From Spirochaetales bacterium Spiro_02 (GTDB lineage Bacteria > Spirochaetota > Spirochaetia > Sphaerochaetales > Sphaerochaetaceae): 43,533 nucleotides of DNA. Below the pieces are notes generated by a model, which saw only the letters and a list, made by a program, of their open reading frames with translations, did not search any database and was not told where the DNA came from. Made by a program: the position numbers and the translations under genes. The DNA lies in the NCBI GenBank assembly GCA_001604275.1, contig LVBD01000028.1:1-43533 (forward strand), written 5' to 3'. Position 1 is the stretch's first letter. Every line of letters starts with the position of its first letter. This document shows positions 1 to 43,533 of this stretch, one piece after another.

Positions 1-88
1 AGAATTGTCTCTCCCCCTGCAGCCAATCATGTAGAGCTACCCACTACAAACAGCGAAAGGCCCAATGAATGTGATCAATTATATTGAA

Positions 89-94
89 TATAAT
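89..94 (+). promoter_or_regulatory. candidate -10 box upstream of the pirin gene
   Basis: TATAAT at 89-94 lies in an A/T-rich stretch (about 70-120) in front of the pirin gene. No good -35 hexamer is found 16-18 bases upstream, so the call rests on the -10 match alone. Confidence 0.35.
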
Positions 95-140
95 AATTTA
101 TTTGATTTTGCCGTAGGATATGGGAAAAAAAGAAATGTAT

Positions 141-160
141 AGCCGACTGACGGCTTTCTC
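141..160 (+). other. small hairpin in the pirin leader
   Basis: AGCCG (141-145) and CGGCT (151-155) can pair across a five-base loop, followed by TTCTC. It sits just upstream of the start codon and could be a leader structure or a weak terminator of an upstream unit. The stem is only 5 bp, so function is uncertain. Confidence 0.3.
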
Positions 161-175
161 TGTATGTTTTTATGT

Positions 176-1204
176 ATGAACAAAAAAAATAGTGATACGC
201 AAGTGGTTCTTGAGGCTGGCCAGCTGGGGTTCCAGATGCCGATGCTCGAGCCATTCATATTCGGGGCGCACCATAAGGACGCATACCCTGCAGGAAACAA
301 CCGGATGGGACCGGCGGAAACCAGGGACGGAATCGAATGGGGCGCGGATTTCGATCCCAAAGCACCATGGCGGATGTACCACGGAAGTATGGTGCCGGGT
401 TTTCCGTCCCACCCGCACAGGGGATTCGAGACCGTCACGATCGTCGTGCAAGGGTTCATCGACCATTCGGACAGCAACGGGTGTACCGGACGGTACGGCG
501 AAGGCGACGTGCAGTGGATGACCGCGGGGGCGGGTTGCCAGCACGCCGAGATGTTTCCGCTGATCGATCCGGACGGACCGAACCCGCTGGAACTGTTCCA
601 GCTGTGGCTCAACCTGCCCGCGAAAGACAAGATGACGAAACCTGACTACCGGATGTTCTGGAACGAGAACGTACCGGTCGTTACGAAGGACGGCGGGAGA
701 ACATCGGTACGAGTCATAGCCGGCAGATTCGACGGTGTCGAAGCACTGGCCCCGGTGCCGGCCTCATGGGCCGCCGATCCGGACCACCATGTCGGCATCT
801 TCCTCATCGACATGGACGAAGGCGGGTCGGCAACCCTTCCCGCGGTCGACGAATCACTGGGAAGAGCCGCCTACACCTATGGAACAGGGACCGTCTCGGT
901 GGCAGGAGAAGAGCTTTCGGGCGGGAGCTATGCGTTTCTCAGAGGCGATCGGGAGATAACGATCGAAGCGATCGAAGACGGATGCAGGATGCTTGTCCTG
1001 GAAGCCGAACCGATCGGCGAACCGGTGGCCGCCTATGGGCCGTTCGTCATGAACACCCGCAAGGAGCTGGAGCAAGCATACGAGGACTACCGGCGTACCG
1101 GATTCGGGGGCTGGCCTTGGAAGAGCGATGACCCGGTGAATTCGCGTTCCTCCGGCAGATTCTCCGTCCATAGCGACGGAAGCAAGGAGACGCCGCCCGC
1201 ATGA
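176..1204 (+). CDS. pirin family protein
   Basis: This is a pirin-family bicupin of about 342 residues. Pirins are metal-binding cupin proteins; some bacterial members are quercetin dioxygenases and others bind metabolic enzymes, so the exact role here is open. The metal-site motif HPHRGFET is clear in the N-terminal cupin, and the second metal motif appears as QHAEMF, giving the expected His, His, His and Glu ligands. The C-terminal half has the usual pirin architecture with VRVIAGRFDG. The start is not settled: ATG at 164 and ATG at 176 are in frame and neither has a convincing ribosome site; 176 was chosen because family members usually begin a few residues before the QVVLEA segment. It stands alone, 377 bases before oppB. 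Confidence 0.9.
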   Translation: MNKKNSDTQVVLEAGQLGFQMPMLEPFIFGAHHKDAYPAGNNRMGPAETRDGIEWGADFDPKAPWRMYHGSMVPGFPSHPHRGFETVTIVVQGFIDHSDSNGCTGRYGEGDVQWMTAGAGCQHAEMFPLIDPDGPNPLELFQLWLNLPAKDKMTKPDYRMFWNENVPVVTKDGGRTSVRVIAGRFDGVEALAPVPASWAADPDHHVGIFLIDMDEGGSATLPAVDESLGRAAYTYGTGTVSVAGEELSGGSYAFLRGDREITIEAIEDGCRMLVLEAEPIGEPVAAYGPFVMNTRKELEQAYEDYRRTGFGGWPWKSDDPVNSRSSGRFSVHSDGSKETPPA

Positions 1205-1319
1205 CGGGAGAGCCGGACAGGTCCGCATGACATGGATTCCGACGCGGATGCGGGACATCGAACAACTGTATCGCAACGCATATACAACGAAACGGCTTTG
1301 TCTATGGAACGACATGCAG

Positions 1320-1340
1320 GCGCCGATATTCCGTCGGCGC
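1320..1340 (+). terminator. possible hairpin after the pirin gene
   Basis: GCGCCGA (1320-1326) and TCGGCGC (1334-1340) form a perfect 7-bp G/C-rich stem with a seven-base loop. A T-run does not follow, so it is not a classical intrinsic terminator. It lies in the 377-base gap between the pirin gene and oppB, in which I see no gene. Confidence 0.35.
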
Positions 1341-1467
1341 GGTTCGTTGTGCCGTCCGCTATGGCAACTTCTTCGCAAAACCAGCCATGTCAAGCAGAAA
1401 CAGGGCATGGTGGACGTCCCTGCCACCCCCGTATTAGTACATATCCAATGAAGACATATACAAAAAC

Positions 1468-1494
1468 TTGCATAATTTATCATCTTAGTATAAC
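1468..1494 (+). promoter_or_regulatory. candidate promoter of the oppBCDF operon
   Basis: TTGCAT (1468-1473) and TATAAC (1489-1494) are separated by 15 bases, which is short, in an A/T-rich patch of an otherwise G/C-rich gap. It lies about 90 bases upstream of the oppB start, which has its own GAGGT ribosome site at 1571-1575. Confidence 0.45.
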
Positions 1495-1580
1495 ATCGTT
1501 TAACGTCTTTTTCCGACCAGGGGGGGGATACGCTCCCCATCTACGCCGTCTGAGGCGTTCCATTTTTTGTGAGGTAACGA

Positions 1581-2510
1581 ATGACAAAGTACATCATACG
1601 GCGTCTGCTGGGCATTATCCCTACACTGTTCATCATCGTGACGCTCAGCTTTTTCATCGTCCGCATCGCCCCCGGCGGTCCGTTCGATGGAGAACGCGCT
1701 CTTCCTGAGGTGGTAAAACGAAACATCGAAGCCAAGTACCATCTCGATGAACCAGTAATCCAGCAGTATGGCCGATATCTGTTCGACGTACTTCGGGGCG
1801 ACCTCGGTCCCTCCTACAAGTACAAGGACCATGACGTCAACTATTTCATTGCGGCAAGCCTGCCCAATTCCATCGTACTCGGGCTCATCTCAATGATGCT
1901 CGCCCTAGTCTTCGGCATTTCGGCGGGGGTCATAGCCGCGGTCAAGCAGAACACATGGGTCGACTATACTGCGATGGCGCTGGCGATCGTGGGCATTTCG
2001 ATCCCGCTGTTCGTCATCAGTCCGATCATGCAGTACGTCTTCGCCATGAAGCTCAAATGGTTTCCGACCAGCGGCTGGTTCACCTCGGGCGGAGGCTGGC
2101 GTTCCGTGGTCCTGCCGGCGATCGCACTGTCGTTCTCGTATTTCGCCGACGTAGCGCGCCTGACCCGGTCCAGCATGCTGGAAACCTTGCGTAGCGACTA
2201 TATCCGCACGGCGAAAGCGAAAGGAATGCGCAACTCCACCATCATTTTCAAGCACACCATGAAGGGAGCGATGCTCCCGATCGTCAGTTATCTCGGCCCC
2301 GCGTTCGCAGGGATCCTCACAGGATCGGTCGTCGTCGAGCAAGTCTTCCGCGTTCCCGGACTCGGCAAATTCTTCGTGCAGAGTTCGTTCAACCGCGACT
2401 ACACGTTGATCATCGGCGTCGTCATCGTCTATTCCGTCATCCTGGTCATCATGAACTTCATCGTAGACATCGTGTATGCCCAGCTCGATCCGCGGATCAC
2501 CTACAAATAA
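1581..2510 (+). CDS. oppB: oligopeptide ABC transporter permease OppB
   Basis: This 309-residue protein is an inner-membrane permease of a peptide ABC importer (Opp/Dpp family). It has the typical OppB N-terminus (a short cytoplasmic YIIRRLLG segment then TM1), the RIAPGGPF motif after TM1, and a C-terminal permease domain whose EAA-type loop includes RTAKAKGM, the contact site for the ATPases. Length matches the family. It is first in a co-directional four-gene operon: 15 bases separate it from oppC. A GAGGT ribosome site ends five bases before the ATG. The gene for the substrate-binding protein is not in this operon but 1.3 kb beyond its end. Confidence 0.95.
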   Translation: MTKYIIRRLLGIIPTLFIIVTLSFFIVRIAPGGPFDGERALPEVVKRNIEAKYHLDEPVIQQYGRYLFDVLRGDLGPSYKYKDHDVNYFIAASLPNSIVLGLISMMLALVFGISAGVIAAVKQNTWVDYTAMALAIVGISIPLFVISPIMQYVFAMKLKWFPTSGWFTSGGGWRSVVLPAIALSFSYFADVARLTRSSMLETLRSDYIRTAKAKGMRNSTIIFKHTMKGAMLPIVSYLGPAFAGILTGSVVVEQVFRVPGLGKFFVQSSFNRDYTLIIGVVIVYSVILVIMNFIVDIVYAQLDPRITYK

Positions 2511-2525
2511 GAGAGGAACCAGGGC

Positions 2526-4130
2526 ATGAACATATTCAAGAAGAAAGTGACCGTCGCCACCAACGAGTTCAATCAGGTCGTCGTCGGAAACAGTCTTACC
2601 AAGGACGCCTGGAGACGCCTGAAGAAGAACAAGATGGCGGTCATCGGCATGGTGGTCGTCATATTCTATTCGTTGATCGCCGCGTTCGCCGGCCTATTGC
2701 CGATTTATCCATATGATGAAATCATCCTCGACCATCAGCATCTTCCCCCGTCGCTGACGAAGAACGCAGGGGAACTGATGCGGGTCAAGAAGATGGAAGA
2801 CCTCTATGCGAAGGCGTGGAGGGCCGGCCGGCTGGTCGTGACGGAAGAACAGGACGCCCAGTTGAAGCAGTGGGTGAAGGACAACCAGAACAACAAGGTA
2901 TGGGAGTTCTGCTACGCCGAAGGGGAAGCGCAGCGGGCTGCCGGCACTTTTGCGTTCAACTCCAGCGAACAGCGTACGATCGATCGTCTTGAAGAAAAGA
3001 TCGCTACGGAGCTGCAGGTTACGGTCAAGCATGTCTACTGGACGAACCCGGAGACCTCCAAGCGATATGATGTGCAGAAGATGGACTACAAGGAGATGCT
3101 CGAACTGTACGCAAAAATGTTCAATGTATCCCCTCAGGCGGTCGAGGAACAGACGGAGATGGAGATCCGGGCGCAGTTGCTGAATTCCATCAAGGCGACG
3201 GCCCCCGATTTCACCGACGAAGAATACGCGGGGATGGTGGAGGACGAACTGAAGAAGCTCGGTGAGAAAGGATACGATTCGCTCGCCTCGCAGAACATCT
3301 ACGGCAAAATCGTGACACAGAGCCGACGCGTCGTGGAACAGGAGCTCAAGACGATTGTTTCCGATACCGATACGAAGTTTCCGCTGAAGGAGACGTTCGG
3401 CGTCGGCAATGACATGACGGCGCAGGTCGAGGCGAGCAAGAAGCATGAGCGCCGCTATTTTCTAGGCACCGACTACAGCGGAAGGGACATGCTCAGCAGA
3501 ATCATCTATGGCGGGCAGGTGTCGATCGCCATCGGATTCGTCGGAACGCTGACCAGCGTATTGATCGGCATTGTTCTGGGAGCCATCGCCGGCTATGTCG
3601 GCGGAAAGACGGACTACTTCCTGATGCGGTTCGTCGACATCATGTACGGACTGCCCTACATGCTGCTGGTCATCATCTGCATGGCGGTGTTCGGCAGGAA
3701 TATCCTGAACTTGTTCTTCGCGTTGGCGTTGGTCAGCTGGCTGACGATAGCCCGCATGGTCCGTGGGCAGATCATGTCGCTGAAGAACCAGGAGTTCGTC
3801 GAGGCGGCCAGGTCGATGGGAGCCTCTACCGGACGGATCATCTTCAAGCATCTGGTGCCGAACTCGCTGAGCGTCATCATCGTCTATTCGACGTTGCGTA
3901 TCCCGGCGTTCATCATGCAGGAATCGTTCCTGTCGTTCCTCGGTCTCGGAGTCCAGGCTCCATACGCTTCGTGGGGCTCGCTGGTCGGCGACGCCGTGGC
4001 GAGCATGACACTGTACCCGTGGAAGCTGTTCTTCCCGGCGCTGGCGATGATCATCTTCCTGTTCGCGATGAACTTCCTCGGCGATGGTCTGCGCGACGCT
4101 TTCGATCCGCAGAGCAAGAACCAGCTATAG
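2526..4130 (+). CDS. oppC: oligopeptide ABC transporter permease OppC with a large insert
   Basis: This is the second permease subunit of the peptide importer, 534 residues against about 300 in typical OppC. TM1 is at roughly residues 38-62. The conserved FLGTDYSGRDMLSR motif and the permease domain, including the EAARSMGAS coupling loop, begin only near residue 310. The intervening stretch of about 240 residues is hydrophilic, rich in Glu, Lys and Gln, and probably helical. By membrane topology it would lie outside the cytoplasmic membrane, between TM1 and TM2, next to where the binding protein docks. The reading frame is open throughout, so the insert is not a frameshift artefact. The gene overlaps nothing and is 12 bases from oppD. 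Confidence 0.93.
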   Translation: MNIFKKKVTVATNEFNQVVVGNSLTKDAWRRLKKNKMAVIGMVVVIFYSLIAAFAGLLPIYPYDEIILDHQHLPPSLTKNAGELMRVKKMEDLYAKAWRAGRLVVTEEQDAQLKQWVKDNQNNKVWEFCYAEGEAQRAAGTFAFNSSEQRTIDRLEEKIATELQVTVKHVYWTNPETSKRYDVQKMDYKEMLELYAKMFNVSPQAVEEQTEMEIRAQLLNSIKATAPDFTDEEYAGMVEDELKKLGEKGYDSLASQNIYGKIVTQSRRVVEQELKTIVSDTDTKFPLKETFGVGNDMTAQVEASKKHERRYFLGTDYSGRDMLSRIIYGGQVSIAIGFVGTLTSVLIGIVLGAIAGYVGGKTDYFLMRFVDIMYGLPYMLLVIICMAVFGRNILNLFFALALVSWLTIARMVRGQIMSLKNQEFVEAARSMGASTGRIIFKHLVPNSLSVIIVYSTLRIPAFIMQESFLSFLGLGVQAPYASWGSLVGDAVASMTLYPWKLFFPALAMIIFLFAMNFLGDGLRDAFDPQSKNQL

Positions 4131-4142
4131 GAGTCCGCGAAT

Positions 4143-5270
4143 ATGAACAAGAACAAAACGATGCCCGCTGCGGCACATACGGAGAATTCCACTGATACGG
4201 CGCTACTCGACGTCAAGGATCTCAAGACATACTTTCTGACCGATGCTGGAATCGTCAAGGCGGTCGACGGCGTCTCGTTCACCCTCCATGAGGGCGAGAC
4301 ACTCGGGCTGGTCGGTGAATCCGGTAGCGGAAAGAGCGTGACGAATTTGTCGATCATGCGGCTGATCCCCTCCCCTCCCGGAAAAATCGTCGGAGGAGAG
4401 ATCGTATTCGAAGGTCAGGACATCCTCAAGCTTCCGGAAAAGGAACTGAGGAAGATCCGCGGGAACAAGGTTTCGATGATCTTCCAGGATCCGATGACCA
4501 GCCTGAATCCGTTCCTCAAGATTTCGACGCAAATGGTGGAGACGATCATGCTCCACAACAAGGATGTCTCCAAGAAAGAGGCGCTCGAACGCTCGATCGA
4601 GATGCTCAAGCTCGTCGGCATCCCGTCGGCTGAGAAACGGATATTCAGCTATCCCCACCAGTTCTCCGGCGGCATGCGCCAACGTGTCATGATCGCCATG
4701 GCGCTTTCATGCAACGCCAAGGTGCTGATCGCCGACGAACCGACCACGGCGCTGGATGTGACGATCCAGGCCCAGATCCTTGAACTGATCAAGGACCTGA
4801 GCGTCAAACTGAAGACAGCGGTGATCATCATCACCCACGATCTGGGGGTCGTGGCGGGGATGTGCGACAAGGTATGCGTCATGTACGCCGGCCGTATCGT
4901 CGAGAAGGCGGATACGGACGATCTGTATGCGTCGCCGTCGCATCCGTATACAGAAGGACTGATCATGTCGGTCCCGAGAATGGATGTCGCCCATAAGAAC
5001 GATCGGTTGTTCTCCATCGAGGGGCAGCCGCCGAACGTCATCGACCTGCCTCCGTGCTGTCCGTTCCATCCGCGGTGCCACAAGGACATGGAGGTCTGCC
5101 GTCATGCGTATCCTCCTACCGTCGGCGTCGGATCGGGACATGAGGTCTCCTGCTGGCTCTATGTAGACGAAGCGCAGCGCAATCTGGCGCTGGAAAAGGC
5201 TCTGGCCGATGAACAGCATGCCGCGGCCGATGCGGTGCAGACGAACGCCAGGAAGGAGGCAGCGAAATGA
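4143..5270 (+). CDS. oppD: oligopeptide ABC transporter ATP-binding protein OppD
   Basis: This 375-residue ATPase subunit energises peptide import. It shows Walker A GESGSGKS, the Q-loop IFQDPMTSLNPF, signature FSGGMRQR, Walker B VLIADEPTTALD and the H-loop THDLGVV. The C-terminal oligopeptide-transporter extension carries a cysteine cluster (CCPFHPRCHKDMEVC); in some family members these cysteines are reported to bind an iron-sulfur cluster, which I cannot test here. About 20 N-terminal residues precede the ABC domain. The ribosome site AGGAG is at 4129-4133. The stop overlaps the oppF start (ATGA), which suggests coupled translation. Confidence 0.95.
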   Translation: MNKNKTMPAAAHTENSTDTALLDVKDLKTYFLTDAGIVKAVDGVSFTLHEGETLGLVGESGSGKSVTNLSIMRLIPSPPGKIVGGEIVFEGQDILKLPEKELRKIRGNKVSMIFQDPMTSLNPFLKISTQMVETIMLHNKDVSKKEALERSIEMLKLVGIPSAEKRIFSYPHQFSGGMRQRVMIAMALSCNAKVLIADEPTTALDVTIQAQILELIKDLSVKLKTAVIIITHDLGVVAGMCDKVCVMYAGRIVEKADTDDLYASPSHPYTEGLIMSVPRMDVAHKNDRLFSIEGQPPNVIDLPPCCPFHPRCHKDMEVCRHAYPPTVGVGSGHEVSCWLYVDEAQRNLALEKALADEQHAAADAVQTNARKEAAK

Positions 5271-6394
5271 GCGATGCGACAGCAATGAAGGAACGCCAGC
5301 CTCTGTTGGTGGTAAAGGATCTGAAGCAGCATTTCCCGATCGATGCGGGATTGGTTTTCAAGAAGCAGGTCGGCGCGATCCGGGCGGTCGACGGGATTTC
5401 GTTTTCGGTCAACGCCGGGGAAACGCTCGGAATCGTCGGTGAATCAGGATGTGGCAAATCGACTTCCATCCGCTCGATCGCCCAGCTGTACAAGCCGACT
5501 TCCGGCAGCATCGTGTTCAACGGCACGGAATTGACGACTGCTTCGGAAAAGGATCTGCTGCTCGCCCGACGGGACATCCAGATGATCTTTCAGGATCCGT
5601 ACGCCTCGCTCGATCCGCGGATGACGGTGCGTTCGATCATCAGCGAACCGTTGGTGATCTACAACAAGCGGGGACTGCTGGACAAACCGATGTCAGCGAT
5701 CGACATCGAGACTCGTGTCGAGGAACTGATGGAACGCGTGGGTTTGAACAAAGCGTTCAAGAATCGGTATCCCCATGAATTCTCCGGCGGGCAGAGGCAG
5801 AGGATCGGCATCGCCCGGGCTCTTGCGCTCAGCCCGAAGATCATCCTCGCCGACGAACCGGTTTCGGCGCTTGACGTATCGATCCAGGCGCAGATCCTCA
5901 ACTTGCTGACTGACTTGCAGAAAGAGATGGGGTTGACGTATCTGTTCATCGCCCATGATCTGGCGGTCATCGAATATATCAGCACCCGTGTGGCGGTAAT
6001 GTATCTGGGCAAGATCGTCGAACTGTCGAAGGCCGAGGATCTGTATATGAAGCCGATGCATCCATATACCCGGGCGCTGCTGTCCGCCGCACCGATTCCC
6101 GATCCAAAAGTGGAGAGGACCAGACAGCGGATCATTCTGTCCGGCGATGTCCCGTCTCCGGACAAGGAACGGACGGGATGCTACTTCTATGATCGGTGCC
6201 CGAACAAGATGCCGTGGTGTTCATGCCATATTCCTCCGATGTTCAAGATTTCGGAAGGACATGAATGCGCCTGCTGGCTGTATGATTCGACCGACCATGC
6301 GGGCCAGAGCATGGAGGAGGCGGAGGCCGACGCGCTCGCTTCGCTACGGGCGAAAGAAACGGCGGGATCGGATATTGGAGCTGAAAGGAAATGA
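5267..6394 (+). CDS. oppF: oligopeptide ABC transporter ATP-binding protein OppF
   Basis: This is the second ATPase of the peptide importer, 375 residues. Walker A is GESGCGKS, signature FSGGQRQRIGIARAL, Walker B IILADEPVSALDVS and H-loop AHDLAVIEYIS. The C-terminal family extension includes CYFYDRCPNKMPWC, again a cysteine-rich motif. The start ATG overlaps the oppD stop by four bases and is preceded by a strong AAGGAGG at 5253-5259. About 25 extra residues follow the usual end (Glu/Ala/Asp-rich). The gene closes the operon; a clear intrinsic terminator starts 33 bases after it. Confidence 0.95.
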   Translation: MSDATAMKERQPLLVVKDLKQHFPIDAGLVFKKQVGAIRAVDGISFSVNAGETLGIVGESGCGKSTSIRSIAQLYKPTSGSIVFNGTELTTASEKDLLLARRDIQMIFQDPYASLDPRMTVRSIISEPLVIYNKRGLLDKPMSAIDIETRVEELMERVGLNKAFKNRYPHEFSGGQRQRIGIARALALSPKIILADEPVSALDVSIQAQILNLLTDLQKEMGLTYLFIAHDLAVIEYISTRVAVMYLGKIVELSKAEDLYMKPMHPYTRALLSAAPIPDPKVERTRQRIILSGDVPSPDKERTGCYFYDRCPNKMPWCSCHIPPMFKISEGHECACWLYDSTDHAGQSMEEAEADALASLRAKETAGSDIGAERK

Positions 6395-6427
6395 ATTGCT
6401 GACATCGAGGCAGTCATGTTCGATATC

Positions 6428-6459
6428 GGGCGCCGCCGGAATGGTCGGCGCCCTTTTTT
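6428..6459 (+). terminator. intrinsic terminator of the oppBCDF operon
   Basis: GGGCGCCG (6428-6435) pairs perfectly with CGGCGCCC (6446-6453) across a ten-base loop and is followed directly by six T residues (6454-6459). The rest of the gap up to 6693 shows no supportable gene. Confidence 0.9.
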
Positions 6460-6693
6460 CGAGTCCGTACAAACCATCAGGAGGCAACAGCGACGATGTC
6501 CAGGCATTGACGCGGGGAGATACCCTGCGCCCGTGCCTGAGCCTGTTCGCCAATGCATGACAGGGTTCTGCGACACCTTTCATAGGAATGGAGAACATGT
6601 GTACATCTGAGAAGGGTTGCATCAGGCTTGAATATCCCAGTTTTTTACCGGGCGATCCTCCGCTGAACTGTTCTGAGGGCGGACAATATGAGA

Positions 6694-7272
6694 TCAGATG
6701 TCTCTGATACCGACGTTGAGGTCCATATCCCGCGGACGGTCGCTGGACAACGGCAGGCCGCTGATGGCGGCGATCGCCTGGGCGGCGCTTTCCGTCCGGC
6801 CTTGCGATGTCTTTTCCGGGATGATCTCGATATCCCGCATGCTGTCGTCGGTCAGATGCAGGGAAAAGACCACCATCGCCTTGTTCCTGCGCTTGTTCGG
6901 CTTGAGCACCTTGGAAGCGGCGTCTTCATAGTCGGGAACGCTGCCACGGACGAAATGATTCAGTTCCAGCCTGGCGATCGAAGCATACGGAATGGTTTCC
7001 GTGCGGACGAACCATGCGATACCGAAGTCGGACCGTACCGTCCGGCCTACGGGATCGAACGTCCACGATTCCCGATAGCAGACCGCGCACAACGACAGGA
7101 TCGCCAGCAGAGACGGGATGATCAGGGCTTTCCCGGAAACATGTTCGGCGACGTTGATGACGATGCCTCCGACGACGGCGATGAAGAACAGTGCGGATAG
7201 TATCCTGAACATCATATCCGGAGCATAGACGATCCGGCCGTCACGTTTTTTGAATATCGTCAATCGTATCAT
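6694..7272 (-). CDS. unrecognised small membrane protein
   Basis: I do not recognise this 192-residue protein. It begins with a basic segment (about residues 1-20), then two hydrophobic helices (near residues 22-45 and 50-70) separated by a short EHVSGK loop. A soluble C-terminal domain of about 115 residues follows, predicted cytoplasmic, with alternating strands reminiscent of PH-like membrane-associated domains. The start at 7272 is chosen because AGGCGG lies eight bases upstream of it; an in-frame ATG 60 bases further upstream has no ribosome site. It is a single gene lying antiparallel between oppF and oppA, so a link with peptide transport is only positional. Confidence 0.7.
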   Translation of the reverse strand: MIRLTIFKKRDGRIVYAPDMMFRILSALFFIAVVGGIVINVAEHVSGKALIIPSLLAILSLCAVCYRESWTFDPVGRTVRSDFGIAWFVRTETIPYASIARLELNHFVRGSVPDYEDAASKVLKPNKRRNKAMVVFSLHLTDDSMRDIEIIPEKTSQGRTESAAQAIAAISGLPLSSDRPRDMDLNVGIRDI

Positions 7273-7330
7273 TGTTCCGACCGCCTTTCCGTAATTTCGA
7301 AGGATCCAGACTCCCCTTTCGACATGGAAC

Positions 7331-7359
7331 ACTATACATGAAATCGCAGAAAGTAGCCA
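7331..7359 (-). promoter_or_regulatory. candidate promoter of the small membrane protein
   Basis: On the minus strand TATAGT (7336-7331) lies 58 bases upstream of the chosen start at 7272. The hexamer 17 bases further upstream is TGGCTA, a weak -35. The call depends on the -10 box. Confidence 0.4.
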
Positions 7360-7622
7360 GAATTCAAGAAACGGCGAAAACCTTCCGGAATCAAGCGCCC
7401 CGTCTAGGGGATCTGACCATCATTGAACAGTTTACTTCTTTAAGCATAGACAGATATTTCATATCGAAACAACAAGGTCGTACGATGGACCGACGAATCA
7501 AGGGGAAGAAAAGGCGGTCGGTGCATGAAAATCGGCTCGCAGTTGGTGTCGCATGTCCTTGTTTCATCAATTTTCTGAATACAATATCGTCTGTATGGAT
7601 ATGCGTTTGAACAAGATGTACG

Positions 7623-7658
7623 TTTACATTTTACTGGATTCATGGTTTAATGTATTCT
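7623..7658 (+). promoter_or_regulatory. candidate promoter of oppA
   Basis: Two overlapping options are visible: TTTACT (7630-7635) with TATTCT (7653-7658), spacer 17, and TTTACA (7623-7628) with TTTAAT (7646-7651), spacer 17. Both lie in an A/T-rich zone 40-75 bases before the oppA start. The 7337-7622 stretch upstream shows no gene I can support. Confidence 0.55.
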
Positions 7659-7699
7659 ATGCTAAGTCGAACGCATATATTTCACAAGGAGATATGTCT

Positions 7700-9394
7700 A
7701 TGAAAAAATTTCTGACAATCATGCTGTGTGTTCTTCTTGTCGGCGCCCTTTTCGTTTCCTGCGGAAAGAAAGAGGCGGCACCGACGGAAACCGCAACGGC
7801 TCCCGCTGCTACTACAACGACTCCCGCGGCGCCTGCTGTGAAGGCTCCGGAACCGGCGGCCACTCCCGCTCCTGCGGCGACCCCCGCTCCTGCTGCGAAA
7901 GAAGAAGTCGTATTCCGCATCGCCAATGGTGCCGAACCCGAATCCCTCGACCCACATCAGATCCAGGGCGTTCCCGAGCATAGAATCTATGAGGCTCTGT
8001 TCGAAGGCCTGATGGTCTACGATCCGGAAACCGCCGATGCGATCCCCGGCTTGGCTGAAAGCTGGACTGTTTCCGACGACGGAACCCAGTACACCTTCAA
8101 GCTCCGTGACGCCGTCTGGAGCGATGGTACTCCGATCACCGCGAACGACATCGTGTATTCCTGGCTGCGCGTGCTCGATCCCGAGACCGCTGGTCCCTAC
8201 GCTTGGTTCCCCTGCATGTTCCTCCAGGGCGCCAATGAATACAATGCTGGAGAAGCAGGCCCCGAGGCCGTGCAGATCCGCGCGCTCGACGACAAGACCT
8301 TCCAGATGGACCTGATCGGACCGCTTCCGTACGTCCTTGGAGCTCTCGCCCACTATTCGTTCGCCGTCGTTCCCCAGCATGCGATCGAAAAGTACGGCAA
8401 GGACTGGATCCTTCCCGGAAACTTCGTCGGCAACGGTCCGTACGTCCTCTCCGAATGGAAGCCTCAGGAATACATCTCCTGCGTTCCGAACGAGAAATAC
8501 TGGGATCGTGAAGCTGTCAAGCTCGACAAGGTCGTCTTCTATGCTTCCGACAACGTGAACACCACCTACAACATGTATCTCAACGGTGAAATCGACTGGG
8601 CGACCAACGTTCCTCTCGATCAGCTCGAGGCTATCATGATGCGTGACGATTATCAGAGCGCTCCGCAGCTGTCCACCTACTACTATGTCTTCCAGACACA
8701 GAAGGCACCTGTGGACAACGTCCTTGTCAGAAAGGCCCTCTCCTTGGCCGTCGACCGCGAAGCTCTCGTCGAGCAGGTCGTCCGTGGCGGACAGATTCCC
8801 GCTTGGGGCATCGTGCCTGAGATGGCCGGCTACGCCAGCCTTGGCGAACCCGTCTACGATGTCGCCCTCGCCCAGCAGTATCTGGCTCAGGCCGGCTACC
8901 CGAACGGCGTAGGATTCCCGAAGGTCTCCATCCTGTACAATACGCTCGACTCCCACAAGCAGATCGCCGAATTCCTGCAGCAGGAATGGAAGAACAACCT
9001 CGGCATCACCGTCGATCTGGAGAACCAGGAATGGGCGACCTACCTGTCCAACAGAAACGCAGGCAACTTCACCATCGCCCGCGCTGGATGGGTCGGCGAC
9101 TATCAGGATCCGAACACCTTCCTCGACATGTTCATCACCGGCGCAGGCATGAATGGCGGAAAGTACTCCAACGAGACGTACGACCTGCTGATCAACGAAG
9201 CGGCGAGAATGCCCGCCGGCGAAGACAGAATGGGCGTCCTGATGACCGCCGAAGATATTCTCGTCAACGAGGATCAGGCGCTTATGCCGTTGTACTACTA
9301 TGTCTCCCAGAACATGATCGACACCAACAAGTGGGGCGGCTGGCATACCAACACCATGGACTACCATCCGACCAAGGATGTCTACCTCAAGTAG
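7700..9394 (+). CDS. oppA: peptide-binding lipoprotein OppA of an ABC transporter
   Basis: This is the extracytoplasmic substrate-binding protein of family SBP_bac_5, about 564 residues. It delivers peptides to the OppBCDF complex encoded just upstream. The N-terminus is a lipoprotein signal peptide (MKKFLTIMLCVLLVGALF) with lipobox V-S-C, so the mature protein would be lipid-anchored at its Cys. A low-complexity linker of about 45 residues rich in Ala, Pro and Thr follows. The binding domain starts near FRIANGAEPESLDPHQ, the family's diagnostic beginning. The start at 7700 is favoured over 7694 because AAGGAG (7686-7691) is eight bases from 7700 but only two from 7694. The gene has its own promoter and terminator, so its dose can exceed that of the membrane complex. 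Confidence 0.95.
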   Translation: MKKFLTIMLCVLLVGALFVSCGKKEAAPTETATAPAATTTTPAAPAVKAPEPAATPAPAATPAPAAKEEVVFRIANGAEPESLDPHQIQGVPEHRIYEALFEGLMVYDPETADAIPGLAESWTVSDDGTQYTFKLRDAVWSDGTPITANDIVYSWLRVLDPETAGPYAWFPCMFLQGANEYNAGEAGPEAVQIRALDDKTFQMDLIGPLPYVLGALAHYSFAVVPQHAIEKYGKDWILPGNFVGNGPYVLSEWKPQEYISCVPNEKYWDREAVKLDKVVFYASDNVNTTYNMYLNGEIDWATNVPLDQLEAIMMRDDYQSAPQLSTYYYVFQTQKAPVDNVLVRKALSLAVDREALVEQVVRGGQIPAWGIVPEMAGYASLGEPVYDVALAQQYLAQAGYPNGVGFPKVSILYNTLDSHKQIAEFLQQEWKNNLGITVDLENQEWATYLSNRNAGNFTIARAGWVGDYQDPNTFLDMFITGAGMNGGKYSNETYDLLINEAARMPAGEDRMGVLMTAEDILVNEDQALMPLYYYVSQNMIDTNKWGGWHTNTMDYHPTKDVYLK

Positions 9395-9420
9395 CATCCG
9401 TTTCGATTCGTTCGATTTCT

Positions 9421-9450
9421 CCCCCGGCATATCCGCCGGGGGTTTCTTTT
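9421..9450 (+). terminator. intrinsic terminator of oppA
   Basis: CCCCCGGC (9421-9428) pairs perfectly with GCCGGGGG (9435-9442) over a six-base loop, followed by TTTCTTTT. It lies 26 bases after the oppA stop and isolates oppA from aroA. Confidence 0.92.
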
Positions 9451-9459
9451 CGCAAGAAC

Positions 9460-9489
9460 TGGACTCGATTCGCCCCGGTACGGTATAGT
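9460..9489 (+). promoter_or_regulatory. promoter of aroA, apparently giving a leaderless transcript
   Basis: TATAGT (9484-9489) is preceded by a partial -35 TGGACT (9460-9465) with an 18-base spacer. Only six bases separate the -10 box from the aroA ATG at 9496, so transcription should start at or next to the start codon. No ribosome site precedes the ATG, consistent with leaderless translation. Confidence 0.55.
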
Positions 9490-9495
9490 GGCGCC

Positions 9496-10773
9496 ATGGA
9501 CAGGACACTCGTACCGACGACGGTTCAGGGAACGATTCGTATTCCCGCTTCGAAATCGCAGACAATCCGTGCGTTGCTGATAGCGACGCTGGCCGATGGC
9601 ATCAGCACGATCCGAAATCCGCTGGACAGCCAGGATACCGGATCGTGCGTGACGGTTTGCGAACTGCTCGGAGCGAGCATCGACTGGAACAAGGCCGACG
9701 ACATCATCACGCTCGACTCGCGCCATGTCGTTCGCGGCGGAGGCCCGCTGGTGACTGTCGACTGCGGGAACAGCGGTACCACGCTCTATCTGGCAGCCGG
9801 CATGACGGCCGCTTTGGGAAGGACGGTCAGGTTCACAGGAGATGTACAACTTTGCAATCGTCCGATCGGCCCTCTGCTCGACAGTCTGTCGGAACTTGGA
9901 GCGACCGTAGAATATGAAGGACGGCAGGGGTATCCGCCGTTCACTATCGCCGGTCCGCTGCGGGGCGGAAGGACGACCATCGAATGCGAGACCAGCCAAT
10001 ATCTGTCCGGACTGTTGCTCGCATGTTCGATCGCATCGGGCGATTCCCATATCGAGGTTCCGCTGCTTCATGAAAAACCGTATGTCGGCATTACGCTGTC
10101 GTGGCTGGACAAGCAGGGCATCCGTTACAGGAACAGCGAAGACCTGCAGCATTTCGATGTTCCAGGAGGACAGGAGTACAAGCCGTTCGACGAATTGATC
10201 ACAGGGGATTTCAGCTCTGCGTCGTTCTTCTTCTGCGCCGCAGCGATCTGCGGAACGACGGTGACGGTGGAAGGACTTGATCAGCAGGATCCGCAGGGGG
10301 ACAAACGGATACTTGACATCCTTGACAGGATGGGATGCACCGTTCGATGGCACGGCAAGAGCGTATCGGTGACCGGGCCGGCCGACGGAAGACTCTCCGG
10401 GGGAACGTTCGATCTCAATTCAATGCCCGATGCACTGCCGATTCTGGCGGTGACGGCATGTTTCGCAGATTCTCAGGTCCGTATCGTCAATGTCCCGCAG
10501 GCTCGGATCAAGGAAACCGACAGAATCGCCGTGATGCATACCAATCTGGCTACGCTCGGGGCGATTATTTCCGAACAGCCGGACGGATTGACCATCGAAG
10601 GCGGGCATGGATTGGCAGGCGGATCCGTCGACGGGTTCGATGACCATCGGATCATTATGGCGATGGCCATAGCTTCGCTGCGTTGCGCATCCCCGCTGAT
10701 GATCAGAGGGATAGAAGCGGCTGCAGTCACCTTCCCTACGTTCTTTTCATTACTCGAGAGTCTGCGCAAGTAG
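9496..10773 (+). CDS. aroA: 3-phosphoshikimate 1-carboxyvinyltransferase (EPSP synthase)
   Basis: This 425-residue enzyme joins shikimate-3-phosphate and phosphoenolpyruvate, the sixth step of the shikimate pathway, in the cytoplasm. Family signatures are present: the substrate-binding PASKSQTIRALLIA near the N-terminus, DCGNSGTTLYL, the DFSSASFFFCAAAI segment, and the C-terminal RIKETDRI and DDHRIIMAMAIA motifs. Length is normal. The open frame extends upstream through the oppA terminator, but the family N-terminus fits the ATG at 9496. The gene has no visible ribosome site and starts six bases after a -10 box. No other aromatic-pathway gene lies nearby; it appears to be transcribed alone. 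Confidence 0.95.
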   Translation: MDRTLVPTTVQGTIRIPASKSQTIRALLIATLADGISTIRNPLDSQDTGSCVTVCELLGASIDWNKADDIITLDSRHVVRGGGPLVTVDCGNSGTTLYLAAGMTAALGRTVRFTGDVQLCNRPIGPLLDSLSELGATVEYEGRQGYPPFTIAGPLRGGRTTIECETSQYLSGLLLACSIASGDSHIEVPLLHEKPYVGITLSWLDKQGIRYRNSEDLQHFDVPGGQEYKPFDELITGDFSSASFFFCAAAICGTTVTVEGLDQQDPQGDKRILDILDRMGCTVRWHGKSVSVTGPADGRLSGGTFDLNSMPDALPILAVTACFADSQVRIVNVPQARIKETDRIAVMHTNLATLGAIISEQPDGLTIEGGHGLAGGSVDGFDDHRIIMAMAIASLRCASPLMIRGIEAAAVTFPTFFSLLESLRK

Positions 10774-10784
10774 GACGGACTCGG

Positions 10785-10813
10785 TTCTCAAAGCCGGCGA
10801 CAAGGTATATACT
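10785..10813 (+). promoter_or_regulatory. promoter of the ltaE operon
   Basis: TTCTCA (10785-10790) and TATACT (10808-10813) with a 17-base spacer, located in the short gap after aroA and 39 bases before the ltaE start. Confidence 0.6.
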
Positions 10814-10852
10814 TTGCGGCAGACAGGAACCAATGGCAACAGGAGACGAGGC

Positions 10853-11875
10853 ATGAAACAATTTGACCTTCGAAGCGATACCATCACGAAGCCGACGCAG
10901 GGAATGCGCGAGGCCATGTATCGTGCGGAAGTCGGAGACGATGTATATCGGGAGGACCCCACGGTCAACCGCTTGGAAGCGATGGCGGCGCAACTGACGG
11001 GGAAGGAGCGGGCGCTATTCGTGACCTCCGGCTCCATGGGGAACTTGATCGCGCTCTATATCAATTGCGGCAGGGGCAATGAAGTGCTCGCAGCTCAGGA
11101 TGCGCATATCATCCAGCACGAAATCGGAGCTCCTGCGGCGATCGCAGGCGTGCTTCCCATCGGCATAGCCGCTCCTCGTGGAATCCTGTCCGCCCAGTTG
11201 CTGGCAGATAAGGTCAAGCCGCAGGCATACGACCTAGCCGCCACTACGATGGTCGAGGTCGAGAATACGATCGGCGGGTGCTGCTATCCTGTAGAGAATC
11301 TGATCGGGATCAGGGAGTTCGCCACCGTCCATGGCCTGAAAGTCCATATGGACGGAGCGAGAGTGTTCAACGCACAGATTGCTACCGGCGTATCGATCAG
11401 CGAATATGCGTCCTATGCAGATACCATCACATTCTGTCTTTCCAAAGGCCTGGGGGCCCCTGTCGGGAGTCTGCTGTGCGGAAACGAAGCCTTCTATCGG
11501 CAGGCGCTGAAAGTTCGCAAGATGCTCGGAGGCGGCATGCGCCAGAGCGGCATTCTCGCAGCGGCGGGAATCTATGCGCTGGAGCATCATGTAAATCGGC
11601 TGGCCGACGATCATCTGCATGCGCAGGAGATCGCCCGGACGATCAATGCCGCCGGATGGGCAGAGATCGACATGGATGGAGTCCAGACAAACATCATGTT
11701 CTTTTCTGTGGAAGGGATGGATGGATCGACCGTCGTGCGACAGCTGGAACAGGTCGGCGTGCTTGCCAACGCAGAGGGAGATAACGTGCGGCTTGTCACG
11801 AATCTTTCGCTGGACGATGAAGATACGCGCCAATTGTGCCGGATACTGGCAAAATTCGAGCCGAAGAAACAATGA
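10853..11875 (+). CDS. ltaE: low-specificity L-threonine aldolase (beta-eliminating lyase family)
   Basis: This is a PLP-dependent enzyme of fold type I, 340 residues, expected to cleave threonine or allo-threonine to glycine and acetaldehyde. The N-terminus FDLRSDTITKPT and GDDVYREDPTVNRLE are classic for the GLY1/LtaE family. HMDGARVFNA contains the Asp that binds the PLP ring, and SKGLGAPVGS contains the Schiff-base lysine. AGGAG at 10841-10845 lies seven bases before the ATG at 10853, which fixes the start over an earlier in-frame codon. It is the first gene of a likely operon with the EFR1-family gene, whose start overlaps the ltaE stop by four bases. Confidence 0.92.
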   Translation: MKQFDLRSDTITKPTQGMREAMYRAEVGDDVYREDPTVNRLEAMAAQLTGKERALFVTSGSMGNLIALYINCGRGNEVLAAQDAHIIQHEIGAPAAIAGVLPIGIAAPRGILSAQLLADKVKPQAYDLAATTMVEVENTIGGCCYPVENLIGIREFATVHGLKVHMDGARVFNAQIATGVSISEYASYADTITFCLSKGLGAPVGSLLCGNEAFYRQALKVRKMLGGGMRQSGILAAAGIYALEHHVNRLADDHLHAQEIARTINAAGWAEIDMDGVQTNIMFFSVEGMDGSTVVRQLEQVGVLANAEGDNVRLVTNLSLDDEDTRQLCRILAKFEPKKQ

Positions 11876-12690
11876 GCGGCATGATGGACGGAAAGACGAT
11901 GGATACGGTGATCGCATGCTTTTCCGGGGCCGGCAACAGCTGGCATGTCGCGCAGACTCTCGCACGATCACTGGGACATGCGAGAGTGGTCATGATGACC
12001 GACGTTCTCAACGGGAACGAAACGTTGGGGGATCCACAGCAACTTGGGCTGGTCTACCCTGTCTATATCATGGGGCCGCCCCCGACGGTCGCCAGGTTCA
12101 TCGAGACGGTTCTTGGAACGATGGAATTCTCGGATCTCCAATATCTTTTTCAAGTAGCCACGCATGCATCGAAAGGCGGCGCATGTCTGGCAGTCACCGA
12201 ACGCCTGTGCCAGAAAGCGGGTATGAACGTCAGCTATTCGGCGTTCATAAGCATGCCGAACACGATGGTCTTCGATTCCCGGCTCCCGGAGCAGGAGCAG
12301 TTCGATGCAGCCATCGTCGATGCGGACAGTAGTGTGGATCGCATCGTACAGGGTATCGTCTGTGGAAAGATCGTGATTCCGAAAGGAGTAGTTTCCTCGC
12401 GATTGTATCTGGGGCTGCGGCGCATCCCGCCGCGGATACTTGCGACGTTCAGCGGAAGATTCGTCGTTACGGAAGACTGCACGAAATGCGGACTCTGCTA
12501 TCGAGGTTGTCCGGCAGGAAATATCACGATGACGGAAAACGGACCACAATTCGGCCACACATGCGAAGGTTGCATGGGATGCTACCACCGCTGTCCGGAA
12601 CATGCGATCGCATTCACGACACCGCCGAAAGCCGGATACACTTGGTATAACGAACGACGGACAGGTTTCATGCCCGAGTACAGAACATAG
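11872..12690 (+). CDS. EFR1-family ferredoxin/flavodoxin fusion
   Basis: This protein of about 272 residues joins an N-terminal flavodoxin-like domain (FSGAGNSWHVAQTLA, the FMN phosphate loop) to a C-terminal double-cluster ferredoxin. The cluster motifs are CTKCGLCYRGCP and CEGCMGCYHRCP, each close to the classical CxxCxxCxxxCP pattern. Members of this family are common in anaerobes and probably shuttle electrons between FMN and two [4Fe-4S] clusters; the partner is unknown. The most upstream plausible ATG (11872) overlaps the ltaE stop as ATGA; ATGs at 11881 and 11884 are alternatives. It sits between two PLP enzymes in one apparent operon, so a role in amino-acid catabolism is suggested by context only. 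Confidence 0.85.
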   Translation: MSGMMDGKTMDTVIACFSGAGNSWHVAQTLARSLGHARVVMMTDVLNGNETLGDPQQLGLVYPVYIMGPPPTVARFIETVLGTMEFSDLQYLFQVATHASKGGACLAVTERLCQKAGMNVSYSAFISMPNTMVFDSRLPEQEQFDAAIVDADSSVDRIVQGIVCGKIVIPKGVVSSRLYLGLRRIPPRILATFSGRFVVTEDCTKCGLCYRGCPAGNITMTENGPQFGHTCEGCMGCYHRCPEHAIAFTTPPKAGYTWYNERRTGFMPEYRT

Positions 12691-12701
12691 GATGGGACAT
12701 C

Positions 12702-13955
12702 ATGATCAAAGAATATGACTTCGATGCAATTGTGGATAGACGGGGCACGAATTCCGTCAAATGGGCGCCTGATGCCATCCGCTCGATTTGCGGGAACCCT
12801 GATGCAGAACCGTTCTGGGTCGCCGATATGGATCTGGCTTCTCCAGTCGAAATCCGAAAGGCTTTGGAAGAGGTCGTCGCCCTCGGAGCTTATGGGTATC
12901 CCAAGTTCACCGACAACGAGGAGATCTTCGCGCAATGGGCGAAGCGCAGGCACGACTGGGACGTCGATCCGAAGCAAGTGACGATCTGTCAGGGGATGCT
13001 CGGCTCCATTGCAATGCTGACGGAATTGATGACCGGAGAAAATGACGGTGTCATCGTTCCGCTCCCTGCATACCAGCCATTTCTTCGCCTGGTGAAGAAT
13101 TACAGGAGAAAACTGGTTCCATGGCATCTCCGCTATGATCCGGAATCGGCTTCATTTTCCGCCGACTTGAAGGAGTTCGAACGACTATGCTCCGATCCGT
13201 CCAACACGCTACTGGTATTCTGCTCGCCGCACAATCCATCGGGGATCGTCTGGAGCAAGGAAGTCCTGACGCAAATCGCTGAAATCGCCGCCAAAAACAA
13301 TGTCGTGGTGATCAGTGACGAAATCCATAGCGATCTTGCGTTCTTCGAAGAAACGCATGTTCCGTTCAATTCGGTCGCGAAACAGGCAGGATGCAAGGCG
13401 GTGACCTGCATGGCTCCGTCGAAAACGTTCAATATCGCGGGAGAACATTTCTCCGTGACGGTGTTCGACGATCCTTCCTTGCAGGCAGCGTTCAAGAAAC
13501 GGCAGGCGCAGCTGTTCGCCACGGAACCTGCGTTGCTGTCCGGGACCGCGGCACGGGCAGGATATCTGCATGGATTCGATTGGCTTACGCAGCTACGATG
13601 TCATCTGCAGGAGAACGTCCGGTTCATGGATGCGTATTGCAAGGAACGGATTCCGGAAATCAAGGTAGTGGTTCCCCATGCTTCGTTCATCTGCTTCCTG
13701 GATTGCGAACAGATACTGCCGATGGCGCAAGCCGATGGGGATCGGAATCCAGGGCTCTATGATCCTGCGATCAGCCCTGCAGGCGGCGTTCTGTCCCGAT
13801 TCTTCGGAATCCGGGCGGGAATCGCCGTCAACGACGGCACCTGGTTCGGCGGAGATGATTTCCGGCAGTTCGTCAGATTCAACTACGGGACCAGCCGGGC
13901 CGCTGTGGAGCATGCGTTGAAGAACATCGAGCATGCAGTCGCCGCGATGCGCTGA
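12702..13955 (+). CDS. MalY/PatB-type aminotransferase, likely cystathionine beta-lyase
   Basis: This is a PLP-dependent class I/II aminotransferase-fold protein of 417 residues. The N-terminal FDAIVDRRGTNSVKW and FWVADMDLASP are typical of the MalY/PatB C-S lyase branch. CSPHNPSGIVW holds the conserved Asn, VVISDEIHSDL the PLP-ring Asp, and APSKTFNIAGEHFS the Schiff-base lysine. Such enzymes split cystathionine or cysteine to pyruvate, ammonia and a thiol. AGGATGGG precedes the ATG at a good distance, and only 11 bases separate it from the EFR1-type gene, so it is probably the last gene of the ltaE operon. The family also includes regulators (MalY in E. coli), so in vivo substrate is not certain. 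Confidence 0.9.
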   Translation: MIKEYDFDAIVDRRGTNSVKWAPDAIRSICGNPDAEPFWVADMDLASPVEIRKALEEVVALGAYGYPKFTDNEEIFAQWAKRRHDWDVDPKQVTICQGMLGSIAMLTELMTGENDGVIVPLPAYQPFLRLVKNYRRKLVPWHLRYDPESASFSADLKEFERLCSDPSNTLLVFCSPHNPSGIVWSKEVLTQIAEIAAKNNVVVISDEIHSDLAFFEETHVPFNSVAKQAGCKAVTCMAPSKTFNIAGEHFSVTVFDDPSLQAAFKKRQAQLFATEPALLSGTAARAGYLHGFDWLTQLRCHLQENVRFMDAYCKERIPEIKVVVPHASFICFLDCEQILPMAQADGDRNPGLYDPAISPAGGVLSRFFGIRAGIAVNDGTWFGGDDFRQFVRFNYGTSRAAVEHALKNIEHAVAAMR

Positions 13956-13962
13956 GCATCGC
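13944..13962. terminator. hairpin between the convergent patB-like and addA genes
   Basis: GCGATGC (13944-13950) and GCATCGC (13956-13962) pair perfectly around a five-base loop that contains the stop of the patB-like gene, just before the addA stop. No T-run is present on either strand. It may serve as a shared 3' structure. Confidence 0.4.
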
Positions 13963-13966
13963 CGGC

Positions 13967-16900
13967 CTATCGGTCCAGCGACCACCAGGTCTCATTTCCG
14001 GGCTGTCTGAGAAAACACACCGTCCCCAGTATCGGCAGTCCATATATTCGATGCATCGCCTCCATATAGACGCGTACCTGACGTTCGTGCGCTTGCGGAT
14101 TTCGCAAGGAATCAGTCTTGAAATCGACGATGTACTGGCGATCGGACAACGTGACCAGCAGATCGACGGAACCTTCCAGCAGCACTTCCCTGCCGTCATG
14201 TTCGGCACGTGCGAAAAACGGCACTTCGCATTCGATCATGGCGTTTTCAAGCGATGACAGCTCCTTCCATACGTCGGAATCGAGAAATCCTCGGGCTAAT
14301 GAAAGACCGTCGGAGAGTATCCGATGGAACTCGGTTCCTGACATCGGTTCCGGTTTGCCGTCGGGGAACAGGAGTGAAAGGTCCTGGAGGGAAGGATCGG
14401 GGAGCCCGCCTTCGATCAGAACGTCCGCGACGGCATGCACGAATGTTCCGAACCGGGATGAAAGTCCGTATCGCTTGAGCGTCGGATCACACGCGAGCGG
14501 AGGAAGCGCCTGCCCGGAACCGATGTCCAGCGGCTCGGTCCCCGTCCCTACTCCATAGAGCTTGGTCACTCCGTAGCGCAGCGGAAGATCGTAGACGATC
14601 CTGGGGCGGGCGTTCCGATACCAGCTCACGCACCGTTGAGCATCGGGACGGTCACCGATCGGCGTGGCGCCCTGGGCATAGAGGCTGTCCGCACGAACAT
14701 CCTCGATGACTCTGAACGAAATCTCCGGATCGTTGGAAACGAGATGCTCCATGTCGAGATCGCTGTTGCGAACGAACATATACAGGAGATTGGACAGCTC
14801 GGCGTCCTCCCCATGGTTCCTCGCATTCTCGCATCCAGAAAAAACCAGATGTGTCTCGGCACGCGTAGCTGCGACATAGAGCTGGCGCTTGAGCTCGGCC
14901 CGTGCCAGATTCGTCTGTCGATCCTTGTCCAGATAGTAGCTCCCATTGACGACGGTCTTCCCGCCTGCGGCGGTGACGACTTCCATATGGTGGGGAAGCG
15001 CGACCGGACCGCAGGGGGAGAAAGCCGGTTGCCGTTCCATCGATCCTTTTGTACCCATGCCTGCGACGATGACGATCGGAAATTCGAGTCCTTTCGATTT
15101 ATGGATCGTCATGATCTGGACGCCATGGATATCCTCATGAAGCAGCTCGATGTCGGTGAGCTTCTCGTTCGCACCGAGACGCGGACGCAGGAAATCGAGG
15201 AACTCGGCCAAACCATCCCCTCTTTGATCATACTGGGACGCGAGAAGCCACAGATAGTCGTAATGTTCGAGATACACCTGGTACGATGGGTTGCTGACCA
15301 GGTAGTTGCGATATGCACGATCATGCCATAGGTATGAAAGCAGCCTGGACACCGGTACTCTTCCCACCTGCCCGGCAAGATTGCCGAACGTTTCCGCCGC
15401 GATCCGATACCGTGCGAGGTCCGAAGCAGACAATGCCGATTCAAGCTCGCCGACAACCCCTTCATCCACCGGATAGGGAACGCCAAGGTACGGAGCTTCG
15501 TCGTATTTTCCGATAACGGCCAGAACCCCCGTATCGCTCATCCTGCAAAACGGAGAGCGAAGGCTCGCGACATACGCCAGCCTGTCCTCGGGATAGAGGG
15601 CAAGCTGCAACAGATTGTACAAGTCGTTGGCGGGAGCCTCCATCAGCAACGCCCTGGGGATCTGCAGCGTATAGGGGATGCCTTTCGCACGAAGCGCCTT
15701 CTCGTAGCTGAGCTGACCGCCTGTCGATTTCAGCAGGATGGCGATATCGTTCGGAGCCGGACGACGGCGGCCACCGGCTCCATCGGGAATCAAGTAGGAA
15801 TCGCTGTCGAGCATCGTCGCGATCAGATCAGCGAGGTGGACCGCTTCTGCCTCAGAGGCATGTGCAAGCTCTCCGCCGTCCTCGTCGTCGGAATCAGGCT
15901 CATCGGCGGCGGCATCTTCACTGTGCATCGGCTTGAAGCAGAACGTGATGCTCGGTGCGATCCCCGGGGAAGGCATCCTGGTACTCAGGGGTGAGAAATC
16001 GGCCTCCCAAGGCTGTCCGTCGTTGTTCATCACCCTCTTGAAGAGATCGTTCAAATGGTCGATCAATCGAGGCTCGCTCCGATAGTTGGTATTCAGCGAC
16101 AACGAAACTCCGCCTGCGGAACCGAGTTCATGCTTCAGTTGTTTGAAAACGCTCACATCGGCGCCGCGGAACAGATAGATCGACTGCTTTTCGTCCCCGA
16201 CGAAGAATAGCTTGCCGCGATCAAGTCGATCGACGGACGGAATCCCTTCCCCCTCTTCTTCAGATCGTTCCGCAAGGAGATACAGCAGATCTTTCTGGAT
16301 CGGATCGTTGTCCTGAAATTCGTCGATCATGATATATTTGAACTTGTTCTTGAAGTGGCGGCGCAAGGTCGGATTCGTCTTCAGGATATCCACGGCCATT
16401 CTGGCGACATCGGAAAAGGTCAGTATTCCGGCTCTCCGCTTCTGTTCGAAAAAGCGATTCTGAAATTGTTCGAGGAATCGGAAGATCGGGACGAGCCGAT
16501 CCTGTTGCGCCAAAGCCGACGCCGCGACATGGAAGCGATCCAGTTGCCTACGATATTCCGGTACGATCTCGCTCAACGCCACGCAGTCCGGTTTATTCTT
16601 CGAGGAGCCCGACATGTTCAGATTCAACGATTCGGATGAGAACATCCGCTGGATCTCCGGCCAGGATCCGGCATCCACCAGCGGAGGAAGAAGATCTTCG
16701 ATCCGAGCGCAGAGCTCTTTTGCGCGGCGGACGGGCGAAGACGTCAAGTCTTCGAGCGTACCGATCCAGCGGACCAGCTCCATCAGCTTCCGGTAGCTTT
16801 CCGACACCGCCCGAAGGAAGTACGAGCGCACGGCATCTGCGGCCGGTTCGGCACGAAGCGGATCGGTGAACGTGAATCGTTCCATGGCGTACGGAACGAG

Positions 16901-17416
16901 AAATTCATCCACCAGAGCTTCGGGACTATACATGGCCGCAAGAAATACAGTCGCGGGATCTTCGGCCTGTTCCTCGAGCGTCTGTGTCGCGCACAAGGCC
17001 GCGAGACGACGACAGGTTTCATCGTCCGTAACATAGTCGGGCGATATACCATATCGGACGCAATCGCAACGGACGATCCTTGAACAGAAACTGTCCAGCG
17101 TCGAGATCGCGGCATCTGGAAAGCGTGCGAGTTCCCCGGCGATATCAGGATCCTTGCGATACGCGAGCAACTGCCGGTGAATGCGCTCATGCATTTCCGC
17201 CGCCGCCTTGCGTGTGAACGTCAACGTGAGGATTTCATCGACATGGGCTTTCCCCTCGACGACCAGACGCAGGAACCGATATGAGAGAACGGTGGTCTTT
17301 CCCGACCCCGCCCCTGCGGAAACGACGGCATTTCGGTCATCGCAGGATATCGCCGCGATCTGGTTGTCATCAAGACGCCGGGGTGTTTCCGCCAGGATCT
17401 CCGAGAATTTCTTCAT
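13967..17416 (-). CDS. addA: ATP-dependent helicase/nuclease subunit A
   Basis: This 1149-residue protein is the helicase-nuclease subunit of an AddAB-type complex, which processes double-strand breaks for homologous recombination. The superfamily 1 helicase motifs are clear: SAGAGSGKTT (motif I, about residues 33-42), TLTFTRKAAAEM (Ia), IDEFQDND (II, near 362), KQSIYLFRGADV (III), TIHKSKGLEFP (V) and YVAATRAETHL (VI). A RecB-like nuclease domain ends the protein, with GSVDLLVT and YIVDFKTD supplying the acidic residues and the catalytic Lys. Its start overlaps the addB stop by four bases (ATGA), so the two are co-translated. It is convergent with the patB-like gene 11 bases away. Confidence 0.93.
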   Translation of the reverse strand: MKKFSEILAETPRRLDDNQIAAISCDDRNAVVSAGAGSGKTTVLSYRFLRLVVEGKAHVDEILTLTFTRKAAAEMHERIHRQLLAYRKDPDIAGELARFPDAAISTLDSFCSRIVRCDCVRYGISPDYVTDDETCRRLAALCATQTLEEQAEDPATVFLAAMYSPEALVDEFLVPYAMERFTFTDPLRAEPAADAVRSYFLRAVSESYRKLMELVRWIGTLEDLTSSPVRRAKELCARIEDLLPPLVDAGSWPEIQRMFSSESLNLNMSGSSKNKPDCVALSEIVPEYRRQLDRFHVAASALAQQDRLVPIFRFLEQFQNRFFEQKRRAGILTFSDVARMAVDILKTNPTLRRHFKNKFKYIMIDEFQDNDPIQKDLLYLLAERSEEEGEGIPSVDRLDRGKLFFVGDEKQSIYLFRGADVSVFKQLKHELGSAGGVSLSLNTNYRSEPRLIDHLNDLFKRVMNNDGQPWEADFSPLSTRMPSPGIAPSITFCFKPMHSEDAAADEPDSDDEDGGELAHASEAEAVHLADLIATMLDSDSYLIPDGAGGRRRPAPNDIAILLKSTGGQLSYEKALRAKGIPYTLQIPRALLMEAPANDLYNLLQLALYPEDRLAYVASLRSPFCRMSDTGVLAVIGKYDEAPYLGVPYPVDEGVVGELESALSASDLARYRIAAETFGNLAGQVGRVPVSRLLSYLWHDRAYRNYLVSNPSYQVYLEHYDYLWLLASQYDQRGDGLAEFLDFLRPRLGANEKLTDIELLHEDIHGVQIMTIHKSKGLEFPIVIVAGMGTKGSMERQPAFSPCGPVALPHHMEVVTAAGGKTVVNGSYYLDKDRQTNLARAELKRQLYVAATRAETHLVFSGCENARNHGEDAELSNLLYMFVRNSDLDMEHLVSNDPEISFRVIEDVRADSLYAQGATPIGDRPDAQRCVSWYRNARPRIVYDLPLRYGVTKLYGVGTGTEPLDIGSGQALPPLACDPTLKRYGLSSRFGTFVHAVADVLIEGGLPDPSLQDLSLLFPDGKPEPMSGTEFHRILSDGLSLARGFLDSDVWKELSSLENAMIECEVPFFARAEHDGREVLLEGSVDLLVTLSDRQYIVDFKTDSLRNPQAHERQVRVYMEAMHRIYGLPILGTVCFLRQPGNETWWSLDR

Positions 17417-20217
17417 TGGATCGAATACCTCCTGCGACAGACTTGCCGGTAGCGGCAGTCGGAACAGTGTTCCTTCGATGGTGTGGCGGCCAGTTCTCCA
17501 TGCCGCACCGCATGGACCATTTCCAAGATCCTTGATTCCAGAACGGAATCGATCCTGTCCGTCAACGATCCATCACCGTTCCATACGACGACATATCTGC
17601 ATGACTTGACAGAATAGTATGCGCCGATGGATACGCAGGATCCTATCTGCGTTCCGACAAGCCGGCGATAGACCGGCAACTGAGAAGAGAGCAACGTCCC
17701 CTCCTCCAGCTGCGACTGGAACTGTCTGGCGCTTTCGACGGTTCCTTTCTTGTAATCGACGACGGCGAACAAGGCCCCGGGGCGATTCGCAGCATCGCCG
17801 TCCGGGAGGGTTCCATCTTCGTCCGGCAACAGGAGGATGCGATCGATCCGTCCTTCCAGCCGGTACCCCGCATGTTCGTCGACTTCGACGAGCTGATATT
17901 CATAGTTCCAACTCAAGGAACCTGGAAACGTCTTGGCTTCCGCCTCAATGATCGCCGGAAGTTGCTTTCGCAGGGAGGCCTCGATCCAAGCGAGGGTCGA
18001 GGGGGCTGGGGCGTCGGGACGGTGCGCCATCCTGTCCAGCTCTTCCGAACAGATACGCTCCAGCACGTCTCGATATGTGTCCGTCAAAGCAGGATCAAAC
18101 GGAGCGTCCTGCGCGGAAATCGTCCGGAAGAATCGCTGGTATATCGCATGGATCAGTACACCGATCGCCCGATGGTCGACAGGTGGAACGACGAAATCCT
18201 GACTATCCGCCGAATAGAGGTATCTGCATGCCCATGCGAACGGACAGGTGGCGAAGAGATCCAAGCTCGTCGAAGACAACGGCAGCAACGCCTTTCCGCC
18301 CACCGTCACATACAGCGGTTTGAGCATCTGTGGATCCGGCAATACGCTACGGGCCATATCGTCACCCTTGCCGGAAGGAAGGAGCACTGAGCGGGAGGCG
18401 AGATCGAACCATTGCTTCTGACTGCCATGGGTGCAGACGGAAGCGGACGGTCGCAGTCCGGACCACAATGCCTGCTCATCGAGAAACAGATCGGGCGCCT
18501 GTGCCAAGCAAGCGTCGGGAGAACGAGTCAGACCGTGTTCCACGAACCACGAAGGGGGAAGCATGACGTTCCCGTATGTCTGCCGGCAACAGGAAAGGAA
18601 TACCCCTTCCTGCAGATCATCCTTCCCGCGGTACAAGGCGAGAAGCGCCTCCGTCATATCCTGTTCCTGTCGCAGAGCTTCGTCGCCGACCGTTTCGGGA
18701 ATGAACGGAACACGGCTATAGACGCTTCGCACCGCATCATGTGACATGTTCAGGATGAAATGGTATCGGGGGGCGATCCCCGCGGTCACCGGCCAATCGT
18801 ACACCGAAATTCCTTGCTGTTCCTGCTGGGGTACATAGTTCGCATGCTCGAGCATCCGCAGGAACATGCCGTATAGTCCAGGGTACTCGGCGAACCCGGC
18901 GGCATCCAGGGCATCGGCGAGCAGATCGATCCGCTTCATGCAGAACGAGTAGACATCGGCGTCGAGCCTCCCCCTCCCCGAGGCTTCTCCACCATCCGAG
19001 CCCGCATTGTCCGGCAGCGGTGGCTGCCATTGTCCATCGGCGAAGAACCGATCCTGGAACTTGTTGAGCTGCATCCGAAGCATCCTGACAGTCGAAGCGG
19101 TACAGATATCCCTGATATTCTCCTTGAACGAATCGTACCAGAGCGCAAGTTCGCGATCCGTCCGCGACAGCCGGTCGTGCCACTGATCGCGCCCCCCGTA
19201 CAGCGCCATATCCCCATGTCCGATACGGAGTTTGATAGCGGCTGCGATCAGTCTGCGGTGCAGAGAAATGTCACGCCACGGCAGGCAGGGATCGAGCAGC
19301 AACGCCTTCACCGCATCCAGGGAAACCCGTTCGTCGTACACCCGCTTCACGGAACGGAAGAACTTCCCTGCGGGATAACGCAACGGACTGAGCCCCTGTA
19401 TGATCCGTATCGGGACGTCACGGAGCCGGGCTTCCTCCATCAGCGGTTCCTGTAACGATGGCAGGTCGGCGCAGGTGATGGTGATGTCGTGGGTCGGCAC
19501 GCCTCGCTCCAGCAGCGACTCGATACGGCGGATCTGGGTTCTGAGTTCCTGAATCTGATTGTCGAACACTTCCAGACGGGGACCATCGTCCTGTATTCCG
19601 ATGGGATGCATGCTGATCCAATCGGGCTCTCCCAGACTGAGCAATAGTTCTTCGCACTGGGGGATTACATTGGAGAACATGATGCGATACGGTCCTTTCC
19701 GACCGACATCCGATGGGGCATGGTCGAGTGACGGACGTTCGAACGACGGATCGAACAGGTTCCGATCTTCCAGGAATCGCAGATACGATTCCCGCATCAA
19801 TGTCAGATCATGGACCATCGCCGCCGGAAGTTGTTCCAGCAGGGCGTCGTCTACGGCGGACAAGTGGGGAAGCAATGTCGCCAGCGAACGGGAAAAACGT
19901 TCGTCGGCTTCCGGGGCGTCGGCGGGAGCGAACCAGCGGAAACCGCCGGCGGCAGTACCGTCGCCGCGCACCTGAGCCATGAGATGGGCGACGAACAGCT
20001 GACGGACCAACGATGAGGCGGGTCGGGAATCGGTTCTCACAGGAAGAAAGAACTGACGGAATGTATCCCATGCAAGAACCCGATCCGACCGGATAGCCCC
20101 TTCGCAGGAACGCAACGCATAGTCCGAAGCCCAGAAACGAGCGACCGTTTCGTTGGGGAAAACGCAGGTATAGCCTTCGGACAGGTATTGGTGTATCGTA
20201 TTGCGTATGGTATCCAC
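17413..20217 (-). CDS. addB: AddB-like helicase/nuclease subunit
   Basis: This is the partner of AddA, about 934 residues from a GTG start at 20217. The C-terminal nuclease domain has FAVVDYKKGT, the PD-(D/E)XK-type core. Four cysteines typical of the AddB iron-sulfur staple are visible: CPFAWAC and, near the end, CSDCRYRQVC. Unlike B. subtilis AddB I see no Walker A motif; the N-terminus instead reads VFPNETVARFWASDYALR. The frame is open further upstream, but that extension is low-complexity and crosses the divergent protease gene and the promoter. The GTG lies six bases after TATACT, so the transcript may be leaderless. Annotation as AddB rests on the C-terminus, size and linkage to addA. 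Confidence 0.85.
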   Translation of the reverse strand: MDTIRNTIHQYLSEGYTCVFPNETVARFWASDYALRSCEGAIRSDRVLAWDTFRQFFLPVRTDSRPASSLVRQLFVAHLMAQVRGDGTAAGGFRWFAPADAPEADERFSRSLATLLPHLSAVDDALLEQLPAAMVHDLTLMRESYLRFLEDRNLFDPSFERPSLDHAPSDVGRKGPYRIMFSNVIPQCEELLLSLGEPDWISMHPIGIQDDGPRLEVFDNQIQELRTQIRRIESLLERGVPTHDITITCADLPSLQEPLMEEARLRDVPIRIIQGLSPLRYPAGKFFRSVKRVYDERVSLDAVKALLLDPCLPWRDISLHRRLIAAAIKLRIGHGDMALYGGRDQWHDRLSRTDRELALWYDSFKENIRDICTASTVRMLRMQLNKFQDRFFADGQWQPPLPDNAGSDGGEASGRGRLDADVYSFCMKRIDLLADALDAAGFAEYPGLYGMFLRMLEHANYVPQQEQQGISVYDWPVTAGIAPRYHFILNMSHDAVRSVYSRVPFIPETVGDEALRQEQDMTEALLALYRGKDDLQEGVFLSCCRQTYGNVMLPPSWFVEHGLTRSPDACLAQAPDLFLDEQALWSGLRPSASVCTHGSQKQWFDLASRSVLLPSGKGDDMARSVLPDPQMLKPLYVTVGGKALLPLSSTSLDLFATCPFAWACRYLYSADSQDFVVPPVDHRAIGVLIHAIYQRFFRTISAQDAPFDPALTDTYRDVLERICSEELDRMAHRPDAPAPSTLAWIEASLRKQLPAIIEAEAKTFPGSLSWNYEYQLVEVDEHAGYRLEGRIDRILLLPDEDGTLPDGDAANRPGALFAVVDYKKGTVESARQFQSQLEEGTLLSSQLPVYRRLVGTQIGSCVSIGAYYSVKSCRYVVVWNGDGSLTDRIDSVLESRILEMVHAVRHGELAATPSKEHCSDCRYRQVCRRRYSIQ

Positions 20218-20233
20218 AGGAACAGTATACCAT
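20207..20233 (-). promoter_or_regulatory. addB promoter with inverted repeat around the start codon
   Basis: On the minus strand the extended -10 TGGTATACT places TATACT at 20229-20224, six bases before the GTG start; no good -35 is seen. The repeat ATGGTAT (20207-20213) and ATACCAT (20227-20233), 13 bases apart, brackets the predicted transcription start and could be an operator. Confidence 0.5.
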
Positions 20234-20278
20234 GGAGACGCTCTCTTTTGGGAGTCGATGCACAGCCGAGGGTGGAAA

Positions 20279-21157
20279 ATGGATGATGGAATCGCAGAAA
20301 ACCACAACGATGGACGCATACCTATCGGCAAAGGGCTGGCGGTCGCCCTCTCGGCGCTCCTTTTCTGGCTTGCCGCAGGCGGTTCCCTCGCAGCCTGGCT
20401 TGCCGGATTCTCCGGTACCGAAGGTCCGCCCTTGCTCTCGTTCGCTCTTTCAGAGGCGACGGTCTTCGTCCCGTTCCTCTGCATGGCCCTCGGCCTGTGG
20501 TTGTCCCTTCGCTACATAGCGTTCGTTCCATTGAGGCGATTTTTCACGGACGCACCTTCGTTCCGGTTCGGACGGACACTGAAAGCGACCGCCGTCACAT
20601 TGCTCTGCTACGGCGCATATGAAGCTATCGGCTACCTGCGCACCCCGGAGGCATATCGGATCTCCGACCAGATCTTCTGGGGGCTACGCATATTCGCCTG
20701 CTTCGCGTCGCTGATTCTGATACCGATCCAAGCCGGTTGCGAAGAGGCGTTGTTTCGCTGTCTGCCGGCCCGCGTCGCATACGGCAGGCTTCCGAAGACG
20801 ATGTCCGGACGACTTGGCCTGAGCGCCGTTTCATCGATTCTGTTCGTCCTCCCCCATCTTGGGAATCCCGAGGTTTTTGCATCGGGCACACCATGGGCGG
20901 TCATCGCCTATTATGCGATCTTCGGATTCATGAGCATGGAGCTTTCCGTATCGACAGGAGGGTTCGAGACGGTACTAGGAATCCATACGGCGAACAATCT
21001 CTTCGTCGCTGTGGTCTGCGGATACCCGCAGTCGCCGCTTCCCGGTTTTCCGTTGCTGATCAAAACGTATGCGATCGAGGGATGGTCGAGCAGCGTCCAG
21101 CTTGCCGCTACATTCATGATCGTCAGGCTCGTGATGCGGAAACCTTCCTCCGAATAG
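20279..21157 (+). CDS. CPBP-family intramembrane glutamic endopeptidase
   Basis: This is a multi-pass membrane protein of about 292 residues in the CPBP (CAAX/Abi) family. The family's catalytic motifs are all there: CEEALFR (EExxxR, motif 1), FVLPH (FxxxH, motif 2) and HTANN (HxxxN, motif 3). About eight hydrophobic segments can be counted. Bacterial members include bacteriocin-immunity and signalling proteases; the substrate here is unknown. ATG at 20279 is preceded by GAGG at 20268-20271; the frame is open to about 20201 but that would overlap the addB start region. The gene is divergent from addB with 61 bases between starts, and 77 bases before the DRGH nuclease gene. Confidence 0.88.
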   Translation: MDDGIAENHNDGRIPIGKGLAVALSALLFWLAAGGSLAAWLAGFSGTEGPPLLSFALSEATVFVPFLCMALGLWLSLRYIAFVPLRRFFTDAPSFRFGRTLKATAVTLLCYGAYEAIGYLRTPEAYRISDQIFWGLRIFACFASLILIPIQAGCEEALFRCLPARVAYGRLPKTMSGRLGLSAVSSILFVLPHLGNPEVFASGTPWAVIAYYAIFGFMSMELSVSTGGFETVLGIHTANNLFVAVVCGYPQSPLPGFPLLIKTYAIEGWSSSVQLAATFMIVRLVMRKPSSE

Positions 21158-21161
21158 GTTG

Positions 21162-21190
21162 TTTTCATCGAATGGGGAGTACGGTATACT
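21162..21190 (+). promoter_or_regulatory. promoter of the anchored nuclease gene
   Basis: TTTTCA (21162-21167) and TATACT (21185-21190) with a 17-base spacer. The start codon follows 44 bases later. Confidence 0.6.
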
Positions 21191-21198
21191 ACACGCTG

Positions 21199-21211
21199 AG
21201 TCGATTCGACT
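21199..21211 (+). promoter_or_regulatory. 13-bp palindrome at the predicted transcript start
   Basis: AGTCGA (21199-21204) and TCGACT (21206-21211) form a perfect palindrome around one central base, just downstream of the -10 box at 21185-21190. Position and symmetry suggest an operator; no cognate regulator can be named. Confidence 0.35.
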
Positions 21212-21234
21212 GACAAACCGATGAGGAGTACTGC

Positions 21235-22290
21235 ATGGATAACGAAAAGCCGAAAACCACGAAGAAACGCAAAACGCGGATGGAAAGGAACATCAAGAAA
21301 GCGAAGAAACGCGGCAAACGGCTGCTGATTCTCCTGGCGGTACTGTTGGTCATCTTCGTCGTGACCATGCTGCTCACTCCGTCGGAAGAGACGTATTACG
21401 CTGCGGCAGGTACATCGGAAAGCATCCCGAATCTGGAGCTTCCCGCATCGAGACCCGGAGATCAGATCATCCGGCACGAGGGATACACCCTTTGCTACAA
21501 CGAAGAGCATGAACAGCCGGACTGGGTCGCATATGAACTGACTCGGGAGGAAGTATACGGGTCGGAAGAGAGAAAGGATAACTTCCGTCCCGATCCGCAG
21601 GTCGCCACGGGATCCGCCACATTGGACGACTACCGGGGATCCGGCTACGACCGGGGACATCTCATTCCTGCCGCCGATTTGAAGTGGTCCGCCGAAGCGA
21701 TGAGCGATTCCTTCTATCTGAGCAACATGAGCCCCCAGGATCCGCAATTCAACAGGGGGATCTGGGGAACGCTCGAAGGTGTCGTACGGAATTTCGCCGC
21801 TACGGAGGAAAGCGTCTATGTAGTCACCGGCCCGGTGCTTACCGATGGACCATACAAGACGATCGGAAAAAACAAGGTTTCGGTACCGAAACGGTACTAT
21901 AAAGTCGTCCTCGACTATCGCGAACCGGAAATCAAAGCCATCGGGTTCTTGCTCCCCAACGAGGGCTCGAAGAAAAGCGTACAGAGTTTCGCAGTGAGCG
22001 TCGCCGATGTGGAGGCTGCTACTGGCCTTGACTTCTTCCCCTTGCTGCCCGACGATATCGAAGCCCGGCTGGAACGTTCGTTCGATACGTCGGCATGGGA
22101 TTTCTCCGAGTTCCGTGCATCCGCTGAAGAACGGGCGAACATCGAGTCCGCACAAAAACCGAAAGCATCGGGAACCATCGGAACGCTGCATCGTCTGTCG
22201 GGGAGTTTCCTCGTGAAGATCAAGAAAGAGCTCATCGGCATCATAGAGATATTCATTCCGAAATCGGTCACGCAAGCCATCGGTCTGTAG
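21235..22290 (+). CDS. membrane-anchored DNA/RNA non-specific endonuclease (DRGH family)
   Basis: This 351-residue protein belongs to the beta-beta-alpha-metal nuclease family (Serratia nuclease/NUC1 type). The catalytic motif DRGHLIPAAD is at about residues 139-148, with the metal-ligand Asn likely in the following SNMSPQDPQFNRGIW segment. A strongly basic cytoplasmic N-terminus (about 35 residues of Lys/Arg) precedes one transmembrane helix (LLILLAVLLVIFVVTMLL), so the nuclease domain should face outside and remain tethered. The ribosome site AGGAG ends six bases before the ATG. Likely roles are nucleic-acid scavenging at the surface or in the periplasm. The 60-residue tail after the catalytic domain is not typical of the family. 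Confidence 0.9.
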   Translation: MDNEKPKTTKKRKTRMERNIKKAKKRGKRLLILLAVLLVIFVVTMLLTPSEETYYAAAGTSESIPNLELPASRPGDQIIRHEGYTLCYNEEHEQPDWVAYELTREEVYGSEERKDNFRPDPQVATGSATLDDYRGSGYDRGHLIPAADLKWSAEAMSDSFYLSNMSPQDPQFNRGIWGTLEGVVRNFAATEESVYVVTGPVLTDGPYKTIGKNKVSVPKRYYKVVLDYREPEIKAIGFLLPNEGSKKSVQSFAVSVADVEAATGLDFFPLLPDDIEARLERSFDTSAWDFSEFRASAEERANIESAQKPKASGTIGTLHRLSGSFLVKIKKELIGIIEIFIPKSVTQAIGL

Positions 22291-22294
22291 CGAA

Positions 22295-23251
22295 TCATCT
22301 GCCGACCGCGGCAAGGTATGCCCTGCGGAGTTTTTCCGCCTGTTCCCAGGGGACGAGCCTTCTGTCGGGACCGGAGCCTTTCGCTCCCGGTCCGCGGCTG
22401 CCATGTTCAAAGAACCGGGACTCCTGCGGATACCAGGTACGTTCCACCCCATCCTTCGTACGGCTGTGCATCGACGTCCAGCCCTCAGCTTTGATATGGT
22501 CCTCCATCTCGCAGGAGAGGAACACGGCGGCGCAACTGACATCGACCGCGCCTCCCGGATGCCATGGCCGTCCCAGCCACACCGAATGCGACGGCATGGC
22601 GACAGTCTCCTTCTCCAGACGGCAGGCAAGGAAACAGAATCCCAGATCGGCACGTTCTTTCGTCGAAGGCGCGCAAACGTAGCCCTCTCCCCCCGGATAG
22701 AAGCGCGACACGATCGTACAGGAATCGAACAACGCGATCCCGGCACCGAAAATGAAATCGATGTTCCCCATGATCCGGCAGTCGGAAAAGCAATGCGATC
22801 CTACATCGCAGAACAGCGTATCCTGCCATCCGATGAACGTGCATGATTCGCAGACCGTATCGTCGGCTCCTTCGATGGTCCGGAAAGCGACGGCCTGCGT
22901 ACCATGCTGACGTCCGGGATCCCCGGACATTTCATCACGGGCCTTGATGTAGTCGAAACCGTTGGTGAATGTCATTCCTCTCGCCCGGAACGACGGTGCT
23001 GCGACAGTCAGCGTGGCGCTGTCCCCGGTCCCCAAAGGGGAGCCTCCGCGGACCAATCCGTTGTGGTCGTCGAAAACGATGACGCTCGTTCCGGGGCGTT
23101 CCGCCTTGAATGTGACATCGGCTCGGTCCACACGGACCTTCTCCCGCCAGATGCCTGGCGCGAACAGAATATGCAATCGTCCGTCGACAGGGGCCGAAGC
23201 CAACGCCTGTGCGAGGGACTGTCCGTTCTTGAGGTGTATCCAATGTTCCAT
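22295..23251 (-). CDS. pectinesterase-family protein (CE8), without signal peptide
   Basis: This 318-residue right-handed beta-helix protein matches carbohydrate esterase family 8. Diagnostic motifs are visible in order: TQAVAF (GxxxQAVA region), GWQDTLF (catalytic Asp and oxyanion Gln), GNIDFIFGAG (second catalytic Asp) and WLGRPWHPGG (substrate-binding Arg and Trp). CE8 enzymes demethylate pectin. There is no signal peptide or membrane segment, so this one should act in the cytoplasm, perhaps on imported methylated oligogalacturonides. GGAGA precedes the ATG. It lies 28 bases downstream of the DeoR-type regulator in the same direction, forming a two-gene unit. Confidence 0.9.
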   Translation of the reverse strand: MEHWIHLKNGQSLAQALASAPVDGRLHILFAPGIWREKVRVDRADVTFKAERPGTSVIVFDDHNGLVRGGSPLGTGDSATLTVAAPSFRARGMTFTNGFDYIKARDEMSGDPGRQHGTQAVAFRTIEGADDTVCESCTFIGWQDTLFCDVGSHCFSDCRIMGNIDFIFGAGIALFDSCTIVSRFYPGGEGYVCAPSTKERADLGFCFLACRLEKETVAMPSHSVWLGRPWHPGGAVDVSCAAVFLSCEMEDHIKAEGWTSMHSRTKDGVERTWYPQESRFFEHGSRGPGAKGSGPDRRLVPWEQAEKLRRAYLAAVGR

Positions 23252-23279
23252 AGTGATTCTCCAGACAGCAAGTCGGCCG

Positions 23280-24047
23280 TTATTGGGGAAGTTCTTCCGT
23301 CAAGACCTGGACGCCCATCTGTTCGAACGAGGACCTGATATCGTCGGCGATCGCATCGGTGATCAAGATATCGATGGAACTCCAGTCGCAGATCCGCGCA
23401 AGGGAATCCTTCCCGAATTTCGTGGAATCGATCATGAGGCAGACCTTGCTGGCACTGTCGATCATCGCCCGCTTCGTATCCGCTTCTATCAGGTTCGTAC
23501 AAGAAACCCCGCCGGACAGGGTGAACCCTGAAGCCCCGAGGAACAGCAGGTCGGCATGTATCTGCTTGAAGCATTCACGCGTGTAGTTTCCGATGGCCGA
23601 CATGGACTGGCGGCGGAGCGTCCCTCCGGCGATCAGCAGCTCGATGGTGTCCACACTCATCAGTTCCTGGATCACCAGCAGTGAGTTCGTGGCGACGGTG
23701 AGCGGCAAAGCGGAGATATATCGGGCAAGATGAACCGTGGTGCTGCCGCTGTCGATGATGATGTTCTGTCCGGGACGGACCAGACCAGAAGCGATCTTGG
23801 CAATCTGCCGCTTCTGCTCGGTACATTCGTAGATCGTGTTGGAGATCAGCCGGACAAGATCCTGGCGTTCGGCGAGAATCGCCCCTCCATGGGTTCTGAC
23901 CAGCAATCCTTTCTGCTCCAAATCGTCGAGATCGGTCCGCACCGTCACTTTCGAAACGTTCAGAATTTTCGTCAGCTCACCGACCTGGACACTTTCCTGG
24001 GCCTTGAGCATTTCAAGAATCGTTCGCTTGCGTTCTGTCGAATTCAT
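23280..24047 (-). CDS. DeoR/GlpR-type transcriptional regulator
   Basis: This regulator has about 255 residues. The N-terminal HTH_DeoR domain is clear (RKRTILEMLKAQESVQVGE, then VSKVTVRTDLDDLEQKGLLVRTHGGA), followed by the ISOCOT-fold sugar-phosphate sensor domain (ANNSL-like ATNSLLVIQEL, GGTLRRQSMSAIG, LGASGF). Family members usually repress sugar catabolism genes and respond to phosphorylated sugars. Start 24047 is chosen because AGGGGG lies directly upstream; the open frame extends 22 codons further without a ribosome site. It is probably autoregulated and controls the pectinesterase gene that follows. Confidence 0.9.
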   Translation of the reverse strand: MNSTERKRTILEMLKAQESVQVGELTKILNVSKVTVRTDLDDLEQKGLLVRTHGGAILAERQDLVRLISNTIYECTEQKRQIAKIASGLVRPGQNIIIDSGSTTVHLARYISALPLTVATNSLLVIQELMSVDTIELLIAGGTLRRQSMSAIGNYTRECFKQIHADLLFLGASGFTLSGGVSCTNLIEADTKRAMIDSASKVCLMIDSTKFGKDSLARICDWSSIDILITDAIADDIRSSFEQMGVQVLTEELPQ

Positions 24048-24124
24048 GCATCCCCCTGTTTCGTTTCCGATGCCCTGCGATGCATGGCCGGCGCCGATGC
24101 ATCTGCGAAGCATGTCGTTTCTTC

Positions 24125-24161
24125 TGATATGGTATCATAAAAGAAAGGAAACGCAAACAAA
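24125..24161 (-). promoter_or_regulatory. candidate promoter/operator of the DeoR-pectinesterase operon
   Basis: On the minus strand TATGAT (24139-24134) is preceded by TTTGTT (24161-24156, spacer 16). The -10 overlaps the inverted repeat TGATA (24125-24129) / TATCA (24133-24137), which would suit autorepression by the DeoR product. Confidence 0.4.
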
Positions 24162-24279
24162 GAAAAGACCTGATCGGCGATTCACGAAACGGAATCCGAT
24201 CCGAAATCTCAGGAACCACCGATAGATGCCGAATAGCGAACGTCGATTGCGTCATGCGTACGGATCGGACGATCCGGAG

Positions 24280-24843
24280 CTAGAGCACTTGATAGAGGAC
24301 GACTCCCGCCAGCCCTGCGCCAGACATGACGAGGATCGGATTCAGCTTCCAGATTCGCAACACTACCAACGCAACGACGAAGATCCCCGCCGCGATGAAA
24401 TCGACATCGGAAAGCGCTGTCGGAAATGCATCGCCGCCCCATAGGGCGAGGAACAGGATCGTCAGCCCTGCGGAAGCGATCATTGCGACGACGGCGGGAC
24501 GGAGCCCTTTCAACACCCCTTGGATCATCTTCAACTCACGATACCGGTAATAGACGTATGCCAAAGCCAGGACGATGATGCAGGACGGGAGAATGCACCC
24601 GAACGTAGCGACGATCGCACCCGCAAGCCCCGCGACCTGCGTACCAACGAATGTAGCGGAATTGATCGCGATAGGGCCAGGGGTCATTTCCGCGATGGTG
24701 ATGATATCGGCGAACTGCCCCATGGTCAGCCACTGGTGGAGATCCACCACTTGATGCTGTATCAACGGCATCGCCGCATAGCCGCCCCCGATGCTGAACA
24801 GACCGATCTGGATGAAACTCCAGAGCAACTGCAGATAGATCAT
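24280..24843 (-). CDS. chromate transporter family protein, short form (second of pair)
   Basis: This 187-residue membrane protein is a single CHR domain. The signature FSIGGGYAAMPLI is near the N-terminus and the second motif TPGPIAINSATFVG follows in the usual place. Two-domain ChrA proteins export chromate; short forms normally occur as adjacent pairs that work together, as here. The start overlaps the stop of the preceding CHR gene (ATGA), so translation is coupled. In a strict anaerobe the native anion may not be chromate. Confidence 0.9.
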   Translation of the reverse strand: MIYLQLLWSFIQIGLFSIGGGYAAMPLIQHQVVDLHQWLTMGQFADIITIAEMTPGPIAINSATFVGTQVAGLAGAIVATFGCILPSCIIVLALAYVYYRYRELKMIQGVLKGLRPAVVAMIASAGLTILFLALWGGDAFPTALSDVDFIAAGIFVVALVVLRIWKLNPILVMSGAGLAGVVLYQVL

Positions 24844-25415
24844 ATGGGCCTCGCTTCGTTCTTCTTTTCGCTGACGATCGTATCGATCGCGCCGACTACG
24901 GCGCAGGCAAGAAGAATCAACATGATATTGACCTTGAAGAAATACACTGCGACGAACGACACGACCAGCATGACGATCGGCAGAACGCGTTTCATGACAA
25001 CGATCGACTTTCCCATCGTGATCACGACATCGCAGATGACCGCGGCGACACCGGCGCGCATGCCGGTCATGACCAGATTGACGATTCGATTGCTACGGAA
25101 CGCATCATAGAAATACGAAACGATCGTCAGGATGATCATCGGAGGAAGAATCGTGCCGAGTATCGTGACCAGCGCACCGGGGATCCCCGCCACATTATAG
25201 CCGACGAGAATCGATGCGTTCACCGCGATCGCCCCGGGAGAGGACTGAGCGATCGCCGTCAAATCCATCATCTCGTCCTCCTCGATCCACTTGAGTTCCT
25301 CAACGAATTTCTTTCTCATCAACGGGATGATGACGAATCCCCCGCCGAACGTGAATGCACTGAGTTGAAATGTCGACCAGAAGAGCGTCCAGAATTTTCT
25401 TGCTTTTTCGTTCAT
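24840..25415 (-). CDS. chromate transporter family protein, short form (first of pair)
   Basis: This 191-residue single-domain CHR membrane protein has FTFGGGFVIIPLM near the N-terminus and the SSPGAIAVNASILVG motif, with about five or six hydrophobic segments. It is the first gene of the pair and differs enough from the second that the two probably have opposite membrane topology, as known for other short CHR pairs. It is transcribed divergently from a LysR-type regulator, 117 bases away, which likely controls it. The C-terminus (SEKKNEARPI) is charged. Confidence 0.9.
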   Translation of the reverse strand: MNEKARKFWTLFWSTFQLSAFTFGGGFVIIPLMRKKFVEELKWIEEDEMMDLTAIAQSSPGAIAVNASILVGYNVAGIPGALVTILGTILPPMIILTIVSYFYDAFRSNRIVNLVMTGMRAGVAAVICDVVITMGKSIVVMKRVLPIVMLVVSFVAVYFFKVNIMLILLACAVVGAIDTIVSEKKNEARPI

Positions 25416-25451
25416 GCCTCAACAACCTCGCACCAACTGTACTGTTTTTCA

Positions 25452-25475
25452 AATAATATGTAAAATACTATTATT
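25452..25475. promoter_or_regulatory. LysR-box-like palindrome between the CHR pair and lysR-type gene
   Basis: AATAATA (25452-25458) and TATTATT (25469-25475), arms of 7 bp around a 10-base spacer, lie in the A/T-rich divergent gap. Size and position suit a LysR-family site. The left arm coincides with a possible minus-strand -10 (TATTAT) of the CHR pair; TATGAT at 25483-25488 could serve the regulator gene. Confidence 0.55.
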
Positions 25476-25532
25476 ATATGAGTATGATAACTAAAACAAT
25501 ATATTAAAACCAAGACCGAGGCAGGGAACGGA

Positions 25533-26447
25533 ATGACGATCAGACATATGAAAATATTCCTCGCGGTCTGCGAGGCGGAGAACAGCACGACAAAGGCGGC
25601 GAAACAACTCAACATGTCGCAGCCTGCCGTCAGCCTAGCGATCAAAGAATTGGAGAACTACTACGGGGTCCGCCTGTTCGACAGGATTTCCCGCAGGCTC
25701 TTCATTACCGAAGCCGGCAAGACTTTCATGGAATATGCATCTCGGATCGCAACATTGTTCGACGACATGGAGAAAGGGCTGCGGAACTGGGACTCGTTCG
25801 GAATCCTGCGCGTCGGATCGAGCATCACGATCGGAACGCGATTCATGCCCGCCTATGTCCAGGCATTTGCGAGCCAGCATCCGAACGTCGATGTCCGGGT
25901 CCAGATCGGTTCTTCGGAAACGATAGAGAATCTTCTGACGATCAACAAGCTTGATCTCGCGCTTCTGGAGGGGACGGTGCGATCCGACAGGCTGGTATCG
26001 AGCCAGTACATGACGGACACACTGTCGATCATAGGACCTGCGAAGCCCCCGTATCTGGAACGGAGGGTTCTATCGATGCAGGAATTCAGACAACAGAGGC
26101 TCCTGCTTCGGGAACCTGGCAGCGGGACGAGGGAGCTGTTCGATCAAGTGGTCAGGAACGCCGGCATGTCCCTATCCCCCGCATGGGAGGCAATGAGCAC
26201 CACCGCATTGATCAATGCAACGATCAGAGGAATCGGAATCGCCGCGTTGCCGACCAGAATGGTCTCGGATGCGATTCGGGAAGGAACCGTCGTCGAACTG
26301 TCCGTCGAAGGTCTGGAATTCAGACGCTTTTTCAGCATCGTCCATCACCAGGACAAGTTCCTGACCCCGTTCGCCATGGCGTTCATCGAGCTATGCAGGA
26401 ATTATGAAAACGAACCTACGGACGCCGCACCCCCTCGGATTCAGTAA
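25533..26447 (+). CDS. LysR-family transcriptional regulator
   Basis: This 304-residue regulator has the LysR winged HTH at residues 1-60 (KAAKQLNMSQPAVSLAIKELE, then GVRLFDR) and a periplasmic-binding-protein-like effector domain from about residue 88 (LRVGSSITIG). It is divergent from the short CHR pair, with a suitable palindrome in between, so those genes are the likely targets and an oxyanion or related signal the likely effector; this is inferred from arrangement. Its 3' end overlaps the convergent phosphohexomutase gene by seven bases. Confidence 0.92.
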   Translation: MTIRHMKIFLAVCEAENSTTKAAKQLNMSQPAVSLAIKELENYYGVRLFDRISRRLFITEAGKTFMEYASRIATLFDDMEKGLRNWDSFGILRVGSSITIGTRFMPAYVQAFASQHPNVDVRVQIGSSETIENLLTINKLDLALLEGTVRSDRLVSSQYMTDTLSIIGPAKPPYLERRVLSMQEFRQQRLLLREPGSGTRELFDQVVRNAGMSLSPAWEAMSTTALINATIRGIGIAALPTRMVSDAIREGTVVELSVEGLEFRRFFSIVHHQDKFLTPFAMAFIELCRNYENEPTDAAPPRIQ

Positions 26448-28021
26448 TGGGCGTATCCCGATGCGACATATCGGTCTGTGATCGTTCTGATCGCATCGTT
26501 CATCTCATCGCAGATCCGCTGGCTGCCTGCCACCACCTCCCAACGCGTCATGGCGTCCTCGCTTCGGGATATCCGATGCGAGACCTGGCACCAGTCGCCT
26601 GATATCTCGGTCGAGGCATCGATGACCGCCGGAAGGCCGAACCGCATCAGCGCGGCGTCCAAGTCGCTTCCGTCATCCATCCGTTTGATCAAGGTGGCTC
26701 CACGGGCGACCATATCGCGCTCCACGTCGGCAAGTACACGCTCCATCTGTTCCGGCGCGGCATTGAAGTAGCAGGGCCATTCGCGGATGCGATGGACTTG
26801 GTTCTGTCGCTCGATCATCTGTTCGTAACGCTTCGGTCGAGTGGCCCACATGCGCGCCGTCAGCAACGTAAAGAACAACGTATTCTCCGTCGCCGCGAAT
26901 CCCTTGCTCCAGTCATCGACGTCCAAGGGGAAATTCATGTAGTAATGGGCCGATTCCTCGGAAGCCGCAAGATACTGCCGGCTGAAATTCGTCAGCAACT
27001 CCTCCTTGATGAACGAATGCCCGTTCCGGATCAGATGCACCCCCAGCCCGGTCCGAGCGAGTTCCACCATGGCTGTGGGAATCGCCTTGACATCGGAATA
27101 GATCTGCGGATTCCATGCCCCGCTGAAAATCCCTTGGCCATAGGCTTGTTGGTACAACGCCTTGATCTCCGGAGCAAGGACGACCATATTGAACCCCGGC
27201 GCGACCTGATTGCCGGTGCTGTCCATCAAATCCATGCGATCCCCATCTCCATCATAACAGAACCCGAACGCGAAACTTCCTTGTTTCATGGCGTCCCAAG
27301 TCGGTTGAATGCTACTGATGATGATCGGGTTCGGATCGCCGGCTGGAAACTGGCCGTCAGGAACAAGATTCCGGCTCGTCAGGCGAGCCCCTGCGATATC
27401 GAACGCCAGCGCGACGTCCACCCCCGCCCCACCGCACAGGAAATCCGCAAGGATGGGCACGCCCGCAAGGTCCCCTTTCCCGACTTTCGCAAGACGCATC
27501 GAATATTCGACATAGCGATCAAGATACCTGACGATCTTCACGCTCCCCGTGCCGGGAAATGCCGATGGAACGTTCTCCAGATAGAAATCACGGATACAGG
27601 ACAGCCCGCCGGCAGGCCCGCAACCCATTGCGACAGGCTGCATCACCGGGGCGAGGATCTTCATGCCGATATACTGGCCGGGATTATGGCTCGCCGTGAA
27701 CATGACCGCCGCGGCGCCGGGATGCTGCATGCAGGAAAAATAGAACAGGCAGGTGGATTCCTGCAACGGATTGACCAGCACTTCGAACCCCATGGCCGGG
27801 AACAAGTCGAGCGTCAGTTGCATCAGATGCGGCGCACCGAGCCGGGCATCGCGGCCAAGTACGACCGTACGTACATGGAGGACTTCCTTGAAATATCTCC
27901 CGACTGACAGAATCAGTCGGTGGGACAGGGTGTCGTCAAGCAACTTGACCTGCGTACGGATATCATAGGCTTTGAACATTCCTAGGTTCAATTCCTTGGC
28001 GAGAGTCGAATCAAATTCCAT
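26441..28021 (-). CDS. phosphoglucomutase/phosphomannomutase family protein
   Basis: This 526-residue phosphohexomutase interconverts hexose 1- and 6-phosphates in the cytoplasm. The catalytic phosphoserine loop is MFTASHNPGQYIG, with TASHNP intact, and the metal-binding loop is CYDGDGDRMDLMD. A sugar-specificity loop with SEESAHYYM resembles the GEXSGH/GEMSAHYYF motif of phosphomanno/phosphoglucomutases. AAAGGAAAA lies upstream of the ATG. It is longer than the usual 450-470 residues because of insertions around the GxxGC-rich stretch near residue 130 and in the C-terminal half. It is transcribed alone from a good promoter. Confidence 0.88.
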   Translation of the reverse strand: MEFDSTLAKELNLGMFKAYDIRTQVKLLDDTLSHRLILSVGRYFKEVLHVRTVVLGRDARLGAPHLMQLTLDLFPAMGFEVLVNPLQESTCLFYFSCMQHPGAAAVMFTASHNPGQYIGMKILAPVMQPVAMGCGPAGGLSCIRDFYLENVPSAFPGTGSVKIVRYLDRYVEYSMRLAKVGKGDLAGVPILADFLCGGAGVDVALAFDIAGARLTSRNLVPDGQFPAGDPNPIIISSIQPTWDAMKQGSFAFGFCYDGDGDRMDLMDSTGNQVAPGFNMVVLAPEIKALYQQAYGQGIFSGAWNPQIYSDVKAIPTAMVELARTGLGVHLIRNGHSFIKEELLTNFSRQYLAASEESAHYYMNFPLDVDDWSKGFAATENTLFFTLLTARMWATRPKRYEQMIERQNQVHRIREWPCYFNAAPEQMERVLADVERDMVARGATLIKRMDDGSDLDAALMRFGLPAVIDASTEISGDWCQVSHRISRSEDAMTRWEVVAGSQRICDEMNDAIRTITDRYVASGYAHY

Positions 28022-28053
28022 TTTATGTTTTCCTTTCTATGCTTCTTATTGGT

Positions 28054-28082
28054 ATTCTACTCATGAAACGAAGTTTTTGCAA
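28054..28082 (-). promoter_or_regulatory. promoter of the phosphohexomutase gene
   Basis: On the minus strand TTGCAA (28082-28077) and TAGAAT (28059-28054) are spaced by exactly 17 bases, 32 bases upstream of the start codon. Confidence 0.7.
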
Positions 28083-28162
28083 ACTAAAAATCGCATAAAG
28101 AAAAATAAAAGCAAACAAATCACCCAAAAGACTGAAGAAAAATCTTTCGTTTTCTTATCACA

Positions 28163-28310
28163 ATGCCAAGCTATCCACACCAAGGGCGAACCAACCTGGA
28201 AGTCAGGCTCCGGCGACTACCGCTGTTTGCGACCGGTCCCCGTCCCTTGCGGGGCGGAAGTGGGCCTTGGCGAAAACAACGCTTGCACGGCGCCCCATGA
28301 AACGCTATGT
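28163..28310. other. G/C-rich structured block of unknown nature
   Basis: The gap between the phosphohexomutase promoter and the next gene is A/T-rich to about 28160 and then turns abruptly G/C-rich. In it CCG-CCCCG (28233-28242, two-base bulge) pairs with CGGGG-CGG (28250-28257), and CCAAGG near 28190 can pair with CCTTGG near 28265, giving a nested fold. Several overlapping frames are open across it but none looks like a known protein. It may be a small RNA or a dispersed repeat. Confidence 0.35.
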
Positions 28311-28350
28311 TGGAATGTGACGGCCACATCGTGTCGGCAAGGGAGGAGGA

Positions 28351-29220
28351 ATGATACGGAGACGGAAGCGGCGGGTTCCTTTGAGACAGCTGATCAAAGA
28401 ACGCAAGCCGTTTTTCTTCATGTATGTCCTGCTGCGAGTTCTGGTGGTGACCGTCATGATCGCGCAGGTATTCAACGGGAACTTCGAGAACGTATTCCTC
28501 TGCGCGCTGACACTGCTGCTGTTCACGATCCCCGGTTTCATTGAATCGAACTATGGCATCGACATTCCCGACGTACTTGAGACGATCATCCTGCTGTTCA
28601 TCTTCTCCGCCGAAATTCTCGGGGAAATCAGCGCCTACTATATCGCATACCCGTTCTGGGATACGATGCTCCACACGATCAACGGGTTCCTCGCCGCCGC
28701 CATCGGCTTTTCCTTGGTCGATATCCTCAACAGGAACGAACGGTTCACATTCTCGCTCTCTCCCCTTTTCCTTGCCATCGTCGCCTTCTGTTTCTCCATG
28801 ACGATCGGCGTCATCTGGGAATTCTTCGAATTCTTCGTCGACATGACGTTCAAGATGGACATGCAGAAGGATACGGTAGTCCATGCGATCAACACGGTGA
28901 AGCTCGATCCGACGGCGAGCAACAAGGTCGTGCGGATCGGCGACATTACCTCGGTCGCCGTCAACGGTTCCGATCTCGGACTCGGAGGCTATCTCGACAT
29001 CGGCCTGATCGACACGATGAAAGATCTGTTCGTCAACTTCATCGGGGCGGCGGTATTCTCCTCCATCGGCTACTTCTATGTGAAGAAGCGAGGCAAAGGA
29101 CGGTTTGCAAGACAGTTCATTCCTACGGTGAAGGACGAGACGCTTTTGCCACGTCCGCCGGCGGAAGGCGAAGGGCCCGATCAATCGGAACATCAGCGAT
29201 CAGGTGACGATCAATCCTAG
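28351..29220 (+). CDS. DUF2238/YjdF-like integral membrane protein
   Basis: This 289-residue protein has about six hydrophobic helices in its first 230 residues, with the pattern PFWDTMLHTINGFLAA that resembles the conserved WDxxxH segment of DUF2238/YjdF proteins. Near WEFFEFFVDM more conserved aromatic/acidic residues follow. The function of this family is unknown. The C-terminal 40 residues are charged and disordered-looking (PPAEGEGPDQSEHQRS). A strong GGGAGGAGG precedes the ATG. Its last 21 bases overlap the convergent pentapeptide-repeat gene. Confidence 0.75.
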   Translation: MIRRRKRRVPLRQLIKERKPFFFMYVLLRVLVVTVMIAQVFNGNFENVFLCALTLLLFTIPGFIESNYGIDIPDVLETIILLFIFSAEILGEISAYYIAYPFWDTMLHTINGFLAAAIGFSLVDILNRNERFTFSLSPLFLAIVAFCFSMTIGVIWEFFEFFVDMTFKMDMQKDTVVHAINTVKLDPTASNKVVRIGDITSVAVNGSDLGLGGYLDIGLIDTMKDLFVNFIGAAVFSSIGYFYVKKRGKGRFARQFIPTVKDETLLPRPPAEGEGPDQSEHQRSGDDQS

Positions 29221-29820
29221 CAGCCGTGCGAAGTCCGCGGCCTGGAAGGCGTTGACGATCGCCCCGCGCAATTCCGAATGATCGTCGGAAACCAACAGAT
29301 TCTCGATCTCGCACGCGGACAGGTCCACTCCTTTGAGCGCAGTCTTGAAAAAATCGACTCCGATGAACCGGTCATGTTTCAGCGTCGTGGATTTCAGCGT
29401 GCATTCGCTGAACACGGCACGTTGGAAGTCGCAGTCCTGCGCGGTCAGATTCAGAAGCTTGGATCCGGTCCAGTTGGTGTAGCTCATGTTGCTGTTGGTC
29501 ACCGACAACCGTTTGGCCGTCCCGGAACCGAGGTTCGTCCCGACCAACTTTGAATCGGAGATCCGACATCCGTCGAAGTAGGAGTCCGACAGATCGCTGT
29601 TGGATAGGTCGCATCGTTCGAATGCCACGCGGATGAAACTGCTCCGGGTCACGTCGCATCCGAGGAGCCGGCAGTCGGAGAACACTGTATCCCGTATGTA
29701 TAGACCGCCGAAGGATTCTCCCTCGAACGTCTGTCCCTTCACTTGGAGATTCACGATTTCCTCTCCAGTTTCCTTCCGCTCCCGAACCAACGAACCGAAA
29801 TCGCCCTGCATCACTTCCAT
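29200..29820 (-). CDS. pentapeptide-repeat protein, Qnr-like
   Basis: This 206-residue protein consists of pentapeptide repeats with the A(D/N)LXX pattern (FERCDLSNSDLSDSYFDGC, FSECTLKSTTLKHDRFIGVDF) that fold into a right-handed quadrilateral beta-helix. A non-repeat interruption lies around GSGTAKRLSVTNSN. The C-terminus (VSDDHSELRGAIVNAFQAA, then LLGLIV) has the layout of Qnr/MfpA-like proteins, which mimic DNA and protect gyrase; family membership is by pattern, and resistance is not implied. The start at 29820 has GGGAGG upstream. It is a single gene. Confidence 0.85.
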   Translation of the reverse strand: MEVMQGDFGSLVRERKETGEEIVNLQVKGQTFEGESFGGLYIRDTVFSDCRLLGCDVTRSSFIRVAFERCDLSNSDLSDSYFDGCRISDSKLVGTNLGSGTAKRLSVTNSNMSYTNWTGSKLLNLTAQDCDFQRAVFSECTLKSTTLKHDRFIGVDFFKTALKGVDLSACEIENLLVSDDHSELRGAIVNAFQAADFARLLGLIVT

Positions 29821-29838
29821 CGAGGACCTCCCTCTGCA

Positions 29839-29867
29839 AGGATAGGCGCTTTGTACGGACAATGCAA
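29839..29867 (-). promoter_or_regulatory. promoter of the pentapeptide-repeat gene
   Basis: On the minus strand TTGCAT (29867-29862) and TATCCT (29844-29839) are 17 bases apart. The start codon lies only about 18 bases beyond the -10, so the leader is very short and begins near the ribosome site. Confidence 0.6.
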
Positions 29868-29886
29868 CATCCTGCACCAAACGGTA

Positions 29887-29914
29887 TTGACTTTTCGAAT
29901 GATGATGATACACT
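29887..29914 (+). promoter_or_regulatory. promoter of the molybdate locus
   Basis: TTGACT (29887-29892) and the extended -10 TGATACACT (TACACT at 29909-29914), spacer 16. A long palindrome begins five bases downstream and would cover the transcription start. Confidence 0.6.
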
Positions 29915-29918
29915 GGAA

Positions 29919-29944
29919 CCATTATATTTTCAAAAATATAATGG
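29919..29944 (+). promoter_or_regulatory. 12-bp-arm palindromic operator, ModE-like
   Basis: CCATTATATTTT (29919-29930) and AAAATATAATGG (29933-29944) are perfect inverted repeats around two bases. The site overlaps the predicted transcription start of the molybdate genes, an ideal repressor position. The TTATAT/ATATAA cores recall ModE-type sites; identity of the regulator is inferred from the genes it precedes. Confidence 0.65.
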
Positions 29945-29995
29945 AAGTCGCGCAATGGATTCCCTCCATCCAGCGACATCGGCAAGGGAAATAAA

Positions 29996-30376
29996 ATGAA
30001 AGAAATACCGACCACGGAGGCAGTAGGACATGTGCTCTGCCATGATCTGACGCAGATCATCGTAGGCGTCACGAAAGACGCAAGATTCCGCAAGGGACAT
30101 GTGGTGACGGAGGAGGACATTCCCGTCCTGTTGTCCATGGGCAAGGAAAACCTCTACGTCTGGGAAAAATCGCCGGGGATGCTCCACGAAGACGAAGGGG
30201 CTGAAATCCTCTGCGCAGCGACGATGAACGATGGCATGAAGCGGTCCGAACCGAAGGAAGGAAAGATCGAGCTGACCGCCTCCCGGGACGGATTGTTGGA
30301 GATCGATGTCGAGCGGCTTCATCGGATCAATGCGCTCGGCGACGTGATGATCGCCACGCGAAGCAACCACACTCCG
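29996..30376 (+). pseudogene. truncated MoeA-like molybdopterin-binding protein
   Basis: The first 127 residues match the N-terminal part of stand-alone molybdopterin-binding proteins of the MoeA/MogA-like group found beside mod genes in anaerobes: TTEAVGHVLCHDLTQI, then KGHVVTEEDIPVLLSMGKEN and GDVMIATRSNHTP. Normal members run to about 340 residues with a MoCF-type domain after this point. Here the match stops at NHTP, and the frame continues as unrelated sequence to 30592, because from 30379 the DNA encodes ModB in another frame. AAGGG precedes the ATG. The C-terminal catalytic or binding domain is missing, so the gene is very probably non-functional. Confidence 0.75.
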
Positions 30377-30378
30377 CT

Positions 30379-31023
30379 CCGCTTTGGATATCCCTCCGCG
30401 CCACGGTCCTCGCCGCAGTCATCGTATTTGCGCTGGGGACCTTGGCCGCCCGCCTGTGCCTTGACATCAGGGGACGGTTCGCCTGGGTGCTCGACGTCCT
30501 GTTCACGTTGCCGATGGTCCTGCCTCCTACCGTCCTTGGGTTCTTCCTGCTCGTCATATTCGGCAGGAACACCTTCTTCGGCAAACTGCTGAGCGATGCC
30601 GGCATGCCGGTCATCTTCTCTTGGCATGCTACGGTGATCGCCGCGGTCGTCGTCTCGTTCCCATTGATGTACAAAGGGGCGAAAGGGGCGTTCGAACAGG
30701 TAGATCAGGAGCATGTCTGGGCGGCTAGAACGCTAGGGATGAGCGAGTTCGGCATATTCGTCAAGGTGATGTTTCCGGAAGCGTGGCCCGGCATTCTTGC
30801 CGGGTTGGCGCTGAGTTTCGCTCGCGCACTGGGAGAGTTCGGCGCCACACTGATGATCGCCGGCAATATTCCGGGCAAGACGCAGACGATCCCGATGGCG
30901 ATCTATTTCGCCACCGCCGGAGGCGATATGCGCACCGCATGGATATGGGTCGCGGTCATTACGATCGTTTCCTGCGTCGCATTGGCGGTCATGAATCATT
31001 TCGGCAACAAGGGGCGCTCCTGA
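30379..31023 (+). pseudogene. modB: modB (molybdate ABC permease) lacking its start
   Basis: From 30379 a continuous frame encodes ModB starting at PLWISLRATVLAAV and running through LPMVLPPTVLGFFLL and the coupling loop AARTLGMSEFGIFVKVMFPEAWPGI to the stop at 31021-31023. About 214 codons remain, so only the first few residues and the start codon are lost. The frame runs into MoeA-like coding sequence upstream with no ATG or GTG in a sensible place; a TTG at 30442 would remove most of TM1. Unless translation starts at an unusual codon, the product is not made. Its stop overlaps the modC start. Confidence 0.75.
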
Positions 31024-31661
31024 TGGAATTGGAAGTCTCGATCAAGAAAACATTAAAGGACTTCACTTTGGAGATCGATTTCTCGGTCTCAAAAGGAGAA
31101 ATCGTCGGCCTTCTCGGCGAGTCGGGAAGCGGAAAGAGCATGACGCTCAAGTCGATCGCCGGAATCGTCAGACCTGACGGCGGCGTCATCCGTCTGAATG
31201 GGACGACGCTCTTCGACTCAGAGCGGAAGATTGATGTTCCGACACGGAACAGGAACGTAGGCTACATGTTCCAGTCCTATGCGCTGTTCCCTTATATGAC
31301 GGTCGCGCAGAATGTCGCCTGCGGAATCAAGGATCCGTCGAAGCGAAAAGAGACGGTGTCGCGAAACCTCGAACTCCTGCATATCGACAAGTTCGCCGAC
31401 AGGTATCCCCGCCATCTGTCAGGCGGGCAGCAGCAACGGGTGGCGTTGGCGCGGCTGCTGGCGGCCAGCCCGTCGGTGATCATGCTCGACGAGCCGTTCT
31501 CCGCTCTAGACAACGAACTGAAGGATTCTCTGCAGGAGGAGCTGAAGTCGACGCTGGAGCGTTCCGGTTGTCCGATCCTTTTCGTATCGCATAACCGGGA
31601 AGAAGTGCAGCGGTATTGCACAAGGTCGCTCCATTTATCCGAAGGTCGCCTGTTGCCGTAG
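31023..31661 (+). CDS. modC: molybdate ABC transporter ATP-binding protein ModC, short form
   Basis: This 212-residue ATPase has Walker A GESGSGKS, Q-loop YMFQSYALFPYMTV, signature LSGGQQQRVALARLL, Walker B VIMLDEPFSALD and the H-loop SHNREEV. It ends after the ABC domain, so the C-terminal Mop/TOBE domain of E. coli ModC (about 350 residues) is absent; short ModC versions are common in anaerobes. The ATG overlaps the modB stop by one base (TGATG), arguing for coupling. It would need ModB and a binding protein; modB is damaged and no modA is in the window. Substrate could be molybdate or tungstate. Confidence 0.88.
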   Translation: MELEVSIKKTLKDFTLEIDFSVSKGEIVGLLGESGSGKSMTLKSIAGIVRPDGGVIRLNGTTLFDSERKIDVPTRNRNVGYMFQSYALFPYMTVAQNVACGIKDPSKRKETVSRNLELLHIDKFADRYPRHLSGGQQQRVALARLLAASPSVIMLDEPFSALDNELKDSLQEELKSTLERSGCPILFVSHNREEVQRYCTRSLHLSEGRLLP

Positions 31662-31716
31662 CGATCATCGGACATGGAGCAGCATTTCCGCCCTTGCAGG
31701 AAACACGGTCCGTCGA

Positions 31717-32238
31717 TCAGCTGTTGAAGATCGCCTTGATGATATAGTCCACACCTTCGACGAGGAACACGATCCCGACCATCAGGCCGAGGGCCAATGC
31801 CGTCGCCACGGGAGAGAACAGTGTAATGAAGCCGAAGGCGACCATCGCGATGCCCAAGGCGAGCAACCAGCCCCATGCGGAGACTCCGAGTTTCTTCAAG
31901 TCGAAGGAATTGATCAACCGTGCGATTCCAGTGGTCATCATCCAGAAACTGAAGACGAACGGGATGACCATAGCGGTAAACAGCTGGTCGAACAGCATGA
32001 CGAACGCCAGCAACACGGTCAGGATGCCATCGGCGAGAATCCATCCAGCTCCGGGCGCCTTCCCCTGGACGCTCGCATACATGGCGATATCGCCGATACC
32101 GGAAAGCAACATGATGATCCCCACCATCATGGTCAACGTCGCATATGCCAATCCCTCGTTGCCGAGGCAAATGAAGCCGGCGATGATCAGCAGAATGCCG
32201 GAAAGAAACCAAACCAAACGGATTCCAGGATTTTTCAT
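31717..32238 (-). CDS. HdeD/DUF308 family membrane protein
   Basis: This 173-residue protein is made of six hydrophobic helices arranged as three similar pairs, the DUF308/HdeD pattern. Recognisable segments include LSGILLIIAGFICLGN, ADGILTVLLAFVMLF and GWLLALGIAMVAFGFITLF. HdeD of E. coli is linked to acid resistance at high cell density; biochemical activity is unknown. GAGGAGAA is seven to eight bases before the ATG. It has its own promoter and is convergent with modC (55 bases between ends). Confidence 0.88.
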   Translation of the reverse strand: MKNPGIRLVWFLSGILLIIAGFICLGNEGLAYATLTMMVGIIMLLSGIGDIAMYASVQGKAPGAGWILADGILTVLLAFVMLFDQLFTAMVIPFVFSFWMMTTGIARLINSFDLKKLGVSAWGWLLALGIAMVAFGFITLFSPVATALALGLMVGIVFLVEGVDYIIKAIFNS

Positions 32239-32303
32239 ACGTGTTTCTCCTCTTGATCAAGTCCGGGAACGGACTTCGTGCATCGATGCGGCAACCGCGT
32301 CGG

Positions 32304-32332
32304 ATGATATGGAGAATATACGCATGGCACAA
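32304..32332 (-). promoter_or_regulatory. promoter of the HdeD-family gene
   Basis: On the minus strand TTGTGC (32332-32327) and TATCAT (32309-32304) are 17 bases apart, about 65 bases upstream of the start. Confidence 0.55.
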
Positions 32333-32406
32333 CCGAACGGCTAGACACCATCGGCAATCAGTCAAAATAACAACACAATCAGTACAATAATCGATTGGGC
32401 GAAACG

Positions 32407-33414
32407 CTACAACTGAGCGACGGACGTACCGCGGACCAGCGTGCATGCCTGGATGATTCGTTTCGATGTCGGTTCGCTTTTGTTCTGGATCAGATCGAGC
32501 AACTGTCTAGCAGCCTTCCGTCCCAATTCCATGTCGCCCATGTCGACCCGCGTAAAATTGTTCCTGCCTGTATACGACCATTCCGGAGAACCGATCAGAA
32601 CGACGGAAAGCTCTTCCGGTATCGCGATCGAGTTGTCGCACAGGTACTGGACTCCGCCTTTCGCCTGGATGTTGAACCCATAGAATACGGCGGTGATGTC
32701 AGGATGTTCCCGCAGCAGTTTCTCGGTCAGCAGATAGCCGGCTTCCGCGGAAAACTCCCCGTCTTCGACATGGACGACGGCCTTTCCGTCAGCGGCGTCC
32801 AGCGTGGCGCGTTCACGGGCGTCCAAGTCGTGGATGCCGGAATTCCATCCGACATAGCCGATGTTCGTATGCCCCATGGACACAAGGTGCTCGGCGCCGA
32901 CGAATCCGCATCCATAGTTGTTCGTCGTGACCCAGACATAATCCTCGACGCCTTCCAACGGTCTGTCGACGACAACCATCTTCATACCCACCCGTCTGAC
33001 GAGTTCGGTATTCTCCACTCCTTTGACGGTGGGGGTGACGATGATGCCGTCCACCCGTTGTTCGAGCAGTCGCCGGATGATGGCGCGCTCCCTGTCCGTA
33101 TCGTCGAAGGTGTCGCAGATGATCAAGTCATAGCCATGTTGCGCGAAGACGGCTTCCGCAGCGACCACCACCCTCGTAAAGAACTGGTTTTCAAACTGCG
33201 GGACAAGGATGCCGATGAGTTTGCGTTCCTTGCCTTTCAAGGACGAGGCGCCTTTGCATTTGATGTAGTTCAGCTGGTTGGCGGCCTCGAAGACTTTCCG
33301 CCGGGTTTCGTCGCTGATATATCGGCCGCTTTTATTGTTCAGGACATACGAGACCGTTCCGATCGTCGTTCCTGCAAGTTCGGCTACGTCCTTGAGCGTG
33401 GCATATCCCGCCAT
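32407..33414 (-). CDS. LacI-family transcriptional regulator
   Basis: This regulator of about 335 residues has the LacI HTH at the N-terminus (ATLKDVAELAGTTIGTVSYVLN) and hinge helix, followed by a type-1 periplasmic-binding-protein effector domain (KLIGILVPQFENQFF, VDGIIVTPTVKG, VVVDRPLEGVEDYVWV, LSVVLIGSPEW). Start 33414 has AAGGAAGGAAG directly upstream; ten extra in-frame codons further upstream lack one. No sugar gene adjoins it, so its targets lie elsewhere. The usual leucine of the hinge helix region is replaced by ANQLNYIKCKGASSLKG, still within family variation. Confidence 0.92.
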   Translation of the reverse strand: MAGYATLKDVAELAGTTIGTVSYVLNNKSGRYISDETRRKVFEAANQLNYIKCKGASSLKGKERKLIGILVPQFENQFFTRVVVAAEAVFAQHGYDLIICDTFDDTDRERAIIRRLLEQRVDGIIVTPTVKGVENTELVRRVGMKMVVVDRPLEGVEDYVWVTTNNYGCGFVGAEHLVSMGHTNIGYVGWNSGIHDLDARERATLDAADGKAVVHVEDGEFSAEAGYLLTEKLLREHPDITAVFYGFNIQAKGGVQYLCDNSIAIPEELSVVLIGSPEWSYTGRNNFTRVDMGDMELGRKAARQLLDLIQNKSEPTSKRIIQACTLVRGTSVAQL

Positions 33415-33480
33415 ATTGCTTCCTTCCTTCGGTGAAAACTGCATCTGGACGGGTTGTCCATGCCGTTGCAGTTCCCGACC

Positions 33481-33511
33481 ATCATACCATATGGATTCGC
33501 CGAGGTGTCAA
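33481..33511 (-). promoter_or_regulatory. promoter of the LacI-family gene
   Basis: On the minus strand a consensus TTGACA (33511-33506) precedes the extended -10 TGGTATGAT (TATGAT at 33486-33481). The spacer is 19 bases, longer than ideal. Confidence 0.55.
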
Positions 33512-33617
33512 CCGCAATGATACGGTCGTCTGCGGAGCCGGACGCTGTGACTCTTCCGTCCTCTTCGGGCTTTTCAAATGAAATTGCCTATGCATGCCGT
33601 TATCTGGTTTGGAATGG

Positions 33618-33647
33618 TTGACAAACGATGCCCTGCTCCGCTATAGT
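33618..33647 (+). promoter_or_regulatory. promoter of tRNA-Leu
   Basis: A consensus TTGACA (33618-33623) and TATAGT (33642-33647) are 18 bases apart; the tRNA begins 12 bases after the -10 box. Confidence 0.85.
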
Positions 33648-33658
33648 TCCGAATGCGC

Positions 33659-33742
33659 GCCCAGATGGCGGAATTGGTAGACGCGCTAGGTTCAGGTCCT
33701 AGTGGTGGCAACACTGTGCAAGTTCGAGTCTTGTTCTGGGCA
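33659..33742 (+). tRNA. tRNA-Leu (anticodon CAG)
   Basis: The acceptor stem GCCCAGA (33659-33665) pairs with TCTGGGC (33735-33741), discriminator A at 33742. The anticodon stem CTAGG/CCTAG encloses the loop TTCAGGT with anticodon CAG at 33693-33695. A long variable arm marks a class II tRNA, and the T arm is GCAAG-TTCGAGT-CTTGT. CCA is not encoded. The 3' half of such genes is a common integration site, and the character of the DNA changes just after it. Confidence 0.97.
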
Positions 33743-33780
33743 ACGTGTATGACAGAATTGATACAATCCCACCTGTATAG

Positions 33781-33820
33781 ATAGCTCGTTGTTCCATATA
33801 GGAATAGCGAGCTATTGTTT
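33781..33820 (+). terminator. terminator after tRNA-Leu
   Basis: ATAGCTCG (33781-33788) pairs with CGAGCTAT (33808-33815), and inside it GTTCC (33791-33795) pairs with GGAAT (33801-33805) around ATATA. TGTTT follows. The strong stem 38 bases after the tRNA fits a terminator, though the T-run is imperfect. Confidence 0.6.
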
Positions 33821-33961
33821 ACAACGCTTCATACGGGTAGCGCGACCGGTAGTGATGGGATAAGGCAAACGCCGGTAGAAGTATCTGGGGAAACGCCCCG
33901 TACCGACTGAGAATGGATTCATGCCTGTTGCAAGGCAAATCATTTCTCGGGAGGGCAGCCA

Positions 33962-34520
33962 ATGATTGACTATAAGTAACTTCTTGATCTCAAGAAGCGG
34001 CGACTCTCTACACATACGATTTACGGCAGTTGGATCTGGAGTTTGTCCATGATCTAGGTGAACTTCATTTCGTGAGGAAAAAAACGGAACATCATTCTCT
34101 GGGGTGCACCGGGAATGGGAAAATTTTGGCTTGACGAAGCGCTTGAATGTCGGGCATGCGAGGAAGGAATCCGGACAAAGTGGATCACTTGCCCCGTGCT
34201 CTGCTGTAATTTGGAAAAGAAAAGAAGGGATGGGAACAACGCCTTGGACGCAAGGCTTGCATATTACGCCAAGTTCCCGTCGCTTTATATTGACGAGTTT
34301 TCGACTGTAAAAAGCCAAGACGATTATCTCATCCAGAAGTTCTTAGACAAACAATGCCAGAAAAGGCAAAGTACCATTGTCTGTTGCAAAAGCCCTCTGG
34401 AGAACTGGACGGAATTGTTCGCGATTTAAGAGCTTCGGACAATCCATCAAGGGCAGACTGCTTCAAGGGGGCAAGACATTGAAGATGAAAGGCATGGATC
34501 TGCGTACATACAAGCCCGAT
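33962..34520 (+). pseudogene. remnant of an IS21-family istB ATPase gene
   Basis: Between about 34060 and 34430 a frame reads KKRNIILWGAPGMGK (Walker A of IstB-like transposition helper ATPases), then YYAKFPSLYIDEFS (Walker B) and QSTIVCCKSPLENWTELF, which matches the IstB pattern near the sensor region. A stop at about 34428 interrupts it; a shifted frame continues as GRLLQGGKTLKMKGMDLRTY to a TGA near 34523. Upstream the N-terminal part (MIDYK from 33962) is broken by stops and shortened. The lysine of Walker A is followed by Phe instead of Thr/Ser. The gene is clearly decayed and no istA is seen. Confidence 0.7.
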
Positions 34521-34535
34521 TGATACGTTTTTCTC

Positions 34536-34612
34536 TGACCGGTGGTAGCATTACCTGCACAGCCGGTCATCTTATGCCATAGTCAGCGGTCACAATACCG
34601 GTGAAGAGCGTT
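34536..34612 (+). repeat. inverted and repeated GACCGG/CCGGTCA motifs, likely IS end region
   Basis: TGACCGG (34536-34542) and CCGGTCA (34563-34569) are inverted repeats; inside them GGTA-gcat-TACC forms a smaller hairpin. Related GCGGTCAC and ACCGGTG copies follow before 34612. Clustered subterminal repeats directly after istB are typical of IS21-family right ends. Confidence 0.5.
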
Positions 34613-34663
34613 GACGACAAAGAGGGATTTGGGCTCAAATGACAATAGGAATCAAAAAATGTC

Positions 34664-34777
34664 TGAACACATTTGAACACGATTAAATCCGCATCTACAG
34701 CTTGTTTCTAGTTTTGAAAATAAAAATTCGTGTTCTCGAACTTAACTCTTAAATTTAGAAACAGAATGTGCTATAAT
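34664..34777 (+). promoter_or_regulatory. promoter and putative operators of the acquired cluster
   Basis: The extended -10 TGCTATAAT places TATAAT at 34772-34777; the -35 is weak (TTAAAT, 34749-34754). Upstream, TGAACAC occurs twice at a ten-base interval (34664-34670, 34674-34680), and the inverted GTGTTC (34730-34735) is part of GTTC-TC-GAAC (34732-34741). These could be binding sites of the XRE-type regulator encoded next. Confidence 0.6.
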
Positions 34778-34812
34778 GATTTATAATTGTTGAGTTGCTT
34801 GAAAGAGATAAA

Positions 34813-34832
34813 CCCTTGTTGGAAACAAAGGG
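34813..34832 (+). other. leader hairpin before the XRE-type gene
   Basis: CCCTTGTT (34813-34820) pairs with AAC-A-AAGGG (34824-34832, one bulged A) around GGA. It lies in the 5' leader, ten bases before the ribosome site GAGGAG (34843-34848). Confidence 0.4.
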
Positions 34833-34856
34833 GTACGAATTTGAGGAGCACAATGT

Positions 34857-35099
34857 ATGGTTATCAGCTATAAAAAATTATGGAAGTTGCTTATTGACAA
34901 AGATATGAAGAAACAAGACTTGAGGACGGCTGCGCAACTCAGTTCCTCCACTGTGGCGAAACTCACGCACGGAGAGAATGTCAGCACGGCTGTTCTCTTG
35001 AAGATATGTGCCGCTCTTCAGTGCGACATATCTGATATCATGGAAGTCGTGCCGGAGGGGAGTCCCGCATCTGAGGAACAGCCACAGGAAAGGATGTAA
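34857..35099 (+). CDS. XRE/Cro-type HTH regulator
   Basis: This 80-residue protein is a single helix-turn-helix domain of the Cro/C1 type (HTH_26-like): YKKLWKLLIDKDMKKQDLR, then SSSTVAKLTHGENVSTAVLLKICAAL and CDISDIMEVV. Such small regulators often head mobile defence clusters and control their own transcription. GAGGAG (34843-34848) is eight bases before the ATG; a nearby ATG at 34853 is out of frame and short. Nine bases separate it from the helicase gene, so the whole cluster is probably one transcript. Confidence 0.9.
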   Translation: MVISYKKLWKLLIDKDMKKQDLRTAAQLSSSTVAKLTHGENVSTAVLLKICAALQCDISDIMEVVPEGSPASEEQPQERM

Positions 35100-35108
35100 G
35101 ACACCGAT

Positions 35109-37994
35109 ATGTTTGATTTTGGAAGTGCAAACGGGGGACAGCGAAAAGCGATAGCTACCGCAGAAGGTCCCGTCCTAATTACTGCGGGACCGGGAACGGG
35201 CAAGACCTACACACTTGTCCAACGTGCGATTTACCTTATAGAGGAATGCGGCGTAAAGCCTGAAAGTATCTTCATTGCTACCTTTACGGAGAAGGCAGCA
35301 AAGGAACTGATTACAAGAATCACGAATGAACTGTCGGACCGTGGCATCGTGACGAACATCAACGAAATGTACATTGGCACGTTCCATTCGCTATGCCTTC
35401 GTATTTTGAAGGAGAATCTTGAGTTTACGAGGCTCCGGAGGAATTACCGTCTCTTGGATGCTTTTGACCAGCAGTACATGGTGTTCCAGAACATCTACCG
35501 TTTCAGGAATATCCCGGAAATAGAAATTGCCCTACCGAACGGCGGCGCATGGAAACAATCGGAAGCCATCTGCAACTATGTGAATAACCTCTCGGAGGAA
35601 TTTGTGACGCCGGAAGAGCTGATGTCTGACGCTGACCTTTCGATTGCCGCGCTCGGACAGATGCTCAAGGAATACCGTGATGTCCTCACGGAAAACAATA
35701 TGATGGACTTCTCGTCTATCCAGATCGAAGCCTACCACTTACTCTGTGACCACGCCAATATCCTTGAAGAGATGCGTTCCAAGGTCACGTACATCATGGT
35801 CGATGAATACCAAGACACGAACTTCATCCAGGAACAGCTGGTATTTCTCCTCGCAGGAGACCGCAAGAACATTTGCGTGGTCGGTGACGATGACCAGGGT
35901 TTATACCGCTTCCGTGGAGCGACTATCCGTAATATTCTGGAGTTTCCGCAAAAGTTCGGTGACGGCGAATGCCGCATCATTCCGCTGATCATCAACTACC
36001 GCTCAAACAGTGACATCGTTGACTTCTACAACGAGTGGATGGCTACCACGGACGGTGCGAAGTTCAAGTTCCGCTGGGAGAACTTCCGCTATGATAAGAA
36101 AATCAAACCGCATGAAAAAACCACGCTCCACAGCTCGGCGGTTGTGAAACTTGCAGGTGTGGAAGATACGGACGAGTGGCACGAGAAAATCTTGCGCTTC
36201 ATAAACGACCTGAAAGCATCCGGAAAACTCATGGACTATAATCAGATAGCTTTTTTGTTTAATTCAGTGAAGCATCCGCGAGTTACGGCTCTTGCCCGTT
36301 TCCTGGAGAAGAACCACATAAATGTATATTCACCGCGTTCGGATATGTTCTTCCAACGTGGCGAGACAATGCTTGCCATCGGCTGTCTCATGCTCATGTT
36401 TCCGCGCTATGTACAGGGTTTGGAGAACGGTGACTACACTTTCCTCCAACCAGAACATCTGACCTATTACCGAAACTGCATCATGACGGCAAACGAGTAT
36501 CTCACAAAGCCGGAGAACGTTGAACTTTTGAAATGGATACGGCGTAGAGGTAAAGACCATGTCGGTCTGACCGGCGCAACGGACTATGCCTATTGCGGGC
36601 TGATGTATCAGCTGTTTGAATTCCAGCCTTTCGCAGGGATTCTTGATACAGAGATAGATGTCGGCATAGTCGATATCCGCCCGGCTCGTAATCTTGCAAA
36701 GCTGACGCAGATCATTGGCAAGTTCGAATACCTCCACCGAGTGGACGTCTTGGATGCTGGTAAGTACCGTGGCAAACGTCGTATCGATCAGAACACCGAG
36801 ATGCTCTTTAATCTGTATCTCCGTCTGCTCTATGATGGTGGAATCACCGAGTATGAGGATGATTCGGAGTACGCTCCGAGCGGCTGCGTTTCCTTCCTCA
36901 CCATCCACCAATCCAAGGGCATGGAGTTTCCGGTTGTCCTCGTGGATTCTCTGGCGAATGTACCGAGAAAAAACACAAATGATCTGATGATGCAGATCGA
37001 AGGGCGATACTTCAAGCGTCCGACGTTCGAGCCATATGAGGTCACGAAATACTTTGACTTCTGGCGTCTCTACTACACGGCGTTCTCACGCGCACAGGAT
37101 TTGCTGATCCTGACCTGCTGCGAGGACAAGAGAACGCCCAGCAACTATTTCAAAGACATCTACGGGAAACTGCAATCTGTGGACAGTCCCGAATTTGATT
37201 TAAGGGAGTTTGATTTCAAACCGATAAAGGATGTGAACATTAAGAATACTTACTCGTTCACATCACATATCACGGTTTATGAAACCTGCGCCCTGCAGTA
37301 CAAATTTTATAAGGAACTGGAATTCATGCCCGTCCGTGCGAACGCTATGCTTTTTGGTACGCTCGTGCATGAGACGATAGAGGATGTACACCGTGCCGCC
37401 CTGTGCCACGAGGAACAGACGATTACGGAGGAGAATGTGAGCCGCTGGTTTGACTCAAACTATGTGTCGCTCACAAAAACCGAGCATATATATCTCGCCG
37501 GACCTCAGCGCGAAGCGGCTCTAAAACAGGTGCTACACTATGTGGAAAGGCAGCACGGCGACTGGTCACAAATCCAGCAAGCGGAGGTTGATGTTTCCCT
37601 GGTCAAGCCGGATTATATTATTGAGGGAAAGGTTGACTTGATTCGTGGCGAAGGAGATACCGTTGAGATTGTAGATTTCAAATCTCAGAGAAAACCGGAT
37701 ATGGTGAAGGATCAAGAGCAGCTTGAACGATATCGACGGCAGCTCCATATCTACGCTCACCTCGTAGAGGAACGCACCGGACGAAAGGTCAGCAAAATGC
37801 ATCTCTACTATACCGGCGAAGACGGCGGAGTGCCAACTATCACATATCCGTACACGAAGTCCGCTGTGGAAGGCACGATAGCGGTATTCGATGATACGGT
37901 ACATAAGATTATGAAGAAGGATTTCCACCGCTGCGCCAAAGACCCAAAGGTATGCAGCGAGTGTGACTTCCGGTTTTACTGCAGGAATAAATGA
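35109..37994 (+). CDS. UvrD-family helicase fused to a RecB/AddB-like nuclease
   Basis: This 961-residue protein is a superfamily 1A helicase with motif I AGPGTGKTYTL (about residues 26-36), Ia ATFTEKAAKEL, II DEYQDTN (near 232), III DDQGLYRFRGA, V TIHQSKGMEFP (near 600) and VI YTAFSRAQD. The C-terminal third is a PD-(D/E)XK nuclease: EGKVDLIRGE and VEIVDFKSQ give the acidic residues and Lys. A Cys in TCALQYKFY plus three in CAKDPKVCSECDFRFYC match the AddB-type iron-sulfur staple, with one Cys to spare. It resembles an AddA helicase joined to an AddB nuclease, distinct from the addAB pair of the core genome. It is the second gene of the acquired cluster, upstream of Mod and Res. Confidence 0.9.
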   Translation: MFDFGSANGGQRKAIATAEGPVLITAGPGTGKTYTLVQRAIYLIEECGVKPESIFIATFTEKAAKELITRITNELSDRGIVTNINEMYIGTFHSLCLRILKENLEFTRLRRNYRLLDAFDQQYMVFQNIYRFRNIPEIEIALPNGGAWKQSEAICNYVNNLSEEFVTPEELMSDADLSIAALGQMLKEYRDVLTENNMMDFSSIQIEAYHLLCDHANILEEMRSKVTYIMVDEYQDTNFIQEQLVFLLAGDRKNICVVGDDDQGLYRFRGATIRNILEFPQKFGDGECRIIPLIINYRSNSDIVDFYNEWMATTDGAKFKFRWENFRYDKKIKPHEKTTLHSSAVVKLAGVEDTDEWHEKILRFINDLKASGKLMDYNQIAFLFNSVKHPRVTALARFLEKNHINVYSPRSDMFFQRGETMLAIGCLMLMFPRYVQGLENGDYTFLQPEHLTYYRNCIMTANEYLTKPENVELLKWIRRRGKDHVGLTGATDYAYCGLMYQLFEFQPFAGILDTEIDVGIVDIRPARNLAKLTQIIGKFEYLHRVDVLDAGKYRGKRRIDQNTEMLFNLYLRLLYDGGITEYEDDSEYAPSGCVSFLTIHQSKGMEFPVVLVDSLANVPRKNTNDLMMQIEGRYFKRPTFEPYEVTKYFDFWRLYYTAFSRAQDLLILTCCEDKRTPSNYFKDIYGKLQSVDSPEFDLREFDFKPIKDVNIKNTYSFTSHITVYETCALQYKFYKELEFMPVRANAMLFGTLVHETIEDVHRAALCHEEQTITEENVSRWFDSNYVSLTKTEHIYLAGPQREAALKQVLHYVERQHGDWSQIQQAEVDVSLVKPDYIIEGKVDLIRGEGDTVEIVDFKSQRKPDMVKDQEQLERYRRQLHIYAHLVEERTGRKVSKMHLYYTGEDGGVPTITYPYTKSAVEGTIAVFDDTVHKIMKKDFHRCAKDPKVCSECDFRFYCRNK

Positions 37995-38010
37995 GGAAGG
38001 GAGTGATGAC

Positions 38011-38829
38011 ATGGCTAAACATCGAGTAAGGAAAAACAACATCATATACATCATTCCCGATGACGAGTTTTTCAGGAAGTGGAAAAACGATGAGACTTTT
38101 ATCGATGCGTACGGTCGGCTCATGAATCGCAAGCCGCAACGGATTTTGAAGGAACTTAAACACTCTGTAGAAGATGCACCTATGGCCCAGCAAAGAACCT
38201 CTGTGCCGCCCGTTACTACCGCCAGAAAAAACTCACCCGTTAAAGATTATCTCAAGGACACCGTCCGAGATATAGCGATGGAAAACATCGAACCCGCCAT
38301 CGATCGGGCTGTAGATACATTCTTTTATGAGGTACTACCGAATGTATGGCATGAGCATATTGTGTCGTTCTACCATCAGGCAAAAGAGGCACTTACCACA
38401 AAGGGACTGAAGGCCGATGTTGTCCTTGCACAAACAAAGTCGAGTACAGGTGCGGTGGTAAAACAGCCGAAAGCAGGAATCAAGATAACGCAGGAAGAGG
38501 CTGATGCCGAAAACCAAAAAGTCCTGTATCACTGGCTTGGTATGCTGAGTAGTCTCAAGAAACTACACGAAGCCGGAGAAATCGATATTGATTCTACTCT
38601 GCCACAGCTGACAGACCTTATAATGCTGAAATGTGTAAATGGCTTTCTGAGCGAGAATCCAAATCTGCTTGAAACGGATAAATACATCGTGCTTCACAAG
38701 CTACTTGGAAGCGATTTATATGTGGAACAGCAACTCGTTCCTATTAGAGCTACCAAAATAACAACTATAGCCTCGAAATACGGATATGACGCAAGAAACG
38801 ATAAAATGGAGGGTACCCATAATGGATGA
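38011..38829 (+). CDS. unknown protein between the helicase and methyltransferase genes
   Basis: I do not recognise this 272-residue protein. It is hydrophilic with no membrane segment. The N-terminal 45 residues (NNIIYIIPDDEFFRKWKND) look like a small globular unit; a Pro/Thr/Ser-rich stretch follows (about residues 58-75), then a largely helical region with many Leu and Lys. The start at 38011 has AAGGGAG seven bases upstream; the open frame begins 16 codons earlier without one. It ends inside the mod gene (8-base overlap), so it is an integral member of the cluster. Its place between helicase and methyltransferase suggests an adaptor or specificity partner; that is inference. Confidence 0.75.
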   Translation: MAKHRVRKNNIIYIIPDDEFFRKWKNDETFIDAYGRLMNRKPQRILKELKHSVEDAPMAQQRTSVPPVTTARKNSPVKDYLKDTVRDIAMENIEPAIDRAVDTFFYEVLPNVWHEHIVSFYHQAKEALTTKGLKADVVLAQTKSSTGAVVKQPKAGIKITQEEADAENQKVLYHWLGMLSSLKKLHEAGEIDIDSTLPQLTDLIMLKCVNGFLSENPNLLETDKYIVLHKLLGSDLYVEQQLVPIRATKITTIASKYGYDARNDKMEGTHNG

Positions 38830-40717
38830 GCATTTTACTTTTGAATTTGAACAGAGTCCCACAATCAAGGGCTTCCCTGAACTTCGCTGGACGGGCAAGC
38901 GCCCTTACCGTTCCACGCAGTATTATCCTGCGCAGTTGAGGGAGTCTTACGGTGAGGAACAGAACGGATGGATTAACAAGATTTTCTGGGGAGACAATCT
39001 CCAGGTCATGAGCCACATGCTGAAGGAGTACCGTGGGCAGGTTGACCTCATCTACATTGATCCTCCATTCGATAGCAAAGCGGATTACAAAAAGAAAATT
39101 GACCTTAAGGGTGTCGGAAAAGCCGAAAGTGACAGCACTTCGTTTGAAGAAAAGCAGTATGGGGATATTTGGACAAATGACGAGTACCTTCAGTTCATGT
39201 ATGAGAGGCTTCTCTTAATGAGAGAACTGCTTTCCGACAAGGGATCCATCTTTATGCACTGCGATTGGCACAAGAACCATCACCTTCGTTGCTTAATGGA
39301 CGAAGTATTTGGCCCCTCAAATTTCGTGAATGAAATCGTATGGTGTTACTATGGACCCGGTTCGCCTGGAATGCGCCAATTTAATAGAAAGCACGATAAC
39401 ATTCTTTGGTACAGCAAGACTTACAATGCTTGGAAATTCAACGCCGATGCAGTGCGTATTCCCCATGATGAGAAAACTACAGGAAACTTTAAGCAGGGAC
39501 TTCGTGGATCTGGATTTATTGCTGGCGATTACAATCTGGCAGACGGAAAAATCCCAGAGGATTGGTGGGAAATGGCAATAGCAGGACGTTACCCAAATGA
39601 TGGTGTAAAGCGAGTTGGATATCCTACAGAAAAGCCATTTAAACTCTTGGAGAGAATCATTAGTGCCACAACTGATAAAGGTGATATAGTGGCAGACTTT
39701 TTCATGGGCAGTGGTGTTACGCAAATGTGTGCAATGAAGCTCGGCAGACGCTTTATTGGTGCGGATATCAACCTCGGCGCAATCCAAACCACTACCAAAC
39801 GTCTGCTATCCGTAGCGGAAGAACTGAAGCCCGTTCATAAGCCTGTGACCTACGAGATGGTAAAGCCACAGCTTTCGGTGACTGCGGAGGAATCCGCCCC
39901 TTACCTCGCTGCGGCAAGTGCAGGAGGAGATACCGAACTGAGTGCCGAAGACCGTAGTAAAGTTATCGACTTTTTTAAGGCAAAGGGCATGGATACCTCG
40001 TCTCTAGAGGAGGACGTGAAGTACACGGGCTTTGAGGTTTACAACGTAAATAACTACGACTTCTTTCGTAATCCTGTGGAAGCTCGCGACCTGCTGATTG
40101 CCGCCCTGGAAATCCAGCCGTTCCCGCAGAGCGATGTCTGGGACGGCGAGCTGGACGGCAGAATGGTTAAAATCATGCCCGTCAACCGCATCGCTACCAA
40201 AGCTGACTTAAAGGAGCTTCTTGCCAATCTTCCGTACAAGACATACGAGAAGCGTAAGGAGGAGAATCCGAATCAGCCCGTGGAGCGGATAACCATCGTC
40301 TGCATGGGACACGAGCCTGACCTCAAAGGCGCGCTGGAACAGGAACTTTCCGACTATAAGATTGATGTTCAAATCGTGGATATTCTCCGTGATAAGGCGG
40401 ATATTCAGTTAAAGCGCGACTCCGAGGCGGAAATCGTCCGTGAAGGTGACAAGCTGGTAATCCGCGCTTTCTACCCGATGAACTTGTTGCAAAAACTTTC
40501 TCTTCAGAAGGAGTACGTGGAGGATTGGCGCCAGCTGGTTGATTCCATCATGATTGACTGGAACTACGATGGCGTAGTCATGCAGCCGACCGTGACCGAT
40601 GTCCCCGGCAAGAACGAGATGGTAAAGGGCATCTACGACATCCCGGAGGGTTCCGGCACGATTAAAGTCAAGATAACAGACCTGCTATCCGAGTCGCTGG
40701 AAGTGGAGGTGATTTAA
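38822..40717 (+). CDS. type III-like DNA methyltransferase (Mod)
   Basis: This 631-residue protein is an N4/N6 amino-methyltransferase of the beta class: motif IV DPPF (residues 80-83, IYIDPPFDS) comes before the SAM-binding motif I DFFMGSGVT (about 292-300), and YPTEKPFKLLERII stands in front of motif I as usual. The likely target-recognition part lies between (about residues 165-265). Beyond residue 335 a C-terminal region of about 300 residues has no motif I know. GGAGGG is eight bases before the ATG. The gene overlaps the preceding gene by eight bases and abuts the res gene with no gap, so Mod and Res should be made together and act as a modification-restriction pair. Confidence 0.9.
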   Translation: MDEHFTFEFEQSPTIKGFPELRWTGKRPYRSTQYYPAQLRESYGEEQNGWINKIFWGDNLQVMSHMLKEYRGQVDLIYIDPPFDSKADYKKKIDLKGVGKAESDSTSFEEKQYGDIWTNDEYLQFMYERLLLMRELLSDKGSIFMHCDWHKNHHLRCLMDEVFGPSNFVNEIVWCYYGPGSPGMRQFNRKHDNILWYSKTYNAWKFNADAVRIPHDEKTTGNFKQGLRGSGFIAGDYNLADGKIPEDWWEMAIAGRYPNDGVKRVGYPTEKPFKLLERIISATTDKGDIVADFFMGSGVTQMCAMKLGRRFIGADINLGAIQTTTKRLLSVAEELKPVHKPVTYEMVKPQLSVTAEESAPYLAAASAGGDTELSAEDRSKVIDFFKAKGMDTSSLEEDVKYTGFEVYNVNNYDFFRNPVEARDLLIAALEIQPFPQSDVWDGELDGRMVKIMPVNRIATKADLKELLANLPYKTYEKRKEENPNQPVERITIVCMGHEPDLKGALEQELSDYKIDVQIVDILRDKADIQLKRDSEAEIVREGDKLVIRAFYPMNLLQKLSLQKEYVEDWRQLVDSIMIDWNYDGVVMQPTVTDVPGKNEMVKGIYDIPEGSGTIKVKITDLLSESLEVEVI

Positions 40718-43360
40718 ATGGCTGTAAATTTCGAATCGGACTTAGCCTTTAATCAGCAGTTGTGGTACTACTACTCCACAAACCGCGGAAAGATTCGTTC
40801 CCGTTATAATGACCTTACAAGAAAATTCCTCGCCTACAACGATAACGAAGAGAATCCCCACGCCTTTCTGCGTAAGCCGCAGTTTGAGGCGTTGGAGATG
40901 TATGTCTTTGTGAAGGAATTCATGAACAACAAGCAGGTCTATGAGATGTTCAATGACTGGCGTCATAAGAGAGGCCACTTCTCCAATGCATCATACTATG
41001 CCATCGATAAAGGTGGTCAGATTCGTCTCTTTGATGCTCCGACCGAAAAGCAGACCGACACACTCTTTAAGCAGATGAAGAAGTACCGTGAGAACTATCC
41101 GAACTACATCTATGCCCTCACGATGGGACTTGGCAAAACCATACTCATGGCTACCTGCATCTTCTATGAGTTTTTGCTTGCGAAGAAGTATCCGAGGGAT
41201 CAGCGCTTCTGTCACAATGCCCTCGTGTTTGCGCCAGACAAGACCGTCCTTCAGTCGCTCCGGGAAATCATGACCTTTGATAAGACGAAGGTCATACCGC
41301 CGGAGTATGCCCGTGTGCTTGATTCAAATATAAAGTTTCACTTTCTGGACGAAACTGGAACTATTCTGCACACGATCGATGATTCTGATTTTAATATCAT
41401 CATCTCGAACACGCAGAAAATCATCGTAAAGAAAAAGCGTAAGGAAACATCTGCAGCAGAGATTCTTTTCAGCGGCTCTGGTTCTTTGCTTTCCGCTGTC
41501 TACAGTGGTGCCGGTGGTGCCGAAGACGAGGATGATGTATGGGATGATACCTCGCTGATGGAGAACCAACGTTTCAAGAAGCTCTGTCGTCTTCCGCAAC
41601 TCGGCGTGTACGTCGATGAGGCGCATCATCTCTTCGGAGCAGACCTCGAAAAACAGATCAGGTCGAGTGGTGCAAATAAGACGAGTCTCCGCGACACCAT
41701 CAATCTGCTTGCGGAAAACACATCCATTGTGGCTTGCTACAATTATACGGGAACGCCGTATGTCAAGAATCAACTTCTTCCGGAGGTAATCTATGCCTAC
41801 GGCCTGAGGGAATCCATCCAGAACGGCTTCTTAAAGGATGCCGATCCGCTTGGTTTTGAGAACGTCAAGAGCTATGAATTTCTTACCGCCGTGGTAACCA
41901 CATTCTGGGAGAGGTACGGCAGTCAGACCTACGAAGGACTGAATCCAAAACTTGCCATCTACGCAGCAGGCGTGGAGGAAGCGGCTACAGAGGTAAAACC
42001 CGCACTTGAGAAGATACTCGCTAAACTCGGTATCCCAGCATCAAAGATTCTTCTGAATGTCGGCGATGTGAAATACACAAAGAACGATGACATCAGAAAT
42101 TTCAACAACCTTGACGTGCCTGGTACGGAAGGCAACGAAAAGCAGTTTATTATCCTCGTTGAGAAAGGCAAGGAAGGGTGGAACTGTCGTTCTCTGTTTG
42201 GCGTGGCGCTTTTCCGAAGTCCGAAGTCGAAGATATTCGTACTCCAAGCTACGATGCGCTGCCTTCGTGCAATCACAAACGAGCGTCTGACGGCTACGGT
42301 GTTCCTGTCCAAAGAAAACTACGACACCCTGGACGATGAACTTCATAAAAACTTCAATATGGAGATCAAGGACATCAAGAATCCGTCCAATGACGACCGC
42401 CACAAATACCAGGTGCGTGTTCTGCCGCCACCGAGGACGATTACCCTCAAGCGTGTATGGCATGAGTACACGCTGCACGAAAAGGAATACGCCGAGCCTG
42501 TGGACTTCAATCTGGTGGATGCTGACCTTTCCAAGTACGCCAGCATCATGTACGAGCGTGACAGCCTTGCCCGCGATACCACAGTAAAGGAAAAGAACAT
42601 CGACTATCTCCAGGAGAACATGAAGTTCAGCGAGTTTTCCCTCGCGGGAGAAATTGCTCGTTATCTGAACATTTCGTGTATCCTCGCCGCGAGAATCCTT
42701 CGCGAATCCGTGGACGGAATCGACACGGTTCTTAAGGCGGTCAACCGCTATAACGCTGTCCTGTATGACTATATCATCCCGGCTGTGTTTCAATCGCTCT
42801 TTGACATCACCTCAAAACTGAAGACTGAAGACAAGGAACTGGTACTCCTGCGTGAGCCGAAGGATGCCGGTTACTACGAATTCTCCGCTAAAGATGACCT
42901 TGTGCTTACAAACCGTTATCCGGGCTTCACGCCGGAGCAACTTAAGAAAAGCTTCCACGCCGACACCTACTGCTTTGACTCCATCCCGGAAAAGGAATGC
43001 TTTATGCAGTACATCACAAGCGGTAAGGTCAAGGAGGTCTATTTCACGGGAATGTTCACATCCAACCAAGGCGATCTCTCCGTACACTACTACGATCCCG
43101 AATCCGGCAGAATCCGTCAGTATTATCCTGACTTCCTTGCGAAGATGGTAGACGGTTCCTATCAGCTGATCGAAGTCAAAGGAGACAACAAAATCGACGA
43201 TACCATAGTTAAGGCAAAACAGGCAGCCGCCGAAGAGATGGCTGTGGCAAGCGGAGTCAAATACTTAATGTATGCTGGCAGCCAAGTTATTAACACTCAT
43301 GTTTTAGAGGAGGATTCAGATTTACACACCGTGTGGAGGCAATTTCAAAATAGGCTCTGA
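40718..43360 (+). CDS. type III-like restriction enzyme Res subunit (DEAH helicase-endonuclease)
   Basis: This 880-residue protein has superfamily 2 helicase motifs: I TMGLGKTILM (about residues 135-144), II DEAH (300-303), III YTGTP (343-347) and VI QATMRCLRA. A C-terminal endonuclease site is visible as YYPDFLA then LIEVKGDN (about 802-823), the PD-(E)XK arrangement of type III Res. A Gly/Ser/Ala/Asp-rich insert (FSGSGSLLSAVYSGAGGAED) lies between motifs I and II. Motif VI lacks the usual Gly (QATMR). In type III systems such subunits cut after ATP-driven communication between sites, together with Mod. It starts directly after the Mod stop and ends the recognisable cluster in this window. 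Confidence 0.9.
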   Translation: MAVNFESDLAFNQQLWYYYSTNRGKIRSRYNDLTRKFLAYNDNEENPHAFLRKPQFEALEMYVFVKEFMNNKQVYEMFNDWRHKRGHFSNASYYAIDKGGQIRLFDAPTEKQTDTLFKQMKKYRENYPNYIYALTMGLGKTILMATCIFYEFLLAKKYPRDQRFCHNALVFAPDKTVLQSLREIMTFDKTKVIPPEYARVLDSNIKFHFLDETGTILHTIDDSDFNIIISNTQKIIVKKKRKETSAAEILFSGSGSLLSAVYSGAGGAEDEDDVWDDTSLMENQRFKKLCRLPQLGVYVDEAHHLFGADLEKQIRSSGANKTSLRDTINLLAENTSIVACYNYTGTPYVKNQLLPEVIYAYGLRESIQNGFLKDADPLGFENVKSYEFLTAVVTTFWERYGSQTYEGLNPKLAIYAAGVEEAATEVKPALEKILAKLGIPASKILLNVGDVKYTKNDDIRNFNNLDVPGTEGNEKQFIILVEKGKEGWNCRSLFGVALFRSPKSKIFVLQATMRCLRAITNERLTATVFLSKENYDTLDDELHKNFNMEIKDIKNPSNDDRHKYQVRVLPPPRTITLKRVWHEYTLHEKEYAEPVDFNLVDADLSKYASIMYERDSLARDTTVKEKNIDYLQENMKFSEFSLAGEIARYLNISCILAARILRESVDGIDTVLKAVNRYNAVLYDYIIPAVFQSLFDITSKLKTEDKELVLLREPKDAGYYEFSAKDDLVLTNRYPGFTPEQLKKSFHADTYCFDSIPEKECFMQYITSGKVKEVYFTGMFTSNQGDLSVHYYDPESGRIRQYYPDFLAKMVDGSYQLIEVKGDNKIDDTIVKAKQAAAEEMAVASGVKYLMYAGSQVINTHVLEEDSDLHTVWRQFQNRL

Positions 43361-43472
43361 AGAGACGATAATTGCATACATATACAGATTCAACTTCCCA
43401 GACTTCGTCTTACCCGAACGAGAATCGATTATTGAGAAATTGACCGGATTACTGTACATAATTGCTTTATAG
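43320..43472 (+). CDS. possible small overlapping gene with ATT start
   Basis: Inside the end of the res gene a perfect AGGAGG (43308-43313) is followed six bases later by ATT, opening a 50-codon frame (IYTPCGGNFKIGSEE ... TGLLYIIAL) to TAG at 43470-43472. It has no ATG or GTG start and no recognised family. It could be a small product or chance. Beyond it, to 43533, I see only A/T-rich sequence with TATACTATAAAT and a short terminal inverted repeat GTCGC (43512-43516) / GCGAC (43529-43533). Confidence 0.2.
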   Translation: MYTPCGGNFKIGSEETIIAYIYRFNFPDFVLPERESIIEKLTGLLYIIAL

Positions 43473-43533
43473 CGTGAGTTTTAAGACTTTTTATACTATA
43501 AATCCGTTTCGGTCGCTCGCTTGGGTGGGCGAC

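Follow-up and report, generated by a model that had tools for sequence, protein, structure and literature searches.

A probable phage-borne UvrD-Cas4 and type III restriction-modification operon carrying one embedded accessory gene in Spirochaetales bacterium Spiro_02

Type III restriction enzymes require two inverted unmethylated sites for cleavage, and their methylation is strand-specific. The canonical EcoP15I and EcoPI consist of a beta-class methyltransferase, Mod, with an exchangeable recognition region and an ATPase-nuclease, Res, and are without a helicase-nuclease. In the m4C type III systems described by Murray et al. 2021 (PMC8259958), a third gene encodes a helicase-like ATPase that was not needed for methylation and was undetected in the partly purified active enzyme. 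Fusions of UvrD and Cas4 adjoining Mod and Res in varied contexts were predicted to serve in defence by Hudaiberdiev et al. 2017 (PMC5704561, Fig. 6); the passages of that paper dealing with these loci make no mention of an embedded accessory, a 272-aa protein or carriage by phages together with IetAS. Independent defence genes within a single restriction operon are known from DarTG2 (PMC12255303), located behind a small regulator, and from TgvAB (PMC11411939), both in type I operons and both experimentally tested. The helicase/methylase/ATPase trio Hma (Payne et al. 2021, PMC8565338) is also known for embedded defence genes.

The window investigated here is an entire contig of 43,533 nucleotides (G000:C28:1-43533). 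An ORF check confirmed the five co-directional genes at 34857-43360 on the forward strand that the initial annotation had claimed, in the order XRE, Hel, Unk, Mod, Res. Gaps of 0-16 bases or overlaps had been described, and these were borne out with 9 bp between XRE and Hel, 16 bp between Hel and Unk, an overlap of Unk and Mod, and 0 bp between Mod and Res. The sequence ends 173 bp past Res and the island is seen up to that point only. We regard this cluster as likely to be a mobile, phage-borne UvrD-Cas4 and type III restriction-modification operon that carries one embedded accessory gene. The same five-gene arrangement, in unchanged order, was found in two uncultured Clostridia contigs, L002 and L003, with dN/dS values of 0.02-0.42, which is more than chance would give, and all five genes are under purifying selection.

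Hel (35109..37994, +; 961 aa) was identified by domain models as the fusion of a UvrD-type SF1 helicase with a Cas4/AddB-like PD-(D/E)XK nuclease, the nuclease part occupying approximately 37263-37985. The single ORF matched UvrD-helicase (5e-75), PDDEXK_1 (2e-22) and a Cas4 model (7e-13), and PcrA and AddA models also match. The motifs AGPG.GKT, DEYQDTN, GDDDQ and DFK and a C-terminal cysteine cluster (C..CD....C) were invariant in 12 relatives, and the cluster may represent a Cas4/AddB-like Fe-S site. Res (40718..43360, +; 880 aa) combines an SF2 helicase-like ATPase with a C-terminal TnsA-like PD-(D/E)XK nuclease (~43076-43270). The TnsA-like model scored above its cut-off (1.9e-6) and ResIII just under it, and the protein carries MGLGKT, DEAH and PDF...EVK, the SF2 ATPase and PD-(D/E)XK nuclease expected of a type III Res. 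A phmmer search of Res against the solved structures in the PDB gave no significant match, and in this, as in its TnsA-like nuclease domain, Res differs from the canonical type III enzymes.

Mod (38822..40717, +) is a beta-class amino-methyltransferase (N6_N4_Mtase, 7e-53) in which DPPF (motif IV) precedes FMGSG (motif I) with a variable region in between, the arrangement of a type III Mod. Its PDB matches include the Mod of EcoP15I (3.7e-20), CcrM and MboIIA. The longest ORF begins at 38786, but the ATG at 38822 is the more likely start, because GGAGGG is found at 38808-38813 and the plasmid relatives align only from approximately residue 12; with this start the Unk-Mod overlap shrinks to 8 bp. 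When relatives were aligned, the invariant residues of Hel, Res and Mod fell where motifs of helicases, nucleases and methyltransferases are expected. The variable target-recognition region of Mod (39312..39694, +) gave no DNA alignment to L002. Codons 161-320 were only 31-47% identical to L002 and L003 at the amino acid level, compared to 78-100% in the remainder, and the recognition region has thus been exchanged between relatives. In the human-gut phage NatCom_11578, on the other hand, the recognition region was 97% identical (Mod as a whole 93%) despite saturated synonymous sites, and the Mods of the window and of NatCom therefore probably read the same site.

By content, the locus belongs with the UvrD-Cas4, Mod and Res loci of Hudaiberdiev et al. 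2017: in the parts of that paper covering them, these share with the window the fusion of an SF1 UvrD helicase with a Cas4/pfam12705 nuclease beside type III Mod and Res, and sometimes HTH regulators, and both the fusion and the adjacent Mod and Res are found here. In the systems of Murray et al., too, a third gene that encodes a helicase lies immediately 5′ of mod; this helicase is, however, of SF2 and without a nuclease motif, unlike the SF1 UvrD and PD-(D/E)XK nuclease of Hel. Two further assignments were rejected. Hma resembles the window in its trio and its embedded defence genes, but HmaB is by definition an m5C methyltransferase, whereas the methylase here is of the N6_N4 beta class, and no Hma model matched Res. 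Gabija was discarded since the GajB models match just the UvrD part and the operon contains no GajA (OLD-type ATPase/TOPRIM).

The initial annotation took the helicase-nuclease to be a working part of the system and proposed a search for conserved adjacency with Mod and Res. The outcome was the opposite of what would speak against that claim. Hel was present in all 14 plasmid records holding a full-length (at least 80%) Res, a number that includes near-duplicates and corresponds to about nine distinct lineages, with hosts among the Firmicutes, the Alpha-, Beta- and Gammaproteobacteria and the Bacteroidota. The order Hel-Mod-Res was seen in 4/4 plasmid loci examined in full. In the sampled genomes, which are species representatives and many of them draft assemblies, Hel was linked to Mod and Res in 9 of the 11 with a Res at E<=1e-100. 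These nine include G192, in which the contig ends within Hel, and G589, which was at first a candidate for Mod and Res without Hel and was rejected as such: Hel lies on the same contig and strand, ~8.5 kb upstream, with defence genes inserted before Mod. No Hel match at 1e-100 was detected in the remaining two, G1061, an incomplete genome with Res at a contig edge, and G469, in which the identity of Res is no more than 33-37%. No Res relative turned up at 1e-100 when 345 genomes from the phylum of G643 were surveyed without a positive control. The distances of Hel and Res across eight lineages were highly correlated (r=0.96; as high in 0/5000 permutations). From the linkage and this correlation it follows that Hel, Mod and Res are a real unit, inherited together, and the helicase-nuclease is thereby supported as a working part.

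Upstream of the genes, a conserved leader (34626..34856, +) was delimited by alignment of five loci and is the putative promoter/operator of the operon. It contains GAACAC at 34665 and 34675, GTGTTC at 34730 and an extended -10, TGCTATAAT, at 34769. The strong promoter region of the initial annotation was upheld in part: a two-hexamer promoter scan of the forward strand found none and missed the extended -10, whereas this element and the GAACAC/GTGTTC repeats are largely kept among the relatives. The first gene, XRE (34857..35099, +), encodes an XRE/Cro-type regulator of 80 aa (HTH_26, 2.6e-20; VanU-like). A tRNA-Leu(CAG) (33659..33742, +) just 5′ of the island is a possible border. Between the tRNA and the operon, in the stretch where relatives have IetAS, lies the remnant of an IS21-type IstB ATPase (34115..34429, +; Pfam IstB_IS21, 3.9e-8), perhaps a trace of IetAS removal or of island insertion.

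The divergent IetA-IetS pair (AAA ATPase and subtilase) was found 5′ of XRE in L002 (1180-4619), L003 (3058-6497), L017 (1-1801) and L024 (4953-8392). IetAS and the restriction operon thus appear as a phage-borne two-system island with one common regulatory gap. Homology between the window and its relatives begins at ~34626, just outside IetA, and IetAS was therefore either lost from the window or never there. Hel of the window was 97% and 90% identical to those of L002 and L003, respectively, and the corresponding values were 87% and 72% for Unk and 95% and 90% for Res. NatCom_11578 (L017/L025) and the viral contig L024 both bear the island with IetAS. In L024, phage recombination genes flank the other side of the island, and L002 is 99.4% identical to L024 across 5.6 kb, for which reasons the island is probably cargo of gut temperate phages. 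That the cluster was acquired, as initially annotated, is supported by the presence of the same island in phages and by its composition, which had been described as unlike that of the upstream genes and is 44-49% G+C compared to mostly 55-59% upstream of 33 kb, with the fall starting from ~34 kb. The G192 contig and a viral contig have the same length (30609), which was dismissed as coincidence, only short Mod segments of the compared stretches being aligned at 70-73%.

Another viral contig, L005 (10001-13145; IMGVR_UViG_3300038673_000372), carries genes for a phage DNA polymerase, a primase-helicase and a ribonucleotide reductase. Here Mod is intact with a different recognition region, Res is cut after ~153 aa, Hel is absent, and Unk has lost its normal start (N-terminus) and last residues. 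This single case fits the capture of Mod by a phage for self-protection by methylation.

Unk (38011..38829, +) lies between Hel and Mod and encodes a 272-aa protein of no known family, predicted to be all-helical. It had no match in PADLOC, NCBIfam or PHROGs, and Pfam gave only a sub-threshold PASTA hit (E 0.04); the best PDB match (E 0.36) was at chance level. The AlphaFold pLDDT was 35 for the whole protein and 58 for its C-terminal domain, which makes the all-helical prediction one of low confidence. The dN/dS of Unk relative to L002 and L003 was 0.42 and 0.12, compared to 0.13 and 0.04 for Hel and 0.12 and 0.04 for Res. Being below 1, these values identify Unk as a real protein under constraint, though it changes approximately 3-fold faster. 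Unk was limited to one small clade of gut Clostridia and prophages, and Unk and Mod were kept together in L002, L003 and L005. A tblastn search at 1e-5 detected Unk in no further genome among 101 relatives or 139 members of the order, and the phage and plasmid records, NatCom included, gave no match. In the same slot, NatCom has a 246-aa protein with a transmembrane-like segment, which shares ~105 C-terminal residues with Unk at 29% identity (pairwise E ~1e-7); the common portion is the C-terminal domain of Unk at ~38485-38778. Weak matches of the NatCom protein in Clostridia, tryptophanyl-tRNA synthetase-like proteins and one RNase Y-like protein, were judged to be due to chance.

The slot between Hel and Mod is empty in most relatives. 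Where it is occupied, the content differs: AbiLi/AbiLii in G637, AbiH and DUF2971 on the opposite strand in G192, and in G589 (L059:3209-11646; G589:C199) an insert of ~8.5 kb with a metallo-beta-lactamase (LmuA/Avs1a models), a trypsin-like protein, a 911-aa unknown protein and several PIN-domain genes with small partners. On the Spirosoma linguale plasmid pSLIN01 (L036:2453-14505), UvrD-Cas4, a DUF6615-like pair, Mod, Res and ZorA-ZorB-ZorE (Zorya type II) are all co-directional. Other positions are also used, with PDC-S01 between Mod and Res in G1069 and G1041, and a D12 methylase with HerA after Res in G1156 and G637. In L052 (12811-16946) and L034 (1699-5873), which belong to different families, a D12-type methylase, a HerA-type ATPase and a ~445-aa protein were observed directly 3′ of Res, possibly a co-travelling system. 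The empty slot of G220 and the PDC-S01 of G1069 and G1041 accompany Hel and Res proteins that are 84-85% and 84% identical, and accessories thus turn over in an operon whose trio persists.

The initial annotation had also counted the unknown protein among the working parts of an extended system. This was not supported, in view of its absence outside one small clade, the slot being elsewhere empty or occupied by unrelated defence genes. Unk sits inside a defence operon at a position where its relatives hold such genes, and by the same logic of embedding as TgvAB and DarTG2 within type I operons, it is most readily seen as a fast-evolving accessory rather than a fixed part, and its position suggests that it is probably defensive. 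The window differs from those two cases in its type III/UvrD-Cas4 operon and in a candidate gene of no known family.

We infer the working of the operon as follows. Mod would methylate one base in a short site that is set by its exchangeable recognition region. Mod and Res together would bind unmethylated sites, move or slide using ATP, and then cut. Hel would load either at the DNA ends or where Mod-Res has engaged the DNA, and unwind and degrade the invader beyond repair, and the XRE protein would repress the operon promoter. Unk would be dispensable for the restriction reaction, a separate accessory whose likeliest role is that of an additional anti-phage effector or adaptor. More tentatively, and at rather long odds, Unk may found a small new family of embedded effectors of phage defence, in which a conserved helical C-terminal domain is joined to an exchangeable N-terminal half, a long helix in the clade of the window and a transmembrane helix in NatCom. 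The trigger for such a protein might be a phage that blocks the surrounding restriction enzyme or escapes it, and the protein might then attack the membrane or arrest the cell.

Other readings concern the part played by Hel. Type III enzymes function with just Mod and Res, the extra helicase was undetected in the active preparation of Murray et al. 2021, and the distant Res homologues (25-31% identity) of L020-L022 are without Hel. The locus could accordingly be an ordinary two-gene type III system with Hel and Unk as passengers of a shared defence island. This is improbable, since Hel is linked to and co-diverges with this Res clade across phyla, despite the kilobases inserted between Hel and Mod. 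As the third helicase of Murray et al. was not needed for methylation, Hel could be dispensable too, although that helicase is of SF2 and nuclease-free. It is also possible, if somewhat doubtful, that Hel is a general end-processing helper, a RecB/AddAB substitute borrowed by several systems and not specific to Mod-Res. In Priestia and Peribacillus, Hel relatives adjoin other Mod/Res clades, and in Annamia they stand apart from Mod and Res, from which such a general role may follow, and an ancillary role in several pathways is argued in the relevant passages of Hudaiberdiev et al. 2017; the parallel distances of Hel and Res within this clade speak against it.

For Unk, the overlap with Mod by a few bases and the joint retention of the two genes, which in L005 extends to a phage without Hel and with 153 aa of Res, would also agree with a fourth subunit or a Mod partner in this clade, one that stabilises Mod, tunes methylation or restrains Hel until restriction. 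We consider this unlikely. The closest trio of another family (L052, Hel 58% identical) has an empty slot, Unk evolves faster than its supposed partners, and in NatCom, where Mod is 93% identical, just a distantly related C-terminal domain is present. The loss of the normal start and last residues in L005 is, moreover, as expected for a by-product of Mod capture.

The reading of a phage-borne operon with one embedded accessory builds on a trio of Hel, Mod and Res that has been known as a prediction since 2017 and is not new; no experimental test of it was found in the literature searched. Embedding in restriction operons already has precedents in type I and Hma. As far as searched, Unk, the range of genes embedded in the trio, the phage carriage with IetAS and the phage that keeps Mod are new. 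Since the trio is co-inherited across phyla, it is a clear candidate for a restriction machine of three parts that cuts DNA and then degrades it. Versions of ~8 kb are found on plasmids of both Gram-positive and Gram-negative bacteria. A direct route to further defence genes is offered by the variable sites within the operon, and the phage with an intact Mod and broken neighbours is a natural test case for methylation as counter-defence.
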